Shown here one piece after another: positions 1 to 64,000 of a stretch of 64,000 bases of DNA. Both the position numbers and the translations under genes were made by a program. Positions within the stretch are counted from its first letter, which is position 1. Every line of letters starts with the position of its first letter. The notes under the pieces are model-generated. The model saw only the letters and a list, made by a program, of their open reading frames with translations, ran no database searches and was not told where the DNA came from. This stretch comes from Flavobacteriales bacterium (GTDB taxonomy: Bacteria; Bacteroidota; Bacteroidia; Flavobacteriales_F; PHOS-HE28): assembly GCA_016788295.1 (NCBI GenBank), contig JAEUSY010000004.1, forward strand, positions 248,001 to 312,000, written 5' to 3'.

Positions 1-1
1 T

Positions 2-886
2 CCGCTCGTGACCTGGGACCTCGGCACCCTGCAGCCTGGCTCCTCCGGGACCATCAACGTCACGGTCTTCACCAGCATCAGTGCCACGCCCAATGCGCCC
101 ATCCTGAACACAGTGATCCTCGCCACGGAAGAGAGCGATGTGAACGCAGCCAACAACGCGGATGACATGCATGGCATTGCCACCACCTCGTTCGACCCCA
201 ACGACAAGGCCGTGGACCTCGTGAGCATCACCCCCGAACAAGTGATCGCTCAACAGAAACTGGAATACACCATCCGTTTTCAGAACACGGGCAATGCACC
301 GGCGGTGAACGTGGTGATCAAGGACAGCCTTGACGCTGATTGGGACCTCAGCACCTTCGAGATGATCGGCGCCACGCACCCATACTCGCTCACCATCACC
401 AACGAGGTGGCCATCTGGACCTTTGCCAACATCATGCTGCCCGACAGCGCCACCGACCCCTTGGGCAGCCAGGGAAGTTTCACCTACCGCATGGCCGCCC
501 GTCCCACCCTGCAGCTTGGCGAGCAGCTCACGAACCGCGCCGACATCTACTTCGACTACAACGAACCCGTGCTCACGAACACCACGGTGACCACTGTGGA
601 GCTCAACACCAACATTTCGGACGGCACCCGGCAAAACACGTTCGACGTGTTCCCCAACCCCAGCAATGGCCAGTTGCAATTGCGCTACAACGCGGCAGCG
701 CTTGGTCACGCACAGCTCACCGTGTTGGATGCGCTGGGCCGCATGGTGTACACGTCATCCATCACTGGCCTCTCGCAAGGCCGTGCAGTTTCCTTGGACC
801 TGGCCGGACTGCACAGCGGCACCTACATCGCGCGCCTGACCGCCGATGGCGTGGAGGAACGCGTGCGCTTCGTGATACGTCGCTGA
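2..886 (+). CDS. T9SS-secreted surface protein, C-terminal part (5' partial)
   Basis: The reading frame is open from the first bases of the window, so only the last 295 or so residues are seen. The visible part holds beta-sandwich repeat domains of the kind found in Bacteroidota surface proteins: the stretch SFDPNDKAVDL opens a domain with the typical FQNTGNAPAVNVVIKD motif, followed by RADIYFDYNEPVLTN. The last 80 residues are a type A T9SS sorting domain: it begins FDVFPNPSNG, has LDALGRMVY in the middle, and ends with a short basic tail (FVIRR). The protein is therefore expected to be exported by the Sec and type IX systems and fixed to the cell surface or released. A good intrinsic terminator follows. 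The substrate or adhesive role cannot be read from this fragment. Confidence 0.85.
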   Translation, partial: PLVTWDLGTLQPGSSGTINVTVFTSISATPNAPILNTVILATEESDVNAANNADDMHGIATTSFDPNDKAVDLVSITPEQVIAQQKLEYTIRFQNTGNAPAVNVVIKDSLDADWDLSTFEMIGATHPYSLTITNEVAIWTFANIMLPDSATDPLGSQGSFTYRMAARPTLQLGEQLTNRADIYFDYNEPVLTNTTVTTVELNTNISDGTRQNTFDVFPNPSNGQLQLRYNAAALGHAQLTVLDALGRMVYTSSITGLSQGRAVSLDLAGLHSGTYIARLTADGVEERVRFVIRR

Positions 887-905
887 CACATCCGTTGAAC
901 CATGG

Positions 906-931
906 AAAAGCGCTCCCTTGGGGGCGCTTTT
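906..931 (+). terminator. Rho-independent terminator after the T9SS cargo gene
   Basis: An 8-bp perfect stem (AAAAGCGC/GCGCTTTT) is extended by a G-T pair and three G-C pairs around a 3-base loop, and is followed by TCTTTT. It lies 20 bases after the stop codon and just before the next start. Confidence 0.8.
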
Positions 932-953
932 CTTTTGTCACCAACTTCGCTGC

Positions 954-2111
954 ATGGACCTTTCCCACATCCTCACACACCTCGGCGAAGAACGTGAGCG
1001 CGGCTTCGATGCCGTGGTGCCGCCCATCGTACAGAGCGGAAATTTCACCTACCCCACCGTGGCCGCCATGCGCGCGGTGGTGCAGCAGGAGATGGAACGC
1101 CCGCTCTACACACGCGGATTCAACCCCACCGTGGGCATGCTGCGGAAGAAGATCGCCGCTTTGGAACATGCCGAAGATGCGCTGGTCTTCAGCAGTGGCA
1201 GCGCTGCGATCGCGGCAGCAGTGATCAGCTTCACCAAGGCGGGCGATCACATCGTGTGTGTACACAAGCCCTATAGCTGGACCAAGAAACTGCTGGCCGA
1301 ACTGCTCGTGCGTTTCGGTGTGGAACACACCTTCGTGGACGGCACCGATGCGGAGAACTACCGCAAGGCCATCAAGCCGAACACCGCCTTCTTCATCCTG
1401 GAAAGTCCCAACTCGCTCACCTTTGAGCTGCAGGACATCGCAGCGGTGGCGGCCATCGCCAAGGAGCGCGGCATCATCACGCTGTGCGACAACAGCTTCA
1501 ACAGCCCGCTGTACCAGAACCCGATCGATCTCGGCATCGACATGGTAGCGCACAGTGCCACCAAATATCTGAACGGCCACAGCGATGTGGTGGCGGGCGT
1601 GCTCGCGGGCAGTGCCGCGCACATGCGCCAGGTCATGAGCAAGGAGTTCATGACCCTTGGTGCAGCGCCGTCACCGCACGATGCATGGCTGCTGATGCGC
1701 GGCCTGCGCACACTGCCCCTGCGCATGGAACGCAGCGCGGACAATGCGGAGAAGGTGGCGCGCTTCCTTGAGGCACACCCGAAAGTGAAGCGCGTGCATT
1801 GGCCAGGGCTGGAAAGCCATCCGCAGCATACTCTTGCGAAGAAGCAGATGAAGCGCGTGGCCGGCTTGATGAGCATCGAACTGGATGCACCGGACGTTGC
1901 AGCCGTGGAACGTTTCTGCGACAACCTGAAGACCTTCCTGATCGCAGTGAGCTGGGGCGGATACGAAAGCCTGCAATGGCCGGTGTGCGCGTTACAAGGA
2001 CCAAGTGGTTACTACACCGACCTGCCCTTCACCATGATACGCTTATACGTGGGGCTGGAGGATCCCAACATGCTCATCGCAGACCTGGAGCATGCGCTTT
2101 CCCGCATGTGA
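954..2111 (+). CDS. PLP-dependent trans-sulfuration enzyme (Cys/Met metabolism family)
   Basis: A 385-residue fold-type I PLP enzyme of the cystathionine gamma-synthase/beta-lyase/methionine gamma-lyase family. Family marks are the N-terminal YTRGFNPTVGMLRKKIAALE region, SGSAAIAAAVISF (phosphate-binding part), the aspartate stretch TLCDNSFNSPL, and the Schiff-base lysine K204 in HSATKYLNGHSDVVAGV. The C-terminal SWGGYESL motif is also typical. These enzymes make or break the C-S bond of cystathionine or related amino acids in the cytoplasm; which reaction this one performs cannot be told from motifs. I chose the ATG at 954 because the conserved N terminus begins there; an upstream in-frame start lies inside the terminator hairpin. 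It ends directly against the stop codon of the convergent gene at 2112, with no base between them. Confidence 0.85.
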   Translation: MDLSHILTHLGEERERGFDAVVPPIVQSGNFTYPTVAAMRAVVQQEMERPLYTRGFNPTVGMLRKKIAALEHAEDALVFSSGSAAIAAAVISFTKAGDHIVCVHKPYSWTKKLLAELLVRFGVEHTFVDGTDAENYRKAIKPNTAFFILESPNSLTFELQDIAAVAAIAKERGIITLCDNSFNSPLYQNPIDLGIDMVAHSATKYLNGHSDVVAGVLAGSAAHMRQVMSKEFMTLGAAPSPHDAWLLMRGLRTLPLRMERSADNAEKVARFLEAHPKVKRVHWPGLESHPQHTLAKKQMKRVAGLMSIELDAPDVAAVERFCDNLKTFLIAVSWGGYESLQWPVCALQGPSGYYTDLPFTMIRLYVGLEDPNMLIADLEHALSRM

Positions 2112-3455
2112 TCACTCCACCGGATACGGGTACTGGGGAGGCACGATGCACACCCCGCTATGGTTCACCGTCACCGAAGCACTGGCTGCTGGGCACGCTC
2201 CACCTACCACCGTGTAGGTGAACACATAGGTGCCTGATGAAACACCTGCCGGGTTGAAAGTGGCTCCGCTCAACGCACCTGTAGCGCTGTCGTCCGTCCA
2301 TGTGCCGCCCGGCGAGGGCGTTCCACCCAATTGCGCGAACAGGTCCAGCACGCCAGAGCTGAGGCACCAGTTCAACGTGGCATCGACCCCGGCGTTTGCA
2401 GGCGCATCCACGTTCATCAGTGCTGTTAGACTGACAGCCGGGCAAGGCGGAATGCCAGGAATGGTATACACGTATGGACCGATGGGATCGACACCAGGTG
2501 TGAACATATTGGAGTGAGGCGCACCCAGATAGGTCCATGTTCCGCCCGGTGGCAGTCCCGCCCCCATGTCGTATGGAGTGGGCGAGCACAGCGTGATGCT
2601 GAAATTCGGTCCCAGCACTGATGCGTCGTTCACCGAGATGCACAAGCTGCTGGTGGCATTGGCACACGGCAGGGATCCCACAACCGTGTAAGTGTAACAG
2701 CCGGACATACTGACTCCCGGAGTGAACACGGGCGACTGTGGATCACCTGCCGGGTTCGTCCATGTGCCGCCAACATCAGGGAAACCACCTAATGCCTGCA
2801 ACATCGAGAACGGGGCATCGGACGAACAGACCGAGAGCGTGGTATTGGTACCAGCAAACGGTACAACACTCGTATTCACGAACACCAATGCCGTATCGGC
2901 ACACCCATTCGGTGAGGTCACTATATACCGCAGCACTTCGCCATCAGCCATGCCGGTGAATTGATCATCGAACATCCAAACACCAATGCCCATATGGATC
3001 GACCATGTTCCGCCCATGTCCGGTGAGCCGTTGAGGAAGGGAAAGGCCTGAATGGAGTTGCCACAAACGGAAGCCACGGAATTCACTCCAGCATTCGGTG
3101 CCTCCATCAGCAGTCCAGCCGTCGGAACACCCAACTCCAGCGGATCACTGCTGTTCACCCGCAACTGGAAGCCATTGCCAGAAAGCCCCGCCGGGAAGAT
3201 GCAGGTGATCGTTCCCGAAGCGGTGGACACCACGGAACCCAGCACTGTCGGAGTCGCAAAGGATCCGTTGACGTCCGATAGCTCAGCCGTGAAGGTGTTC
3301 CCCGTGTTGTACGTACCCGATGCCGTGAAGGGCAGCTCCATCTGCACGTTGGCGCACAGGATACCCGTGGGGATCGTACCGACCGTGATCTGCGCTGTGC
3401 CGGGAGCGGCAAACCCGAGCAGGAAAAGGACAAGGATGTTGCGTGCGTTCTTCAT
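2112..3455 (-). CDS. Secreted repeat protein with Gly-Gly-Thr-Trp modules
   Basis: A 447-residue predicted exported protein: a signal peptide (NILVLFLLGFAAPGTAQ) is followed by repeated modules built around the motif GGTW, preceded by short hydrophobic stretches (FPFLNGSPDMGGTW, MLQALGGFPDVGGTW, MGAGLPPGGTW, LFAQLGGTPSPGGTW) and often followed by cysteine-containing segments. Such modules occur in large flavobacterial surface and gliding-associated proteins. No T9SS sorting domain is present: the protein stops at IVPPQYPYPVE, soon after the last module, so it may be a shortened relative of a larger adhesin or may be secreted in another way. Start chosen at the methionine directly before the basic, hydrophobic signal sequence. 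Exact role unknown. Confidence 0.75.
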   Translation of the reverse strand: MKNARNILVLFLLGFAAPGTAQITVGTIPTGILCANVQMELPFTASGTYNTGNTFTAELSDVNGSFATPTVLGSVVSTASGTITCIFPAGLSGNGFQLRVNSSDPLELGVPTAGLLMEAPNAGVNSVASVCGNSIQAFPFLNGSPDMGGTWSIHMGIGVWMFDDQFTGMADGEVLRYIVTSPNGCADTALVFVNTSVVPFAGTNTTLSVCSSDAPFSMLQALGGFPDVGGTWTNPAGDPQSPVFTPGVSMSGCYTYTVVGSLPCANATSSLCISVNDASVLGPNFSITLCSPTPYDMGAGLPPGGTWTYLGAPHSNMFTPGVDPIGPYVYTIPGIPPCPAVSLTALMNVDAPANAGVDATLNWCLSSGVLDLFAQLGGTPSPGGTWTDDSATGALSGATFNPAGVSSGTYVFTYTVVGGACPAASASVTVNHSGVCIVPPQYPYPVE

Positions 3456-3590
3456 GGTCCGTGGCATTGGCACGTGATGAAGCTACGCGTTCTTGAACAT
3501 CACACACGATCCGTTCGACGAACGACCGGGCAGAGCGGTACGAAATAGACCACCGTGGACGATCGACCAAGCGATCATCACGGCGCAGGC

Positions 3591-4895
3591 CTACTTCTTC
3601 CTAAAGAACAACCGGATCGGCACGCCGGTGAAGCGCCAGTGCTCGCGCAGGCGGTTCTCCAGGAAGCGCTCGTAGCTGGGCTTGATGTACTGCGGCAGGT
3701 TGCAGTAGAACACGAAGGTGGGCACGTAGGTGGGCAGCTGCGTGATGAACTTGATGGTGACCTGCTTCGCCTTGTACATGGGCGGCGGTTGGCGCTCGAT
3801 GATGGGCAGCAGCTCGTCGTTCAGTTTGCGCGTGGGGATGCGGCGCTTGCGGTCCTCATAGACCTGCACGGCCAGTTCCATGGTCTTGATGAGGCGCTGC
3901 TTCTCCAGCACCGAAATGAAGATCACCGGCACATCGGTGAAGGGTTCGAGGCGCTGTTTCACGTCGGCCTCGAACGCCTTCATGGTGTTGGTCTCCTTTT
4001 CGATGAGGTCCCACTTGTTCACCACCACCACCAAGCCCTTGCCGTTCTTCTGGATGATGGACAGGATGTGCAGGTCCTGTTGCTGCACACCTTCCTGCGC
4101 ATCGATCATCAGCAGGCACACATCGCTGTCCTCGATGGCGCGTACGGAGCGCAGCACGCTGTAGAACTCGATGTCCTCATCAACCTTGCTCTTCTTGCGG
4201 ATACCGGCCGTATCCAGCAGCATCACATCGTGCCCGAACACGTTCCAACGTGTGTTGATGGGATCGCGTGTGGTGCCGGCCACCGGGGTTACGATGTTCT
4301 GCTGGCGACCCAACAGTGCGTTCACCAGGGAGGATTTGCCCACGTTCGGCTTGCCCACGATGGCAAAACGGGGGATGTCCGGTTCGGCCTCCTCGCTCGG
4401 TTTAGTGAATCCGGCAACGAGCGCATCGAGCATGTCACCGGTGCCTGCACCGCTCACCGCTGCAATGCAGAACACTTCGCCGAGACCCAGGCTGTAGAAC
4501 TCGGCGGAATCGTACTGCCGTGCGTGTTCATCCACTTTATTGGCCACAAGCAGGACAGGCTTCTTTGCCCGGCGCAACATCTTGGCAATGGCCTCGTCCA
4601 TACCGGTTATGCCGTGCTGTACGTCCACCAGGAACAGGATGGAGTCGGACTCCTCGATGGCAAGGTTCACCTGCTTGCGGATCTCGCCCTCGAACACATC
4701 ATCACTGCCGCTGACATAGCCACCGGTATCGATCACACTGAACATGACACCGTTCCACTCGGCCTTGCCGTAGTGGCGGTCACGCGTGGTGCCGGCGGTG
4801 GGGTCGGTGATGGCCTCCTTGCGTTCGATCAAGCGATTGAACAGCGTGCTCTTCCCGACGTTGGGCCTTCCTACGATGGCGACAATGTTTCCCAT
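3591..4895 (-). CDS. der: Ribosome-assembly GTPase Der (EngA)
   Basis: A 434-residue protein with two GTPase domains in tandem, the mark of Der. The first has a P-loop GRPNVGKST near the N terminus, the switch motif TAGTTRD, DTGGY, and NKVD; the second has GKPNVGKSS (about residue 180), AGTTRDP, DTAGI and NKWD. A KH-like C-terminal domain ends in a basic tail (PIRLFFRKK). Der acts in the cytoplasm in maturation of the 50S ribosomal subunit. Length is normal for the family. It lies downstream of era on the same strand, separated by a strong inverted repeat, so two ribosome-assembly GTPases are neighbours here. Start ATG is followed at once by the first P-loop, as usual for Der. Confidence 0.97.
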
Positions 4896-4918
4896 TTGCT
4901 CTGAGTTAGGAGCGCTGG

Positions 4919-4970
4919 GTAGCGAGTGGCGAGTGGCCTCCCGGAAAGGATGTCACTCGCCACTCGCTAC
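4919..4970. repeat. Perfect 17-bp inverted repeat between era and der
   Basis: GTAGCGAGTGGCGAGTG at 4919-4935 is perfectly repeated as its reverse complement at 4954-4970, with an 18-base spacer. Each arm itself contains two copies of GCGAGTGG-like units. There is no U-tract, so it looks more like a REP-type or mRNA-stabilising hairpin in the era-der transcript than a terminator. Confidence 0.8.
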
Positions 4971-4989
4971 TCGCTGATCTCCACTGCAT

Positions 4990-5865
4990 TCAATATCCGT
5001 ATCGTTTCAGTTTGCGCTCATCCTCGCGCCAGTCCTCATCCACTTTCACCCGCAGGTCCAGGAACACCTTGGTGCCCACGAAGCGCTCGATGGCGATGCG
5101 TGCCTCGGTGCCCAGTTTCCGCAAAGCCTTGCCGCCCTGGCCAATGATGATGCCCTTCTGGCTCTCGCGCATCACGATCACATCGGCCTGGATCTTTGTC
5201 AGCGCCTCTCCTTCCTCGAAGCTGTTCACCACCACTTCGGTGCTGTAGGGGATCTCCTGCTTGTAGAAGGCCAGCACCTTTTCGCGGATCATCTCGCTCA
5301 CGAAGAAGCGCATGTTGCGATCGCTGAGGTCCTCCTTGTCGAAGTAGGGCGGATGCTCGGGCAGGTGATCGATGAGGTACTGCCGCAACTCGTTCACATT
5401 GAGACCGTGCAGCGCGCTCAGGGGCACCACCTTCGCCTCAGGAAAGGCGTTCTGCCAAGCATGCAGCGCTTCCAGCACGACCTCTTCGGTACCGGTATCC
5501 ACCTTGTTCACCAGCACCAGCATGGGGCCTTTGAAGCGCTGGGCGCGTTTCACCACGTTCTCGGCCTTCTCGGGACGTTGTCCCAGTTCCACCAGTACGA
5601 TCAGCAGATCGGCATCAATGAGCGCCTCATCCACGGCCTTCATCATGCTGTGGTGCATCCGGTACTGCGGATCGAGGATGCCCGGCGTATCGCTGAGGAC
5701 CAGCTGGTGGTCCTCGCCGTTGATGATGCCCAGGATCCGGTGGCGCGTGGTCTGTGCCTTCGGGTTGGTGATCACCAACTGCTCGCCGAGCAGGGCGTTG
5801 AGCAGCGTGCTCTTGCCCACGTTGGGTTCACCGATGATGTTGACGTATCCGGCCTTGTGTGCCAT
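4990..5865 (-). CDS. era: GTPase Era
   Basis: A 291-residue GTPase with an N-terminal G domain (P-loop [27 protein letters not shown], and NKVD near residue 120) and a C-terminal type II KH domain with the RNA-binding signature IIGQGGKALRKLG, followed by KVFLDLRVKVDEDWR. Era binds the 3' end of 16S rRNA and assists 30S assembly in the cytoplasm. The start is placed at the second methionine (MAHKAGYVNIIG), which gives the usual short leader before the P-loop; a start two codons upstream is possible. It is followed by der on the same strand. Confidence 0.97.
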   Translation of the reverse strand: MAHKAGYVNIIGEPNVGKSTLLNALLGEQLVITNPKAQTTRHRILGIINGEDHQLVLSDTPGILDPQYRMHHSMMKAVDEALIDADLLIVLVELGQRPEKAENVVKRAQRFKGPMLVLVNKVDTGTEEVVLEALHAWQNAFPEAKVVPLSALHGLNVNELRQYLIDHLPEHPPYFDKEDLSDRNMRFFVSEMIREKVLAFYKQEIPYSTEVVVNSFEEGEALTKIQADVIVMRESQKGIIIGQGGKALRKLGTEARIAIERFVGTKVFLDLRVKVDEDWREDERKLKRYGY

Positions 5866-5920
5866 GGTCATGCGCCTTGCGAAGATCGGCAGCAGACTGC
5901 CACTTACTGGTCATTAACGT

Positions 5921-5948
5921 GAAAGCCCGGCCTTGCGACCGGGCTTTC
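5921..5948 (-). terminator. Terminator downstream of tRNA-fMet
   Basis: A 10-bp perfect GC-rich stem (GAAAGCCCGG/CCGGGCTTTC) with an 8-base loop starts only a few bases after the 3' end of the tRNA on the minus strand. It would separate the tRNA transcript from era. Confidence 0.75.
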
Positions 5949-5953
5949 CTTCG

Positions 5954-6026
5954 TAGCGGGGGCAGGACTCGAACCTGCGGCCTTCGGGTTATGAGCCCGA
6001 CGAGCTACCATCTGCTCCACCCCGCA
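5954..6026 (-). tRNA. Initiator tRNA-fMet (anticodon CAT)
   Basis: On the minus strand the sequence folds as a full cloverleaf with loop CTCATAA. Three features mark it as the initiator: three successive G-C pairs close the anticodon loop (GGG...CCC), the D stem has A11-U24 (GAGC/GCTC), and the first acceptor position is unpaired (U1 against U72 in my alignment). The T arm GCAGG-TTCGAGT-CCTGC is intact. CCA is not encoded. It has its own promoter and terminator, so it is a single-gene transcription unit between gldM-2 and era. Confidence 0.92.
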
Positions 6027-6034
6027 ATGGACGG

Positions 6035-6064
6035 CAAATGTATACTTTTTCCGTACACGGCCAA
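6035..6064 (-). promoter_or_regulatory. Promoter of tRNA-fMet (Bacteroidota type)
   Basis: On the minus strand TTG (6064-6062) is separated by 19 bases from TACATTTG (6042-6035), a full match to the TAnnTTTG -7 element of Bacteroidota. The -7 element ends nine bases before the mature tRNA 5' end. It lies in the short gap after the gldM-2 stop codon. Confidence 0.75.
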
Positions 6065-6072
6065 GGATGAAT

Positions 6073-7692
6073 TCACTGGACCACCCGGAACGCCATGGAG
6101 GGCAGCGGGGTCACTGGTCCGGCACCACTGGCCAACTGGGCCTTGATCTCCTCGAAGAAGACCTGTTCACCGGGGCGCAGATCGGCTATCAGATCCCGCA
6201 TTTGCGGGGTGAACGTGTTGGAGGTCGACTCCATTTCCACCACCCGGGCACCCCGAACGGCCACGATCTTGAACCGTTTCACCAACCACGGCGCCTCGAA
6301 GTCGGTATCCACCATGCGGGCCACGATGCCTTGTGCGGCCATAAGCTCGGCTTTCCGGATGCGGTTGTCGCGTGGCGTTTTCCCTGCAACAATGGGGAGC
6401 GGTGGCGGCAGGTCCTTCACCCGGAAGCGCATAGGCCCTACCCGCCGCGAACTTCCATCGGGCATGGTCACTGTGGCGAACACTTCGGCCGTGTTGCCGG
6501 TCATTCCGCTTGCCACCCAGCCCTGTCCACTGCGAACGATGCGGCCCGTGCTGATGACCGCCTGCACCCGCTCCGCCGACACGCCCGGCACTGAGAGCTC
6601 GATCGGATTGTCCACTCCCCGGTACAGCACGTTCATCTTGGTGGGCGAGGCCACCAGCAGCGGCGCCATCACCTGGTAGGTGGTTGAATAGGGGATCTCC
6701 TCCACGCCCTTGGGGCCTTCGAAGCGGATCATGCCTTCCACTCGCTGTTCACCCACTTGATCGGCACGCAGCCTTAGTTTGGCCTTGCCATCCGTTCCGA
6801 CCGGCAGTGGGCCGCCACCAGCGAGCGTTACGGTGGGCGCGTTACGCGGATCATAGGCTGCCAGGAAAACATCGGCACGGAACGAGTCGCCCGCCATGAC
6901 GAGGTTCGTCTGCGGGATCACAGCGGTGGTAAGCGTTCCGAACTTGTAATCGGCGGCCTCCACCGAGCGGTACAGCCACTTCACCATGTCGTTCTCGGCA
7001 CTGCGGATGTCCGCCTGCAACTTGGAAAGCGTGGCAATGCCGGCAGCGAGCGGCACATCGTAGAAGTTGATCGACTCCCAGTTGTTCAGCGTACCGGACG
7101 CATCACGCCGATCGCCATGATCGAACAGCAGATCAAGCGCGGCGCTCAGTTCAGGACCACGTCCGGCCACCAACAGTTTCAACGAATCGCGGAACGCCCC
7201 GATGCGCTGCTTCAGTTCGTAGGCACCACCCGGGCCTTGGTGAGGAGCAGCGGGCTCGGGGCCCACCAGCATACGCGTGAGCACTTCCCGGTCGTCCTTG
7301 GCATCGAGGGCCAGCAAGGCCCGCAGCGTATCACGGCCCTGTGCATCGGCACCACGCAGCATGGCAGCACTGAGTCCATCCGCTTGTGCGATCGCTTCGG
7401 TCTTCGTTCGCTCAATGATCTGCACGAGCGAATCGGCCTGTGCCTTCACACGTAGCGCCTGTGCGTGGGTGGCACCGAACTTCTCGGGAAAGCGCGCCGC
7501 AGCATCTGCAAATACCGCGTACTCCAGTTGCGAGCGTTGGGCATGGGCCTGTTCACTGCGCACCAGTTCAGCGTCCATGATGGCGAACGCGTCCAGCACC
7601 TCCTTGCTCACGTTCATCGCCAACATGGCGGTGAGCACCAGGTACATCATGTTGATCATCTGCTGCCGGGGAGGCAATTTCGTGCTGGCCAT
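6073..7692 (-). CDS. GldM paralogue (second copy, orphan)
   Basis: A 539-residue protein sharing the full GldM design with the product of the copy at 11649-13289: a short basic N terminus (PPRQQMINMMYLVLTAMLA), one membrane helix, the motif MNVSKEVLDAF, then a long periplasmic part with Ig-like domains. Shared landmarks are SGTLNNWESINFYDVPLAAGI, SPTKMNVLYRGVDNPI and MRFRVKDLPPP. GldM is the shaft of the T9SS motor: its helix bundles with GldL and its periplasmic domains reach GldK/GldN at the outer membrane. This copy is apart from the core operon, beyond the second gldN and an ABC-F gene, and is more diverged (the first 250 residues differ strongly). It could form an alternative motor or be specialised. 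No gldL copy is near it. Confidence 0.9.
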   Translation of the reverse strand: MASTKLPPRQQMINMMYLVLTAMLAMNVSKEVLDAFAIMDAELVRSEQAHAQRSQLEYAVFADAAARFPEKFGATHAQALRVKAQADSLVQIIERTKTEAIAQADGLSAAMLRGADAQGRDTLRALLALDAKDDREVLTRMLVGPEPAAPHQGPGGAYELKQRIGAFRDSLKLLVAGRGPELSAALDLLFDHGDRRDASGTLNNWESINFYDVPLAAGIATLSKLQADIRSAENDMVKWLYRSVEAADYKFGTLTTAVIPQTNLVMAGDSFRADVFLAAYDPRNAPTVTLAGGGPLPVGTDGKAKLRLRADQVGEQRVEGMIRFEGPKGVEEIPYSTTYQVMAPLLVASPTKMNVLYRGVDNPIELSVPGVSAERVQAVISTGRIVRSGQGWVASGMTGNTAEVFATVTMPDGSSRRVGPMRFRVKDLPPPLPIVAGKTPRDNRIRKAELMAAQGIVARMVDTDFEAPWLVKRFKIVAVRGARVVEMESTSNTFTPQMRDLIADLRPGEQVFFEEIKAQLASGAGPVTPLPSMAFRVVQ

Positions 7693-7790
7693 GGCATCGG
7701 TGTGTTGGAGCAGCTCTGCGACATGCAGCCCTGCATCACATCAATGCACATTACGCGAACACGTAACGCGTGCGGTTCGAACGCGCAGGC

Positions 7791-9713
7791 TCAGTTCGCT
7801 TCCCCCAGCTCCTCCATCTGCGCCGAAGCTGCCTCCCATTCGCTCATCACGGCAGCAATGCGTTGGGCCAGTTCACCAAGGCGATCGTAGCCTTTCTGCA
7901 GTGCATCCGCAGGCATGCCACCTTTCATCACCTCGGCCTGCAAGGCCTTCTCCTCCGTCTCAAGGTCGGCCAGTTGTTGCTCCAAGCGTTGCACCTGGTT
8001 CTGCACACGACGACGCTCCTTGTCGCGGTCGCGCTTATCGCGCTGATCGATGTTCTTGGCCGCTTTCTCCTCCTTCACCCGCGCCGACGACTTGCCGATA
8101 TCGGCACCCTGTAGGGCCTTGCGCTTTTCGATCAGCTCAAGGATGTCCATATGCTGGTCTCGGATACGAAACTCATCGAGCTCGAGGATGCGCGAGGTCA
8201 GGCCCGTGAGGAAATCCCGGTCGTGGCTCACGAGCAGGAAGGTGCCATCGTAGTTCTTCAGGGCTTCCTTCAGCACGTCCTTGCTCTGGATGTCCAGGTG
8301 GTGCGTGGGTTCGTCGAGGATGAGGAAGTTGAGCGGCTTCAACAGCATGCAGCACAATGCCAGGCGTGCGCGTTCACCACCGCTGAGCACCTTCACCTTC
8401 TTGTCCACGTCCTCGCCACTGAACATGAAGGCACCCAGCATGGCGCGCACGCGCACCCGGTTCTCCTCACTGGCCGCGTCCTCGGCGGTCTCCAGCACAG
8501 TGCGCTGCGGGCTCATGCGCTCGGGCATGTCCTGGGCGTAGTAGCCCACGATCACATTGTGGCCCATGCGGATCTCGCCATCATAAGGCTCCTCGCCCAT
8601 GATCATGCGCACCAATGTGGACTTTCCCGTGCCGTTCGCACCTACCAGGGCGAGGTGCTCCCCTTTGGCGATGGTGAGCTCGGCCCCGCTGAAGATCTGC
8701 TTGGCGTCGTAGGCCTTGCTCACGTTGCGCACCTCGCACACGATCTTGCCCGAACTGGGCGCGGGAGGGAACTTGACCAACATCTTGCGCAGATCCTCGT
8801 CCTCCACTTCAATGCGGTCCAGTTTCTCCAGCTTCGTGATCAGGCTCTGGGCGAACGCGGCTTTGCTCGCCTTCGCGCGGAACTTGTTGATGAGGTCCTC
8901 GGTCTCCTTGATGTAGCGCTGCTGGTCCTTCGCTGCGGCGGCCTGCTGTTCGCGCTCCACTTTGCGCAGTTCAACGTACTTGCTCCACGAGGCCTTGCGA
9001 TCGATGATGCGCCCACCAGCGACCTCGATGGTGCGTTTCGTGAGGCGATCGAGGAAGGTCTTATCGTGCGAAATGAGCACCAGGGCCGATGGGTAGGTAC
9101 GCAGCAGGTCCTCCAGCCACTGGATAGCGGGCAGATCGAGGTGGTTGGTCGGTTCGTCCAGCAGCAGCAGGTCCGGTTGCAGCAGCAGCAAGCGGGCCAG
9201 CTCGGCACGCATGCGCCAACCTCCGCTCAGTTCGCTCATCAGGCGGTGCATGTCAGCCCCTACGAAACCAATGCCCTTGAGCATGCGCTCGATCTGCATG
9301 TCGTGGTCGGCGGCGCCAATGGCGTTCAAGCGCTCGTGGGCGTGCGCGAGCATGGTGGCCAGCTCAATGGCCTCCTCATCGGTGGTGGCCTTCTCAAGAT
9401 CCTTCTCGATCCGGTCCAACGAAGCCTGCAGCGTGAGCGCCTCCTCAAAGGCCTTTTCGGCCACCTGCCAGGGGGTCAGCTCCAGGTTGTGGGCCATTTC
9501 CTGCGGCAAGTAGCCCATGGTGAGCTCCTTGGGCTTGCCAATGGTGCCCTTGTCGTAGGGCTGCTGTCCGGCCATGATCTTCAGCAGGGTGCTCTTGCCG
9601 GCACCGTTGCGTCCTACCAGACCGATGCGATCGTCGCTACCAATGAAGAACGAAACGCCATCGAACATCGGTCGCTGACCGAAATGCAGGGTAAGGCCTT
9701 GAACAGTGATCAT
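7791..9713 (-). CDS. ABC-F family ATPase (translation factor type)
   Basis: A 640-residue protein with two ABC ATPase domains and no membrane part, the ABC-F layout. Domain 1: Walker A GRNGAGKST, signature LSGGWRMRAELARLL, Walker B LLLLDEPTNHLD. A charged linker helix region follows (QRYIKETEDLINKFRAKASK). Domain 2: GANGTGKST, LSGGERARLALCCMLL, LILDEPTHHLD. The C-terminal 100 residues form a coiled coil (QNQVQRLEQQLADLETEEKAL), as in Uup/YdiF-like members. ABC-F proteins act on the ribosome, relieving stalls or giving antibiotic protection; motifs do not separate a housekeeping from a resistance role. The second Walker B is followed by THHLD instead of the common TNHLD. An exact -7 element lies about 40 bases upstream. 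Confidence 0.92.
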   Translation of the reverse strand: MITVQGLTLHFGQRPMFDGVSFFIGSDDRIGLVGRNGAGKSTLLKIMAGQQPYDKGTIGKPKELTMGYLPQEMAHNLELTPWQVAEKAFEEALTLQASLDRIEKDLEKATTDEEAIELATMLAHAHERLNAIGAADHDMQIERMLKGIGFVGADMHRLMSELSGGWRMRAELARLLLLQPDLLLLDEPTNHLDLPAIQWLEDLLRTYPSALVLISHDKTFLDRLTKRTIEVAGGRIIDRKASWSKYVELRKVEREQQAAAAKDQQRYIKETEDLINKFRAKASKAAFAQSLITKLEKLDRIEVEDEDLRKMLVKFPPAPSSGKIVCEVRNVSKAYDAKQIFSGAELTIAKGEHLALVGANGTGKSTLVRMIMGEEPYDGEIRMGHNVIVGYYAQDMPERMSPQRTVLETAEDAASEENRVRVRAMLGAFMFSGEDVDKKVKVLSGGERARLALCCMLLKPLNFLILDEPTHHLDIQSKDVLKEALKNYDGTFLLVSHDRDFLTGLTSRILELDEFRIRDQHMDILELIEKRKALQGADIGKSSARVKEEKAAKNIDQRDKRDRDKERRRVQNQVQRLEQQLADLETEEKALQAEVMKGGMPADALQKGYDRLGELAQRIAAVMSEWEAASAQMEELGEAN

Positions 9714-9753
9714 AGCGAGCGGTGGCGCGGGAGTGGTTTTCCGGAAAGGGCCG

Positions 9754-9761
9754 CAAAAGTA
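9754..9761 (-). promoter_or_regulatory. Candidate -7 element for the ABC-F gene
   Basis: TACTTTTG on the minus strand is a full match to TAnnTTTG and lies about 40 bases before the ABC-F start. The nearest upstream TTG is 23 bases away, longer than the usual 19-21, so the -33 part is unconvincing. Confidence 0.4.
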
Positions 9762-9803
9762 CGCCCCCCTTGGGGACCGGCGCTCAACGAGGGACCCTGC
9801 GCC

Positions 9804-10565
9804 TCAGAAGTTCCACAGGTCGTGCTCGAACTCGAACAGCGCCTGCTTGATCTCCTCGCCTTCCAGCAGCGCGTCCAGACCGGTCTTGTACTGGTTGATG
9901 CCCCGGTCGTACACGTTGCTCCACTTGGTGATGTAGCTGCTGAACTGGCGCTTCCAGAAGATGTCCTCGAAGCTGCGACGCTCGGCATCGTTCTCCCGGT
10001 TGAAGGCGTCCCAGTTGGCGAACACGTAGCGGCACTCCGGATAGTACAGCCAGAACAAGGGGCGATAACCGCGCAGTTCACCGTCCTCGCCACGGATCTC
10101 CTTCATCGGAGCAATACCGATGATCCGGATGTCCATCGTGGAGCGCTGTTTGTCGAAGATCCAATCCTCTTTCACGTTGTACATCTTGATGTCGCGGGTC
10201 TCCAAGGGGATCTCCTGGATGACCATCTCCATATCACCCGTGGTCAGCGACTCGGTGTACTGCGTGTCGATCCGCATAAAGATGTCCTTCAGGTCGCTCG
10301 CCAACAGCGGCTTCTTGAACTCATCGTCGTTCGCAAGGGCACCGGGGTCATAGGCCGTGATGGAGCCGTCCACAAGAAGACCGTGCTTGATCACATCGAA
10401 CAGGCTTTTGCGGTCGTTGATGGCCTCCGTAGGGTAGTACAACGGATGGTTCATCTTCTCGCGCAGGTCGATCGTACGCCACACACGGCGCGCCCACATC
10501 ACGTCCGCCTCGCGGATGTGCGTGTAGGGCACCACGCGTTTGGTCTTCGTGTGCTCTTCGATGTA
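9804..10565 (-). repeat. gldN duplication, copy 2
   Basis: This 762-bp block is nearly identical to 10765-11526 in the same orientation. The similarity begins at the codon for the tyrosine of YI(E/K)EH and runs to the stop codon. Most differences are single silent changes. Confidence 0.9.
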
Positions 10566-10670
10566 GGGCTTCGGGGCCACGGTCGGCGGTTCGCTGACCT
10601 GCGCGATCACGTCAGCCTCCCCCAGCATACTGGTGAGCACAATGACCAGAAATGAAAGGAACCTACCCAT
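9804..10670 (-). CDS. gldN: GldN, second copy (T9SS ring-associated protein)
   Basis: A 288-residue predicted exported protein. From residue 36 (YIEEHTKTKRVVPYTHI) to the C terminus (FEFEHDLWNF) it matches the gldN copy at 10765-11625 with only about six conservative differences in some 250 residues (for example RIDT/RVDT, LETRD/LESRD, GELRG/GEIRG). The signal peptide and the first 35 residues are unrelated between the copies (here MGRFLSFLVIVLTSML). GldN (PorN) lies in the periplasm and joins GldK in the ring beneath the outer membrane, linking the GldLM motor to the translocon. A GC-rich hairpin separates the two copies. The near identity with different leaders indicates a recent partial duplication or gene conversion. 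Confidence 0.92.
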   Translation of the reverse strand: MGRFLSFLVIVLTSMLGEADVIAQVSEPPTVAPKPYIEEHTKTKRVVPYTHIREADVMWARRVWRTIDLREKMNHPLYYPTEAINDRKSLFDVIKHGLLVDGSITAYDPGALANDDEFKKPLLASDLKDIFMRIDTQYTESLTTGDMEMVIQEIPLETRDIKMYNVKEDWIFDKQRSTMDIRIIGIAPMKEIRGEDGELRGYRPLFWLYYPECRYVFANWDAFNRENDAERRSFEDIFWKRQFSSYITKWSNVYDRGINQYKTGLDALLEGEEIKQALFEFEHDLWNF

Positions 10671-10716
10671 TGTTCTTCGAACGTTGCAACGTCATGCACT
10701 ATTACCTCGTAAATGA

Positions 10717-10740
10717 ACAGGGCCCCGTTCGGGGCCCTGT
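10717..10740 (-). terminator. GC-rich hairpin between the two gldN copies
   Basis: A 10-bp perfect stem (ACAGGGCCCC/GGGGCCCTGT) with a 4-base loop lies between the stop of the first gldN and the start of the second. On the minus strand it is followed by TCATTT, so it may end or reduce transcription from the core operon. Confidence 0.6.
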
Positions 10741-10764
10741 CCTGTAGGTCAAACTAATGGCGCA

Positions 10765-11526
10765 TCAGAAGTTCCACAGGTCGTGCTCGAACTCGAACAG
10801 CGCCTGCTTGATCTCCTCGCCTTCCAGCAATGCGTCCAGACCGGTCTTGTACTGGTTGATGCCCCGGTCGTACACGTTGCTCCACTTGGTGATGTAGCTG
10901 CTGAACTGGCGCTTCCAGAAGATGTCCTCGAAACTGCGACGCTCGGCATCGTTCTCCCGGTTGAACGCGTCCCAGTTGGCGAATACATAACGGCACTCGG
11001 GATAGTACAGCCAGAACAAGGGGCGATAACCCCGAATCTCGCCGTCCTCACCACGCACCTCTTTCATCGGGGCGATACCGATGATCCGAATGTCCATCGT
11101 GGAGCGCTGCTTGTCGAAGATCCAGTCCTCTTTCACGTTGTACATCTTGATGTCGCGGCTCTCCAAGGGGATCTCCTGGATCACCATCTCCATATCACCC
11201 GTGGTCAGCGACTCGGTGTACTGCGTGTCCACGCGCATGAAGATGTCCTTCAGGTCGCTCGCCAACAGCGGCTTCTTGAACTCATCGTCGTTCGCAAGGG
11301 CACCGGGGTCGTAGGCCGTGATGGAACCGTCCACCAGAAGACCGTGCTTTATCACATCGAACAGGCTCTTGCGGTCGTTGATGGCCTCCGTGGGATAGTA
11401 CAACGGATGGTTCATCTTCTCGCGCAGATCGATCGTGCGCCACACACGGCGCGCCCACATCACGTCCGCCTCGCGGATGTGCGTGTAGGGCACCACGCGT
11501 TTGGTCTTCGTGTGCTCCTTGATGTA
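10765..11526 (-). repeat. gldN duplication, copy 1
   Basis: Partner of the block at 9804-10565; same length (762 bp) and same orientation. The copies lie in tandem with about 200 bp between them, made of the second copy's distinct leader region and a hairpin. Confidence 0.9.
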
Positions 11527-11625
11527 GGCACCATCGAGCACGGTCTGGGCCACGGCATCTGGTGCCGCGCACAGACCGGCCACGGCGATCGCCGCGGTGG
11601 TCAGGATGTTCTTGCAGGTCCTCAT
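10765..11625 (-). CDS. gldN: GldN (T9SS ring-associated protein), core-operon copy
   Basis: A 286-residue predicted periplasmic protein with a clear signal peptide (ILTTAAIAVAGLCAAPDAVAQ). It is the last gene of the core operon, 23 bases after gldM, the normal gldKLMN order. Recognisable GldN/PorN stretches are VMWARRVWRTIDLREKMNHP, DIRIIGIAPMKE and YRPLFWLYYPECR. With GldK it forms the periplasmic ring complex of the T9SS that contacts the GldM shaft. The mature part is repeated almost unchanged in the next gene downstream. Given its position in the operon I take this as the ancestral copy. Confidence 0.95.
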   Translation of the reverse strand: MRTCKNILTTAAIAVAGLCAAPDAVAQTVLDGAYIKEHTKTKRVVPYTHIREADVMWARRVWRTIDLREKMNHPLYYPTEAINDRKSLFDVIKHGLLVDGSITAYDPGALANDDEFKKPLLASDLKDIFMRVDTQYTESLTTGDMEMVIQEIPLESRDIKMYNVKEDWIFDKQRSTMDIRIIGIAPMKEVRGEDGEIRGYRPLFWLYYPECRYVFANWDAFNRENDAERRSFEDIFWKRQFSSYITKWSNVYDRGINQYKTGLDALLEGEEIKQALFEFEHDLWNF

Positions 11626-11648
11626 CTCGGTCTCCGTTTAAACGGTCA

Positions 11649-13289
11649 TTACACCACCTTGAACGAAAGCGAACCCAGGTTCCGCACGGTACCGTCCGGG
11701 CCTTTGGCCTTGATGCCTTCGATATAGACCTTCTGGCCAGGTTTCGCCTTTTGGAACATTTCCTTCATATCCGCGGATACGGCAGGGCCTTTCACCTCTT
11801 TCTCCAAGGGAACGCCACCCACGATCATGGTCACCTTGAAGGAGACCACCTCGAACTTGAGGTCGAACTCGAAGTTCTCCATCTTGGCGATCACACCCGC
11901 AGCAGCGGTGAGCTCGGCCTTCTTGATGTTCTCGTCGTTCACGCTCTTACCGGCGAAGTAGGGCGAAGGGTTCGGCACGTTCTTCACGCGGAACTTCATG
12001 CCGGTCATTGACTTCTTCGTGCCATCGGGGTTGGTCACCGTAGCGCTGATCACGGCCTCGGCATCCTTGCCCGGACGCATGATCCAGCCTTCGGCACCCT
12101 TGGTCAGCGCACCATTGGTCGCGGTCGGAACAATATCCTTATCGCTGTAACCTGAAACGCTCACGCTAACAGGGTTATCCACACCGCGGTAGAACACGTT
12201 CATCTTGGTGGGGCTTACGACCAGGTTGGGGGCGGCCACCTCGTATTCCGTAGTGAACACCTCCGTGGTGATCTCGCCACCCACAGGCTTGTACTTGATG
12301 ATACCGCTCACCGTGCGCAGACCGGCACCGGAAGCAACTTGCTCCAAGCGGGCCATGGCACCGTTCATTGGCAGTTTGATGGCCTCGCCAATGATCTCCT
12401 TCTTCGCTGTATCCACCCGGGCACCAGGACCGCAGATGTACACTTCAGGTGCGTTCTGGTCATCATAGGCACCGAGGAAGATGTCGGCCATGTACTTGCT
12501 ACCCACGGTCACGTAACTGCTCTGGGGTTTCACAATGGCGGTGAGCTTGTTGAACTTGAAGCTCTTGCCCTCCACGGCGTCCATCATCCGCTTCACCACC
12601 TCACCCTCAGCGTTGCGCACATCCGCCTGTATCTTGCTCAGGATGGTGATTCCAGCGGCCAGAGGTACGTGGTAGAAGTTGATGCTCTGCCAGTTGTTCA
12701 TGGTACCTGAAGCGTCCTTCCGATCCTCGAAGTTGAACACCCGGTCCATTGATGCCGCCAGTTCCGTATCGTCCTTACGGCTGTTCTTCACCAGGTCACG
12801 GAATGCCTCCAACTTCGTCCTCAGATCGGTAGCCGACATCGGACCATCCTTAGGCTTGGCCGGCTCATCACCGATCAACAGGTTGGTGAGCTCGTCGTGA
12901 CTGTCCTTCTTGGTCACCTTGGCGAGGTCAACGATACGACCGTCACCGAGCACCACACTGTCACGCGGCCAGCCCTCAGCGGTCATGATCGCTTGGGCCT
13001 TGATGGAGTCCACATAGGCGATTATCTCACCGCCCGCGGTCCTGATCTTCTTGGCCTCTTCCCATGCGGCGCCATACTTCGCGGCATTCTCGTTGGCGAA
13101 CTGCTCAAAGCTCTTGTACTGAGCGGTCATCTTGTCGTTCAGCGAGAGCTTAGTGTTCTCAAGGCCGGTATTCACCGTGATGAAGCTGTCCAAGATCTCC
13201 TTGGAGACGTTCATCGCCAGCAGTGCCGTGAGCACCAAGTACATCATATTGATCATCGCCTGTCGAGGCGACTGTTTCCCACTAGCCAT
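11649..13289 (-). CDS. gldM: GldM, T9SS motor shaft protein
   Basis: A 546-residue protein with a basic N terminus (SGKQSPRQAMINMMYL), one membrane helix (MMYLVLTALLAMNVS) and a long periplasmic region. GldM dimers insert their helices into the GldL pentamer in the inner membrane and extend D1-D4 domains across the periplasm to the GldK/GldN ring; proton flow turns or bends the shaft to power secretion and, in gliders, movement. Landmarks: MNNWQSINFYHVPLAAGI, YMADIFLGAYDDQNAPEVYI, VSPTKMNVFYRGVDNPVSVS. It lies between gldL and gldN in the usual order with short spacers. The copy at 6073-7692 is a more diverged paralogue. Confidence 0.96.
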   Translation of the reverse strand: MASGKQSPRQAMINMMYLVLTALLAMNVSKEILDSFITVNTGLENTKLSLNDKMTAQYKSFEQFANENAAKYGAAWEEAKKIRTAGGEIIAYVDSIKAQAIMTAEGWPRDSVVLGDGRIVDLAKVTKKDSHDELTNLLIGDEPAKPKDGPMSATDLRTKLEAFRDLVKNSRKDDTELAASMDRVFNFEDRKDASGTMNNWQSINFYHVPLAAGITILSKIQADVRNAEGEVVKRMMDAVEGKSFKFNKLTAIVKPQSSYVTVGSKYMADIFLGAYDDQNAPEVYICGPGARVDTAKKEIIGEAIKLPMNGAMARLEQVASGAGLRTVSGIIKYKPVGGEITTEVFTTEYEVAAPNLVVSPTKMNVFYRGVDNPVSVSVSGYSDKDIVPTATNGALTKGAEGWIMRPGKDAEAVISATVTNPDGTKKSMTGMKFRVKNVPNPSPYFAGKSVNDENIKKAELTAAAGVIAKMENFEFDLKFEVVSFKVTMIVGGVPLEKEVKGPAVSADMKEMFQKAKPGQKVYIEGIKAKGPDGTVRNLGSLSFKVV

Positions 13290-13340
13290 GTTCTTCCAAC
13301 AGGTTAAGCTGGTTCCTTCGAAAAAAGGTCAGGTTCGGGA

Positions 13341-14132
13341 TCAGCCCCTGATGGTCATGGCGTTCAGCATGTTGCCATAGACCGTGTTCAGCTTGGCGAG
13401 GTTGTCGCTGAGCTCGGAGATGTTCTCCTTGTAGCGCTTGGTGTCGTCCACCGAGTTCTTCAGGTTGGTGAGCATTTCGCCCATGCCTTCGAACATCTGG
13501 TTGGCGGCCTCCAATTTCTCGCGGCTACCGCGGAGCTGCAGCTCGTACATCTCGTTCAGGGCGCTCAGGTTCTGGCTCATCTTCTGCAAGCTCTCACCCG
13601 CATTGCGGCCAGCATCCACGTTGGCGGTCAGGCCCACGAGGCTCTCGCTTGCCTTGGCATAGCTGTCGCTCAGGCTGCTCACCTTCACCGAAGCTTCCTT
13701 CAGGCTGTTAGCGTACTCATTGGTGGCCGAAGCTGCACCGGTGATCTGGCCCATTTGCTTGGCCTGATCGCTCAGGCTGCGCATGCCATCACCCAGGCTC
13801 GCGATGAGCTCGGGCTCGATCTTGGCGCTCTCCAACATGTTGTCCAACTGCTCGGTGATCGAACGCTGGTCGTCCTTGCGGAATTCATCTCCTTCGGCCT
13901 TTTCGCCGGTAGCGAGCTCGGGGTACACCAAGCTCCAATCCGGATCCTCATGGGGCGGTTCGAATGCGGAGAAGAAGAAGATGATGGCCTCGGTGCTAAG
14001 ACCAAGGATGAGGAACAGACTGGCGAACGGCCAGTGCTGGATCTTGAAGAGAGCACCCACGATCACGACCGCTGCACCGATACCGTACAGTTTGGCCATG
14101 AAGTTCTTCCACCTCTTGCTGCCTGGTTTCAT
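13341..14132 (-). CDS. gldL: GldL, T9SS motor proton-channel protein
   Basis: A 263-residue inner-membrane protein with two helices near the N terminus (AKLYGIGAAVVIVGALFKIQ and FASLFLILGLSTEAIIFFF) and a long cytoplasmic region rich in helices (GAASATNEYANSLKEASVKV and following). The buried glutamate in the second helix, E48 here, matches the residue shown in other species to be needed for proton-driven rotation; a second acidic residue, E58, lies just after it (SAFEPPHEDPDW). GldL forms a pentamer around the GldM dimer. The gene sits between gldK and gldM, with gaps of about 100 and 50 bp. Confidence 0.96.
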   Translation of the reverse strand: MKPGSKRWKNFMAKLYGIGAAVVIVGALFKIQHWPFASLFLILGLSTEAIIFFFSAFEPPHEDPDWSLVYPELATGEKAEGDEFRKDDQRSITEQLDNMLESAKIEPELIASLGDGMRSLSDQAKQMGQITGAASATNEYANSLKEASVKVSSLSDSYAKASESLVGLTANVDAGRNAGESLQKMSQNLSALNEMYELQLRGSREKLEAANQMFEGMGEMLTNLKNSVDDTKRYKENISELSDNLAKLNTVYGNMLNAMTIRG

Positions 14133-14229
14133 CGTTCTTCCTTGCGTTTGTTGGTTGGTCTGAGAGTCTGGTTCCTTACGTCTATGAATGCGTCCGTTGA
14201 GGTCAGGTAACGGTCGTCAGTTCCTTGGT

Positions 14230-15606
14230 CTAGAGGTCCTCTGCGTTCACGGCCTTGCCACGGCCCAGGAAGGTCATCACCGAACGGAAGCCGATGTAGG
14301 CCTTGGTGGTGTCCTGGTACTCGTAACTGCGGGTGCCGGTCTGCATATAGTACCCGATGTCCTTCCACGAACCACCGCGGATCACCTTGCGCTTCAGCGA
14401 AGGGGGATCGCTTGCAATGGCGTCGTAGCTGTACTCAGGGTTCAGGTCGTGGTCGAAGTCGTACACGCTCTCATCGAACGCGGTGCTCGTCCACTCGGCC
14501 ACGTTACCGGCCATGCTGTACAGGCCGTAATCATTGGGGGTGTAGCTGTCCACGGGCACGGTGTGGAAACCACCGTCATCCACGTAGTTGCCGTGCAGGG
14601 GCTTGAAGTTGCCGAGGAAGCAGCCCTGGCGGTTACGCACGTAAGGACCACCCCAGGGATACGGTGCCAGGTCAAGACCACCGCGAGCCGCATATTCCCA
14701 TTCGGCCTCGGTGGGCAGACGGAAACGGTTCACGAAGGCCTCGCCGTTCTGCTCCAGCCAGCTGTTCATGAGCTGGGTGCGCCATACGTTGAAGGCATTG
14801 GCCTGCACCCAGGTAACACCCACAACTGGATAATCATCGTAGGCCGGATGCCAGAAGTAGTTCTCGGTCATCGGCTCGTTGAAGGAGTAGGTGAAGTCAT
14901 GCACCCAAACCAGTGTGTCGGGGTACACATTGATCACTTCCTTGATGATGAACTTGCTACGATCGCTGTGACCACGGATGGCGTTGTTCTGGCCCTTCAC
15001 GTTGGTGTAGCTCAGGTCCAGATCGCGGGCGTTGTTCGCCTTGCGGGCCGCCTCCTTCAGGTCGATCCAGTAGTACTCGAAGTTCAGCTTGCGCGTATCG
15101 ATCTCCTTGCGGCGATAGAAACGCTCGCTCTCGCTCAGGAACATGTCGGCCAGGGCCTCGCGCTCCTCATCACCGTACCAGTTGATGCGCTCGCGCCAGT
15201 TCAACACAGGCGGATCGATCTCCTCTCCGTATTCATCCTCCGTGATGATGTGCTCTCCGATATCCTCATCACCCAAAGTGCGCTTGGCAATGGAATCGCG
15301 TACGTAGTACACGAACTGCCGGTACTCGTTGTTGGTGATCTCCGTCTGGTCGATGTAGAAGGCCTGCACCGAAACGGTCTTGCTCTTTGACACCACGGCG
15401 TAGGGCACATCCTGGTCACTTGGACCCATGACGAAGCTACCCATGCCGATATAGTTCATCCCGTAGGGATCGACCTGATACCAACCTGGACGACCCTGGG
15501 CGCCGATCAGCTGCCCCTGGCCACCACCGCCACAGCTCGCCAGCAAGCCAATAGCGCCGAGATACAAAATGGGACGTATCATGCTCTTCCTGTTATGCCG
15601 TTCCAT
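14230..15606 (-). CDS. gldK: GldK, T9SS outer-membrane ring lipoprotein
   Basis: A 458-residue lipoprotein with a formylglycine-generating-enzyme-like (FGE-sulfatase) fold. The lipobox is GLLASC, with Cys25 as the lipidated residue, followed by a glycine-rich linker. The FGE-type motifs are seen as FYIDQTEITNNEYRQF, GVTWVQANAFNVWR, RLPTEAEWEYAARGG, YSMAGNVAEWTSTAFD and VIRGGSWKD. In the T9SS this domain is structural, not enzymatic: GldK/PorK and GldN/PorN form large rings under the outer membrane. I chose ATG 15606, which has AAGGA seven bases upstream; the methionine eight codons later also has a good AGGAAG site and gives a shorter signal peptide. Second gene of the operon after porP/sprF. 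Confidence 0.95.
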   Translation of the reverse strand: MERHNRKSMIRPILYLGAIGLLASCGGGGQGQLIGAQGRPGWYQVDPYGMNYIGMGSFVMGPSDQDVPYAVVSKSKTVSVQAFYIDQTEITNNEYRQFVYYVRDSIAKRTLGDEDIGEHIITEDEYGEEIDPPVLNWRERINWYGDEEREALADMFLSESERFYRRKEIDTRKLNFEYYWIDLKEAARKANNARDLDLSYTNVKGQNNAIRGHSDRSKFIIKEVINVYPDTLVWVHDFTYSFNEPMTENYFWHPAYDDYPVVGVTWVQANAFNVWRTQLMNSWLEQNGEAFVNRFRLPTEAEWEYAARGGLDLAPYPWGGPYVRNRQGCFLGNFKPLHGNYVDDGGFHTVPVDSYTPNDYGLYSMAGNVAEWTSTAFDESVYDFDHDLNPEYSYDAIASDPPSLKRKVIRGGSWKDIGYYMQTGTRSYEYQDTTKAYIGFRSVMTFLGRGKAVNAEDL

Positions 15607-15705
15607 TGGTTTTCCTTGCAGGGGCCTTTGTCTTCGGGTATTCCGGTAAGTGAACACCTTGGACGAGGCGATGTACGGCAGTTGAAGCGTTTTGGTTTCG
15701 TTCGG

Positions 15706-16635
15706 TCAGAGGAACCTTACGTTACGGTAGATCTGCACATCGGGCGGTTTCACCAGCAACACGCAGTAGTTGAGCATCACCTCGTGGCTGCCGCTGCTGT
15801 AGTTCGAGAGCGTCGAGGTGGTGACATCGTAGCTGTATCCGATCCGCAGCATCGACTTATCGTTCGGCTTGAACTGGTAACCGATCATGGGGGCGATGGC
15901 ATCCTCCGTACGGTACGAAACGCCCAGCCACACCATGTTATTATACAGGAAGGTGGCATTGAGGTCCACCTGGGTGGAGGTGGCATCGGACTTCACGAGC
16001 ACCGAGGGCTGAAGGATGTACTTCTTGTCGCCCTTGATCGCCCAGTCGTAACCGGCCTGCACCCAGTAGTGGCGCGCGGTCTTGATGCTCACGTCCTCCA
16101 GTTCACCCTCGGTGATGTGGGTGGCCGAAATACCGATCCAGAACGTTGGGGAGGTGTAGTAAAGACCACCACCCAGATCGAAGCTGGAGTCACTGTCGCC
16201 GTTGGCGGGAATGGCCGCATCCTGAGCCAGGGGGTCGCGCGCACGCCAGTCGCGGCCCAAGGTGTGGCTCACCAATCCGGCAGAGAGACCGATACCAAGG
16301 GTACCGGCGCCCAGCTTACGGTGGTAGGAATAGCTCAGGCGGGCAAAAGTGCTCTTCTGCTGGCCCAGCTCATCGAGGTATACCGATAGGCCGATGCCGC
16401 TGCTGATGGGCTTGATCGCCATCGATGCATTGAGCAGACCGGTCTTCGGTGCACCATCGAATCCCGTCCATTGCTGGCGGAACATCGCTGTGGCACACAA
16501 TTGGCCAGTAATGCCGGCCACGGCCGGATTGACCGACAGGCGGTCGAACATGTACTGGGTGAATTGCGGGTCCTGTTGGGCGAACACTGTTCCGCCCACG
16601 GCCGCGCAAAACGCTGCGGTGATTATCCCCCTCAT
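15706..16635 (-). CDS. PorP/SprF family outer-membrane protein of the T9SS
   Basis: A 309-residue outer-membrane beta-barrel protein of the PorP/SprF family. After the signal peptide (MRGIITAAFCAAVGGTVFAQ) comes the family's opening motif QQDPQFTQYMFDRLSVNPAVAG, then alternating beta strands such as MIGYQFKPNDKSMLRIGYSYD, ending with the usual S(G)HEVMLNYC strand. Members dock to the T9SS machinery and help attach or secrete large adhesins. The gene opens the gldKLMN operon, as in several flavobacteria. The start is set at the methionine before the signal peptide; the open frame continues 83 codons upstream without coding character. A promoter lies about 75 bases upstream. Confidence 0.93.
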   Translation of the reverse strand: MRGIITAAFCAAVGGTVFAQQDPQFTQYMFDRLSVNPAVAGITGQLCATAMFRQQWTGFDGAPKTGLLNASMAIKPISSGIGLSVYLDELGQQKSTFARLSYSYHRKLGAGTLGIGLSAGLVSHTLGRDWRARDPLAQDAAIPANGDSDSSFDLGGGLYYTSPTFWIGISATHITEGELEDVSIKTARHYWVQAGYDWAIKGDKKYILQPSVLVKSDATSTQVDLNATFLYNNMVWLGVSYRTEDAIAPMIGYQFKPNDKSMLRIGYSYDVTTSTLSNYSSGSHEVMLNYCVLLVKPPDVQIYRNVRFL

Positions 16636-16707
16636 GCTGGTGTTCCGTTCAGTGTTGGCGGGCCACGGAGCAAGTTTTTTCCCGTGGGTATCCGTCAGAT
16701 CCCGGTG

Positions 16708-16737
16708 CCAATATAGCAAAGATCCGATCCCACCAAA
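16708..16737 (-). promoter_or_regulatory. Promoter of the porP/sprF-gldKLMN operon
   Basis: On the minus strand TTTG (16737-16734) is followed after 18 bases by TATATTGG (16715-16708), one mismatch from TAnnTTTG. It lies between the stop codon of the arginase-like gene and the porP/sprF start, giving a leader of about 70 bases. Confidence 0.6.
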
Positions 16738-16795
16738 TCCGCCACGATATCGGCGGACGAGGGATCCCGGGGCACCAGCGACCGTCCGACGGCGA

Positions 16796-17968
16796 TCAAC
16801 TGAGCTTCTGGAAGGTGCGCCACCAGCGGTCCGGGACCTCTTCCCGGCAGGCCGTCTGGTAGTCGGTATAACTGCACGGAACAAGGTGGTGACGCTCGAA
16901 GCGGGCCTCTTGTTCGGCGCGGTAGGGAATGTCCATCCACCAACGGTCGCTCACATTGCTCTTGTAGAACACCAGCTCCTGTTCGTGGCCACGGATGGGA
17001 ATGCGGAACCGGGTGAAGCGCTTGCGATCAAGCCAGGGCAGATCGTTGGTGCGACTGCGGAAGCCGTCGAGGAAGCACCACACCATTTGCGCCACGAGCT
17101 GCGCCGTTACACCGTCCTGGTCGCGGGCGGGGTCCATCTCGTAGATGCCCACCGAGGTCACCTTCTCGCTGATGCCTGCATAACGCATGAGCTGGCAGAT
17201 CTCCTCGCCATGGAAGCCATTGGGCCCGGGCCGTGTAATGCCGGGCGCATCGCTGCGACGCACGGCGTTCATGTCCACGCTCACGGTGTCGGCATTGCGG
17301 AGCACGGGTTCGGCATCGGACAGGTGCGCACGCAGCTCGCCGAGGCGGTGCGCATCGAAGTACAGCTTGTCCATCAGCTCGATGCCAGGTTGGTCCACCA
17401 GGTAGGTCTGAAAGCCGAGGTTGCTGTAGTTGAAGAGGTAGTTGGGCTGCCGCAGCACGATGTGGCTGAGGTAGCTCGTTTCGGCGAGGCCCTGCCCCGG
17501 TTCACCCAGATCGAACCGACCATCGATGCACACCAGATTGGCGGTGCGCTCCAGCATTTCGTAGGCCAAGTATTGCGAGTAGGTATGGCCTTGTCCGCCG
17601 CCGAGGAGGATGGGCACGATGTTCATGCGCATGAGCTCGGCCAGTGTTTCGGCCACGGCATGCTGGGTATCGGCAGCACTGGCGCCGGGGTGAATATCCC
17701 CGAGATCTGCGAGCTGCATGTTGCCAGCGGGCAGGAACAACTGATAGAGCTGCTCGCGGATGGCGTCCGGGGCCTCGGAGCAGGTACGCGGCCGTGCATG
17801 ACCGGGATCGTCCATCACACCGAAGATGGCCACCTGCATGCCCTCGAGCGGCGGAAATCCATTCCCTTCCGTGTGGAAGATGGTGTTGTCACCCAAACTG
17901 TTCGCAGGCCATTCGGGCCGGCTTCCACCGAAACGTTCCGAGGGCTTGAAGTAGATGCTGATGTCCAT
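16796..17968 (-). CDS. Arginase-fold (formimidoylglutamase-like) protein with altered metal site
   Basis: A 390-residue member of the ureohydrolase (arginase/agmatinase/formimidoylglutamase) fold family, of a type often placed near topA or T9SS genes in Bacteroidota. The histidine ligand is kept (H128 in LLGGGQGHTYS), but the DAHxD motif reads DGRFD (149-153), so its histidine is replaced by R151, and the SxDxD motif reads SVDMN (230-234), so its second aspartate is N234. With two of the six usual Mn ligands changed, hydrolysis of a guanidine-type substrate is doubtful; a different metal use or a non-enzymatic role is possible. Its stop codon lies before a new promoter for the T9SS operon, and topA is upstream on the same strand. 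Confidence 0.8.
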   Translation of the reverse strand: MDISIYFKPSERFGGSRPEWPANSLGDNTIFHTEGNGFPPLEGMQVAIFGVMDDPGHARPRTCSEAPDAIREQLYQLFLPAGNMQLADLGDIHPGASAADTQHAVAETLAELMRMNIVPILLGGGQGHTYSQYLAYEMLERTANLVCIDGRFDLGEPGQGLAETSYLSHIVLRQPNYLFNYSNLGFQTYLVDQPGIELMDKLYFDAHRLGELRAHLSDAEPVLRNADTVSVDMNAVRRSDAPGITRPGPNGFHGEEICQLMRYAGISEKVTSVGIYEMDPARDQDGVTAQLVAQMVWCFLDGFRSRTNDLPWLDRKRFTRFRIPIRGHEQELVFYKSNVSDRWWMDIPYRAEQEARFERHHLVPCSYTDYQTACREEVPDRWWRTFQKLS

Positions 17969-18139
17969 GCCGACCAGGGCGCCGGCAGGATCGGATGATC
18001 AACGGATGATCCGACCCACCACCGGACGTACGTTGACGAAGGTCGGTGCGAAGCGCGGGGGCATTGCGCACCTGCGGTCATGTTCTGCCCACACCCGGCT
18101 GTTGGCAACCGAACGAAAGACCGTACGCCGTGCTGGTCC

Positions 18140-20734
18140 TCAGGACTTTTTACGGGCCGCCTTCTTCGCGGCTTTCTTCGGTGCGGCCTTCTTCGCAGCG
18201 CTCTTCTTGGCCGCAGCCTTGGCCGGTGCGGCACTCCGCGCGCCCTTGCGGCCCTTCCCGCCTTTGCGCTCGGGTGCTGCGGCCAGCAAAGCCGTGGCCT
18301 GCTCCAGTGAAAGGTCCTCGGCCTTGGTGTCCTTCGGCAGGTTGGCGTTCTTGTTACCGTCGGTGATGTAAGGACCGTAGCGGCCGTCCAACACCTGGAT
18401 GACCGAACCCTCGAACTCCTTCAGTACGTTCTGGCGTGCGCCGGCCTTCTTGGCCTCCACCAGTTCAACAGCGCGCTCGAAGGTGACCGTTGCGGGATCC
18501 TCGGCCTTGGGGATGTTCGCGTAGACCTTCCCATGTTTAACGAATGGGCCGAAGCGACCGCGGCCCTGCACGATCATCTCGCCTTGGTATTCGCCGAGAT
18601 CGCGGGTGGCATTGGCGATCTTCTTCAGGTCCACCAGTTCCACGGCGCGGCGCAGGTCGATCTCCAAGGGGTCATCCTCTGGCGTGAGGCTGGCATAAGT
18701 GGCGCCCATGCGAACGTAGGGTCCGAAACGGCCGATGCCCACGGAAACGATATCGCCATTGTGCTCGCCCAAGGTGCGTGGGAGCTTGAAGAGGTCCATG
18801 GCCTCCTGGAACGTGATGGAGGCGATGCTCTGGTCTTTGCGGAGGCTGGCGAAGCGCGGTTTCTCCTCATCGTCGGCCTCACCGATCTGGATCATGGCCC
18901 CGAAACGACCGATGCGCGCATAGACCTTCTTGCCGCTAACGGGATCAACGCCCAGTTCGCGGGCACCCGTGGCACGTTCGGCGGTATCGCTCACGGTGCC
19001 GATGGTGGCATGGAAAGGCTTGTAGAACCGCGCGATCATCTCACGCCAGTTCTCGCGCCCTTCGGCGATCACGTCGAACTCCTCCTCCACCTTGGCCGTG
19101 AAGTTCAGATCGACCACCGTGGGGAAATGCTCCACCAGGAAATCGTTCACCACCATGCCGATATCGGTGGGGAACAGCTTCTGCTTCTCGGCGCCCACGT
19201 TCTCCGTGGCGGTGGTCTCGGTGATCTGCTCGCCGGCCAGCGCCAGGATGCGGTAGTTGCGCTTGGTGCCTTCGCGGTCCTCCTTCACCACGTAGCCCTT
19301 CTTCTGCACCGTGCTGATGGTGGCCGCATAGGTGCTCGGGCGTCCAATGCCGAGCTCCTCCAACTTCTTCACCAGGCTGGCCTCGGTGTAGCGCGGCGCG
19401 GGGCGATCGAAGCGCTGCGTGGCGGTCATCTCGCGCAGGCCAAGGCGTTCGCCCTGTTTCATGTCGGGCAGCAGGCCTTCCTGCTCCTCGCTGTCCTCAT
19501 CGTCCTTGCCTTCCATGTAGACCTTGAGGAAGCCGTCGAACAGGATCACTTCGCCAGAGGCTTTCAAGGCCTGCCCGGGATGTGTGCTGATGGCGATGTC
19601 CACCACGGTCTTCTCCAACTCGGCATCGGCCATCTGGCTGGCGAGCGTGCGCTTCCAGATGAGGTCGTACAATCGCTCCGCATCGCGGTCCTGGCCGGCG
19701 TTGCGCACCATCATGTCCGCCGGACGGATGGCCTCGTGCGCTTCCTGTGCGCCCTTGCTCTTGCTGGTGTAGCGGCGGCTCTTGCTGTAGCGCGCTCCGT
19801 ACTGTGCGGTGATCTGCTCGGCGGCGGCAGCAATGGCCTGCTCGCTCAGGTTAACCGAATCGGTACGCATGTAGGTGATGTGCCCCTGCTCGTAGAGCCC
19901 TTGGGCAATGCGCATGGTGCGGTCAACACCATACCCCAGCTTGCGGCTGGCCTCCTGTTGCAGGGTTGACGTGGTGAACGGCGCGGCGGGCGTGCGTTTG
20001 CCGGGCTTCTTCTCCACCGCGTTCACGGTGTAGTCGGCGCCCAGGCAGCCTTGAAGGAACCGCATGGCCTCGGGCTCCGTGGCGAAACGTGCGGGCAGTT
20101 CGGCCTTCACCTGTGCGCCGGTAGCGGTGGTGAACACGGCCGTGATGCGGAAGGCGCTCTTGCTGTTGAAGTCGAGGATCTCGCGTTCGCGCTCCACGAT
20201 GATGCGCACGGCCACGCTCTGGACACGGCCGGCACTGAGGCTGGGCTTCACCTTGCGCCACAGCACGGGGCTGAGCTCGTAGCCCACCAGTCGGTCCAGC
20301 ACGCGGCGTGCCTGCTGGGCATCCACCAGGTGCACATCAATGGTGCGTGGGTTGGCGATGGCCTCGGTCACGGCCTTCTTGGTGATCTCGTTGAAGGTGA
20401 TACGCTTCACCTTGTCGTCGGACAGGCCGAGGGCCTCCTTCAGGTGCCAGCTGATGGCCTCCCCTTCGCGGTCTTCGTCAGTTGCGAGCCACACGGTGCC
20501 TGCCTTGTCGGCTTCGCGTTGCAATTGGCGCAGGCGGTCCTTCTTGTCATCGGGAATGATGTAGGTGGGCTCGAATCCCTTCTCCACATCCACACTGAGG
20601 TCGCGCTCGGGCAGGTCACGTACGTGGCCATAGCTGCTCAGCACGGTGAACCCGTCGCCGAGGTACTTCTCGATGGTCTTTGCTTTCGCTGGGGACTCCA
20701 CGATCACCAGGTCACCTGCACTCTTCTTCGCCAT
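18140..20734 (-). CDS. topA: DNA topoisomerase I
   Basis: An 864-residue type IA topoisomerase. The TOPRIM domain starts at residue 10 (LVIVESPAKAKTIEKYLG) and has WLATDEDREGEAISWHL. The active-site region carries GYELSPVLWRKVKPSLSAGR, and the catalytic tyrosine is in ITYMRTDSVNL. The C-terminal part has repeated topoisomerase C-terminal modules (RFGPYVRMG, RFGPFVKHG, RYGPYITDG) in place of cysteine zinc fingers, and ends in a lysine- and alanine-rich tail (KAAAKKSAAKKAAPKKAAKK) likely to bind DNA. It relaxes negative supercoils. The start is taken at MAKKSAGDL; an upstream in-frame methionine adds 12 residues without family character. Confidence 0.96.
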   Translation of the reverse strand: MAKKSAGDLVIVESPAKAKTIEKYLGDGFTVLSSYGHVRDLPERDLSVDVEKGFEPTYIIPDDKKDRLRQLQREADKAGTVWLATDEDREGEAISWHLKEALGLSDDKVKRITFNEITKKAVTEAIANPRTIDVHLVDAQQARRVLDRLVGYELSPVLWRKVKPSLSAGRVQSVAVRIIVEREREILDFNSKSAFRITAVFTTATGAQVKAELPARFATEPEAMRFLQGCLGADYTVNAVEKKPGKRTPAAPFTTSTLQQEASRKLGYGVDRTMRIAQGLYEQGHITYMRTDSVNLSEQAIAAAAEQITAQYGARYSKSRRYTSKSKGAQEAHEAIRPADMMVRNAGQDRDAERLYDLIWKRTLASQMADAELEKTVVDIAISTHPGQALKASGEVILFDGFLKVYMEGKDDEDSEEQEGLLPDMKQGERLGLREMTATQRFDRPAPRYTEASLVKKLEELGIGRPSTYAATISTVQKKGYVVKEDREGTKRNYRILALAGEQITETTATENVGAEKQKLFPTDIGMVVNDFLVEHFPTVVDLNFTAKVEEEFDVIAEGRENWREMIARFYKPFHATIGTVSDTAERATGARELGVDPVSGKKVYARIGRFGAMIQIGEADDEEKPRFASLRKDQSIASITFQEAMDLFKLPRTLGEHNGDIVSVGIGRFGPYVRMGATYASLTPEDDPLEIDLRRAVELVDLKKIANATRDLGEYQGEMIVQGRGRFGPFVKHGKVYANIPKAEDPATVTFERAVELVEAKKAGARQNVLKEFEGSVIQVLDGRYGPYITDGNKNANLPKDTKAEDLSLEQATALLAAAPERKGGKGRKGARSAAPAKAAAKKSAAKKAAPKKAAKKAARKKS

Positions 20735-20965
20735 GCTTGCCGTTCGTTTCAATGTGCCGCGAACGAACAACCTGTCCGTTCAGCGGAGCGCAAATAAAAG
20801 GGCAGGTCGCTGCGTTTTGTACACCGCCACCCCGTTCGCGCCCCACTTCCCCTTTAGGGGGAAGGAAATTTTCAACATGATGGAACAACACATCCTCGAA
20901 CCAATATTGCCGAACACGTGTTCACCCAACGAACTTTACGCACGCACCCGCCACACACCGTCCGC

Positions 20966-21520
20966 ATGCACTACCGCGCACTGCTCACCCTACCGCTCTG
21001 TGCGCTGCTGCTGATCGCAGGATGCGGCGCCAGTAACGGACAACCGCACAGCGAACGAACAGCCACCATGAGTGACAGCATCCCGCACGACCACGTGCAG
21101 CATCCTTACTACTCGCACACCGACACCAACAAGTTGAACGTGCCGAAGAGCGAATGGAAAAAGCTGCTGCCCGCCGACCTCTACCACATTGCCTTCGAGC
21201 AGGGCACCGAGCGCGCTTTCACCGGCAAGTACTGGGACTTCGAGGGCATTGGCACCTATGCCTGTGCCGTGTGTGGCAACGTGCTCTTCCAGGCCGATGC
21301 CAAGTTCACCAGCCATTGCGGGTGGCCCAGCTTCTTCCAACCCTTGCGGAAGGATGCCCTGAACTACCACGAGGACCGCAGCTGGGGCATGGTGCGCACC
21401 GAAGTGACCTGCGGACGATGCAGCGCACACCTTGGCCATGTATTCGATGACGGGCCCAAGCCCACGGGGCAGCGCTACTGCATCAACAGCGTGAGCCTCG
21501 ACTTCATTGGAAAGCCATAA
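20966..21520 (+). CDS. msrB: Peptide-methionine (R)-S-oxide reductase, lipoprotein form
   Basis: A 184-residue MsrB with a lipoprotein signal (LTLPLCALLLIAGC) instead of being cytoplasmic, so it should repair oxidised methionines of envelope proteins. MsrB marks: YACAVCGNVLF and VTCGRCSAHLGHVFDD (the two CxxC pairs that hold zinc), CGWPSFF, and the catalytic cysteine in GQRYCINSVSLDF. The start is the methionine before the lipoprotein signal; an earlier in-frame methionine (16 residues upstream) gives a less likely leader. The next gene on the same strand lies 109 bases downstream and also codes for an exported protein. Confidence 0.92.
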   Translation: MHYRALLTLPLCALLLIAGCGASNGQPHSERTATMSDSIPHDHVQHPYYSHTDTNKLNVPKSEWKKLLPADLYHIAFEQGTERAFTGKYWDFEGIGTYACAVCGNVLFQADAKFTSHCGWPSFFQPLRKDALNYHEDRSWGMVRTEVTCGRCSAHLGHVFDDGPKPTGQRYCINSVSLDFIGKP

Positions 21521-21629
21521 GTACGGACCGGGTCCATTGGACATTTGCGTGATTCCATGGTCCAACCGTCGGCGACGGACGAAAACATCCCTGTGGTGTT
21601 CCGGACGAAGTAGCTTCACGCCCCACATA

Positions 21630-22082
21630 ATGCGCATCACCATCATCATCCTTCTGCTGTTCAGCAGCACTTGCGCCTTGGGCCAAACACCGGCTGTAAC
21701 GCCGCCCGCTGCGGCCAAGGCCCACTTGGCACAGCGCTATCCGAAGGCCGAGGTGAAGGAGTGGAAGCAAGGCACCAAGCTCTTCCGGGCGGAGTTCGTG
21801 CTGAAAGGAGAGAAGTACACGGCCGTGTACACCACCGAAGGCGCCTGGGTGCGCACCGAGCACGACATCCCGAAGGTGGACCTGCCCGCCGCCGTGGCCC
21901 GCGCACTGAAGGCCGGCAAATACGGGACGTGGAAGGTGGACGATGTGGAGGAGCACACCACGCCCGAGCATGCAAGCCTGTACAAAGTGAACGTGGAGAC
22001 CGAAAAGGAAAAGGCCGAGCTCTTCTTTCTGCCGGACGGGAAATTGCTGAAGGAGGAGGTGAAGGCGAAGAAGGGGAAGTAG
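21630..22082 (+). CDS. Exported PepSY-like small protein
   Basis: A 150-residue protein with a signal peptide (MRITIIILLLFSSTCALGQ) and a PepSY-like domain of the Bacteroidota periplasmic type: AKAHLAQRYPKAEVKEWKQG, then FRAEFVLKGEKYTAVYTTEG, ending in strands LYKVNVETEKEKAELFFLPDG. The C terminus is a lysine-rich tail. Such proteins are abundant in the phylum and their function is unknown; the name follows resemblance to PepSY/BLIP-like folds. It follows msrB on the same strand and may share its promoter; no terminator is visible between them. Confidence 0.75.
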   Translation: MRITIIILLLFSSTCALGQTPAVTPPAAAKAHLAQRYPKAEVKEWKQGTKLFRAEFVLKGEKYTAVYTTEGAWVRTEHDIPKVDLPAAVARALKAGKYGTWKVDDVEEHTTPEHASLYKVNVETEKEKAELFFLPDGKLLKEEVKAKKGK

Positions 22083-22221
22083 CGGAGGTTACTGGTCGTC
22101 GTTGAAGTAGGACCCTGCCAGACGGTCATCATGTAAGGTGAACACCAGAAGAAGGCTGGTGTCAAATGGTCTTCACCGCTGCATCCTGAACAGTTTGATC
22201 GGCTGCCACCCCGGCACACAT

Positions 22222-22950
22222 TCACCAATTCGGCCCATCGGGGGGCATTGGTGTGTGCTTATCGAGCCATGGCAGAAACCCCTGCCTGTTACAACGGAAC
22301 ACCCAGCCCATCCGCAGGCCTACCTCCGTTGACCGAGATCCGGGGTCGACCTTCAACATGGAGGAAAATCCATAGGCCACGTAAGGGTCGATGGTGATTC
22401 CGCCATTCACGGCGGTGGGCACCTTGAACCCGAATCCGAAGATGGCTCGGAGCTCACCACCGAAATCATCCGGAACATCGTTGTCGAAGACCTCCACTTG
22501 CGAGCGGTATGGCCATTGTTCACTTCGGTAACCGGTCTTACTACCCCCGACCCTGAATCCACAGGACACACCGAACCGGACCACTGCCTCGGACCATGCA
22601 CCAAGTCGCACTTCGGGCAGCACGGCGAAATTGAGCGTATGCAAGACGACATGAACAGAACTGCTGGTGCCACCGGCCAACCCACCGTTGAAATAGCGGC
22701 ACTGGAACTCCTGCCGCATCCAGGTGAGCTCGAGACCCAAGTTGGTACGGCGGCCATGCTTCTCGCGATACAATAGTCCCACGTTATAGTCCGGGCGGAC
22801 CATTTCGCTGAACGTTGATGAGGAATGCCCCCCGACCTGCCTGCTATAGAGTTTGCGGGAATGTAGACCGATGGCGCCACCGAGGTCGTACTGCGCGGCC
22901 AAGGGCACCGTGGCGACCAACAGGACAATCAGGACCGCGTTCCTGAGCAT
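22222..22950 (-). CDS. Hypothetical outer-membrane beta-barrel protein
   Basis: A 242-residue protein with a signal peptide (MLRNAVLIVLLVATVPLAAQ) and many amphipathic strands (LGLELTWMRQEFQCRYF, HTLNFAVLPEVRLGAW, FGVSCGFRVGG), the pattern of small outer-membrane beta-barrel proteins of Bacteroidota. I do not recognise a defined family. It stands alone, divergent from the miaB operon, and the 139 bases after its stop contain nothing I can identify. Confidence 0.6.
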   Translation of the reverse strand: MLRNAVLIVLLVATVPLAAQYDLGGAIGLHSRKLYSRQVGGHSSSTFSEMVRPDYNVGLLYREKHGRRTNLGLELTWMRQEFQCRYFNGGLAGGTSSSVHVVLHTLNFAVLPEVRLGAWSEAVVRFGVSCGFRVGGSKTGYRSEQWPYRSQVEVFDNDVPDDFGGELRAIFGFGFKVPTAVNGGITIDPYVAYGFSSMLKVDPGSRSTEVGLRMGWVFRCNRQGFLPWLDKHTPMPPDGPNW

Positions 22951-22995
22951 GCCGAAAACTACATGGAACAAAGGCCCGACCGACGACCTGACAGC

Positions 22996-23027
22996 TTGGC
23001 AGCTTGACGGATGTAGGCCTACCTTTG
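22996..23027 (+). promoter_or_regulatory. Promoter of the miaB operon
   Basis: TTG (22996-22998), a 21-base spacer and TACCTTTG (23020-23027), which fully matches TAnnTTTG. Transcription would start about 15-20 bases before the miaB start codon. Confidence 0.6.
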
Positions 23028-23049
23028 CACTCCTTTATCCGGAACCGGC

Positions 23050-24486
23050 TTGCAGAAGAAGGTCTACATAGAGAGCTACGGCTGCCAGATGAACGTGAAC
23101 GACAGCGAGGTCGTGGCGAGCATATTGGCCAAGGACGGCTACACCCCCGTTCAGAGCGCGGAGGAGGCCGACCTGGTGCTGCTGAACACGTGCAGCATCC
23201 GCGAGAAGGCCGAGTACACCGTGCTGCAGCGCATCAACGAGATGAACAACCTGAAGGCCCGGAACAAGGACCTGAAGGTGGGCGTGCTCGGCTGCATGGC
23301 CGAACGCATGCGTGAGGACCTGCTGGAGAAGAAGAAAGTGGTGGACCTGGTGGTGGGCCCCGATGCCTACCGCACCCTGCCCGAGCTGCTGGAGAAGGTG
23401 GGCACGGGCCAGAAGGCCGTGAACGTGCTGCTGAGCCGCGAAGAGACCTATGGCGAGATCGTGCCAGTGCGCCTGGACACGAACGGCGTCACGGCCTTCG
23501 TCACCATCATGCGGGGCTGCGACAACATGTGCGCCTTCTGCGTGGTGCCCTTCACCCGGGGCCGGGAGCGCAGCCGCGATCCGCAGAGCATTGTGGCCGA
23601 GTGCCGCGACCTGTGGGCCAAGGGCTACAAGGAGGTGACGCTGCTGGGGCAGAACGTGGATTCATACAAATGGAAGCCGACCGCGTCGGCATCCGATGCG
23701 GGTGCAGAAGGCACCCGTAGCGTCGACCCACCGGGTCGACCTGGTACCGACGGGTCGGTCCCGACCGATTTTGCCGACCTGCTGGAACTGGTGGCCCTGG
23801 CCGTGCCGGGCATGCGCATCCGGTACAGCACCAGCCACCCGAAGGACATGACCGACAAGGTGCTGGCGGTAATGGCGCGCTACGACAACATCTGCAAGTA
23901 CATCCACCTGCCGGTGCAGAGCGGCAGCAGCGACGTGCTGAAGCGCATGAACCGGGGGTACGACAGGGCATGGTACCTGGAGCGTATGGCAAGCATCCGG
24001 CGCCACATGCCCGATTGTGCCATCAGTACCGACATCATCGCCGGTTTCTGCGGCGAGACCGCCGCTGATCACCAGGAGACCCTGAGCCTGATGCGCGAAG
24101 TGGTGTACGACATGGCCTTCATGTTCAAATACAGCGAACGTCCGAAAACACTGGCTGCCCGCAAGTATGCCGACGACGTGCCGGACGACGTGAAAGGACG
24201 CCGGCTACAGGAGATCATCGACCTGCAAAAGACCCTGAGCGCCCAGCGCATGGCGGGTTATGTGGGACAAGAGCATGACGTGCTGATCGAAGGCGTGAGC
24301 AAACGCAGCGCCGAGCACATGTACGGACGCAACAGCCAGAACGCCGTGGTGATCGTGCCGCGTCATGCGGACGGTGCGGAACTGCTGCCTGGCATGTTCG
24401 TACGTGTCACGATCACGAGCGCCACTGCAGGCAGCCTGCAGGGTGCGGTGATCAAAGTGAGAGACCTTCAAACGGCCACCGCATGA
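23050..24486 (+). CDS. miaB: tRNA-2-methylthio-N6-isopentenyladenosine synthase MiaB
   Basis: A 478-residue radical SAM methylthiotransferase that adds the ms2 group to i6A37 of tRNAs reading UNN codons. The N-terminal UPF0004 domain has its three cluster cysteines in YGCQMN, NTCSIRE and VLGCMAE; the radical SAM domain has GCDNMCAFCVVPFTRGRERS; a TRAM domain ends the protein. The start is a TTG at 23050, which puts the first conserved residues (KKVYIESYGCQMN) right after the start; I see no better ATG. Between LLGQNVDSY and FADLLELV it carries about 30 extra residues rich in Ala, Gly, Pro, Ser and Thr, encoded by consecutive palindromes (see separate entry). Its stop overlaps the next start by 4 bases. 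Confidence 0.95.
   Translation: MQKKVYIESYGCQMNVNDSEVVASILAKDGYTPVQSAEEADLVLLNTCSIREKAEYTVLQRINEMNNLKARNKDLKVGVLGCMAERMREDLLEKKKVVDLVVGPDAYRTLPELLEKVGTGQKAVNVLLSREETYGEIVPVRLDTNGVTAFVTIMRGCDNMCAFCVVPFTRGRERSRDPQSIVAECRDLWAKGYKEVTLLGQNVDSYKWKPTASASDAGAEGTRSVDPPGRPGTDGSVPTDFADLLELVALAVPGMRIRYSTSHPKDMTDKVLAVMARYDNICKYIHLPVQSGSSDVLKRMNRGYDRAWYLERMASIRRHMPDCAISTDIIAGFCGETAADHQETLSLMREVVYDMAFMFKYSERPKTLAARKYADDVPDDVKGRRLQEIIDLQKTLSAQRMAGYVGQEHDVLIEGVSKRSAEHMYGRNSQNAVVIVPRHADGAELLPGMFVRVTITSATAGSLQGAVIKVRDLQTATA
23700..23766. repeat. Palindrome-rich in-frame insertion inside miaB
   Basis: Three hairpins follow each other in 67 bases: GGGTGC/GCACCC (23700-23716), GTCGACCC/GGGTCGAC (23722-23740, 3-base loop) and ACCGAC/GTCGGT (23746-23759), the last able to switch to GGTCGG/CCGACC (23753-23766). 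They encode the extra, low-complexity segment of MiaB. The look is that of a REP-like or intragenic palindromic element. Confidence 0.75.
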
Positions 24487-25691
24487 ACGTGCAATCCATC
24501 AAGCAGCGGTTCGGCATCATCGGCTCCTCGGCCGCGCTTGACCGCGCCATCAACAATGCGGCGCAGGTGGCACCCACCGACCTGAGCGTACTGATCCAGG
24601 GCGAGAGCGGAAGCGGCAAGGAAGTGCTGCCCCAGATCGTGCACGCCTACAGTGCGCGCAAACACGGACCGTACATCGCCGTGAACTGCGGGGCCATCCC
24701 CGAGGGCACCATCGACAGCGAACTGTTCGGCCATGAGAAGGGCTCCTTCACCGGAGCGCACGAAGCGCGCAAAGGCTACTTCGAGGTGGCCAACGGCGGC
24801 ACCATCTTCCTGGACGAAGTGGGCGAACTGCCGCTGACCACCCAGGTGCGCCTGCTGCGCGTGCTGGAGACCGGTGAGTTCATCCGCGTGGGCAGCAGCA
24901 AGGCCCAGAAGACCAATGTGCGCGTGGTGGCCGCCACCAACGTGAACATGCTACAGGCCGTGGCCAAAGGCACCTTCCGCGAGGACCTTTACTACCGCCT
25001 GAACATGGTGCCCATCCACATTCCGGCACTGCGTGAACGCAAGGAGGACATCCACCTGCTGTTCCGCTACTTCGCGCAGGAAGCCGCGGCGCGCTACAAA
25101 GCACCGCCCATCACCCTCACCGAAGAGGCGCAGCGCATGCTTACGGCCTACCGCTGGCCTGGCAACATCAGGCAGCTGCGCAACCTGGTGGAACAGATGA
25201 GCGTGATCGAACAGACGCGCGAAGTGGATGTGAAGACCCTGCGCGACTACCTGCCCGATGAAAGCACGGCGCTGGTGCCCGCGAGCGCTGGTGGAGGCAT
25301 TGAAAGCATCAGCGAACGGGAACTGATCTACAAGTTCCTGTACGACATGAAGAACGACCTGAACGCGCTGAAGGAACAGGTGCGTTCGCTCTTGGCCGGC
25401 CAGCCCATACCGGCCACGCCAATGCCGCCGGTGTACCGGGAAGAGCTCTTCATTCCACCTGCAGCAACCGCACCGGGAACGGTGAGCATACGCATGCCCG
25501 GGGAAACGGATCTTCCAGAGGATATCGACCACACTGAAGTGGAAGAGAGCCTGAGCCTGGAGGAGAAAGAGAAAGAGATGATCCGCAAGGCGCTGGTGAA
25601 GCACCGCAACCGCAGGAAGAACGCGGCTCAGGAACTGGGCATCAGTGAGCGCACGTTGTACCGCAAGATCAAGGAGTACGGCATCTCGTGA
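24483..25691 (+). CDS. Sigma-54 interacting transcription activator
   Basis: A 402-residue bacterial enhancer-binding protein without an N-terminal receiver domain. The AAA+ domain covers about residues 14-240: Walker A GESGSGKE, ELFGHEKGSFTGA (the sigma-54 contact loop, GSFTGA for the usual GAFTGA), Walker B GTIFLDEVGELP, the arginine region FREDLYYRLN, and RWPGNIRQLRNLVE. The C-terminal Fis-type helix-turn-helix is ALVKHRNRRKNAAQELGISERTLYRKI. This type sits next to miaB and lptE in many Bacteroidota. It overlaps both neighbours (ATGA with miaB, GTGA with lptE), so the three are co-translated. Its target promoters are unknown. With no sensor domain, its activity may be set by amount or by a partner. 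Confidence 0.93.
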   Translation: MNVQSIKQRFGIIGSSAALDRAINNAAQVAPTDLSVLIQGESGSGKEVLPQIVHAYSARKHGPYIAVNCGAIPEGTIDSELFGHEKGSFTGAHEARKGYFEVANGGTIFLDEVGELPLTTQVRLLRVLETGEFIRVGSSKAQKTNVRVVAATNVNMLQAVAKGTFREDLYYRLNMVPIHIPALRERKEDIHLLFRYFAQEAAARYKAPPITLTEEAQRMLTAYRWPGNIRQLRNLVEQMSVIEQTREVDVKTLRDYLPDESTALVPASAGGGIESISERELIYKFLYDMKNDLNALKEQVRSLLAGQPIPATPMPPVYREELFIPPAATAPGTVSIRMPGETDLPEDIDHTEVEESLSLEEKEKEMIRKALVKHRNRRKNAAQELGISERTLYRKIKEYGIS

Positions 25692-26182
25692 GGTACGCGA
25701 CCCTTCTCCTGCTCGCACTGGCCTTGGCCGGTTGCCGCGTGAACTACGGGTTCACGGGAGGCGACCCCGGCAATGCCCGCACGTTGAGCGTGGACCTCTT
25801 CCAGACCGGCGCACCACTGGCCTCGCCCAACGTGGCCCAGGTATGCACCGAGACCGTGCGCGACCTGCTGCTGGCCCAGACCCCGCTGAAGCTGGCCCGG
25901 ACCGATGGCGATGTGCAGTACAGCGGCACCATTGTGGGCTACGACGTGCAGCCCGTGAGCATACAGGCCAACGAATCGGCCGCGCTGAACCGGCTCACCA
26001 TCACCCTGAACGTGACCTACGTCCACACCCTGGAGCCTGCCAAGAACACCGCGTTCACCATTTCGCGCTTTGCGGACTACAGCAGCTCGCAGGACCTGAT
26101 CACCGTGGAAGAGAACCTAGTGCGCGAGATCAGCAAGCAGCTGGCGCAGGATATCTTCGACCGCACCTTGGGCAACTGGTAA
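25688..26182 (+). CDS. lptE: LptE family LPS-assembly lipoprotein
   Basis: A 164-residue lipoprotein: signal ending in lipobox LALAGC, with Cys16 as the anchor. The following NYGFTGG and the strand pattern match the Bacteroidota LptE family (DUF-type LptE relatives) that plugs LptD and helps place lipopolysaccharide in the outer leaflet. The start is a GTG whose last two bases begin the stop codon of the preceding gene. The order miaB, sigma-54 activator, lptE, TPR protein, secG is common in the phylum and supports the call. Confidence 0.85.
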   Translation: MRYATLLLLALALAGCRVNYGFTGGDPGNARTLSVDLFQTGAPLASPNVAQVCTETVRDLLLAQTPLKLARTDGDVQYSGTIVGYDVQPVSIQANESAALNRLTITLNVTYVHTLEPAKNTAFTISRFADYSSSQDLITVEENLVREISKQLAQDIFDRTLGNW

Positions 26183-26195
26183 GCCCGCAACGACC

Positions 26196-27314
26196 ATGGA
26201 CCGCGAACGGCTGACACGGCTGATAAAAGACCCCGGAACGGTGGACCGCACGGACCTCGGCGACCTGCGTACGCTGACCGAGCGCTACCCGTGGTTCAGT
26301 GGTGCCCAATTGTTGCAGGCCAAGGGACAACACGCCAGTGGCGATGTGCTGTACGACGAGACCCTGCAACGCACCGCGGCCCAGATCCCTTCGCGCACGC
26401 AGTTGTTCGACCTGGTGAATACCGGGGCGAAAAAAGCGGCCCCGCTCACGATCGTACCGAAAGTGGAAGTGGCCCCGGAAACCATCACACCCATGGCCGA
26501 GGCACCCTCCCCGATGCCGAGCGTGCCCGTGGAATTAATCGCAGCGGTTGAACCGCCGATGGCAGTGCCGGAGCCTGCACTGCCAGAACCGCCGGAGCCG
26601 CGGGCAGCCGCTCTCGTGGTGCCTGAGCAGACTGAGGAAGTTGTCGAGGCCAATTCCCCCGAGGCCGAAGAGGACCCACTGGAGCGCCAGATCCTGGAAG
26701 CGGCCTTTGCCAGCGCCTACGATCTTACCCTGTTGGCACCGCCGCCCCCACCGGCCCCACGGATCGAGGAACAGCCGACACCGGCGCCCACGGCACCGAT
26801 CACTATCGAGCCTGTTGCTGCTGCCATTGAAACGCCAGTGCAGGAGCCCGCTCCCGTGGAATTGCGTCCCGCAAAGCCGCTGCGCGGGCGGATGCGTTTC
26901 ACCGACTGGCTCGACGCGGAAGCGTCGCAAAACACTACCGTGGAGCCTTCCGAAGAACTGCCTTCCACGTCTGTGGCCAGCGAGCAGGAGGCCATGCCCC
27001 TGCCCGTAACAAGCGGGACACCGAAGCGCATGTCGACGCCCGAAGAGACCTCGGCGCTGATCGACCGGTTCATGCAGCAGGAAACGCCGGAGCCCAAACC
27101 GAAAGCGGCCTTCTACACGCCGCAACAGGCCGCCAAGAAAAGCCTTGACGACACGGCCGGCATGGTGACCGAGACCCTGGCGCGGATCTATGAGAAACAG
27201 GGCAATCTGCCCAAGGCCATTGATGCCTACCACCGGCTGGCCTTGAAATACCCGGAAAAAGGCGCTTACTTTGCGGCCCTCGCGAAAGCGCTCGAGGAGC
27301 AATCGACCAAATAG
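26196..27314 (+). CDS. TPR-containing protein with Pro/Ala/Glu-rich middle
   Basis: A 372-residue protein of the miaB-lptE-secG cluster. The first 80 residues are a helical N terminus (DLGDLRTLTERYPWFSGAQL), the middle is low-complexity and rich in Pro, Ala, Glu and Val (residues about 85-250), and the last 80 hold a TPR-like hairpin (LARIYEKQGNLPKAIDAYHR, LALKYPEKGAYFAALAKALE). No signal peptide or membrane helix is seen, so it is likely cytoplasmic or peripheral. Homologues at this position in Bacteroidota are annotated as hypothetical or TPR proteins. Function not known. Start ATG 14 bases after lptE; the stop is two bases before secG. Confidence 0.8.
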   Translation: MDRERLTRLIKDPGTVDRTDLGDLRTLTERYPWFSGAQLLQAKGQHASGDVLYDETLQRTAAQIPSRTQLFDLVNTGAKKAAPLTIVPKVEVAPETITPMAEAPSPMPSVPVELIAAVEPPMAVPEPALPEPPEPRAAALVVPEQTEEVVEANSPEAEEDPLERQILEAAFASAYDLTLLAPPPPPAPRIEEQPTPAPTAPITIEPVAAAIETPVQEPAPVELRPAKPLRGRMRFTDWLDAEASQNTTVEPSEELPSTSVASEQEAMPLPVTSGTPKRMSTPEETSALIDRFMQQETPEPKPKAAFYTPQQAAKKSLDDTAGMVTETLARIYEKQGNLPKAIDAYHRLALKYPEKGAYFAALAKALEEQSTK

Positions 27315-27316
27315 CC

Positions 27317-27661
27317 ATGCTGACCGCCATCTCCATTCTCATTCTCGTGATCTGTGGCCTTCTGGCCCTTGTTGTGCTGGCCCAGAACCCCAAAGGCGGC
27401 GGATTGGCGGCCGGTTTCACCGGTGCACAGCAGATCGGCGGCGTGCAAAAGACCGCTGACTTCCTCGAAAAAGGGACCTGGACCCTGGCAGCCAGCCTGA
27501 TGGTGTTGTGCCTCGTTTCGGCCGGTCTCCAGGGTGGCGATGCCACAGTTGTGGACGACATGGAGGCCATCGACGCCACCGAGCAGCCCGCATCCGGCGA
27601 AGAAGCCGCTCCTTCTGAAGGTGCGCAGGGTGCGCCGACGGAGGGCCAAGACCCCATCTAA
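27317..27661 (+). CDS. secG: Preprotein translocase subunit SecG
   Basis: A 114-residue membrane protein with the SecG layout: helix 1 (ISILILVICGLLALVVLAQN), the cytoplasmic loop with NPKGGGLAAGFTGAQQIGG, helix 2 (TWTLAASLMVLCLVSAGLQ), and an acidic C-terminal tail typical of Bacteroidota. It is the auxiliary subunit of the SecYEG channel in the inner membrane. It ends the miaB-lptE operon; groES begins 174 bases downstream. Confidence 0.93.
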   Translation: MLTAISILILVICGLLALVVLAQNPKGGGLAAGFTGAQQIGGVQKTADFLEKGTWTLAASLMVLCLVSAGLQGGDATVVDDMEAIDATEQPASGEEAAPSEGAQGAPTEGQDPI

Positions 27662-27736
27662 GGATCGTCAGGTTGTCAGCCCATTGCTGACGATCACGAG
27701 CCGCTCCCTCTCCCATTCCGAAAACTTGTCAGGGTT

Positions 27737-27777
27737 CATGTCATCCCCAGGGGATGGCATGCCGCTTGACGAGCGGC
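27737..27777 (+). other. Two adjacent hairpins in the groES leader
   Basis: CATGTCATCC/GGATGGCATG (one G-T pair) at 27737-27761 is followed at once by GCCGCT/AGCGGC at 27761-27777. They lie 60-100 bases before groES. No CIRCE (TTAGCACTC-N9-GAGTGCTAA) is present. They could be a leader structure or the end of the secG transcript, although no U-tract follows. I see no convincing promoter in this gap. Confidence 0.55.
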
Positions 27778-27835
27778 GGCGCGGAACATCAATGTTCCTC
27801 CTATTTCCAACCAATCAATCCCAATCAACGTCATC

Positions 27836-29788
<1,953 letters not shown>

Positions 29789-29846
29789 GAACCACTTCCA
29801 CAGGGTTCCCTTCGGGAAACCACTGCGGTGGTTTGAAAAACAAGGG

Positions 29847-29874
29847 CAAGCCCCGGTCGAAAGGCCGGGGCTTG
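29847..29874 (+). terminator. Terminator of groESL
   Basis: A 10-bp perfect GC-rich stem (CAAGCCCCGG/CCGGGGCTTG) with an 8-base loop, about 60 bases after the groEL stop codon; the U-tract is short (TTGTT). Confidence 0.75.
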
Positions 29875-30139
29875 TTGCGTTCATGGTCGTGGGAGTGGGT
29901 TCCGCTCAAGTCATACTCTGGAGAGCGCCTTATTCTGAAAAAAGGTCACTCGACTCATGTCCAATGGCTTAGCGCTCGGCAAGACCGATCGACCAGATCA
30001 AGACCGCGGCCATGTCCCCCCACCACGTTACTAACACCCGTGGAAAACTCGGCCCCGCCCGGCCCACGGCACCCGGCTACTTTCACATCGCAAAATCACG
30101 CCCCGATCCATGCCGGACGCGGGCAAGAGACGTACGCCG
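29875..30139. other. Intergenic region before the condensin-like operon
   Basis: Together with the terminator, 29789-30139 is a 351-base stretch without a gene. It must hold the promoter of the mks-like operon. The best -7 candidate is TACTTTCA at 30078-30085, two mismatches from TAnnTTTG and with no clear -33 partner. I see no repeat, RNA gene or operator. Confidence 0.5.
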
Positions 30140-31387
30140 ATGCAGATCACCCCGAAACGCTTCTTCGACTTCTGCGGGAGCCATGTGCCCTTATTGCACG
30201 CCATTGCCATGCGCCCTGGCGATGTAAGCGAGGCACAGGTGCGGCAGATGATCAGGACCTTCAGCGACACAACCGCTGAACAGCCCGAGACCACGTGGCA
30301 GCGCCTGCTTGAACTACAGGTGATCGTGCCGTTGGAGGAAGGCAGCTCACACTATGTGATGAGCCAACCGCTGTTGCAGCTGCTGAACTTCCTGTACAAC
30401 GATGCGCTGCCCACCAGTCCCGAGATCATCCAGGGCTACATCGCCGCTCTGGAAAGCGCACGCAAGCGTATCGCCATTGGCGTGGAGGCCGCCGATCCGC
30501 TGAGCGTGGCCATGGCCACCAACGAAGTGGACCACACCCTGCGCCGCATGCAGGACGACCTGGATGCCACCCACCGCGCCGTGTTGGCCGAAGTGGCGCG
30601 TTACAAGGCTGACCGCAGCAGTGTGAGCGTGCGTGAACGCTACTTGCGGATTCTGAGCCTGATGGACCAGTACGTGCATCCGCTGGTGGAGATCGTGCGG
30701 GTGGACGGCCTGCTTGACAGCACGCTGATCGAGACCGATCTGGTGCTGCGCGCGGCACGCGAACAGGGCGTATACGTGGAACTGAACATGGTGCAGCGCA
30801 ACGAGCGCCAGATCCGTGTGCTGCGTCGCCGCGCCATCCACACCCTGAACGAGAGCCGCAAGGAACTGCAGCCCTTGTATGATGTGCTGCGCCGCTCAAG
30901 TGCCATTGCACACGGTGCCACGCTGGCCCTGGGCCGCCTGCGCCAAATGAAATTGGAGGATTGGGTGGCCAACTATGTCACCCCCACCACCAATGCACGA
31001 GTGGAGTGCCCACCTACGGACGAAGTGCTGCGCCGCATCATTGACGAGGTGATCTCGCACCCGCCCATTGCACCGCCGCTTCTGAACACTTCGGAGGATG
31101 CCGAAACACCGCCTGACTACGTGCGCCTGTTGTGGCTGAACGAACTGCCCGAACGCCTGAACGAGGAACTTCCGGTGAAGGACCTGACGGCATGGCTTAC
31201 GGGCAACTTCCCCGAGAAAGGCACGGCGGATGCCCTGTTGGGCCTGAGCCGCCTGCTCTTCGACCCGAAACTCGCCGTTGACTTCAAGCACGGCAAGACC
31301 AAACACTACCGTACACGCGACGGCATCCTTGAGGCCGCCACCATTTCGATCACCAAGACATCGCCTTCGCCCGCCAAGGCGAAGTAA
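30140..31387 (+). CDS. MksF-like kleisin subunit of a condensin-like complex
   Basis: A 415-residue, mostly helical soluble protein, first of three genes arranged like mksF-mksE-mksB. The N terminus looks like a winged-helix part (QITPKRFFDFCGSHVPLLHA ... WQRLLELQVIVPLEEG), the middle is a long helical region (LRRMQDDLDATHRAVLAEVA, ERYLRILSLMDQYVHPLVEI), and the C terminus again has short helices before a basic tail. This matches the expected kleisin plan, where N- and C-terminal parts bridge the two SMC heads. The call rests on gene order, size and helical pattern, not on a family motif I can name. Start at ATG 30140 is chosen because the conserved-looking region starts there; ATG 30110 would add ten residues. 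Confidence 0.6.
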   Translation: MQITPKRFFDFCGSHVPLLHAIAMRPGDVSEAQVRQMIRTFSDTTAEQPETTWQRLLELQVIVPLEEGSSHYVMSQPLLQLLNFLYNDALPTSPEIIQGYIAALESARKRIAIGVEAADPLSVAMATNEVDHTLRRMQDDLDATHRAVLAEVARYKADRSSVSVRERYLRILSLMDQYVHPLVEIVRVDGLLDSTLIETDLVLRAAREQGVYVELNMVQRNERQIRVLRRRAIHTLNESRKELQPLYDVLRRSSAIAHGATLALGRLRQMKLEDWVANYVTPTTNARVECPPTDEVLRRIIDEVISHPPIAPPLLNTSEDAETPPDYVRLLWLNELPERLNEELPVKDLTAWLTGNFPEKGTADALLGLSRLLFDPKLAVDFKHGKTKHYRTRDGILEAATISITKTSPSPAKAK

Positions 31388-31421
31388 AAGGACCCCAACG
31401 CCGGGCTACGGCGTACAACGC

Positions 31422-32000
31422 ATGAACACCCTTCCCCAACTGAAGGACATCTTCGACAAGCTTCGTCAAGGTGCCTACATCACCCACGAACAAGGCACGA
31501 TGCACGCCGCATTGGCCGAGAACTATGAGGGCTACAAGGAGTATTTCGAGCCGCTGGGCCTGAACCTGATCAGGCACCCGCGCGACTTCTTCTACTTCCA
31601 CACGGAAACAGCAGAAGGCACGCCACCTGCGGCATCGCTGGCACCCATGGCGGTGTTCTGCTTCATCCTCATCGAGGCCGCCTCCAATGAAGGGCGCCCG
31701 ATCGAGGAATACCTGCTCACCGAGCGCTTCACGCTGGCGGGCCTGCCGCACCTGAAGAGCGACCGCTACAAGGCACACATGCGTGCCGTGGAAGTAGACG
31801 ACGAGGCCGGACTGCGCAAGCTGCTCAAGAGCATGGCCACCAAGGGTTGGGCCGAATACAACAACGACGACACCTTCCGGTTCCTGCGTCCGCTGCACCG
31901 CCTGTTCGATAAATGCCAGGAGATCAGCGCGGCTGCCGAGCAGGAAGCACGCGAAGTGCTGCCCAGCATCAGCAAGGACTTCGACCCCGAAATGAACTGA
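31422..32000 (+). CDS. MksE-like subunit of a condensin-like complex
   Basis: A 192-residue soluble protein between the kleisin-like and SMC-like genes, the position and size of MksE (JetB in Wadjet). It shows the pattern of a tandem winged-helix KITE-type protein: helix (LPQLKDIFDKLRQGAYITHE), YFEPLGLNLIRHPRDFFYFH (strand and wing of the first unit), APMAVFCFILIEAASNEGRP, then LRKLLKSMATKGWAEYNNDDTFRFLRPLHRL with a typical wing ending FRFLRP. Such proteins bind the kleisin and modulate the ATPase or DNA clamp. No catalytic motif is seen. Gap to the next gene is 43 bases. Confidence 0.6.
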   Translation: MNTLPQLKDIFDKLRQGAYITHEQGTMHAALAENYEGYKEYFEPLGLNLIRHPRDFFYFHTETAEGTPPAASLAPMAVFCFILIEAASNEGRPIEEYLLTERFTLAGLPHLKSDRYKAHMRAVEVDDEAGLRKLLKSMATKGWAEYNNDDTFRFLRPLHRLFDKCQEISAAAEQEAREVLPSISKDFDPEMN

Positions 32001-32043
32001 GAACGGCCCACGCGAACGCCACGGCCACGACAACGCCATTCCC

Positions 32044-34773
32044 ATGCAAGCAGGACTAGGACCTTCCAAGCTCATTGCCATCCGCAGCGGCAGTTACGAC
32101 TATGCCGAGGTGGACCTCGCGAGCTCCATACAGCTCGTGGGCCCCAACAACGCGGGCAAGACCACGCTGATCAACACGTTGCAGTTCCTCTACCTGGACA
32201 ACCGCAACCAGATGGCCTTCGGCGACCACGACCCCGAGGCCACGCGCGCCTACTACTTCCCCGACCACTTCAGCTACCTGCTGTTCGAACTGGAAGGCCC
32301 GCAAGGCCCCTACGTGCTGGGCTGGCGCGGGCAGAGCAAGGCACAGGGCGGCGACCCCATCCGTTTCACGTACGATGGGCGCTACGACATGAAGGACTTC
32401 ATGAGCGCCGATGGTCGCGTACTGGACCCGAAGAAGGTGGACGCCAAGCTCGGCGACCGCAACTTCCGCGTGCTGCGTGATGCTGCCGGACACCGCGAGG
32501 CGATCCTGGTGGCCACCAAGGGCGAGAGCAATGGACTGGGCGTGGTACACCTCACCGAGAGCGACCGCTACGCGCACTTCAAGGAAGTCCTGAAGAACCT
32601 GCTCAGCCTGCGCAGCATCGACCAGCACGAGATGAAGCGCAGCCTGCTGATGCTGGCCGGCATACCGCCGAACAAGCCCGCACTGGAGGCCAATCGCCTG
32701 ATGACCGAGGACTTCGAGCGCATCCGCGACCGTCGTCTGAAGCTGAACACGCTGAAGAGCGAGCGCGAACGCCTGGAGAAGTACATCGACATGAGCGACG
32801 GACGCTTCACGCTGGAGGCCCGCCTGGCCTTCGTGTACGCCGATCTGATGGAAAAGCGCCGCAAGGCCCACGACCACAACAAGCACGTGAAAGAGGCCAT
32901 TGTGGCCAAACAGGAGGCGCTGGAAAAAGAGAAGATCAGTACCGCCGAGATCCTGAAGGACCTGGACGAGAAGATCGCCGAACTGGCCGGATCGAAAGGC
33001 CGTGCCGAAGGTGACCTTGCCCGCATTGCCGATCTGGGCAAGGGCCTGGAGCACTTCGTGGAGAACCTGGAGCGCGAGGCATTGGGCAACGCCAAAGAGC
33101 GCCTGCACGTGCTGAACCGGCAATTGGGCAACGCCGAAGAGGCCGACCGTCAGCGTACCGCGCGCAGCCTGGCCGAGGTGAGCGCCCGCGTGACGAGCAC
33201 AGAACGCGCGATCGCCAACTTCGACAAGGCACTCATCACCGAGCTGCGCGAAACGCTGAACGACGAGCAATTGCACGGTCTCTCGAAGCTCTTCAACCTG
33301 GACATCCTGAAGCTGCCCGTGGAGAAAGGCAGCGTGGAGCTGAAGAAGCGCAAGCAGATCGATGCGCTGCTGAAGAGCGTGGCGGAGAACATCGCCAACG
33401 ACCGCTACAGCGACGCCCTGCTGAGCCTGCCCCTGCCGGACAACAGCAATGCCTGGAAAGAGCTATTGGACGTGAAGGCCCTGAAGCGGTCGCTCACCGA
33501 TCTGAAGGCCGAACAGGACCGTCTGCGCAAGCTGATGGATGCCATCGAGAACCGCGAGGCACTGGCCAAGGAGCGTGCAGCGGTGCAGGCCGAATGCGAT
33601 GCGCACGTGGAAAAGCTGGCCCGCTGGGAGCGATTCCAAGTGGACAAGCGCGACGAGCCGAAACTGCAGAAGCGCTTGGCCGAGCTGAACAAGGAGAAGA
33701 GCGAAGGCGACAAGCAGCGCAAGGAGGTGCGTGACAAACTGGAGGAGATCGGCGTGAAGCTGTTCGAGCAGCGCACCGCGTTGAACAAGGAGGACGAGCG
33801 CTTCAACCGCTTGCTGGTGCTGTTGGAACAATGCGTGCCGCCACCCGACCCCAACGCCACGGGAAAAGAGCCGATGGCCGTGCCGAGTGATGCCGAGGAC
33901 GCCATTGAGCTGTACCGCAAGCTGATGCTGGAGCACAACGTGATGAGCCGCGAGATGGACCAGCTCCGCAGCAAGATCGAGAACGTACTGAAGAGCGACA
34001 TCATCGGCCCCACGGAGGCGGAAACCGTGCAGCTGATGCGCGAACAGTTGGAGGGCCTGCCCACCTTCGAGGAGACCCTGCGCAAGGACTGGGACAACTA
34101 CCTGCACCTGTTGCGCGCCAACTTCGCCAACGTGCTCAACGGCCTGAACGACATCAAGGGTGCCGCCGAAATGCTCAACCGCCGTTTCAATAACGTGAGC
34201 GTGAGCAACCTGGAAAGCCTGAAGATGGAGGTGATGGACCAGAACGAGCTGGTGGCCGCACTGAAGGAACTGGCCGAGACCGACCACACGGGGCTCTTCG
34301 ACAGCTCGGGCAAGCTGGATGCGGCCTACCAAAGCTTCCGCAACAAGCTGAGCGAGCGCCTTACACTGAACTACGGCGATCTGTTCACGCTGCGCTTCAC
34401 GGTGAGCACACGCGCCGGACGCACCCACAGCTACGACAACCTGCAGGTGGAGAGCCACGGTACGGCCATCACCATCAAGGTGTTGTTCAACCTGCTGGTG
34501 CTGCGCAGCATGCTGAAGGAGGACCCGAAGAAACTGACGCCGCTCTCGCGCGTGCCCTTCTTCCTGGACGAAGTGCATTCGCTGGATGCCATCAACCGCA
34601 AGGCCGTGCTGAGCATGGCCAAGGACCTCGGCTTCATGGCCATCACCGCAGCACCCGAGCCTGTGAGCGAAGTGGATGCCCTCTACTTCCTGCGTCCGGT
34701 GAACGGTCGCCTGGTGGTACGCAACGAATTGCGCGTTGGCGTGAAGTTCGACGAGGCCGTGGTGGAAGCCTGA
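32044..34773 (+). CDS. MksB-like SMC ATPase of a condensin-like complex
   Basis: A 909-residue SMC/Rad50-type ATPase. Walker A lies at residues 33-41 (GPNNAGKTT, K39) and Walker B near the end (VPFFLDEVHSLD, D842-E843), so the two half-sites are at opposite ends of the chain, as in SMC proteins. Between them are two coiled-coil stretches (about 230-390 and 480-600) around a central region, shorter than in MukB or true SMC. The signature region reads ESHGTAITIKVLFNLLVL, not the usual LSGGE, as in Mks-type relatives. The head uses ATP to close a DNA-entrapping ring with the two upstream partners. A terminator follows at once, so no fourth gene (MksG/JetD nuclease) belongs to this unit. Confidence 0.75.
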   Translation: MQAGLGPSKLIAIRSGSYDYAEVDLASSIQLVGPNNAGKTTLINTLQFLYLDNRNQMAFGDHDPEATRAYYFPDHFSYLLFELEGPQGPYVLGWRGQSKAQGGDPIRFTYDGRYDMKDFMSADGRVLDPKKVDAKLGDRNFRVLRDAAGHREAILVATKGESNGLGVVHLTESDRYAHFKEVLKNLLSLRSIDQHEMKRSLLMLAGIPPNKPALEANRLMTEDFERIRDRRLKLNTLKSERERLEKYIDMSDGRFTLEARLAFVYADLMEKRRKAHDHNKHVKEAIVAKQEALEKEKISTAEILKDLDEKIAELAGSKGRAEGDLARIADLGKGLEHFVENLEREALGNAKERLHVLNRQLGNAEEADRQRTARSLAEVSARVTSTERAIANFDKALITELRETLNDEQLHGLSKLFNLDILKLPVEKGSVELKKRKQIDALLKSVAENIANDRYSDALLSLPLPDNSNAWKELLDVKALKRSLTDLKAEQDRLRKLMDAIENREALAKERAAVQAECDAHVEKLARWERFQVDKRDEPKLQKRLAELNKEKSEGDKQRKEVRDKLEEIGVKLFEQRTALNKEDERFNRLLVLLEQCVPPPDPNATGKEPMAVPSDAEDAIELYRKLMLEHNVMSREMDQLRSKIENVLKSDIIGPTEAETVQLMREQLEGLPTFEETLRKDWDNYLHLLRANFANVLNGLNDIKGAAEMLNRRFNNVSVSNLESLKMEVMDQNELVAALKELAETDHTGLFDSSGKLDAAYQSFRNKLSERLTLNYGDLFTLRFTVSTRAGRTHSYDNLQVESHGTAITIKVLFNLLVLRSMLKEDPKKLTPLSRVPFFLDEVHSLDAINRKAVLSMAKDLGFMAITAAPEPVSEVDALYFLRPVNGRLVVRNELRVGVKFDEAVVEA

Positions 34774-34793
34774 GCAGGACAACAACGACCGTG

Positions 34794-34829
34794 AAAAGGG
34801 CCGCTCCCGAATTGGGAGCGGCCCTTTTT
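34794..34829 (+). terminator. Terminator of the condensin-like operon
   Basis: A 15-bp perfect stem (AAAAGGGCCGCTCCC and its complement) with a 5-base loop, ending in five T. It begins 20 bases after the MksB-like stop codon and closes the three-gene unit. Confidence 0.92.
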
Positions 34830-34907
34830 CGTGGCACGGACATTGAACGGGGCCAGCGCCCGCGTGTACCACCACACGTTACATTCACCCAGCCAAGACA
34901 ACTCCAT

Positions 34908-36533
34908 ATGCGCCTGTTCATCCTATTCGCCACCTTGTCGCTCGCACTTCACACCGCACATGCCGCGGAGGGTGAGCGCTCCATCTCCAGCAAGATCGTG
35001 GACGCCAAGGTGTTCCTCAGCGGAGCGCAAGTGTCCCGTACTGCGAGCACCACGGTGCCAGCAGGTTCAAGTGTGCTCGTATTCACCGGGCTGGCGCAGG
35101 GAGTGGACCCACAGAGCATACAGGTGACCGGTAAGGGCGGCTACACGATCATGAGCGTGAACCACCGCATGAACTACCTGACCGAAAGCCCGAAGAAAAA
35201 GGAGATCGAGGAATTGAAAGCCCAGATCAAGAAGCTGGAACACAACTACAATATCGAGAACGGTGTGCAGCAGGTGTGGGTGAACGAAGAGCAGCTCCTG
35301 CTGAAGAACAGCGCTGTTGGAGGCCAACAGAACGGATTGACCGCGACACAACTCCAAGCCGTGAATGATTACGTGCGCGAGCGGATGAAAGCCATGAAAG
35401 TGGGCTGGCTCGAGCAGGAAGAGAAGAAGCAGGCGATCCATGCCGAAGCAGAGAAGTTGCGCCAGCAATTGAGCAGCCTGCAGGCACAAGCTCCGCGTCC
35501 CACGAGCGAAGTAGTGGTGGAGATCGCGAGCACCGTGGAGGTGAGCGCATCCTTCACGCTCACCTACTTCGTTGGCAATGCCGGTTGGACACCCGCCTAC
35601 GACCTGCGCGCAAAGAGCGTGGGGCAACCGATAGAACTGTTAATGAAGGCCCAAGTGACCAACAACACCGGCGAGGATTGGAGCAAAGTGAACCTGAGCC
35701 TGAGCAGCGGAAACCCCACGTTGGGCGGTGTGATGCCCGGCCTCAACCCGTGGACGTTGTTCATTCCGCGCCCGCAATACCTGCAGGAAGTGACCATCAG
35801 TAGTCGACCACGGAAGGCTGAAGCTGCGCCAAGCGTGGCCTACGGTGGAGCGGACATGGAAAAGGACATGAAGTATGAGGAACGGTCAGCGAACACCACC
35901 GTTGCGAACACGGTAGCCTATCGCACCACCACCGTGGAGTTCGTGATCGAAACGCCGTTCACCGTACCGAGCGATGGTGTTCCGCACATGGTGGGTGTGA
36001 AGAGCCACGAGATCCAAGCCACCTTCAAGCACTACGCAACGCCCAAGCTGGACAAGGATGCGTTCCTGTACGCACGCACCACCGGCTGGGAGGATCTGAA
36101 CCTGCTGCCCGGCCAGGCCAATGTGTTCTTCGAGGGCACCTTCGTTGGCGAGAGCTACCTGCAGTTGGACATCCCGCGCGACACGCTGGACATCAGCCTG
36201 GGGCGCGACAAGGGCGTAGTGGTGGAACGTGTGAAGCGCAAGACCACCGACCAGAAGGCCGTGGTAGGCGGCAAACGCACCGTGACCATCGGATGGGACC
36301 TGACCGTAAGGAACACCAAGGGTACCGCCATCGACCTTGAGGTACGCGACCAATATCCGCTAAGCCCCCAGAGCGAGATCGAGGTGAAGCTCGAGGACAA
36401 GGGTGGCGCAGCAGTGGATGAACAAAAAGGCCTGCTCACGTGGAACTTCAGGCTGGAACCGAAGGCCACGAAGAAGCTCGGTTTTGTTTACGTGGTGAAG
36501 CACCCGAAGGAAATGCCCGTGGTGTTGGAATAA
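34908..36533 (+). CDS. Mucoidy inhibitor MuiA-like exported protein
   Basis: A 541-residue exported protein of the MuiA family (DUF4140 and DUF4139). Signal peptide LFILFATLSLALHTAHA; DUF4140 part with the start ISSKIVDAKVFLSGAQVSRT; a helical coiled middle (about 90-200); then the DUF4139 beta region with SASFTLTYFVGNAGWTPAYDLRA, LSLSSGNPTLGG and WDLTVRNTKGTAIDLEVRDQ. Homologues in enterobacteria are linked to capsule/mucoidy control, but the molecular role is unknown. I set the start at the methionine before the signal peptide; an earlier in-frame ATG lies within the preceding terminator. It is a single gene between two terminators. Confidence 0.85.
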   Translation: MRLFILFATLSLALHTAHAAEGERSISSKIVDAKVFLSGAQVSRTASTTVPAGSSVLVFTGLAQGVDPQSIQVTGKGGYTIMSVNHRMNYLTESPKKKEIEELKAQIKKLEHNYNIENGVQQVWVNEEQLLLKNSAVGGQQNGLTATQLQAVNDYVRERMKAMKVGWLEQEEKKQAIHAEAEKLRQQLSSLQAQAPRPTSEVVVEIASTVEVSASFTLTYFVGNAGWTPAYDLRAKSVGQPIELLMKAQVTNNTGEDWSKVNLSLSSGNPTLGGVMPGLNPWTLFIPRPQYLQEVTISSRPRKAEAAPSVAYGGADMEKDMKYEERSANTTVANTVAYRTTTVEFVIETPFTVPSDGVPHMVGVKSHEIQATFKHYATPKLDKDAFLYARTTGWEDLNLLPGQANVFFEGTFVGESYLQLDIPRDTLDISLGRDKGVVVERVKRKTTDQKAVVGGKRTVTIGWDLTVRNTKGTAIDLEVRDQYPLSPQSEIEVKLEDKGGAAVDEQKGLLTWNFRLEPKATKKLGFVYVVKHPKEMPVVLE

Positions 36534-36561
36534 GCACGAACTGAACACCGGCCGAAAAAGC

Positions 36562-36592
36562 AAAGGGCGATGCAACCACTGCATCGCCCTTT
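36562..36592. terminator. Bidirectional terminator between convergent genes
   Basis: A 13-bp perfect stem (AAAGGGCGATGCA/TGCATCGCCCTTT) with a 5-base loop, flanked by AAAAAGC on one side and TTTC on the other. It separates the MuiA-like gene and the desaturase gene, which face each other. Confidence 0.85.
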
Positions 36593-36613
36593 CACATTCT
36601 ATTGATGCCGCGA

Positions 36614-37687
36614 TCACGCCATGCCTACCTGACGCAGATGCATCAAGTGGCTCCACAGCGCGCTGCGTAGCGTGGGGAACTCACGGTACTGGATGTTGAA
36701 TTCGGCACATACCTGTTTGAGGCGTTTGTTGAGCTCGGGGTAATGCACGTGGCTGATGCGCGGGAAGAGGTGGTGCTCCACCTGGAAGTTCAATCCACCG
36801 AACAGCCAGTTCCAGACCGGGTTCTTCGTGGCAAAGTTGACCGTGGTGGCCACCTGGTGTACCGCCCATTCGTTCTCGATCACTTGTCCGTCCGTTTCCG
36901 GATGATGGAAATCGGTATCCTCCACCACGTGCGCCAACTGGAACACCACCGCGATGACCAGACCGGTAACAAAGACCATGACGCTGTAGCCGACCAGCGT
37001 GGGCAACACCCCGGCGAAGTACATGGGCAACACCAGGAATACTGCGATGTAGAACACCTTCGACGCCCAGAAGATGATGTGCTCCTTCATGCTCATGGGC
37101 TTCATGGGTGTGTTCTCAGCGATCTTGCCGCTGAAATACTTCTTCATGTCATTGAAGAAGATCCAGAAGAGGTAGGTGCTTCCGTAGAGCAGCAATCCGT
37201 ACACGTGCTGGAACCGATGGAACCAGTACTTCTTCTGGCCGGCGTGCACCCGGATGAAGGGTTTGATGTCGATGTCATCGTCCATGCCCTCCACATTGGT
37301 GAAGGTGTGGTGGTTCACATTGTGCTTTAGCTTCCAGAGGTACACGTTGCCGCCGAGCACATTGAGGCTGTGCCCCATGATCTCGTTCACCCATTGCTTG
37401 CGGCTGTAGCTTCCATGTGCGCCATCGTGCATCACATTGAAGCCAATGCTGGCCACCACCACGCCAAGGAGCGCGCACAAGGCCAACGACAACCACACGG
37501 AGGCGGGCGTGAAGAACACAAGCACCACATACAGCGCAACGAGTGCAACGGCAAGGATGGCCGTCTTCGCATAGAGCCGGATATCACCGGTCTTGGGAAG
37601 GTTATTTTCCTTGAAATAGGCCTCGGTGACCTCACGGAGGCGTTGGAAGAAAACGGGAGCGGTCTTGGCGAAGGTTGGTTGGGACAT
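36614..37687 (-). CDS. Membrane fatty acid desaturase (acyl-lipid/acyl-CoA type)
   Basis: A 357-residue integral membrane di-iron desaturase. The three histidine boxes are present: HDGAH (HDxxH), HNVNHH (HxxHH) and QVEHH (QxxHH). Two hydrophobic pairs cross the membrane (AVALVALYVVLVFF, LSLALCALLGVVVASIGFNV; then KVFYIAVFLVLPMYF, VMVFVTGLVIAVVFQL). The QxxHH form of the third box is typical of the front-end/linoleoyl-CoA desaturase-like family, but there is no N-terminal cytochrome b5 domain; electrons must come from a separate ferredoxin. It inserts double bonds in acyl chains and probably adjusts membrane fluidity. Regiospecificity cannot be read from sequence. Alone, convergent with the MuiA-like gene. 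Confidence 0.9.
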   Translation of the reverse strand: MSQPTFAKTAPVFFQRLREVTEAYFKENNLPKTGDIRLYAKTAILAVALVALYVVLVFFTPASVWLSLALCALLGVVVASIGFNVMHDGAHGSYSRKQWVNEIMGHSLNVLGGNVYLWKLKHNVNHHTFTNVEGMDDDIDIKPFIRVHAGQKKYWFHRFQHVYGLLLYGSTYLFWIFFNDMKKYFSGKIAENTPMKPMSMKEHIIFWASKVFYIAVFLVLPMYFAGVLPTLVGYSVMVFVTGLVIAVVFQLAHVVEDTDFHHPETDGQVIENEWAVHQVATTVNFATKNPVWNWLFGGLNFQVEHHLFPRISHVHYPELNKRLKQVCAEFNIQYREFPTLRSALWSHLMHLRQVGMA

Positions 37688-37869
37688 GGAACTAACTTGG
37701 TAACAGCGCGAATGTAAGCGCTACCGTCACCATGGCTATTTGACATCCGTCACACCTTGGTAAGCTATCCGCAGGGCTAGGGCCATACGAACCGCGATCT
37801 AACGATCATTTACAACCGGCGCACGCACGGATCACGAAGAAGCCACGTTGCACACAGGATCCCAAGCAC

Positions 37870-38409
37870 ATGATCGACCGCCAACGCCTGAAGACCCTCC
37901 TTATGGGCGGAGCCCTTCTGGCTGGGGCCTTTGCACTGAAATGGTGGTACCGCACGGCGACCATTGATGAACTGGACCTGCTGTTGAGCCCGGTGGCCCG
38001 CATGGTGGCCCTGCTCGGTAATACATCATACGAGCTGGTGGCCGGCAAGGGCTACTATTTCCCCGACCTCAACATGGTGATCGACCGCTCCTGCTCGGGC
38101 ACGAACTTCATGGTGATCGCAACGGCATCCTTCGCATTCCTCGTGCTCAAGAGCAGGAACGGAGGCTGCATGCGGCCGTTGCTCGCACTGCTGATGCTGC
38201 CTGCCGCATATGCGCTGACGCTGCTGACCAATACCGGCCGCATCCTGTGCATGGTAGCCCTGCAGCGCGTTGGCCGCGCGCCTTCAGCATTGGCACACGA
38301 AGTGATCGGTGCCGCCATATTCCTTACCGCGCTCGTACTGGCCACCCTTCTCCTCGACAGACTGACCCACCGCACCACCCCACCATGCGTCCCTTTCGCA
38401 ATCCCATAG
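37870..38409 (+). CDS. xrtK: Exosortase K
   Basis: A 179-residue polytopic membrane protein of the exosortase/archaeosortase superfamily, short like XrtK. The catalytic triad is clear: Cys75 in IDRSCSGTNFM, Arg124 in LTNTGRILCMV and His143 in ALAHEVIGA. Several hydrophobic helices surround these. Exosortases cut or transfer membrane proteins bearing a short C-terminal sorting signal. The next gene overlaps its 3' end by 25 bases and encodes a protein ending in the matching MSEP-CTERM signal, which supports the K type. No EPS cluster lies nearby, unlike many other exosortases. Confidence 0.85.
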   Translation: MIDRQRLKTLLMGGALLAGAFALKWWYRTATIDELDLLLSPVARMVALLGNTSYELVAGKGYYFPDLNMVIDRSCSGTNFMVIATASFAFLVLKSRNGGCMRPLLALLMLPAAYALTLLTNTGRILCMVALQRVGRAPSALAHEVIGAAIFLTALVLATLLLDRLTHRTTPPCVPFAIP

Positions 38410-41192
38410 GCATCCTCATTGCACATGTGGTGCCTGCCGCCTTGCTGGCCTTTCTGCTCGGCGATGTGTACAGCACCGTCCATTCGCTACTTCCGGAAGA
38501 AAGCCTTGGGCTCTGGCGACTTTTGGCCTTGCTGTTCGGCTCCCTTGTGCTTGGCTCCACCATTTATTCATTGGTCCTCTGGAAGCAAGGCAGGGACATC
38601 CATTTCCTGTACGGCATCGTGCTCTTTGCCGCGTATGTACCCATGCTCTGGTACTTCGTTGAGCATTACCGCAAGCTCATTCCATGGGATGTACCACGCT
38701 GGATGGTGAGCGACGACATGGAACTGCTCCCGTTCAGGTTGCTCGGGATACCGCTGTTGCATGCCTTGTTCGTGCTGGTGGCGTCCACCTTGCGCGAAGA
38801 GAGCAAAGGCAACCCGCTGCGCGACCTGCTCATTGCGGCGGGGATCCCATTAAGCATCTACCTCTTCGTACAGGTGGTGGAGCCGTGGCGCTTCGACATC
38901 GATTTCGAACGCCACGTGTGGGTTGTATTGTTCGTGTGCTTGTGTGTGGCTTTCCTGTTCTTCGTGTTCCGCGGTGCAGCCGCGCTGGTCATGCGCACCA
39001 ATTCACGGTCCGTTGACCGCGGGCTCTTCACACGGATCGTGGTGGCGCTGGTGCTGCCGTTGCTCGGGCTGTTCATTCACAATGTCGGGTTCGGCGGGGT
39101 CACCTCGGAGGCACGCGGCATCTTCGGCAACCTATCGCATTGGTCATTCTATGTCATCGCCCTGTTGAACGGCGCCGTGGTGGTATGGCCTTCAAGCACC
39201 GATCATCGTCTACGCTTCATTCAGTTCATCCTGCGCAGCATCGGCTTCACTTACGTGCTGTACTTCTTCGTGCTTTTCGTGCCGTGGGTGCCGCTCAGCG
39301 TCATCGCCATCATCGCGTTCGGGCTGGGTTTCCTGTTGCTCGCACCCGTATTGCTTGTACTGGTGCAAGGCAAACAATTGGCTGATGATGCCCGCCACCT
39401 ACGGTCCCACCATGGCACAGGCACCATCGTGTTGACGTTCATGCTCGCCTTATGCGTGATACCCGGAGCGGTCACCGTGAGATACCTGCATCATCGCGCG
39501 GTGCTGCACGAAGCGCTTCAATACGTGTACCATGCCGATCCGGCGAAGCCTGTCACAAATCCCATCGACGCGGTAGCCCTCCGTGCCGTACTGGACCAGG
39601 TGGATGCGAACCAGGAGCGCTGGTCGTCAAAGTCGGCCACGCCCTTCCTGACCCCCTACTACAACCGGATCGTGTTGGATAACCTGACCCTGGGTCGTCG
39701 CAAGCACGATGAACTCCGCCTGATCTTCCTGAACGAGCCGCCCAGGTATGAAAGCGAATTCCGCCGGACGCCTCCGCCCTCCAATGTGCGCCTGGACAGC
39801 GCTTTGGCGAAGAGTCGCTTCGATGCGGAGCAACAGGTATGGCGTACATGGGTGCATCTTCAAATGACGAACCTCGGTCCAGCGAACAGCGAGTTCGTGA
39901 CACGCTTCCAATTACCCGACGGCGCTTGGATCAGCGACACATACCTGACCATTGCGGGCGAGCGGGTGCCGGGTATCCTGGCGGAAAAGAAAGCCGCCGA
40001 GTGGGTCTATCAGCAGATCGTGAACGTGCAGCGGGACCCCTCCATCCTTCGCTATCTCGCCCCCGGGGAATTGGAGTATCGCGTGTTCCCCTTCGCTGAT
40101 ACTGAAGTGCGTACGGCCGGCATTGAAGTGCTGCATCGCGAACCCTTCCTCATCGACCTGAGCGGACAACAGGTCCTGTTGGGCGACACGAGCACAACAG
40201 CGCTTACTGTAGTGACCACCACGCCCGATGGGGCGGTCACTTATGTACCACAACACGTGAAGACAGGACTGACGCGCGTGCGTCGAAAACCGGTCTTCCA
40301 TATGGTGTTGGACGCAACGGAGCGTTGGCGCGCGGAGCGCGATCGGTTGATCGCGGAGGTCGATGCGTTCGTTGATGAACACAGGATCGATCCAGATAGC
40401 ATGATCGTACACCTCTGCGACGCATACGACAAGCAAGTAACGTGGAACGAAGAGGGCAAGGAAAGCTTCCGCCACCATGTTGGAAATGGCGGTTTCTTCA
40501 GCGACCGCGTTATGCGCCGGATACTGGTGGAGAACTGCGCAAAGGCAGTTCCAACAACACCCATCATCGTTCTGGGAACTGGTGGCCCATCGTATGCATC
40601 AGAGAGCTATGGCATACTTCTCGACGACCTCGACGACGTGGCCACATGCCTGCCCGAAGGCGCTTCGTTCATTGTGCTCGGGCAGGAGGGCAATGGCACA
40701 CGAAGCTCCTTCACTCCGCCATACCCGGCGTTGAACAGCAATTGGCTCACCATTGAAGTGCCGGAGGTACTGGCTTGGCCCGATGCACGAGCGCCCACCG
40801 CCTACCTGAAGGCCGACAGTGCAGCGAGCATCGTAGTGGACCCAGAGCGCCTCACCCCACTACTTGACCTTCGCGAACGCCAATGGATGGACATGCTCGG
40901 ACTTGAAGGCCACTGGCGCCGATACATGATGCATGGAGAAAGCCCGAGCGCGACCTGGCTCGGTCTGGTACGCGGCAGCTTCCAAGCGCAGGTACTGATG
41001 CCACCAACGGCCTGGATGTGTCTGGAGAGCGATGCCCAACGCGAGACCTTGATGCGAAAACAGCGGGAAACGCTGAGCGCCGACCCCGGCCTTGATGTGG
41101 ACGAGGACACCATGAGCATGAGCGAACCGGGCCTTTGGTGGCTGCTGCTGGCACTACCTGTCCTTTACTGGCGGAGAAGGTCCCGGATCTGA
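38385..41192 (+). CDS. MSEP-CTERM protein with multi-helix N terminus and VIT domain
   Basis: A 935-residue membrane protein, the presumed single substrate of exosortase K. The C terminus is a textbook sorting signal: MSEP (residues 912-915), a hydrophobic helix (GLWWLLLALPVLYW) and a basic end (RRRSRI). The first 370 residues contain about ten membrane helices, including an EPWRF-type loop. Residues about 485-585 form a VIT-like domain (EFVTRFQLPDGAWISDTYLT, GILAEKKAAEWVYQQIV, LEYRVFPFADTEV), known from inter-alpha-trypsin inhibitor proteins. The rest is a soluble region without motifs I know. Start ATG 38385 overlaps xrtK, so the pair is likely coupled in translation. What the protein does is unknown. 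Confidence 0.85.
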   Translation: MRPFRNPIGILIAHVVPAALLAFLLGDVYSTVHSLLPEESLGLWRLLALLFGSLVLGSTIYSLVLWKQGRDIHFLYGIVLFAAYVPMLWYFVEHYRKLIPWDVPRWMVSDDMELLPFRLLGIPLLHALFVLVASTLREESKGNPLRDLLIAAGIPLSIYLFVQVVEPWRFDIDFERHVWVVLFVCLCVAFLFFVFRGAAALVMRTNSRSVDRGLFTRIVVALVLPLLGLFIHNVGFGGVTSEARGIFGNLSHWSFYVIALLNGAVVVWPSSTDHRLRFIQFILRSIGFTYVLYFFVLFVPWVPLSVIAIIAFGLGFLLLAPVLLVLVQGKQLADDARHLRSHHGTGTIVLTFMLALCVIPGAVTVRYLHHRAVLHEALQYVYHADPAKPVTNPIDAVALRAVLDQVDANQERWSSKSATPFLTPYYNRIVLDNLTLGRRKHDELRLIFLNEPPRYESEFRRTPPPSNVRLDSALAKSRFDAEQQVWRTWVHLQMTNLGPANSEFVTRFQLPDGAWISDTYLTIAGERVPGILAEKKAAEWVYQQIVNVQRDPSILRYLAPGELEYRVFPFADTEVRTAGIEVLHREPFLIDLSGQQVLLGDTSTTALTVVTTTPDGAVTYVPQHVKTGLTRVRRKPVFHMVLDATERWRAERDRLIAEVDAFVDEHRIDPDSMIVHLCDAYDKQVTWNEEGKESFRHHVGNGGFFSDRVMRRILVENCAKAVPTTPIIVLGTGGPSYASESYGILLDDLDDVATCLPEGASFIVLGQEGNGTRSSFTPPYPALNSNWLTIEVPEVLAWPDARAPTAYLKADSAASIVVDPERLTPLLDLRERQWMDMLGLEGHWRRYMMHGESPSATWLGLVRGSFQAQVLMPPTAWMCLESDAQRETLMRKQRETLSADPGLDVDEDTMSMSEPGLWWLLLALPVLYWRRRSRI

Positions 41193-41287
41193 ACCGACCG
41201 TACGTTACTTCGGAAAACAAGGCTGTTCCACCCGGACCTAAGGCCCCTGAGAAGCCTGTGCTTCAGAACAATTCGACAGGCAGGCTG

Positions 41288-41317
41288 TTGACACGATCGC
41301 TTTTCCGCCTACTTTCG
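41288..41317 (+). promoter_or_regulatory. Promoter of the RNA-binding protein gene
   Basis: TTG (41288-41290), exactly 19 bases, then TACTTTCG (41310-41317), one mismatch from TAnnTTTG. It gives a leader of about 75 bases containing a small hairpin (CGTTG/CAACG at 41316-41329). Confidence 0.65.
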
Positions 41318-41398
41318 TTGCGCCCAACGGCCGGGGCGTTCTTTGGCGAGACCTCCACGGCACAGGCAAATACGAACAAAACCCAGTCAGTAGAACTC

Positions 41399-41809
41399 AT
41401 GAACATTTACGTCGCCAACGTGCCTTACTCAGTGAAGGACCAAGACCTCCGAGAGCTTTTCGAACCGTTCGGAGAGGTGACCTCGGCCAAGATCATCATG
41501 GACAAAGTGACGAACCGTAGCCGTGGCTTCGGATTCGTTGAGATGTCCGATGACAACTCCGGCCGTGCAGCCATCGAAGGCACCAATGGCAAGAACTTCC
41601 ACGGTCGTGACCTGGTGGTGAACGAGGCTCGTCCTCGCACCGAGGGTGACCGCGGCGGATTCGGCGGCGGTGGTGGACGCAGCTTCGGCGGCGGCGACCG
41701 CGGTGGTTTCCGTGGCGATCGCGGTGGCGATCGTGGTGGTGATCGCGGTGGATACCGCAGCGACCGCGGAGACCGTGGTGATCGCGGCTTCCGTCGTGAC
41801 GAGTACTAA
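41399..41809 (+). CDS. RRM RNA-binding protein with RGG-type tail
   Basis: A 136-residue protein with one RNA recognition motif: RNP2 NIYVANVPYS at the start and RNP1 SRGFGFVEM about residue 43, the aromatic residues of both being kept. After residue 80 comes a tail of Gly-Gly-Arg, Arg-Gly-Gly and Asp-Arg-Gly repeats (DRGGFRGDRGGDRGGDRGG), which adds flexible RNA contacts. Such small RRM proteins are found in Bacteroidota and cyanobacteria, where some are induced by cold. The promoter is well separated from the start, so the long leader could carry control. A strong terminator follows; single gene. Confidence 0.93.
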   Translation: MNIYVANVPYSVKDQDLRELFEPFGEVTSAKIIMDKVTNRSRGFGFVEMSDDNSGRAAIEGTNGKNFHGRDLVVNEARPRTEGDRGGFGGGGGRSFGGGDRGGFRGDRGGDRGGDRGGYRSDRGDRGDRGFRRDEY

Positions 41810-41831
41810 GCTCCACGCAACACACGAGAAC

Positions 41832-41865
41832 AAGGCCCCCCGGAACATCCGGGGGGCTTTCTTTT
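41832..41865 (+). terminator. Terminator of the RRM gene
   Basis: A stem of 12 pairs (AAGGCCCCCCGG with CCGGGGGGCTTT, one G-T pair) with a 5-base loop, followed by CTTTTT. About 20 bases after the stop codon. Confidence 0.9.
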
Positions 41866-41976
41866 TACGCTCATCGACCTCAGCGTGTGAAAAGTTGTTG
41901 ATCCGATCGGACCCTTTCCCGGTGAATGGGTCTGAGAGACATGCCGCCACAACGCACAAGGTACTTTTGCCCGTTC

Positions 41977-44484
41977 ATGTACAAGCGCACTTTACAGCCT
42001 ATCCTGCTTATCACCCTGCTGGCCTTTGGCCTGGCCGGACCGGTTTCCGCGCAGCGCCCAGGGGGTGGCGCGCCTCCGGCGCTCGGGCGGATCTACGGAA
42101 GAGTGTTGGATGCCACCACCAAGAAGCCGGCCGAGTATGCCACCATAGCGGTTTACACTGTTCGTAACGACAGTCTGGTCGGTGGCACCATTGTTCGGGG
42201 CAACGGTGATTTCGACGTGGACAAACTTCCCTTGGGGAAACTGCGGATACAGATCAGCTTTATTGGTTATACCGCATTGACAGTGGAGGCTCAACTGAGC
42301 CGTGAGCGGTTGGAACAGGACATGGGCAACCTGATGCTGAAGCCCGATGCCGAACTGCTAAAGGAAGTGGAAGTGGTGGGTGAACGCGCCACCACGGTGA
42401 TGCAGGTTGACCGACGGGTATTCAACGTGGAGAAAGACCTGAGCACGCAAGGGGGAACCGGTGTGGATGTGATGAAGAACGTGCCCGGCCTTAGCGTGGA
42501 CGTTGAAGGCAATGTGGAAATGCGCGGATCGCGTCCATTGGTGCTGATCGATGGCAGGCCCACCAGCATGCAGCTGGACCAGATCCCTGCCGAGGACATC
42601 GAACGTGTGGAAGTGATCACCAACCCATCGGTGGCCTTTGATGCGAACACCACTGGAGGCATCATCAACGTGGTGCTGAAGAAGAACACCAAGCCGGGCT
42701 ACTACGGCCAAGTACAGGCCGGTGTGGGCACCAACGATCGTTACCAAGGCGGCTTCAACCTGAACGCGCGCGATGGACGCTGGAGCTACAACCTATCATA
42801 TAATTACAACACCGGTCGGAACCTCACCGATGGCGAGACGGATCGCACTGACCTGCTGAACGGGGCTTCCACTGGCCGCTTCCTTCAGGATGCCAGCAAC
42901 AATGGCAAGAACACCATGAACGGAGGGCGCCTGGGTCTGGAATGGCGCCAGAGCAACCGGAACACGTGGGGGCTTTCCTTCAATGGAAGGCAGCGCGAAA
43001 TGGGATCAAGTGAGACCCAGGATTTCCGTTCGGAGGATGGCAATGGCGAATTGCTCCGCACGGGCTACCAGATCAACACTTCCCTGTCCGAGAACTTCAG
43101 CTATACCGGCCAGCTCTCATTCCGACGCAAGGCACCGAAAGAAGGCAAGGAATGGAGCGCTGACCTGACCTACAATGGCTGGAACCGGGACAGTGATGCA
43201 AGCTTCAACATCAACAGCACGGAAGCGAACGGGGGCACCACACCGGGCAGCCCCAGCACACAACAGAACCTGGGTGGCAGCAATGCGAACACTTACACGT
43301 TCCAACTGGATGCCGTGGACCCGTTGAGCGAACGCACCAAGATCGAGTACGGCGTAAAGTCGAACTGGAACCTGGACAACACCTGGCTGAACGTGTACAT
43401 CACTCGTCCGGATATTGGTGTGCCAGTGCGCGACAGCACGCTGAGCAACAACTACGACATCACCGACATCATCAACGCGGCCTACTTCAACTGGTCGCAG
43501 AAGCTGAACGACCGATGGAGCCTGATGGCAGGTCTTCGCTTCGAGCAAACGTGGTACGAGACCGTGCTGCGCGATACCGACCAACGCTTCAGTTACAAAT
43601 ACCCTGATGGCACCGAGAACCTGGCCAAGGCACTGTTCCCCTCGGTCTATCTGGTGCGGCGTTGGGAAGGCAGCACGCGCGAGCTTCAGGTGAACTTTTC
43701 CCGCAAGATCGATCGGCCGCGGTTCTGGCAGATCATGCCCTTCATCATGTTCGCGGACAGTCGGAACCTGCGTATTGGCAACCCCACACTGGCACCCGAA
43801 CTGAGCAACCTGGCCGAAGTGAACCACCTGTTGCCCTTCCTGGGCGGCAAGGCCAGCTGGCTCACATCCGTTTACGGACGCTACACACAGGATGTGATCA
43901 CCGGATATGCCACTCCGCTTGGCGAGGACAGCTTGGTATTGCTGAACACGTTCGTGAACGGCAGTTACAGCGCGAACGGAGGTTGGGAGAACGTGTTCAA
44001 GTTCGACCCCATGAAAGGGTTGCAGATCACGCTGAGCGGTACAGTGCAATACACGGACATCGCCTTGTCATCCGCGCAGGGTGGCGACCGCAACCAAGGC
44101 TTCAATTGGAACGCGAAGGCACTGGTGAGCTACCGCTTTGGCAGCAAGAGCAACTGGGCGATGCAAATGAACGGCGAATACGAAGGACCGCGTATCCAGC
44201 CGCAAGGCCGCACGCTTTCGCAGTACGGTGTCGACCTATCCCTGAACCGCGAGTTCACCAAACAATGGAGCGCCAACCTCTCAGTGAACGATGTGTTCTA
44301 CACGCGTCGCTGGGGTCAGGTGCTGGACACGCCTACCATTTATCAGGAGAACTTCCGTCGGCGCGAGCAACGTTTCGTGCGCCTGACGCTGACCTGGAAA
44401 TTCGGCGAGCGCGATGCATCACTCTTCCGGCGCAGAGGTCAACAGCAGCGTGAACCGGGCGGTGGCGGCGATATGGAGATGTGA
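41977..44484 (+). CDS. TonB-dependent receptor-like outer-membrane protein
   Basis: An 835-residue outer-membrane protein. After the signal peptide (LLITLLAFGLAGPVSAQ) comes a carboxypeptidase regulatory-like domain (GRIYGRVLDATTKKPAEYAT, LRIQISFIGYTALTV), a plug domain (GGTGVDVMKNVPGLSVDVEG, PLVLIDGRPTSMQLDQIPAE, VEVITNPSVAFDANTTGGII) and a long beta barrel of the outer-membrane beta-barrel family 3 type. The last residues are disordered (RRRGQQQREPGGGGDMEM), so the usual terminal aromatic strand is followed by an extra tail. It probably imports or binds a small ligand or is a porin-like TonB receptor without SusD partner. TACTTTTG, an exact -7 element, lies 8 bases before the start, but without a -33 partner. 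Confidence 0.85.
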   Translation: MYKRTLQPILLITLLAFGLAGPVSAQRPGGGAPPALGRIYGRVLDATTKKPAEYATIAVYTVRNDSLVGGTIVRGNGDFDVDKLPLGKLRIQISFIGYTALTVEAQLSRERLEQDMGNLMLKPDAELLKEVEVVGERATTVMQVDRRVFNVEKDLSTQGGTGVDVMKNVPGLSVDVEGNVEMRGSRPLVLIDGRPTSMQLDQIPAEDIERVEVITNPSVAFDANTTGGIINVVLKKNTKPGYYGQVQAGVGTNDRYQGGFNLNARDGRWSYNLSYNYNTGRNLTDGETDRTDLLNGASTGRFLQDASNNGKNTMNGGRLGLEWRQSNRNTWGLSFNGRQREMGSSETQDFRSEDGNGELLRTGYQINTSLSENFSYTGQLSFRRKAPKEGKEWSADLTYNGWNRDSDASFNINSTEANGGTTPGSPSTQQNLGGSNANTYTFQLDAVDPLSERTKIEYGVKSNWNLDNTWLNVYITRPDIGVPVRDSTLSNNYDITDIINAAYFNWSQKLNDRWSLMAGLRFEQTWYETVLRDTDQRFSYKYPDGTENLAKALFPSVYLVRRWEGSTRELQVNFSRKIDRPRFWQIMPFIMFADSRNLRIGNPTLAPELSNLAEVNHLLPFLGGKASWLTSVYGRYTQDVITGYATPLGEDSLVLLNTFVNGSYSANGGWENVFKFDPMKGLQITLSGTVQYTDIALSSAQGGDRNQGFNWNAKALVSYRFGSKSNWAMQMNGEYEGPRIQPQGRTLSQYGVDLSLNREFTKQWSANLSVNDVFYTRRWGQVLDTPTIYQENFRRREQRFVRLTLTWKFGERDASLFRRRGQQQREPGGGGDMEM

Positions 44485-44501
44485 CCCGCCAGTGGCGCGC
44501 T

Positions 44502-45470
44502 TCACAACGGGACCACTTCGAACTGTGGGCAGCCGACCTGGCCTGTGCTACTGTAGAACTCCAGGAAACGCAGTTTGAAGTAGAAGCCAGCAGCATCCTG
44601 TATGATGTACACGATACGATCGTTCACCATGTAGGAGCTCGTCTCGAACGAGTAGGTCTTCCAATCGTAGCCTATGGCATCACGTCGTCCACTGAAGGGG
44701 TGGGCGATAGTGTCGTTCAATGTCACCTGTGCGATATCGGCATCCGGAATACGGGCCACTCGTGTGCGACCTTGGTCCATAAGCACGCCCGTAACGATGT
44801 AAGGCATGAACGGCTCATAGAACTGATGCGTGTACTGCGTGATCACCATGTCCCATGCACCAATGGGCGGGAACACGTTCACAACACCGTTCACGAAATG
44901 AAGTGCAGTGGCACTGCGTGAGGCATCCTTGTTCACCACGATGGTCTGTAGACCGCTGCCATTGAGCATCGCTACCTGCAAGGTGTAGCTAGCGGCATCC
45001 ACCCCATCAAAACGCACCTTGCGGAAACCAAGCTGCTGGCCCAATGCGTCGTAGCCCATGTCAACCAGATAAACATGACCAGTACCTCGCCAGTCACCGA
45101 TGGCCGTACTGTCCGGATGACCACTGGGGGCGTCGATATGACGCGTAATGAACATGCCAGCAGTATCGTGCGCCGCCGTAATTTCAACGGCACCAAGGTC
45201 CATGGCCGACATCAACATGGATCCGTTCAGGCGCACGCGCCACCCATCAGCGCCATTTTCAAAGGCCAGGTTCCAAGCGGTCTTCGGATTGCTGGAAACG
45301 ACCGTTCCACTGCTCACATCGATCCAAAGCTGTTCGTTGTAACCGGGGCCCATGCACACCTGCATGACGCTCCCCTCGCCACGCGGACGCGCGGGCACAG
45401 GCAGCTCGTCCTTCAAACACCCGGTAAGAACGGTGAGCGCAAACAGTGATGAAAGGAAGATGCGTGACAT
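44502..45470 (-). CDS. HmuY family lipoprotein
   Basis: A 322-residue lipoprotein (lipobox TVLTGC, Cys18) with the HmuY-like beta fold. Landmarks are AWNLAFENGADGWRVRLNGS near the start and IGYDWKTYSFETSSYMVNDR, IVYIIQDAAGFYFKLRFLEF near the end. HmuY proteins bind heme on the cell surface and hand it to a TonB-dependent receptor; the heme ligands of Porphyromonas HmuY are not kept in the wider family, so the ligand is uncertain here. It starts six bases after the stop codon of a TonB-dependent receptor gene on the same strand, the usual HmuY/HmuR arrangement. Confidence 0.85.
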   Translation of the reverse strand: MSRIFLSSLFALTVLTGCLKDELPVPARPRGEGSVMQVCMGPGYNEQLWIDVSSGTVVSSNPKTAWNLAFENGADGWRVRLNGSMLMSAMDLGAVEITAAHDTAGMFITRHIDAPSGHPDSTAIGDWRGTGHVYLVDMGYDALGQQLGFRKVRFDGVDAASYTLQVAMLNGSGLQTIVVNKDASRSATALHFVNGVVNVFPPIGAWDMVITQYTHQFYEPFMPYIVTGVLMDQGRTRVARIPDADIAQVTLNDTIAHPFSGRRDAIGYDWKTYSFETSSYMVNDRIVYIIQDAAGFYFKLRFLEFYSSTGQVGCPQFEVVPL

Positions 45471-45476
45471 CGGCGA

Positions 45477-47738
45477 TCACTTTCGCTTTTTGAGATCCAG
45501 CTCCAGACGGATGAAATAGGTGCGGCCCGTGGTCATTGGAACACTTACACCTCCTCCACTGTGCGCTCCCGCCGCCATGGTGGCCTGCACGTTCTGCACA
45601 TTGAAGAGGTCCTTGCAGCCGAGGCTGATGGATGAACGGCCTTCCCAGAAACGCTTGGTCACGTTCATATCAGCCATGTTGTAATCGCCAATGAAGGACC
45701 GGCCCACCTCACCGTCGTTCTCGAACGTATAGGCGCTCACTTCGCCCTGATATTTCCAGAACATCGAGATGCTCCAACCCGTCTTCATCCATTGGTGCGT
45801 GAGCGATGCACGTGCCTCGGGCGAGAGCAGCCAGGGTTCATCATGCTCCATCGCCATCTCATCGAGTCGCGCGGTGAGCCCACCACCGACCGAAACGACC
45901 CAATGGCCATTGTCCCAGCTGGACCCGATGGTACCGCCAGCGGTGTGCAGTCGACCGACATTGATGTAGGTGTAGGTGGTGGTGCTGACCTGTGCCAACG
46001 TGATGAGATCGTCGATGGCGTTGTAGAACAATCCCAGCTCACTGCGATAGACACCCTTGTCCTTGGCGTGCCGGTAGCTGAGCGCCGCATTCATGCTGTG
46101 CGAGCGTTCGGCATTCAGGTCCGGGTTGCCCACGATGTCGTGGTTGACATCCACGAAGTAGAGATAAAGCTCCTTGAGCGAAGGGGCGCGGAAGCCTTGC
46201 GCATAGGAAGCTCGCAGGGTGAACGCATCTGTAAGTGTCCACCGCACGTTGACCGAGGGTATCACCGGCGCGCCATAGCGCGTATTGTAAGCGGCACGTA
46301 GTCCCGGCCTAAGGGTGATGCGCGCTGTGGGCAGGTATTCCAGACTGGCGAACACTGCGTAGTCTCCGATCTCCTCACCTCCTTCAGCGATACGATCGCC
46401 ACTACCCGTCTCCAAGTTGAGGTCATAGCCGACCTCATAGCGCAAGCGAGCGCTATCGGGTGATACGGCGAAGGTGCCTCGCAGATTGGTGAGCGTGAAC
46501 CGGGATGTGTCCTGCATACCCTCGGCCGTGATGAGAATGGCATCGAGGTCGGTAAGATCACGGAACCACGTGTTGCGGGTCCGTGTGTAGCGATTGTGCG
46601 CTGCCAACATGTTCAGGCTGCGACCGCCAGAGAAGCGACGTTCGGCGAACACGGCATTGTCCAAACGCAGTGTAACGTACTCCTCATCGAAGGCGGTCTC
46701 GTAATAGGGCGCACGCGGACGCCCTCGATTGATGATGTGATCATCCATCACCTCGCCCTTGTAGTTCAACCTCCAATCACCCAAGCGGATGCCATAGCCC
46801 ACCCTGCCGAAATACTGTTCGCGGGGCTTCCATTGTTGGTAACGCGACATATCGGCCGGGGCAGGCTCGAAGCTGGGTATGCCTTGCTGGCCGGGGTCCC
46901 AGCCTCCGAAGAAGTTTCTTCCTGCGGTAATGAGCAGATCATGTCGCCCCCATTTTCCGCCACCTGAAAGCGTGGTGTTCAAACGACCGATATGTTCGGC
47001 ATACACGGAGGCCTTAAGCGCAAATGGGGAGGCAATGCTCTTCCGCGTGATGAGATTGATGGTGCCCGCCAATGCGTTCGTGCCGTAGTTGACACTGAGA
47101 GGACCTTCAATGATCTCCGCGCGCTCAACGCCGGTAAGGTCCAGCTGCGCCAGATCGATGTTGCCGTCCTGGCGACCCACCACAGGCACACCATCCACCA
47201 GGATCTTCACGTTCTGCCCACCGAGGCCCTGCATGCTGAGCGAGGTCCCGAGCACATTATCCTGCGACAGGCGGATGTTCAGCTCGTTCCGCAGTGCATC
47301 GCCAAGGTTATTGGCGGCCATGCGTTTGAACTGTGTATCATCCAACACGCGCACTTTGTGTACGGCTTTCTCGGGTGCTCCGGGCGCATACTGGCCGGTC
47401 ACCACCACTTCCTGCAAGCCCACCGATGCCCTCTCCATGCGGTAGGTCCTTGGTGCGGTCGAACGTAGCGTATCAACAATGGCGACATTTCCGAGGAAGG
47501 AGATCCGCACCACAACACCGTTCGCGAGCAGCTCAGGCCCCAATGGAAGCTCTGCCCTGCCATCCGGAGCGCTCACAACCAACTGACCCTGGCCACCATC
47601 GAGAGGTTGCCACGCGATGTGTGCATACGGCACTGGCGCACCGGTCACTGCCTCCACCACTTCGATGGCCACCTGCCCACGAACAGCAACGACCAGGAAC
47701 AGGAGCACCGGCAAGAAAAGGAGCCGCTTGCTCAGCAT
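45477..47738 (-). CDS. TonB-dependent receptor paired with HmuY lipoprotein
   Basis: A 753-residue TonB-dependent receptor. Signal peptide LLFLPVLLFLVVAVRGQ; a short carboxypeptidase-like N-terminal domain (EAVTGAPVPYAHIAWQPLDG, VVVRISFLG); TonB-box-like GLQEVVVTGQY; plug with NNLGDALRNELNIRLSQDN, LGGQNVKILVDGVPVVGRQD, VERAEIIEGPLSVNYGTNAL, LAGTINLIT; and a beta barrel with the final strand GRTYFIRLELDLKKRK. It is likely the energy-coupled importer that takes the ligand held by the HmuY lipoprotein encoded just downstream. I set the start at the methionine preceding the signal peptide. A second receptor gene lies 92 bases upstream. Confidence 0.9.
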   Translation of the reverse strand: MLSKRLLFLPVLLFLVVAVRGQVAIEVVEAVTGAPVPYAHIAWQPLDGGQGQLVVSAPDGRAELPLGPELLANGVVVRISFLGNVAIVDTLRSTAPRTYRMERASVGLQEVVVTGQYAPGAPEKAVHKVRVLDDTQFKRMAANNLGDALRNELNIRLSQDNVLGTSLSMQGLGGQNVKILVDGVPVVGRQDGNIDLAQLDLTGVERAEIIEGPLSVNYGTNALAGTINLITRKSIASPFALKASVYAEHIGRLNTTLSGGGKWGRHDLLITAGRNFFGGWDPGQQGIPSFEPAPADMSRYQQWKPREQYFGRVGYGIRLGDWRLNYKGEVMDDHIINRGRPRAPYYETAFDEEYVTLRLDNAVFAERRFSGGRSLNMLAAHNRYTRTRNTWFRDLTDLDAILITAEGMQDTSRFTLTNLRGTFAVSPDSARLRYEVGYDLNLETGSGDRIAEGGEEIGDYAVFASLEYLPTARITLRPGLRAAYNTRYGAPVIPSVNVRWTLTDAFTLRASYAQGFRAPSLKELYLYFVDVNHDIVGNPDLNAERSHSMNAALSYRHAKDKGVYRSELGLFYNAIDDLITLAQVSTTTYTYINVGRLHTAGGTIGSSWDNGHWVVSVGGGLTARLDEMAMEHDEPWLLSPEARASLTHQWMKTGWSISMFWKYQGEVSAYTFENDGEVGRSFIGDYNMADMNVTKRFWEGRSSISLGCKDLFNVQNVQATMAAGAHSGGGVSVPMTTGRTYFIRLELDLKKRK

Positions 47739-47830
47739 GATCGGGGAACCGGACAGGGCGCGCATTTCGGGCACACAAAGGACCGAAGCCACCGCGCGCG
47801 GAATGTCATACGACCGTCAAGCGACAGCCA

Positions 47831-50041
47831 CTAAAGCCGGGCACCAAGGGTGACCAGAAAGGTGCGGCCGTTACCGGGCAGCGCGCCGGGCCCCGGATAG
47901 CCCCCGGAACGCCTGGTGGCATATGCTTCGTCGGTGACGTTATTCACGCCCAAGCGCAGCTCCAAGCCATTGCGGAACGTATGCCCCCCGTTGATGTCCA
48001 GCACCTGATAGCCCGCCAAACGGCCCACCGTAGCAGCCGCATTGGGCTCAACGGTATTGGCCGCATCGGTAAACACGGATCCCGTTCGGCTCAAATTCAC
48101 CGTTGCGGAGAACCCACGACGTTGGTAATTGATGCCATAGCGCTCGATGTTGTTCGGGGCGTATTCCACGCGCTTCCCTTCGATGCCACGCACGGGGTCG
48201 TTCACCAGGGCCGGGTTGTTCCAGCTGGTGTAGCGCGCATCCATCCAGGTCACCGATGCATGCACTCGCAGGCTGGCCGGGCGTTCACCAGCGATCAGGC
48301 GAAGGACATCCAGTTCCACATAGGCCTCAACACCCTGGCTTTGCGAGGTGCCGATATTGGTGCGATAGGCCACACCATCGCGCAGCACGGTGCCAATGCG
48401 GTCGCGGTAAAGCAATTGGAACACGCCGACATCGAAGGTGACATAGCGTGCCAAAGAACCGCGATAGCCGGCCTCCATGTTGTAGCCGTTCGCGTCCTTC
48501 ATGTTCGGGTCGATGATGTCCGTAGTAGCGGCCGGCGTGAGTTCCGAAAACAGCACGGGGCGGTACGCCGTGCTGAAATTGGCGTAAGCATTGGTGCTGG
48601 CCGTAGTCCTATACTCCAGACCTGTGCCGAAAAGAATGACCTGGCGCTGCCTCTCAGAAGGCTCAAGCGTACCTGTGGAAGATGTGTTCAAATAGCCCTT
48701 CGCGGTCGAGGCGATATGCTCGAATCGCACACCGGGCACGACGCTCAGGTTCCTGCCCACGCTGAAGATATTCTCGGCGAACACGGCGAAGTTGCTCGTT
48801 GTGTATTCCAGTTCACGACCGTACACCGGATCGGTCAGCGAAAGGTCCAGATCACTGCCCGTGGTGCCCCTGCCAAGCAAGTGACGTTGTGTGGTACCCC
48901 CGAAAGCCCGAACACCGGTGGCCAGGTCCGAGGGCTTGCCGAGCACCTTGTAGGAATGATGCAACCTCAGTTCAGCACCTGCATTGGCATACTCATCGCG
49001 ATCTACCTGACGTGGAGCGTAGGCGCGGGTGATGCTGCTGATCGTGTCTGGTTCAGTGATCGGCTTCATGAATCCCACGCTGTTGCGCTCTGCGAAGGTC
49101 CCGAAGCACTTCAGGCTCATGCGCGTGCGCTCCGTAAGCACCATGTCGGCAGTTACGGCAGCAACGCTCCATGGCGCATTGAACCAATTACGCGCCCGGT
49201 CAGAGTACTGCGGATCCGCTTGAAGCTGAGCATCCGTGAGCCCGCCCGGTTGCTGGCTGGAATAGTCCATTCGCGTGTACTCCAGACCAAGGGTGAACCG
49301 CTTGCTGAATGCATGGGTCAAAGACACTTGTCCCGTATTGGTCACATAGCGGCTATTGGTTCGCCAACCATCGGCACTGCGGTGATGCCAGAACGCGTAG
49401 TAGGAAGTACGGCCGACCGTGCCTCCAAGTGCATTGTAGGCATTGAACAGACCATAGGAGCCCGCCGTTTGGCGCGTTTCAAAGGCCAACTTCCTACCTG
49501 CCACACCACGCTTCAACCGGTAATTGAGCAGGCCTCCGAACTGCGGACCGAACTGTAGCGATGCCGAACCGCGGATGATCTCGATACGCTCTACGGCCTC
49601 CATGGGCGGAGCGTAATAGGCTTCCGGATAACCGAAGGGCTCAGCGGCGATATCGTATCCGTTCTGGCGCACATTGAACTCCCATGAGCGATTGGGGCTG
49701 AGGCCACGTGCGGCCACGCTCATTTGTATGCCCGACCCTTCGCTTTCCCAGATACTGATGCCCGGCACCTTCGCGAACAGTTGCCGCGCATTGTTCGTGG
49801 AAAGGTCCGCATCCAGGCCTGCGACCTGCACCACCTCGTTCTTCTTTCCCGCAGCAACTATGCCTCCTTCCACAGGCTTCATCCGCTCCACCACATTATG
49901 TGGTCGGTGGCCTTCTATGTGCACCTCCTTCAGATCCACTTTGCGCAAGGTGTCCTGCTGAGCCTGCACAACGAAAGCGCATGGAATGAGCATCGCCGCA
50001 TACGCGGTACGCAGAAAAGACAGATACATGGGAAAGGCCAT
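47831..50041 (-). CDS. TonB-dependent receptor (FecA-like)
   Basis: A 736-residue TonB-dependent receptor with a plug and barrel. After the signal peptide (YAAMLIPCAFVVQAQ) follow LRKVDLKEVHIEGHRPHNVV (TonB-box region), plug motifs NNARQLFAKVPGISIWES, MSVAARGLSPNRSWEFNVRQ and VERIEIIRGSASLQFGPQFG, and barrel strands ending with the aromatic-like strand GRTFLVTLGARL. The plug resembles ferric citrate or siderophore receptors (FecA type), and no N-terminal signalling domain is present. Start chosen at MAFPMYLSF; a methionine four codons later also works. It lies between a terminator upstream and the HmuY-linked receptor downstream; the 92-base gap after it lacks a terminator, so they may be co-transcribed. 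Confidence 0.9.
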   Translation of the reverse strand: MAFPMYLSFLRTAYAAMLIPCAFVVQAQQDTLRKVDLKEVHIEGHRPHNVVERMKPVEGGIVAAGKKNEVVQVAGLDADLSTNNARQLFAKVPGISIWESEGSGIQMSVAARGLSPNRSWEFNVRQNGYDIAAEPFGYPEAYYAPPMEAVERIEIIRGSASLQFGPQFGGLLNYRLKRGVAGRKLAFETRQTAGSYGLFNAYNALGGTVGRTSYYAFWHHRSADGWRTNSRYVTNTGQVSLTHAFSKRFTLGLEYTRMDYSSQQPGGLTDAQLQADPQYSDRARNWFNAPWSVAAVTADMVLTERTRMSLKCFGTFAERNSVGFMKPITEPDTISSITRAYAPRQVDRDEYANAGAELRLHHSYKVLGKPSDLATGVRAFGGTTQRHLLGRGTTGSDLDLSLTDPVYGRELEYTTSNFAVFAENIFSVGRNLSVVPGVRFEHIASTAKGYLNTSSTGTLEPSERQRQVILFGTGLEYRTTASTNAYANFSTAYRPVLFSELTPAATTDIIDPNMKDANGYNMEAGYRGSLARYVTFDVGVFQLLYRDRIGTVLRDGVAYRTNIGTSQSQGVEAYVELDVLRLIAGERPASLRVHASVTWMDARYTSWNNPALVNDPVRGIEGKRVEYAPNNIERYGINYQRRGFSATVNLSRTGSVFTDAANTVEPNAAATVGRLAGYQVLDINGGHTFRNGLELRLGVNNVTDEAYATRRSGGYPGPGALPGNGRTFLVTLGARL

Positions 50042-50111
50042 TTTGAAGCGCACAAAGGACTCTTCCCACAACCGAGCACCCTATACCACGATCAGGGTAA
50101 TCACATCAACG

Positions 50112-50150
50112 AAGAGGCCCCGGATATCGCTCGGATATCCGGGGCCTCTT
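50112..50150 (-). terminator. Terminator between the HmuY-like T9SS cargo and the receptor genes
   Basis: A 17-bp perfect stem (AAGAGGCCCCGGATATC and its complement) with a 5-base loop; on the minus strand it follows the stop codon of the T9SS HmuY-like gene by about 15 bases. Confidence 0.85.
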
Positions 50151-50164
50151 GAAAGCGGTATGGA

Positions 50165-51397
50165 TCACTCCACCACGAAGCGGGCCGTGGCGTTGAGGCC
50201 TGCGCCCATCAACCTCGCAACGTACATACCGGGACGCAGCGCGCTGACATCGAGCACACGGTCCGTAAGGCCACCGTTGCCATTGAAGTTGTCCTGCATC
50301 ACCAAGCGACCGTTCATATCGGTGACCGTCAGCGAGATGCTGGCAGCAGGTGTATCCATAATGATGCGTGTGGCGCCGTTAGCAACAGGATTGGGGAATA
50401 CGGCGAAGGTGGATGTGGCGGCCTCCTCCATGCCTACACCGCTCACCAGCTCCTGTGTGAAGGTCATGTTGCCATTGCTGCTTCCACCATAGCCGATGAA
50501 AATGAGCTTCCAGATATTGCCTACTTGGTCCTGCACGAAGTAGGTCCGGTCCTGCGCGTACTCATACTGGAACGTGGTCATGTTGAAGGTCTTCCAATCG
50601 GAGCCGATGATGTTGATATCAGCGCTGAACTCCTCACCCCACCACTGGGCATTACCCGAGGGCACGCCATCCACTTGAAGGGCCGTTACGTTCTTGTTCT
50701 GCAACACACCGGCCACAGGGTATGCTGTCGGGACGAAACCAACATACTTAGTGAAGAGCAGGTCCCAGGTGGCCGTGGCGGGTTCAGGGTTGAGCGTGGC
50801 CCCCGTGGCGAAACTGAAGTAACCGAAGTTCTTGCCCATGTAACCGGACTTCGAGAGCGAGGTGGTCACTTCCTCGGAACCATCGAGGTTGGCATAGGTG
50901 AACGAATAGGTGCCGCTAAGCAGCGAGTTGATGCGCAGCTTCTTGTAAGTGGCACTACCCAGATCGATCACGTAGACCTTGGCACCTACGATGGCGTGGG
51001 TGATCATGTTGTAGATGCCCCAACCCACATTAACCCCATCGGGTTCAGAGAGGTTGTTGCCATTGTTGAGCGCACCAACGGACCAGTTTGTCTCTGAGTT
51101 GTGGATGACCGTCCAGTTCGTCTCATCGAATGTGTTCAAACCGGCCCAATCGGCAACGGGAACGTTGGTCTCCCAAATGGACAGGCCCTTTGCGGTGTTC
51201 ACCCGGATGGAGGATGTGAAGCCGGTGATCTCGAAAGCCAGGTCCCAATCGGCCAAAGGAGCAGCGGCCACCTCGCCGTTCTGAAGGCTATAAAAGGTCT
51301 GGGAGGAATTGGCCGCACCGGTGGAAACAGTGACCGTGGTCTGAGCGGATAACGCAGTGGTAAGCACTGCGGCAAGAACAAGTGTATAGAGTCGCAT
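50165..51397 (-). CDS. HmuY-like protein with T9SS sorting domain
   Basis: A 410-residue exported protein. Signal peptide MRLYTLVLAAVLTTALSAQ; a HmuY-like domain (residues about 20-320) with ADWDLAFEITGFTSSIRVN, VIDLGSATYKKLRINSLLSG, ATWDLLFTKY, SDWKTFNMTTFQYEYAQDR and NIWKLIFIGYGGSSNGNMTF; then a T9SS type A sorting domain starting STFAVFPNPVANGATRIIMD and ending GMYVARLMGAGLNATARFVV. It is therefore a surface-anchored or secreted counterpart of the lipoprotein HmuY encoded 5 kb downstream. The start is at the methionine of the signal peptide; the open frame extends 53 codons further up without coding character. It is separated from the receptor genes by a strong terminator. Confidence 0.9.
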   Translation of the reverse strand: MRLYTLVLAAVLTTALSAQTTVTVSTGAANSSQTFYSLQNGEVAAAPLADWDLAFEITGFTSSIRVNTAKGLSIWETNVPVADWAGLNTFDETNWTVIHNSETNWSVGALNNGNNLSEPDGVNVGWGIYNMITHAIVGAKVYVIDLGSATYKKLRINSLLSGTYSFTYANLDGSEEVTTSLSKSGYMGKNFGYFSFATGATLNPEPATATWDLLFTKYVGFVPTAYPVAGVLQNKNVTALQVDGVPSGNAQWWGEEFSADINIIGSDWKTFNMTTFQYEYAQDRTYFVQDQVGNIWKLIFIGYGGSSNGNMTFTQELVSGVGMEEAATSTFAVFPNPVANGATRIIMDTPAASISLTVTDMNGRLVMQDNFNGNGGLTDRVLDVSALRPGMYVARLMGAGLNATARFVVE

Positions 51398-51504
51398 TCG
51401 CGTGTAGGGGTTAGTTACGGTTTGCAAAGCAACCTGTGATGCCCATTGCACTGCGTCACAATACTGTCGAACGTCAAGACCATCCATGGATCTGACAAAA
51501 ATCA

Positions 51505-51550
51505 GCGAGGCCCGGGTCGTCCCGACGTATCGGGACTTCCCAGGCCTCGC
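51505..51550 (-). terminator. Terminator of the seven-repeat cargo gene
   Basis: A long interrupted hairpin: outer arms GCGAGGCCCGGG and CCCAGGCCTCGC (one mismatch), inner arms GTCCCGA/TCGGGAC. On the minus strand it is followed by TGATTTTTGTC, a good U-tract, 20 bases after the stop codon at 51570. Confidence 0.85.
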
Positions 51551-51569
51551 CTTCACCGGACCTCCATTA

Positions 51570-54524
51570 TCAGTCCACCTTCGTGAACCGATGCGTTGTT
51601 ACACGGTCATCACTGACCATGCGAATGATGTACTGACCCACCGGCAGGGCCTTCACATCCAATACCATCTTTTCAACTCCTTTACCGAGCGCCATCGTCG
51701 CCGTGCGCTGGTTACCCTGCATGTCATACACCGCCATCTCGGTGCGTGAAGTGCGCTCGTTCACCAGTTCCAAGGTGATCTGGTCGAAAGCAGGCACAGG
51801 CCATGCATTAAGGATGGTCAACTGACCGCCTTTGTTGCCGCAAGCAACCACGTTGAACGGTGCACCTGCCACATCGAGGCTTGCGCAGATGTTGTTGGCG
51901 ATCACCAGACCGAGCACATCAACACCCGTGGTCACACCCAGTTCCACAATGCTCAGGTCGAGCGTGGCGGGGTCGTAAACAAGTGTGTGGATCGTGTAAA
52001 GGCCTTCGTTCGTCACCGTGAAGCTGGGGTCAGCGCTCACGTTCTGGATCGTCAACTCTGCACCGCTGGTGAGCACGTAAAGCACGCTATAACCAGCGGG
52101 CACAACACTGTCACCGTTCGGGGTGGCACTGATGGTAAGGCCACCATCGTCCAGGCAGCCGTACTTGTTCACGCCGAGCGTACCGGCGTTGGCCGTGCAG
52201 CCTGCTTCGCAAGCCTCCACAGTGAAGACCGCACCTGCCACATCGAGGCTTGCGCAAATGTTGTTCGCGATCACCAGACCGAGCACATCAACACCCGTGG
52301 TCACACCCAGTTCCACAATGCCCAGATCGAGCGTGGCGGGGTCGTAAACCAGCGTGTGGATCGTGTACAGACCTTCGTTCGTTACCGTGAAGCTTGGCTC
52401 GTTGCTCACATTCTGGATCGTCAGCTCTGCACCGCTGGTAAGCACGTAGAGCACGCTGTAGCCAGCGGGCACCAGGATATCACCATTCGGGGTGGCGCTG
52501 ATCGTAAGGCCATCATCAGCCAGGCAACCGTACTTGTTCACGCCAAGCGTACCGGCGTTGGCCGTGCAACCGGCCTCGCATGCTTCCACAGTAAAGGCCG
52601 CACCGGCAACATCGAGGCTTGCACAGATGTTGTTCGCGACCACCAGGCCCAGCACATCAACACCCGTGGTCACACCTAGTTCCACAATGCTCAGGTCGAG
52701 CGTTGCGGGGTCGTACACCAGCGTGTGGATCGTGTACAGACCTTCGTTCGTTACCGTGAAGCTGGGGTCAGCGCTCACGTTCTGGATCGTCAGCTCTGCA
52801 CCGCTGGTGAGCACGTAAAGCACGCTATAACCAGCGGGCACAACGCTGTCGCCGTTCGGGGTGGCACTGATGGTAAGGCCATCATCCTCAAGGCAACCGC
52901 TCTCATCCGCCAAAAGCGTTCCTGCATTGGCCTTGCACTCTTCGTCGCAGACGATCACTTTGATCGGGGCACCAGCAACATCGAGGGATGCGCAAATGGT
53001 ACCGCCGCCTTGGATCAACAGGCTGTTGACATCAAAACCAGTGGTCACACCAGGAACAACAATGCTGAGGTCGAGGGTGGCAGGGTCGTACACCAATGTA
53101 TGGATGGTGTAATCACCGATCGAATTGACAGAGAAATCAGGCTCTGCACCGGCGTTCACGATGACCAACCCTTCACCTTGTGTAAGGACGTAGGCGACCT
53201 GATAGCCTGCAGGAACGTAGGGAGCTGCGCTGTGAGCTGCGGACAGCATAGCCATGCCGTCGGTTAGACATACCTCTGCACCGCTGGCGACCAACGTACC
53301 GCTGCTTGGATCATCAACTAGTACGCTGGTACCGACCACATCAAGGCTAGCGCAAATGGAACCACCTCCCTGGATGAGCAACGAATTGACATCGAAGCCG
53401 GTCGTAACACCCGGAACCACGATGCTCAGATCGAGCGTTGCAGGATCGTAGACCAAACGATGGATGGTGTAAAGACCGGTGGACGTAACATTGAAAACCG
53501 GCTGCTCCGATACACCGAGAATGACAAGGCCAGTGCCTTGGGTCAGCACGAAGATGCTCGAATATCCAGTGGGGATCACTTGATCGCCATTGGAAATACC
53601 ACCGATCCATGTTCCGCCTTCCTGCAGACAATCCGTCGGCTTGAAACCGGAGAGGGTTCCCGCGAATGCGGTGCATTCCACAGCACATTCAGCGACCGTG
53701 ACAGGAGCGCCTGCAACATCGAGCGCTGCGCAGATGGGGCCGCCGCCTTGGATCAACAATGAATTCACGTCGAAACCGGTTGTAACACCGGGCTCTACGA
53801 CCCCAAGATCCAGCGTGGTCGGATCAAAAACAAGCGTATGGATCGTGTAATCGCCAGGTGCATCCACTTCGAAAGCAGGCTCTCCTCCGGCATTTACAAT
53901 GACCAGACCAGCACCACGGGTCAGCACGTATGCGACCGTGTAGCCCTGAGGCACATAAGGCGCTACGCCAACTGATGCTGAAACGATCGCAGCTCCATTT
54001 TCAAGGCAAACATCAGAAGCGGTCGCAACGAGACTACCAGCATCGGGGTTATCAACTAAAATGCTGGCACCGGTCACGTCCAGCGCAGCACAAATGGTTC
54101 CGCCGCCTTGTATCAACAAGGAGTTCACGTCGAAACCTGTCGTAACACCGGGTTCAACAATGCTGAGGTCAAGGGTATTGGGGTTGTACACCAAGCGATG
54201 CACGGTGTACAGTCCCGTTTCCTGCACCAGGAACGTTGGGTTGTTCGAGACCGCTTGGATAACAAGACCTTCACCTTTCGTAAGGACGAACAGGACCTGA
54301 TAACCAGCGGGAACGACCTGCCCTCCATTGGAAATGGCACCGATATACGTACCACCGACCTGGAGGCAATCCGTGGCCTTGAAGCCACGCAAGGTGCCAG
54401 CCTGAGCAACACAATTAGTTCCGCCTTGAGCGGAAGCACCAATAGACCAAGCCATGAAGATGCCCACCGAGAGCATCTTCACAGCCCGGGCCCAATTGGT
54501 CGGGATGAGTCCGGAGTTTTTCAT
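51570..54524 (-). CDS. Seven-repeat surface protein with T9SS sorting domain
   Basis: A 984-residue exported protein: signal peptide (AVKMLSVGIFMAWSIGASAQ), seven repeats of about 120 residues, and a T9SS type A sorting domain (LNAWPVPAFDQITLELVN ... YIIRMVSDDRVTTHRFTKVD). Each repeat carries the pattern VPAGY-x-VLYVLT-x-GAGL-x-I, GLYTIHTLVYDPATLDL, VTTGFDVNSLL or VTTGVDVLGLV, ICASLDVAG. Repeats 1 and 3 start with AGTL(R/S)GFK-TDCLQ and are alike; repeats 2 and 4 start with SLVA/TLVA and are alike; repeats 5-7 are almost identical to each other. So the array looks like (AB)(AB)CCC. The fold is probably Ig-like beta sandwich; a structural or adhesive role is likely but no ligand can be named. 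Confidence 0.88.
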   Translation of the reverse strand: MKNSGLIPTNWARAVKMLSVGIFMAWSIGASAQGGTNCVAQAGTLRGFKATDCLQVGGTYIGAISNGGQVVPAGYQVLFVLTKGEGLVIQAVSNNPTFLVQETGLYTVHRLVYNPNTLDLSIVEPGVTTGFDVNSLLIQGGGTICAALDVTGASILVDNPDAGSLVATASDVCLENGAAIVSASVGVAPYVPQGYTVAYVLTRGAGLVIVNAGGEPAFEVDAPGDYTIHTLVFDPTTLDLGVVEPGVTTGFDVNSLLIQGGGPICAALDVAGAPVTVAECAVECTAFAGTLSGFKPTDCLQEGGTWIGGISNGDQVIPTGYSSIFVLTQGTGLVILGVSEQPVFNVTSTGLYTIHRLVYDPATLDLSIVVPGVTTGFDVNSLLIQGGGSICASLDVVGTSVLVDDPSSGTLVASGAEVCLTDGMAMLSAAHSAAPYVPAGYQVAYVLTQGEGLVIVNAGAEPDFSVNSIGDYTIHTLVYDPATLDLSIVVPGVTTGFDVNSLLIQGGGTICASLDVAGAPIKVIVCDEECKANAGTLLADESGCLEDDGLTISATPNGDSVVPAGYSVLYVLTSGAELTIQNVSADPSFTVTNEGLYTIHTLVYDPATLDLSIVELGVTTGVDVLGLVVANNICASLDVAGAAFTVEACEAGCTANAGTLGVNKYGCLADDGLTISATPNGDILVPAGYSVLYVLTSGAELTIQNVSNEPSFTVTNEGLYTIHTLVYDPATLDLGIVELGVTTGVDVLGLVIANNICASLDVAGAVFTVEACEAGCTANAGTLGVNKYGCLDDGGLTISATPNGDSVVPAGYSVLYVLTSGAELTIQNVSADPSFTVTNEGLYTIHTLVYDPATLDLSIVELGVTTGVDVLGLVIANNICASLDVAGAPFNVVACGNKGGQLTILNAWPVPAFDQITLELVNERTSRTEMAVYDMQGNQRTATMALGKGVEKMVLDVKALPVGQYIIRMVSDDRVTTHRFTKVD
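51846..52952 (-). repeat. Three near-identical 369-bp coding repeats
   Basis: The last three units of the cargo gene repeat with an exact period of 369 bp (the string CACATCGAGGCTTGCGCA recurs at about 51870 and 52239, and nearly the same at 52608). The three copies differ by scattered single changes, which points to recent amplification. The four upstream units are more diverged. Confidence 0.85.
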
Positions 54525-54621
54525 TGGGTTTAGGTTAGGGGATTAGGTCTTTCGGAACCTTTGCTCTTTGGCCAGGCTCCGAAGAGATGAACAATGGATG
54601 GTGGAAATGGTTCGGGAAGGG

Positions 54622-56208
54622 TCAGAATTCCAACAGGAATTTCCGCTCCAGCATGCCCGAACGTAGTGCAGGGTCAAGGAACCCCATGCTCAGTAGTTGT
54701 ACGGGGTAGTTCGGGAACTCGGTCGAACGCACCGGCGTGGCACCAAGCTCAAAAAGAGCATTGCGGCCTTGGGCATTGGTGTAGATCACATGGCCCTTTT
54801 CCAACGGCAAGGAGAGTTCACTTACGTGCTGAACGTAGGGGACCGTATACCCGGCATAGAAATTAAGCGAGGTGCCACCTTCAGCCACACTGCCGAAACG
54901 ATCGGGCCCAAGACCGCGCCCTGCCACCCATTTGCCCACTTGTGCATTGGCCTGATAGGAAAGGATGGAAGGATAGATACTGGTGTTGATCACGAGACCG
55001 ACCCCGATCATCAGCACGAAAGAGGCTTGGAACAAGGTCACACTTGTATTCCGAATGCGATGGTACAACGCAACGGACGCCGGCAGGAAGATCAAGGCCA
55101 GCGCCCACATCCGATCCTCCGAGGGGAAAGCGACCCATGCCAACCAGAACGCCGCCATGGCGAGCAATACTGCCAGGCCGGTCTGCGCATAACGCTGCCA
55201 CCGCATCGGTTCATTCGGCCACGCCCTGGCGGCCAGCACAGCGAACAAAGGCACGATCACATACAGGTAGTGCGGCAACTTGAAATGCGAGAGCGACAAT
55301 GCGCCGAACACGAGTACCACACCCGAGATCGTAACGTACTCAGGCAAGCGCTCGCCGCGAAGTATCGACCTCAGTGTCTTCCACATACCCAAGAGCACGA
55401 ACAATGTCCACGGCAATAGCTGCCACACTACTTCATGCGTGAAGAACAACGCCGTGGAATCATCCTTCCAGCGGTTCTCTCCCGTGATGCGTCCAAAACT
55501 CTGCTCCCAGAAATAGAAACGCAGACCGTGCATGCCGTACTGTTCGTAAAGGCCGATGCACATGGGGACAAGGGCAAGGGCCACCAGGACCGGGACCACC
55601 AGCCAACGTAGATCGCGCAGAACGTTCCACTGGCGCGCCAGCAAAACGTGTCCGCCGAGCGCGAGCACCGGTGCCACCGCACCCATGGGCCCCTTCACCA
55701 ACATGCCCGAAGCGATCGCGGCTGAAAGTAGAATGAGCTGCCACCAACGCCTTTCCTCGAGCCACGCCGCACCCGCCCAGATGGCTGTGATGACCGACGC
55801 TGTAAGGATGGTATCACAACGCACATCGTTGGTCATGAGCAGGAAGGCCGCGCTGCTGCCCAACATAAGCACCGCCCGGCGGGCCACCTCATCCCCATGG
55901 AACATTCGAACGAATCGATGGGTACTGAAAAGCCCGAGGAGAGCGTAGAGGATGCTCGGCAGCTTGTAGCTCCAGTTATGGATCCCGAAGATCTTGAAGG
56001 AAAGCGCCGAAAGCCAGAAGAGGAGGGGCGGCTTGTCCAAGTAGTCCTCGCCGCGATGGTAGAGCTTCAACCAGTTGTCCTGTTGGAGCATATCGGCCGA
56101 CATGGCCGCGTACTGGGCAGCATCCACCTCCATGACATCCAGCACAGCACCGAAACCGACCACAACAACGATGGCGGCGAGGGCGAGACGGTATGCAAGG
56201 GTGCTCAT
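54622..56208 (-). CDS. Glycosyltransferase family 39/ArnT-like membrane protein
   Basis: A 528-residue polytopic membrane protein with about eleven helices and the marks of GT-C enzymes of the GT39/GT83 type: acidic pair in the first periplasmic loop (VMEVDAAQYAAMSADML, E27 and D29), followed by YLDKPPLLFWLSALSFKIFG. Such enzymes transfer a sugar from a polyprenyl-phosphate donor to a lipid or protein at the periplasmic face; ArnT adds aminoarabinose to lipid A. The donor and acceptor here cannot be read from sequence. It is divergent from the kinase gene at 56288; the upstream neighbours on the strand are unrelated. Confidence 0.87.
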   Translation of the reverse strand: MSTLAYRLALAAIVVVVGFGAVLDVMEVDAAQYAAMSADMLQQDNWLKLYHRGEDYLDKPPLLFWLSALSFKIFGIHNWSYKLPSILYALLGLFSTHRFVRMFHGDEVARRAVLMLGSSAAFLLMTNDVRCDTILTASVITAIWAGAAWLEERRWWQLILLSAAIASGMLVKGPMGAVAPVLALGGHVLLARQWNVLRDLRWLVVPVLVALALVPMCIGLYEQYGMHGLRFYFWEQSFGRITGENRWKDDSTALFFTHEVVWQLLPWTLFVLLGMWKTLRSILRGERLPEYVTISGVVLVFGALSLSHFKLPHYLYVIVPLFAVLAARAWPNEPMRWQRYAQTGLAVLLAMAAFWLAWVAFPSEDRMWALALIFLPASVALYHRIRNTSVTLFQASFVLMIGVGLVINTSIYPSILSYQANAQVGKWVAGRGLGPDRFGSVAEGGTSLNFYAGYTVPYVQHVSELSLPLEKGHVIYTNAQGRNALFELGATPVRSTEFPNYPVQLLSMGFLDPALRSGMLERKFLLEF

Positions 56209-56287
56209 GAACGGGATGGCGAAAGTAAAAGCCTTGTTAATGACCGGGGTGCCAACGTGTGCCCCAGCTTAACATTGCACAACGGCC

Positions 56288-57613
56288 ATGGGACGAAAAG
56301 CGATAGGTACGCTGATCCTGCTGGCCACCCTGAGCGTGATCGGGGTGGTCCTGATCCAGTTGCTTTGGCTCAGGCAGGCATCCCACTACAGGAATGAGCA
56401 GATGGCCCTGAACCGGGAACGAGCGCTTCAATTGGAGAAGCAGTTCAACGACCGGGTTGTTATCGCGCTCACCGATGTTACCGAACAGATACTCTCGATG
56501 ACCAAGGACCCGAGCGATCTGTATGACGCTGTGAAGCAGGAGCGCCCGAACTACTTCGCGGTCACCATCAACGATACGCTCCACCCCTACCTGCTTGAAT
56601 CGCTTTTGAGAAAGGAGTTCAGTAGACGGAATATTCAAGAGGATTTTGAATATGGGATCTATGACTGTTTCACTGACAGTGTTGTTTACGGCAACTATGT
56701 TTCATTCGACACACTGCGGACCGACACCGTGCAGCACACCAAGTTGCAGAAGTTGGACAAGGACGGGCACTACTTCGGGGTCTACTTCCCCAGCAGGAAA
56801 AGCACACTGTGGGAGGAAGATGTGCACAGTGGCTGGACGTGGATATTCCCGACCATCGTTACCCTGATCGTCTTCAGCTTTTTCGCGTACAGCGTGTGGG
56901 TGATCCTGAAACAGAAGAAGCTCAGCGAGATGAAGAACGACTTCATCGGCAACATGACACACGAGCTGAAGACACCGATAAGCACCATTGCGTTGAGCAG
57001 TGAAGTGATCGCGGACCCACAGATCATCAAGGAACCCGAGCGATTGCAGGCCTATGCACAGATCATACGCAGTGAGAATGAACGGCTCCGCAATCAAGTG
57101 GAACGTGTTCTGCAACTGGCCACCCTTGACAAGGATGAACTCCATCTGAAACGCGAACGGGTGGAGATGAACCAGGTGGCGCAGGAGGTGGCAGAACACT
57201 TCAGACTGCCCCTGGCAGAGCGGAGGGTAAAGCTGGACCTTCAATTGGCGGCCGCACAGAGCGTTGTTATCGGAGACCGCATGCACCTGGTAAACGTGGT
57301 GACCAATCTGTTGGACAATGCACTGAAGTATGGCCCGGACGATTCAGTCATCCGCCTAAGAACACTGCAAAAGGGCGGAGAGTTCCTGCTAGCGGTCGAA
57401 GACCAGGGGATCGGCATCCGCAAGGAGGACCTCAAGCACATCTTCGAACGATTCTATCGCGTGCATACCGGCAATGTGCATAATGTGAAGGGATTCGGCC
57501 TTGGGCTTCACTATGTGCAACAGATCGCCCACGCACACAATGGTGGTGTGAGCGTTCAGAGCGAACCGGGCAAGGGCAGCACCTTTACCCTTTCACTTCC
57601 GCTTACCTTGTAG
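56288..57613 (+). CDS. Sensor histidine kinase
   Basis: A 441-residue membrane kinase. One helix near residues 7-28 (TLILLATLSVIGVVLIQLLW), a periplasmic sensor region to about 180, a second helix at about 184-209 (WTWIFPTIVTLIVFSFFAYSVWVIL) and no HAMP domain. The HisKA motif MTHELKTPIST has its phosphorylated histidine at H225. The ATPase domain has the N box (NVVTNLLDNALKYG), G1 DQGIGI, F box IFERFYRV and G2 GFGLGLHYV. The sensor is unlike known folds. It resembles the RprX-type kinases of Bacteroidota, next to its response regulator 20 bases downstream. Confidence 0.93.
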   Translation: MGRKAIGTLILLATLSVIGVVLIQLLWLRQASHYRNEQMALNRERALQLEKQFNDRVVIALTDVTEQILSMTKDPSDLYDAVKQERPNYFAVTINDTLHPYLLESLLRKEFSRRNIQEDFEYGIYDCFTDSVVYGNYVSFDTLRTDTVQHTKLQKLDKDGHYFGVYFPSRKSTLWEEDVHSGWTWIFPTIVTLIVFSFFAYSVWVILKQKKLSEMKNDFIGNMTHELKTPISTIALSSEVIADPQIIKEPERLQAYAQIIRSENERLRNQVERVLQLATLDKDELHLKRERVEMNQVAQEVAEHFRLPLAERRVKLDLQLAAAQSVVIGDRMHLVNVVTNLLDNALKYGPDDSVIRLRTLQKGGEFLLAVEDQGIGIRKEDLKHIFERFYRVHTGNVHNVKGFGLGLHYVQQIAHAHNGGVSVQSEPGKGSTFTLSLPLTL

Positions 57614-57633
57614 TACGGGAAAGATCACAGACC

Positions 57634-58335
57634 ATGAGCGAACAAAAAGCGACCATCCTGCTCGTAGAGGACGACCTCAACCTCGGCTTTGTGATCCAAG
57701 ATGCATTGAAGCGCCGTGGGTTCACCGTACATCTCTGCCGCGATGGCAAGGAGGGCCTTCGCAAGTTCAACGAGCAGCCTTACGACCTGTGCGTGCTGGA
57801 TGTGATGTTGCCACAGAAGGACGGGTTCAGTCTGGCGGAGGACATCCGCATGGTGAATGCGTTGGTGCCGATCGTATTCCTCACCGCCAAGAGCCAGACC
57901 GAGGACCGGATCGCTGGTTTCAAGGCAGGCGGTGATGACTATCTCACCAAACCGTTCAGCCACGAGGAGCTCATCCTGCGCATTGAGGCGATCCTTCGCC
58001 GTACACAGGGCAAGGAGGATGAAGCTCGCGAGCGCGACCGCTTCGAAGTGGGCGACTACACCTTCGACCACCGTAACCTGGTGCTAAGCCACCCGACCGA
58101 GGAACGTAAGCTCACGAAAAAGGAGGCTGAAGTATTGCGATTGCTATGCCTGCATGCAGACCAAGTGCTGCCACGCGAGCTGGTGCTGAACATGGTATGG
58201 GGCGATGACACCTACTTCCTGGGACGCAGTCTGGACGTGTTCATCAGCCGACTGCGCAAATACCTGAAGCTCGACCCCAAGGTGCAGATCGTGAACGTGC
58301 ATGGCGTGGGCTTCAAGTTGGTGATCGACCGCTGA
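57634..58335 (+). CDS. OmpR-family response regulator
   Basis: A 233-residue regulator with a receiver domain (acidic pocket VEDDLN, phosphorylated Asp56 in YDLCVLDVMLPQKDGF, PIVFLTAKS with the conserved Thr and Lys) and a C-terminal winged-helix DNA-binding domain (LTKKEAEVLRLLCLHADQVL, LGRSLDVFISRLRKYLKLDP, VNVHGVGFKLV). It is the partner of the kinase just upstream. Target genes unknown; RprY of Bacteroides is the nearest well-known example of the type. Confidence 0.95.
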   Translation: MSEQKATILLVEDDLNLGFVIQDALKRRGFTVHLCRDGKEGLRKFNEQPYDLCVLDVMLPQKDGFSLAEDIRMVNALVPIVFLTAKSQTEDRIAGFKAGGDDYLTKPFSHEELILRIEAILRRTQGKEDEARERDRFEVGDYTFDHRNLVLSHPTEERKLTKKEAEVLRLLCLHADQVLPRELVLNMVWGDDTYFLGRSLDVFISRLRKYLKLDPKVQIVNVHGVGFKLVIDR

Positions 58336-58408
58336 TGACCGTGGTATGGAACGCAGAAGGCGCGCCCTTGCGGACACGCCTTCCATCTGTGGCGTCGTAA
58401 TACGTAGC

Positions 58409-58864
58409 TCAGCCCCCACTGAGCAGCCGCTTCACGAGCGCCGCTATTTGTGCGCCATCGGCCTTGCCGGCAAGACGTTTATTCGCCTCACCGATCACAC
58501 GGCCCATGGCCTTCATGTCGTTCACACCCAGTTCGGCCACCAAGGCCACCACGGCCTCTTCCAGCTCCGCATTGGACATCCGCTTGGGCAGGTAGGCCTC
58601 TATCACCGAAGCCTGTGCCTCCTCTTCTGCGGCCAGATCTGCACGGCCCTGCTGGCTGTAGATGGCCGCGCTCTCCTGCCGTTGCTTGTGCAGCTTCTGC
58701 AGGATCTTCATGCCTACGGCCTCATCCAGCCCGGCACCTGCGCCCTCCTTGGTGAGTTCGAGCAGAATGGCGCTCTTGATGGCACGCAGTGCGTTCAGCT
58801 TGTCCTTTTCACGGGCCAGCATCGCCGAACGGATGTCGGCATCGATACGCTGTTGGAGTTCCAT
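58409..58864 (-). CDS. GatB/YqeY-domain protein
   Basis: A 151-residue helical protein of the YqeY family: RIDADIRSAMLAREKDKLNAL at the start and LEEAVVALVAELGVNDMKAM, ANKRLAGKADGAQIAALVKRL at the end. This domain is fused to the C terminus of GatB in the tRNA-dependent amidotransferase, but the free-standing form has unknown function and is common. The start is placed at MELQQRID; an upstream in-frame methionine adds six residues (TNTNT) without family character. It sits after the ftsZ gene on the minus strand, 38 bases apart. Confidence 0.85.
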   Translation of the reverse strand: MELQQRIDADIRSAMLAREKDKLNALRAIKSAILLELTKEGAGAGLDEAVGMKILQKLHKQRQESAAIYSQQGRADLAAEEEAQASVIEAYLPKRMSNAELEEAVVALVAELGVNDMKAMGRVIGEANKRLAGKADGAQIAALVKRLLSGG

Positions 58865-58902
58865 GGTGTTGGTGTTCGTCAACCGTTCCCCATTGCAGGA
58901 GT

Positions 58903-60498
58903 TCAGTCCACGTTGTCGTGCAGGTACGGGTTGTTGCGCTTCAGCTCCACACGACGTTCACCGCTCTCATCCGTCTCCTCGCTCAACGTGTAACGGCTGA
59001 TGGTGGAGCTGGTGCTGTGCTGCGTGTCGTTGATCTGGATGTTCTTCCGCTTGTAAGCGGGCTCACGCTCCATGTCGTTCAGCCCGTTCGGTGTGCGCAG
59101 CTTCTGCGACACCTCACGCATGCGCATCACGCGTTCCTCCACGCGCATCTGATGCTCGTTGGGGCTCAGGCGTGCTTCGGTCACTTCCGGGCGGTTGGCC
59201 ACAGGCTGTGCAGGCACTTCATCGTTCAAGGAATGTACCACCTTCTCCTCCAGCACAGGCTGGTTCACCGGCTCCACTACACGCGGTGCAGTGATCTCGA
59301 AATCGAGCGGGATAATGGCCTGCGGAGCGGGCACGTTCAAGGCCACCGGCTCGGGTGCCACTTCCACCGACTTCAAGTAGATCTCCTGCTCCACCGGTGC
59401 AGCAGGAGGCGGCACCACTGCAGCAGGGGCGCTCACCTCTACAGGGTTCACGATCGGCTGTGTGATCATCGAGGGACGATCGGCATCCAAGGGGATCACC
59501 ACACGCTCATTGCGGGTGGCTTCCACCTGGCCGCCAGGCGCAGTGGACTGGAAACCCGTTGCGATGACCGTGATGCGGATGCGGTCGCCGAGCGACTCAT
59601 CCTTACCGTAGCCCCAGATCACATCGGCCGTGCTGCCAGCGGCTTCCTGAATGTGATCGGTGATCTCCGTCATTTCATCCATGGAAAGAGCGCGCGTTCC
59701 ATGGGTCACGTTCAACAGAACGAACTTGGCGCCCTTGATATCGCTATCGTTGAGCAAAGGCGATGACAAGGCATCGTGCGCGGCACGCATGGCGCGATCC
59801 TCCCCTTCGGCCTCGGCCATACCCATGATGGCCACACCACTGTTGCCCATCACGGTCTTCACGTCCTCGAAATCGACGTTCACCTTGCCGGGTTTGTAGA
59901 TGATGTCCACAATACCGCGAGCAGCAGTGGTCAGCACGTTATCGGCATGCTCAAAGGCATTGTCCAGTGAGAGGTTGCCGAAGAGGTCGCGCAGGCGATC
60001 GTTGTTGATCACGATGAGCGTATCCACGGCATTGCGCATCTCCTCGATACCGGAAAGCGCCTGTTGCTTACGCTTGCGGCCCTCCCAGAGGAAGGGGCTG
60101 GTAACGATACCCACCGTGAGAATGCCCATTTCGCGTGCGATGCTGGCGATCACTGGCGCTGCACCAGTGCCCGTTCCACCACCCATGCCGGCGGTGATGA
60201 ACACCATCTTGGTGCGTGTGCTCAGCAGGTCGCGCACTTCGTCCAGGTTCTCCTGAACGGCGGTCTTACCGCGATCGGGCACGGAACCGGCACCGAGACC
60301 TTCGGTAAGAGCGATGCCGAGCTGCAGTTTCACTGGAACAGGGCTCACGTCCAAGGCTTGGCGATCGGTGTTACAGATGATGAAGTCCACACCGTGGATG
60401 CCCTGTGCGTACATGTGGTTTACGGCGTTGCCGCCACCACCGCCCACACCGATCACCTTGATGATCGAGGCAAGCTCTTTTGGAAGTTCGAATTTCAT
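58903..60498 (-). CDS. ftsZ: Cell division GTPase FtsZ
   Basis: A 531-residue FtsZ. The tubulin-like GTPase domain covers residues about 1-330: GVGGGGGNAVNHMY, NTDRQAL, the tubulin signature GGGTGTGAAPVI, and GKVNVDFEDVKTVM (T7 region). A long variable linker rich in Pro, Val and Glu follows (about 340-480), then charged sequence and the conserved C-terminal peptide, here ending NNPYLHDNVD. It forms the Z-ring that guides septal growth. The linker is longer than in Escherichia coli, as is usual in Bacteroidota. It follows ftsA by 42 bases on the minus strand. Confidence 0.97.
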   Translation of the reverse strand: MKFELPKELASIIKVIGVGGGGGNAVNHMYAQGIHGVDFIICNTDRQALDVSPVPVKLQLGIALTEGLGAGSVPDRGKTAVQENLDEVRDLLSTRTKMVFITAGMGGGTGTGAAPVIASIAREMGILTVGIVTSPFLWEGRKRKQQALSGIEEMRNAVDTLIVINNDRLRDLFGNLSLDNAFEHADNVLTTAARGIVDIIYKPGKVNVDFEDVKTVMGNSGVAIMGMAEAEGEDRAMRAAHDALSSPLLNDSDIKGAKFVLLNVTHGTRALSMDEMTEITDHIQEAAGSTADVIWGYGKDESLGDRIRITVIATGFQSTAPGGQVEATRNERVVIPLDADRPSMITQPIVNPVEVSAPAAVVPPPAAPVEQEIYLKSVEVAPEPVALNVPAPQAIIPLDFEITAPRVVEPVNQPVLEEKVVHSLNDEVPAQPVANRPEVTEARLSPNEHQMRVEERVMRMREVSQKLRTPNGLNDMEREPAYKRKNIQINDTQHSTSSTISRYTLSEETDESGERRVELKRNNPYLHDNVD

Positions 60499-60540
60499 GA
60501 CTTGGGGGTTTTGGAAAGTCTGTTGATCGTTGGGAAATGC

Positions 60541-61845
60541 TCAGTGCTCGTCGTCCTCCTTGAAGAAGTCGCTGGCCACGTTCTTCACGGTATCGAAGAA
60601 GTTGCCGACGCGGCTCTTCTCGGAATGGGCACGTACAGGGTTCTTCACATTGATGGCGCGGTGGTCCTGCAGTTTGGGACGACGACGGTCCAGGTAATCG
60701 AAGCCTTTCATCACCAGTCCTACACCAGTGGCATGCAAAGGGCTTGTCACGTCCTCCACAGCGCTCTTGGCGATGTGCTCGTTGGGATAGCCGATGCGCG
60801 TGCTCATGCCGGTCATCAGTTCCACCAAGTGCTTCAGGTGCTTCAGTTGGGCACCGCCGCCGGTGAGCACGATACCCGCGATGAGCTGCTTCTCCATACC
60901 TGAGTTCTTGATCTCGAAGTACACATGCTCGAGGATCTCCTCCATGCGGCTCTGGATGATCTCAGCGAGCGTGCGCAGACTGATCTCCTTGGGATCTCGG
61001 CCACGCAGCCCTGGGATGCACACCACCTCGTTCTCCTTGTTCTCCGAAGCGAGGGCGCTACCGAACTTGGTCTTCAGCTGTTCAGCCTGGTCACGCATGA
61101 TGCCACAACCCTGGCGGATATCCTCGGTGACCACGTTGCCACCGAAGGGGATCACGGCCGTATGACGGATGATGTTGTCATAAAAGATGGCGATGTCCGT
61201 GGTACCACCGCCGATATCCACCAGCACCACACCGGCCTCCTTCTCCTCGGTGCTCAACACGGCATCGGCACTGGCGAGGGGTTCAAGGATGAGCTCGGTC
61301 ACGTTGAGGTTGGCGCGGTGCACGCATTTGTTGATGTTGCGCGCTGCAGTGACCTGGCCACTAATGATGTGGAAGTTGGCCTCCAAGCGGATGCCGCTCA
61401 TGCCGATCGGGTCACGTATGCCCTGCTCGTTGTCCACGATATACTCCTGGGGGAGCACATGGATGATCTCCTCACCGGGCGGCATCACCAGACGGTAGGT
61501 CTCATCGATCAGCTGGTCGATGTCGATCTGTGTGATCTCCTCCTCGAGGCTCTCGCGCATCTTCATGCCGCGGTGCTGCATGCTGCGGATGTGTTGTCCG
61601 GCAATGCCAACGTTCACGGTACCGATCTCAACGCCCGCGCTGTCCTCAGCCATCTTCACGGCCGTCATGATGCTCTCCACGGTCTTCTGGATGTTGGCCA
61701 CCACACCACGGCTCACACCATCGCTGCGGCTCTTCCCCATACCGAGGATCTCGATCTTTCCTTGTTCGTTCTTTCGCCCGACGATGCAGGCGATCTTCGT
61801 TGTGCCAATGTCGAGGCCGGCAACGATCTCATTGTGTTGGTCCAT
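60541..61845 (-). CDS. ftsA: Cell division protein FtsA
   Basis: A 434-residue actin-like protein that anchors FtsZ to the membrane. The ATPase starts EIVAGLDIGTTKIACIVGRK (phosphate 1); the SHS2 insertion includes VNVGIAGQHIRSMQHRG; phosphate 2 is VVLVDIGGGTTDIAIF; the adenosine motif is GIVLTGGGAQLKHLKHL. The C-terminal membrane-binding amphipathic helix is NFFDTVKNVASDFF. It lies between ftsQ and ftsZ as in most bacteria. Confidence 0.97.
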   Translation of the reverse strand: MDQHNEIVAGLDIGTTKIACIVGRKNEQGKIEILGMGKSRSDGVSRGVVANIQKTVESIMTAVKMAEDSAGVEIGTVNVGIAGQHIRSMQHRGMKMRESLEEEITQIDIDQLIDETYRLVMPPGEEIIHVLPQEYIVDNEQGIRDPIGMSGIRLEANFHIISGQVTAARNINKCVHRANLNVTELILEPLASADAVLSTEEKEAGVVLVDIGGGTTDIAIFYDNIIRHTAVIPFGGNVVTEDIRQGCGIMRDQAEQLKTKFGSALASENKENEVVCIPGLRGRDPKEISLRTLAEIIQSRMEEILEHVYFEIKNSGMEKQLIAGIVLTGGGAQLKHLKHLVELMTGMSTRIGYPNEHIAKSAVEDVTSPLHATGVGLVMKGFDYLDRRRPKLQDHRAINVKNPVRAHSEKSRVGNFFDTVKNVASDFFKEDDEH

Positions 61846-61859
61846 GGTCTATGTGGGGG

Positions 61860-62663
61860 TTAGGGCGTTGTGCGTTTGGTACAGACGATCTGGTCGGCGA
61901 AGCGCAGGTCGATGCGGTCGTAGCGGCGCCAGTCGGCAAGGGGTATCCCTTTCTCGTAGAATAGCTTGAGCTTGGCCAGTCGTTGCTCAAGCTGTGATCC
62001 ATTACCGATGAGCACGCGTTGACCACCGATACGAGGCACCAGCTGGAACTCACCATCAGCGGTCACCACCACTTGGTCGATCATGGCATTCCAGAAAGGA
62101 TCGGCCCCGATCTTCATGGCCAACCGGTGGATATCATCCGACATGCTTACGGCCATGATGCTGTCGCTTTCGAACACTGAGCGCACTCCATCACGCGCAC
62201 CGGCCTCATTCAGCGCACCTGTGACCACAAGCACACGGGCGGTGTAATTGGGACTAATGGGCATGGTCCATCCTTCCCTATCGATGTAGAAGCTACTGCC
62301 ATCGGCATTGAAGACCCGGACGACCGGCATGCGCTGATCGACCTTCACATGGAGCACACCATCCAAAGTCCGATACACTTCGGCATTGGCCACGCTCGGT
62401 ATGTTGCGAAGGCTGTTCTCGATACCCGGGACATCCACTTCGCCCATGGGAGCGCCCATCACGGCAACACCCATGTGCAATACTTCACGTCGCACAGCGG
62501 CCTCGTCGATGAAGTGCATGCCCTCGCCACCATCAACGCTGACCTGCAGGTCGGTGATGGGCGAACGGTCCGTGGCACGTTCCACAAAACCAAGCACCAA
62601 CACCACCACCAGCACACCCAGCGTGATGAGGAACGGCCTCACATATGGTCGCAGCTTCTTCAT
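61860..62663 (-). CDS. ftsQ: Cell division protein FtsQ/DivIB-like
   Basis: A 267-residue single-pass membrane protein: one helix at about residues 9-27 (PFLITLGVLVVVLVLGFVE), then a POTRA domain (ITDLQVSVDGGEGMHFIDEA, VRREVLHMGVAV, IENSLRNIPSVANAEVYRT) and a C-terminal beta region (VVRVFNADGSSFYIDREGWT). The position between murC and ftsA fixes the identity although FtsQ is poorly conserved in Bacteroidota. It is part of the FtsQBL complex that signals to septal synthesis. Its first 4 bases overlap the stop of murC (ATGA). Confidence 0.9.
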   Translation of the reverse strand: MKKLRPYVRPFLITLGVLVVVLVLGFVERATDRSPITDLQVSVDGGEGMHFIDEAAVRREVLHMGVAVMGAPMGEVDVPGIENSLRNIPSVANAEVYRTLDGVLHVKVDQRMPVVRVFNADGSSFYIDREGWTMPISPNYTARVLVVTGALNEAGARDGVRSVFESDSIMAVSMSDDIHRLAMKIGADPFWNAMIDQVVVTADGEFQLVPRIGGQRVLIGNGSQLEQRLAKLKLFYEKGIPLADWRRYDRIDLRFADQIVCTKRTTP

Positions 62664-64000
62664 GGCCGAACATGTTCGTTCAACAACCTTTCGATGGAAG
62701 GCACCAGGCGATCGATATCTCCGGCACCCATGGTGAGCAGCACTTCTGGTCGGCGCTCGCGAAGTACATCAAGCAGGCCGTCCTTCGATGACAGGACTTT
62801 GTTCTGCATGGGCACTTGTTCCAGCAGCCATTGTGATGTGATGCCCGGCATCGGCTCTTCGCGTGCCGGATAGATGTCAAGCAGTATCAACTCGTCCATC
62901 GTTGCCAGCACGCGCGCGAAGTCGCTGGCCAGATCGCGTGTGCGGCTGAACAAGTGCGGCTGGAAGATGCCTGTGATACGATTGCCGGGATGCAGCTCGC
63001 GTGCACTGCCGATGCATGCTTCGAGCTCCTTCGGATGGTGTGCGTAGTCATCAATGAAGACCACCTTCGGCCCCTGTACACGCACCTCGAACCGGCGGGA
63101 CACGCCTTTGAACGAAGCCAGTCCCGCACGAAGCGCTTCCGCAGTAACACCAAGGCGCAGGGCCATGGTCGCTGCGGCCAATGCGTTCTCCACATTATGG
63201 CGACCCGGCATTCCCAAGTGAAGATCGCGCAGGGTCTGTCCTTCGGAGATCAGATCGAAGACATATCGGCCGGCCTCCACACGGACGTTCTCTGCGCGCG
63301 GCGTACCCGCGTTATCCAAAGCATAGCCCACAGCGCCCGGATGTTCGCTGAAGTGCGAGGCCACGCGCTGGTGCACAAGCAACATGCCTTTGCTCAACGC
63401 AGCGAACTCAGTGTAGGCCGCGAACATGGCCTCTGGTGTACCGTAGATGTCCAGGTGATCGGGGTCCATCGCGGTGATGATGGACTCACTGGGATGCAGG
63501 CGTAGGAAACTGCGATCATACTCATCTGCCTCTACCACGTTCACCACGGCATCGTCGTTCAGCAGCACATTGGTACCGTAGTTCACCGCAATGCCACCGA
63601 GGAAAGCGTTGCACTTGACACCACCGGCAGTGAGCAGGTGTGCGAGCATGGTGCTCACGGTGGTCTTGCCATGCGTTCCGGCCACAGCGACCGTCGGACG
63701 GTCCTCAGTGACCATGCCGAGCACTTCAGCGCGCTTCAGGATACGGGCACCGCGCTCCTCCCAATACTTCAACAACGGACTGGTAACAGGCACTGCGGGA
63801 GTGCGAACCACCATCACCTCCTCGGGTGCGGCTTGGCTGAACTCAGCGGGAATGAGCGCAGTGCTCTCGCTGAACTGCACTTCGATGCCTTCGCTCTGCA
63901 GTTGGTTCGTAAGCTCGCTGGGCGTGCGGTCGTAACCGGCCACCTGCGCACCTCGGCGACGGAAGTAACGGGCAAGACCGCTCATACCGATGCCGCCGAT
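62660..64000 (-). CDS. murC: UDP-N-acetylmuramate-L-alanine ligase MurC (5' end beyond the window)
   Basis: The last 446 or so residues of MurC. The open frame runs to the window edge (IGGIGMSGLARYF is the beginning of the conserved region), so the first few residues and the start codon are outside. Seen are the N-terminal Rossmann motif GIGMSGLARYFRRRG, the ATP loop VAGTHGKTTVSTMLAHLL, EADEYDRSFLRLHPS, MPGRHNVENALAA, and the late motif DDYAHHPKEL. The enzyme adds L-alanine to UDP-MurNAc in the cytoplasmic stage of peptidoglycan synthesis. It overlaps ftsQ by 4 bases. Confidence 0.96.
   Translation of the reverse strand: MGGIGMSGLARYFRRRGAQVAGYDRTPSELTNQLQSEGIEVQFSESTALIPAEFSQAAPEEVMVVRTPAVPVTSPLLKYWEERGARILKRAEVLGMVTEDRPTVAVAGTHGKTTVSTMLAHLLTAGGVKCNAFLGGIAVNYGTNVLLNDDAVVNVVEADEYDRSFLRLHPSESIITAMDPDHLDIYGTPEAMFAAYTEFAALSKGMLLVHQRVASHFSEHPGAVGYALDNAGTPRAENVRVEAGRYVFDLISEGQTLRDLHLGMPGRHNVENALAAATMALRLGVTAEALRAGLASFKGVSRRFEVRVQGPKVVFIDDYAHHPKELEACIGSARELHPGNRITGIFQPHLFSRTRDLASDFARVLATMDELILLDIYPAREEPMPGITSQWLLEQVPMQNKVLSSKDGLLDVLRERRPEVLLTMGAGDIDRLVPSIERLLNEHVRP

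Follow-up and report, generated by a model that had tools for sequence, protein, structure and literature searches.

Among the closest described systems, the MksBEF complex of Pseudomonas aeruginosa was described without a nuclease and is a chromosome condensin (Petrushenko 2011; PMC7485682, PMC10586767). In addition, a Hi-C study of two gut Bacteroidetes found no known condensin and a weak arm-alignment signal in one of the two, and raised the question of what fills that role instead (PMC10197239). The operon described here lies in a 64,000-nucleotide stretch of DNA, hereafter the window, from a draft Flavobacteriales genome (G000; 3.78 Mb, about 96% complete). Like the P. aeruginosa complex, in which the B subunit measures about 900 to 930 amino acids (aa) (PMC7485682), it has three subunits and no nuclease, and NCBIfam Mks models matched all three of its products. 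P. aeruginosa also has SMC-ScpAB, however, whereas no SMC-ScpA was found here.

The operon comprised three forward-strand genes (positions 30140 to 34773) in the order mksF-mksE-mksB, separated by gaps of 34 and 43 bases. The gene products were a 415-aa kleisin with an N-terminal winged helix, a helical middle part, and a C-terminal winged helix (mksF, 30140..31387, +); a 192-aa KITE protein (mksE, 31422..32000, +); and a 909-aa SMC-like ATPase (mksB, 32044..34773, +). The groES-groEL genes lay 5' of the operon, with an inverted repeat, the groEL terminator (29847..29874, no strand assigned), in between. On the 3' side, the operon was closed by a strong terminator consisting of a stem-loop and a T-run (34798..34824, +), with an RNA fold of -35.3 kcal/mol (z = -7.0), and was followed by a DUF4139/DUF4140 (MuiA-like) gene. 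The original prediction, made from the sequence alone, had given these open reading frames with their sizes, strand, and order, a closing terminator, and an unrelated MuiA-like next gene, all of which held apart from the start of mksE, here corrected to 31422.

Profile and fold searches supported the assignment of the three genes, already named MksF, MksE, and MksB in that prediction, to an MksBEF-type condensin. The mksF product matched NCBIfam NF040857 (412 positions) over nearly its full length (5.5e-20, residues 3 to 398), and the top Foldseek matches of its AF2 model (moderate, pLDDT 60) were MukF structures (9gm7_C, 3.8e-7; 3euh_A, 4.5e-5). The mksE product matched Pfam MksE (4.3e-27, 95.9 bits against a cut-off of 27) and NCBIfam NF040858 (5.5e-19); an MksE profile search of the PDB returned MukE (4.3e-6), and the AF2 model (moderate, pLDDT 65) matched MukE (3euh_D, 3.3e-6) and the Wadjet subunit JetB (8as8_C, 7.4e-5) in Foldseek. 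The two small proteins, for which the lack of any kleisin or KITE fold would have spoken against the assignment, thus matched folds of both kinds. The mksB product matched NCBIfam NF040859 (926 positions) at 6.5e-32. Sequence searches of the PDB returned nothing useful for MksB or for MksF, although the fold search did match the latter. All three subunits scored far under the NCBIfam equivalog cut-offs (71.5/750, 68.6/400, and 110.3/1900 bits), and the system is therefore a distant relative of MksBEF and not an equivalog. A comparison with both Mks and Jet profiles had been proposed; the Mks profiles matched all three subunits, but the PADLOC Jet models gave no convincing match (best E-values, 0.015 for JetB and 0.008 for JetC; none for JetA). 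Pfam MukE scored 18.9 bits against the mksE product, under its cut-off of 25, and no relatives of the system were found in phages. The names of two NCBIfam models appear to be swapped, since NF040857, the kleisin model of 412 positions, carries the name "MksB" and NF040859, the SMC model of 926 positions, the name "MksF."

The ATPase motifs of MksB were intact. Walker A (GPNNAGKT, residues 33 to 40; 32140..32163, +) and Walker B (FFLDEVHSLD, residues 839 to 848; 34558..34587, +) were conserved and nearly invariant across all full-length copies in the genus, and in the signature ESHGT (residues 803 to 807; 34450..34464, +) S804, G806, and T807 were invariant. The signature had been singled out earlier as departing from the LSGGE form; ESHGT was quoted correctly, but it is no oddity, because S-x-GT is the normal form throughout the MksB family and recurs as ESDGT or QSRGT in distant Bacteroidia B proteins and as QSNGTSITIKV in Salinibacter. 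Values of dN/dS were 0.02 to 0.12 for mksF, mksE, and mksB, like those of GroEL, and the genes are therefore real and under purifying selection. At two other loci (L167 and L192, in genomes G106 and G225), MksE was followed by a partner of 1020 to 1050 aa in which a simple pattern recognised no Walker A; these partners are possibly ATPase-dead SMC-like proteins.

JetD_C, the canonical nuclease domain, was found in none of the 23 genus genomes searched, the window's genome included, and was rare in the class (17 of 395 Bacteroidia genomes). As the sole test for a nuclease it was rejected as insufficient, because related operons carry short, divergent TOPRIM fourth genes. Several Bacteroidia mks operons encode such a fourth protein of 263 to 326 aa, in which one E is invariant and the motif D-x-D-x-x-G occurs; these proteins gave weak matches to JetD_C or DUF7281 and to PADLOC JetD. 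Examples include L175:9503-10294(-), L173:5892-6689(+), L164:3336-4208(-), L171:3634-4578(-), and L172:9945-10907(+), among others; these genes fall partly in Pfam DUF7281, and with PADLOC and JetD_C most of them go undetected or score very low. A new profile of the divergent short TOPRIM nucleases was therefore built and searched. After one iteration it recovered canonical JetD proteins, with ten new matches at 1e-8 to 1e-29 among them, and the short fourth proteins are therefore JetD/MksG relatives. Lists of "nuclease-less" Mks systems accordingly need rechecking, since standard JetD models miss these short partners. The first such profile had no match in 12 of the 13 mks-positive genus genomes, including that of the window and the single-contig relative G010. 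The missing nuclease subunit of the original prediction was thus upheld by the canonical JetD and the divergent TOPRIM profiles alike, and a search for a distant mksG or jetD came up empty both in the window's genome, a draft, and in G010. The remaining genome, G346, has an orphan MksG-like TOPRIM gene (L181:6578-7522(-), contig C90) upstream of a Cas9-like gene (1467-5855, -), with mksFEB on another contig. The MksE helix "IFDK" was also considered as a counterpart of the JetD-docking motif "IFDR" of JetB and was discarded, similar helices being present in operons with and without a nuclease.

Among the proteins compared, all three subunits scored best with plasmid-borne F-E-B-G operons, closest being Salinibacter ruber pSR76, followed by Halioglobus pRR3-57 and Neptuniibacter pLMG25378; Pseudomonas Leaf58 also matched, in B and E. 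A gene for a short TOPRIM protein (1e-7 to 1e-17) came after every plasmid F-E-B set. In these plasmid mksF-E-B-G operons (L282, L283, L284, and L285, from Salinibacter, Neptuniibacter, Halioglobus, and Pseudomonas, respectively), the products, where annotated, are hypothetical proteins. The plasmid B proteins grouped with the window's genus at an SH-aLRT of 100, a join that long branches make provisional. The gammaproteobacterial plasmid B proteins scored about 300 to 314 bits on the NCBIfam MksB-type model, which places the clade with MksBEF within the superfamily. Among the short-arm MksB proteins, presence of the nuclease switched five or more times along starred branches of the tree. Since its nearest relatives are four-gene plasmid operons, the window's operon is, to judge from these sequence relationships, probably related to Wadjet/MksFEBG and stripped of its nuclease.

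MksE or MksB was found in 13 of 32 genus genomes, the named relatives being metagenome-assembled genomes of Flavobacteriales or Bacteroidota. Wherever a contig showed the flank, the operon sat 3' of groEL, and the genes after it differed between genomes. In the closest sister genome, G016 (GroEL, 97%), groEL and its terminator, the repeat of which was kept, were followed directly by the DUF4139 gene, leaving a clean empty site. Presence and absence of mks required three changes on a tree of the flanking genes, on which the pairing of G000 with G016 was starred, and six on an RpoB tree. Horizontal exchange of mks alleles between genus members had been suggested by the MksB of G022, which is closer than expected from its GroEL, but it was set aside after an AU test based on the flanking genes failed to reject vertical grouping (p = 0.61). 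The occurrence in 13 of 32 genomes and the clean empty site in G016 indicate that members of the genus can do without the operon, even though its dN/dS values show that it is under selection.

No SMC over the TIGR02168 cut-off and no ScpA over its cut-off were found in the window's genome or in 22 genus relatives; the same searches found both in three class relatives. A genome search for canonical SMC-ScpAB had been suggested with the original prediction, and at this sensitivity it returned neither protein. With the whole sampled genus devoid of SMC and ScpA, MksFEB is the only condensin detected there, and since G016 has neither mksFEB nor SMC-ScpA, no condensin is required in that species. 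In a sample of 395 Bacteroidia genomes, MksE was present in 120 and ScpA in 81, so that SMC-ScpAB was missing from about four-fifths of the sample; in 208 genomes, neither of the two models detected a condensin. Operons in the class were then checked with the nuclease profiles, with cut or unclear operons set aside. Nuclease-less operons were present in 81 of 314 ScpA-less genomes, about a quarter, versus 4 of 81 ScpA-bearing genomes (Fisher, 1.4e-5), whereas nuclease-bearing operons showed no bias (17 of 314 versus 8 of 81, p = 0.20). Genomes are not independent, however, and the nuclease-less contrast counted by family was not significant (2/21 versus 17/~57, p = 0.08); the association with SMC loss is therefore suggestive only.

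Taken together, the analysis makes it fairly probable that the window's operon encodes a loop extruder that acts on the chromosome and is dispensable. Homology suggests that DNA loops would be enlarged at the expense of ATP by dimers of MksB, which the MksF kleisin and the MksE KITE protein would close. A Wadjet-like system of four genes, mksF-E-B-G, would be the ancestor of the lineage or share one with it, and the lineage would no longer have the TOPRIM nuclease MksG. A motor without a cutter would most likely act on the chromosome, by forming loops and aiding segregation, and, being the sole condensin where SMC-ScpAB is missing, it may have a conditionally useful, dispensable role. We infer the loop extrusion, the chromosomal target, and the loss, rather than the failure to gain, of MksG.

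The patchiness of the operon across the genus, with a clean empty site in the sister species, also fits a defence gene. MksFEB might still recognise small circular or foreign DNA and silence it, compact it, or deliver it to an unlinked host nuclease or to an MksG encoded in trans, a reading to which the nuclease-bearing four-gene relatives and the MksG-like TOPRIM that G346 carries away from its mksFEB lend some weight. We nevertheless consider it unlikely, because searches of the remaining 12 genus genomes with mks yielded no nuclease partner, the downstream genes are not conserved, and the operon keeps a fixed groEL-adjacent site in mks-bearing species instead of residing in shifting defence islands. 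The enrichment of nuclease-less operons where SMC-ScpAB is missing, together with the chromosomal role of MksBEF in P. aeruginosa, likewise favours the chromosome-acting extruder over defence. The original prediction had envisaged a defence-derived complex using another nuclease; the defence-system ancestry stands, through the plasmid F-E-B-G kin, but no other nuclease travels along.

Its other proposal, a housekeeping condensin, proved too strong, the operon being absent from most complete genus genomes. In the obligate form of that proposal, MksFEB would directly replace SMC-ScpAB in the lineage, in keeping with strong purifying selection and with the lack of SMC and ScpA in every genus member tested; such a role is highly improbable, given that most genus members, many of them at least 99% complete, lack both MksE and ScpA, that 208 of 395 genomes in the class have neither, and that for the genus it is contradicted by the empty site in G016. 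A decaying, non-functional Wadjet remnant, which might explain why the nuclease gene is missing and the rest is gone from the sister species, hardly deserves consideration against the dN/dS of 0.02 to 0.12 in all three genes, the intact motifs in all full-length copies, and the operon's own terminator.

Beyond the chromosome-acting extruder, it is conceivable, though we would not yet bet on it, that in Bacteroidia that lost SMC-ScpAB, nuclease-stripped Wadjet/MksFEBG systems repeatedly became the chromosome's only condensin, with the window's operon as a case caught in mid-turnover, one species having it while the sister no longer does. If true, this would mean that bacteria can live with no condensin at all. 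Sister species that differ by exactly mksFEB, with no other condensin found, offer a natural experiment on the purpose of condensins and on how defence machines that cut plasmids and organisers of the chromosome evolve into one another.

Compared with the remaining known systems, the operon shares with Wadjet (MksFEBG/JetABCD) its kleisin, KITE, and SMC subunits and the gene order F-E-B, but no JetD/MksG TOPRIM was found in the operon or the genome, and the B subunit has 909 aa, not about 1,100. With MukBEF it shares the folds of MksE and MksF, which resemble MukE and MukF, and the freedom from a nuclease; MksB is, however, much shorter (909 aa). The short-arm mks operons of other Bacteroidia, in the order B-F-E (L042, L170) or B-G-F-E (L175, L173), have the same S-x-GT signature, B proteins of 878 to 943 aa, and often no nuclease, but they differ in gene order, and their B proteins are only about 22% identical. 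The operon represents a known type of machine; what makes it interesting is its setting, a genus without SMC-ScpAB that includes sisters in which no condensin could be detected, and the fact that the nuclease is missing time and again.
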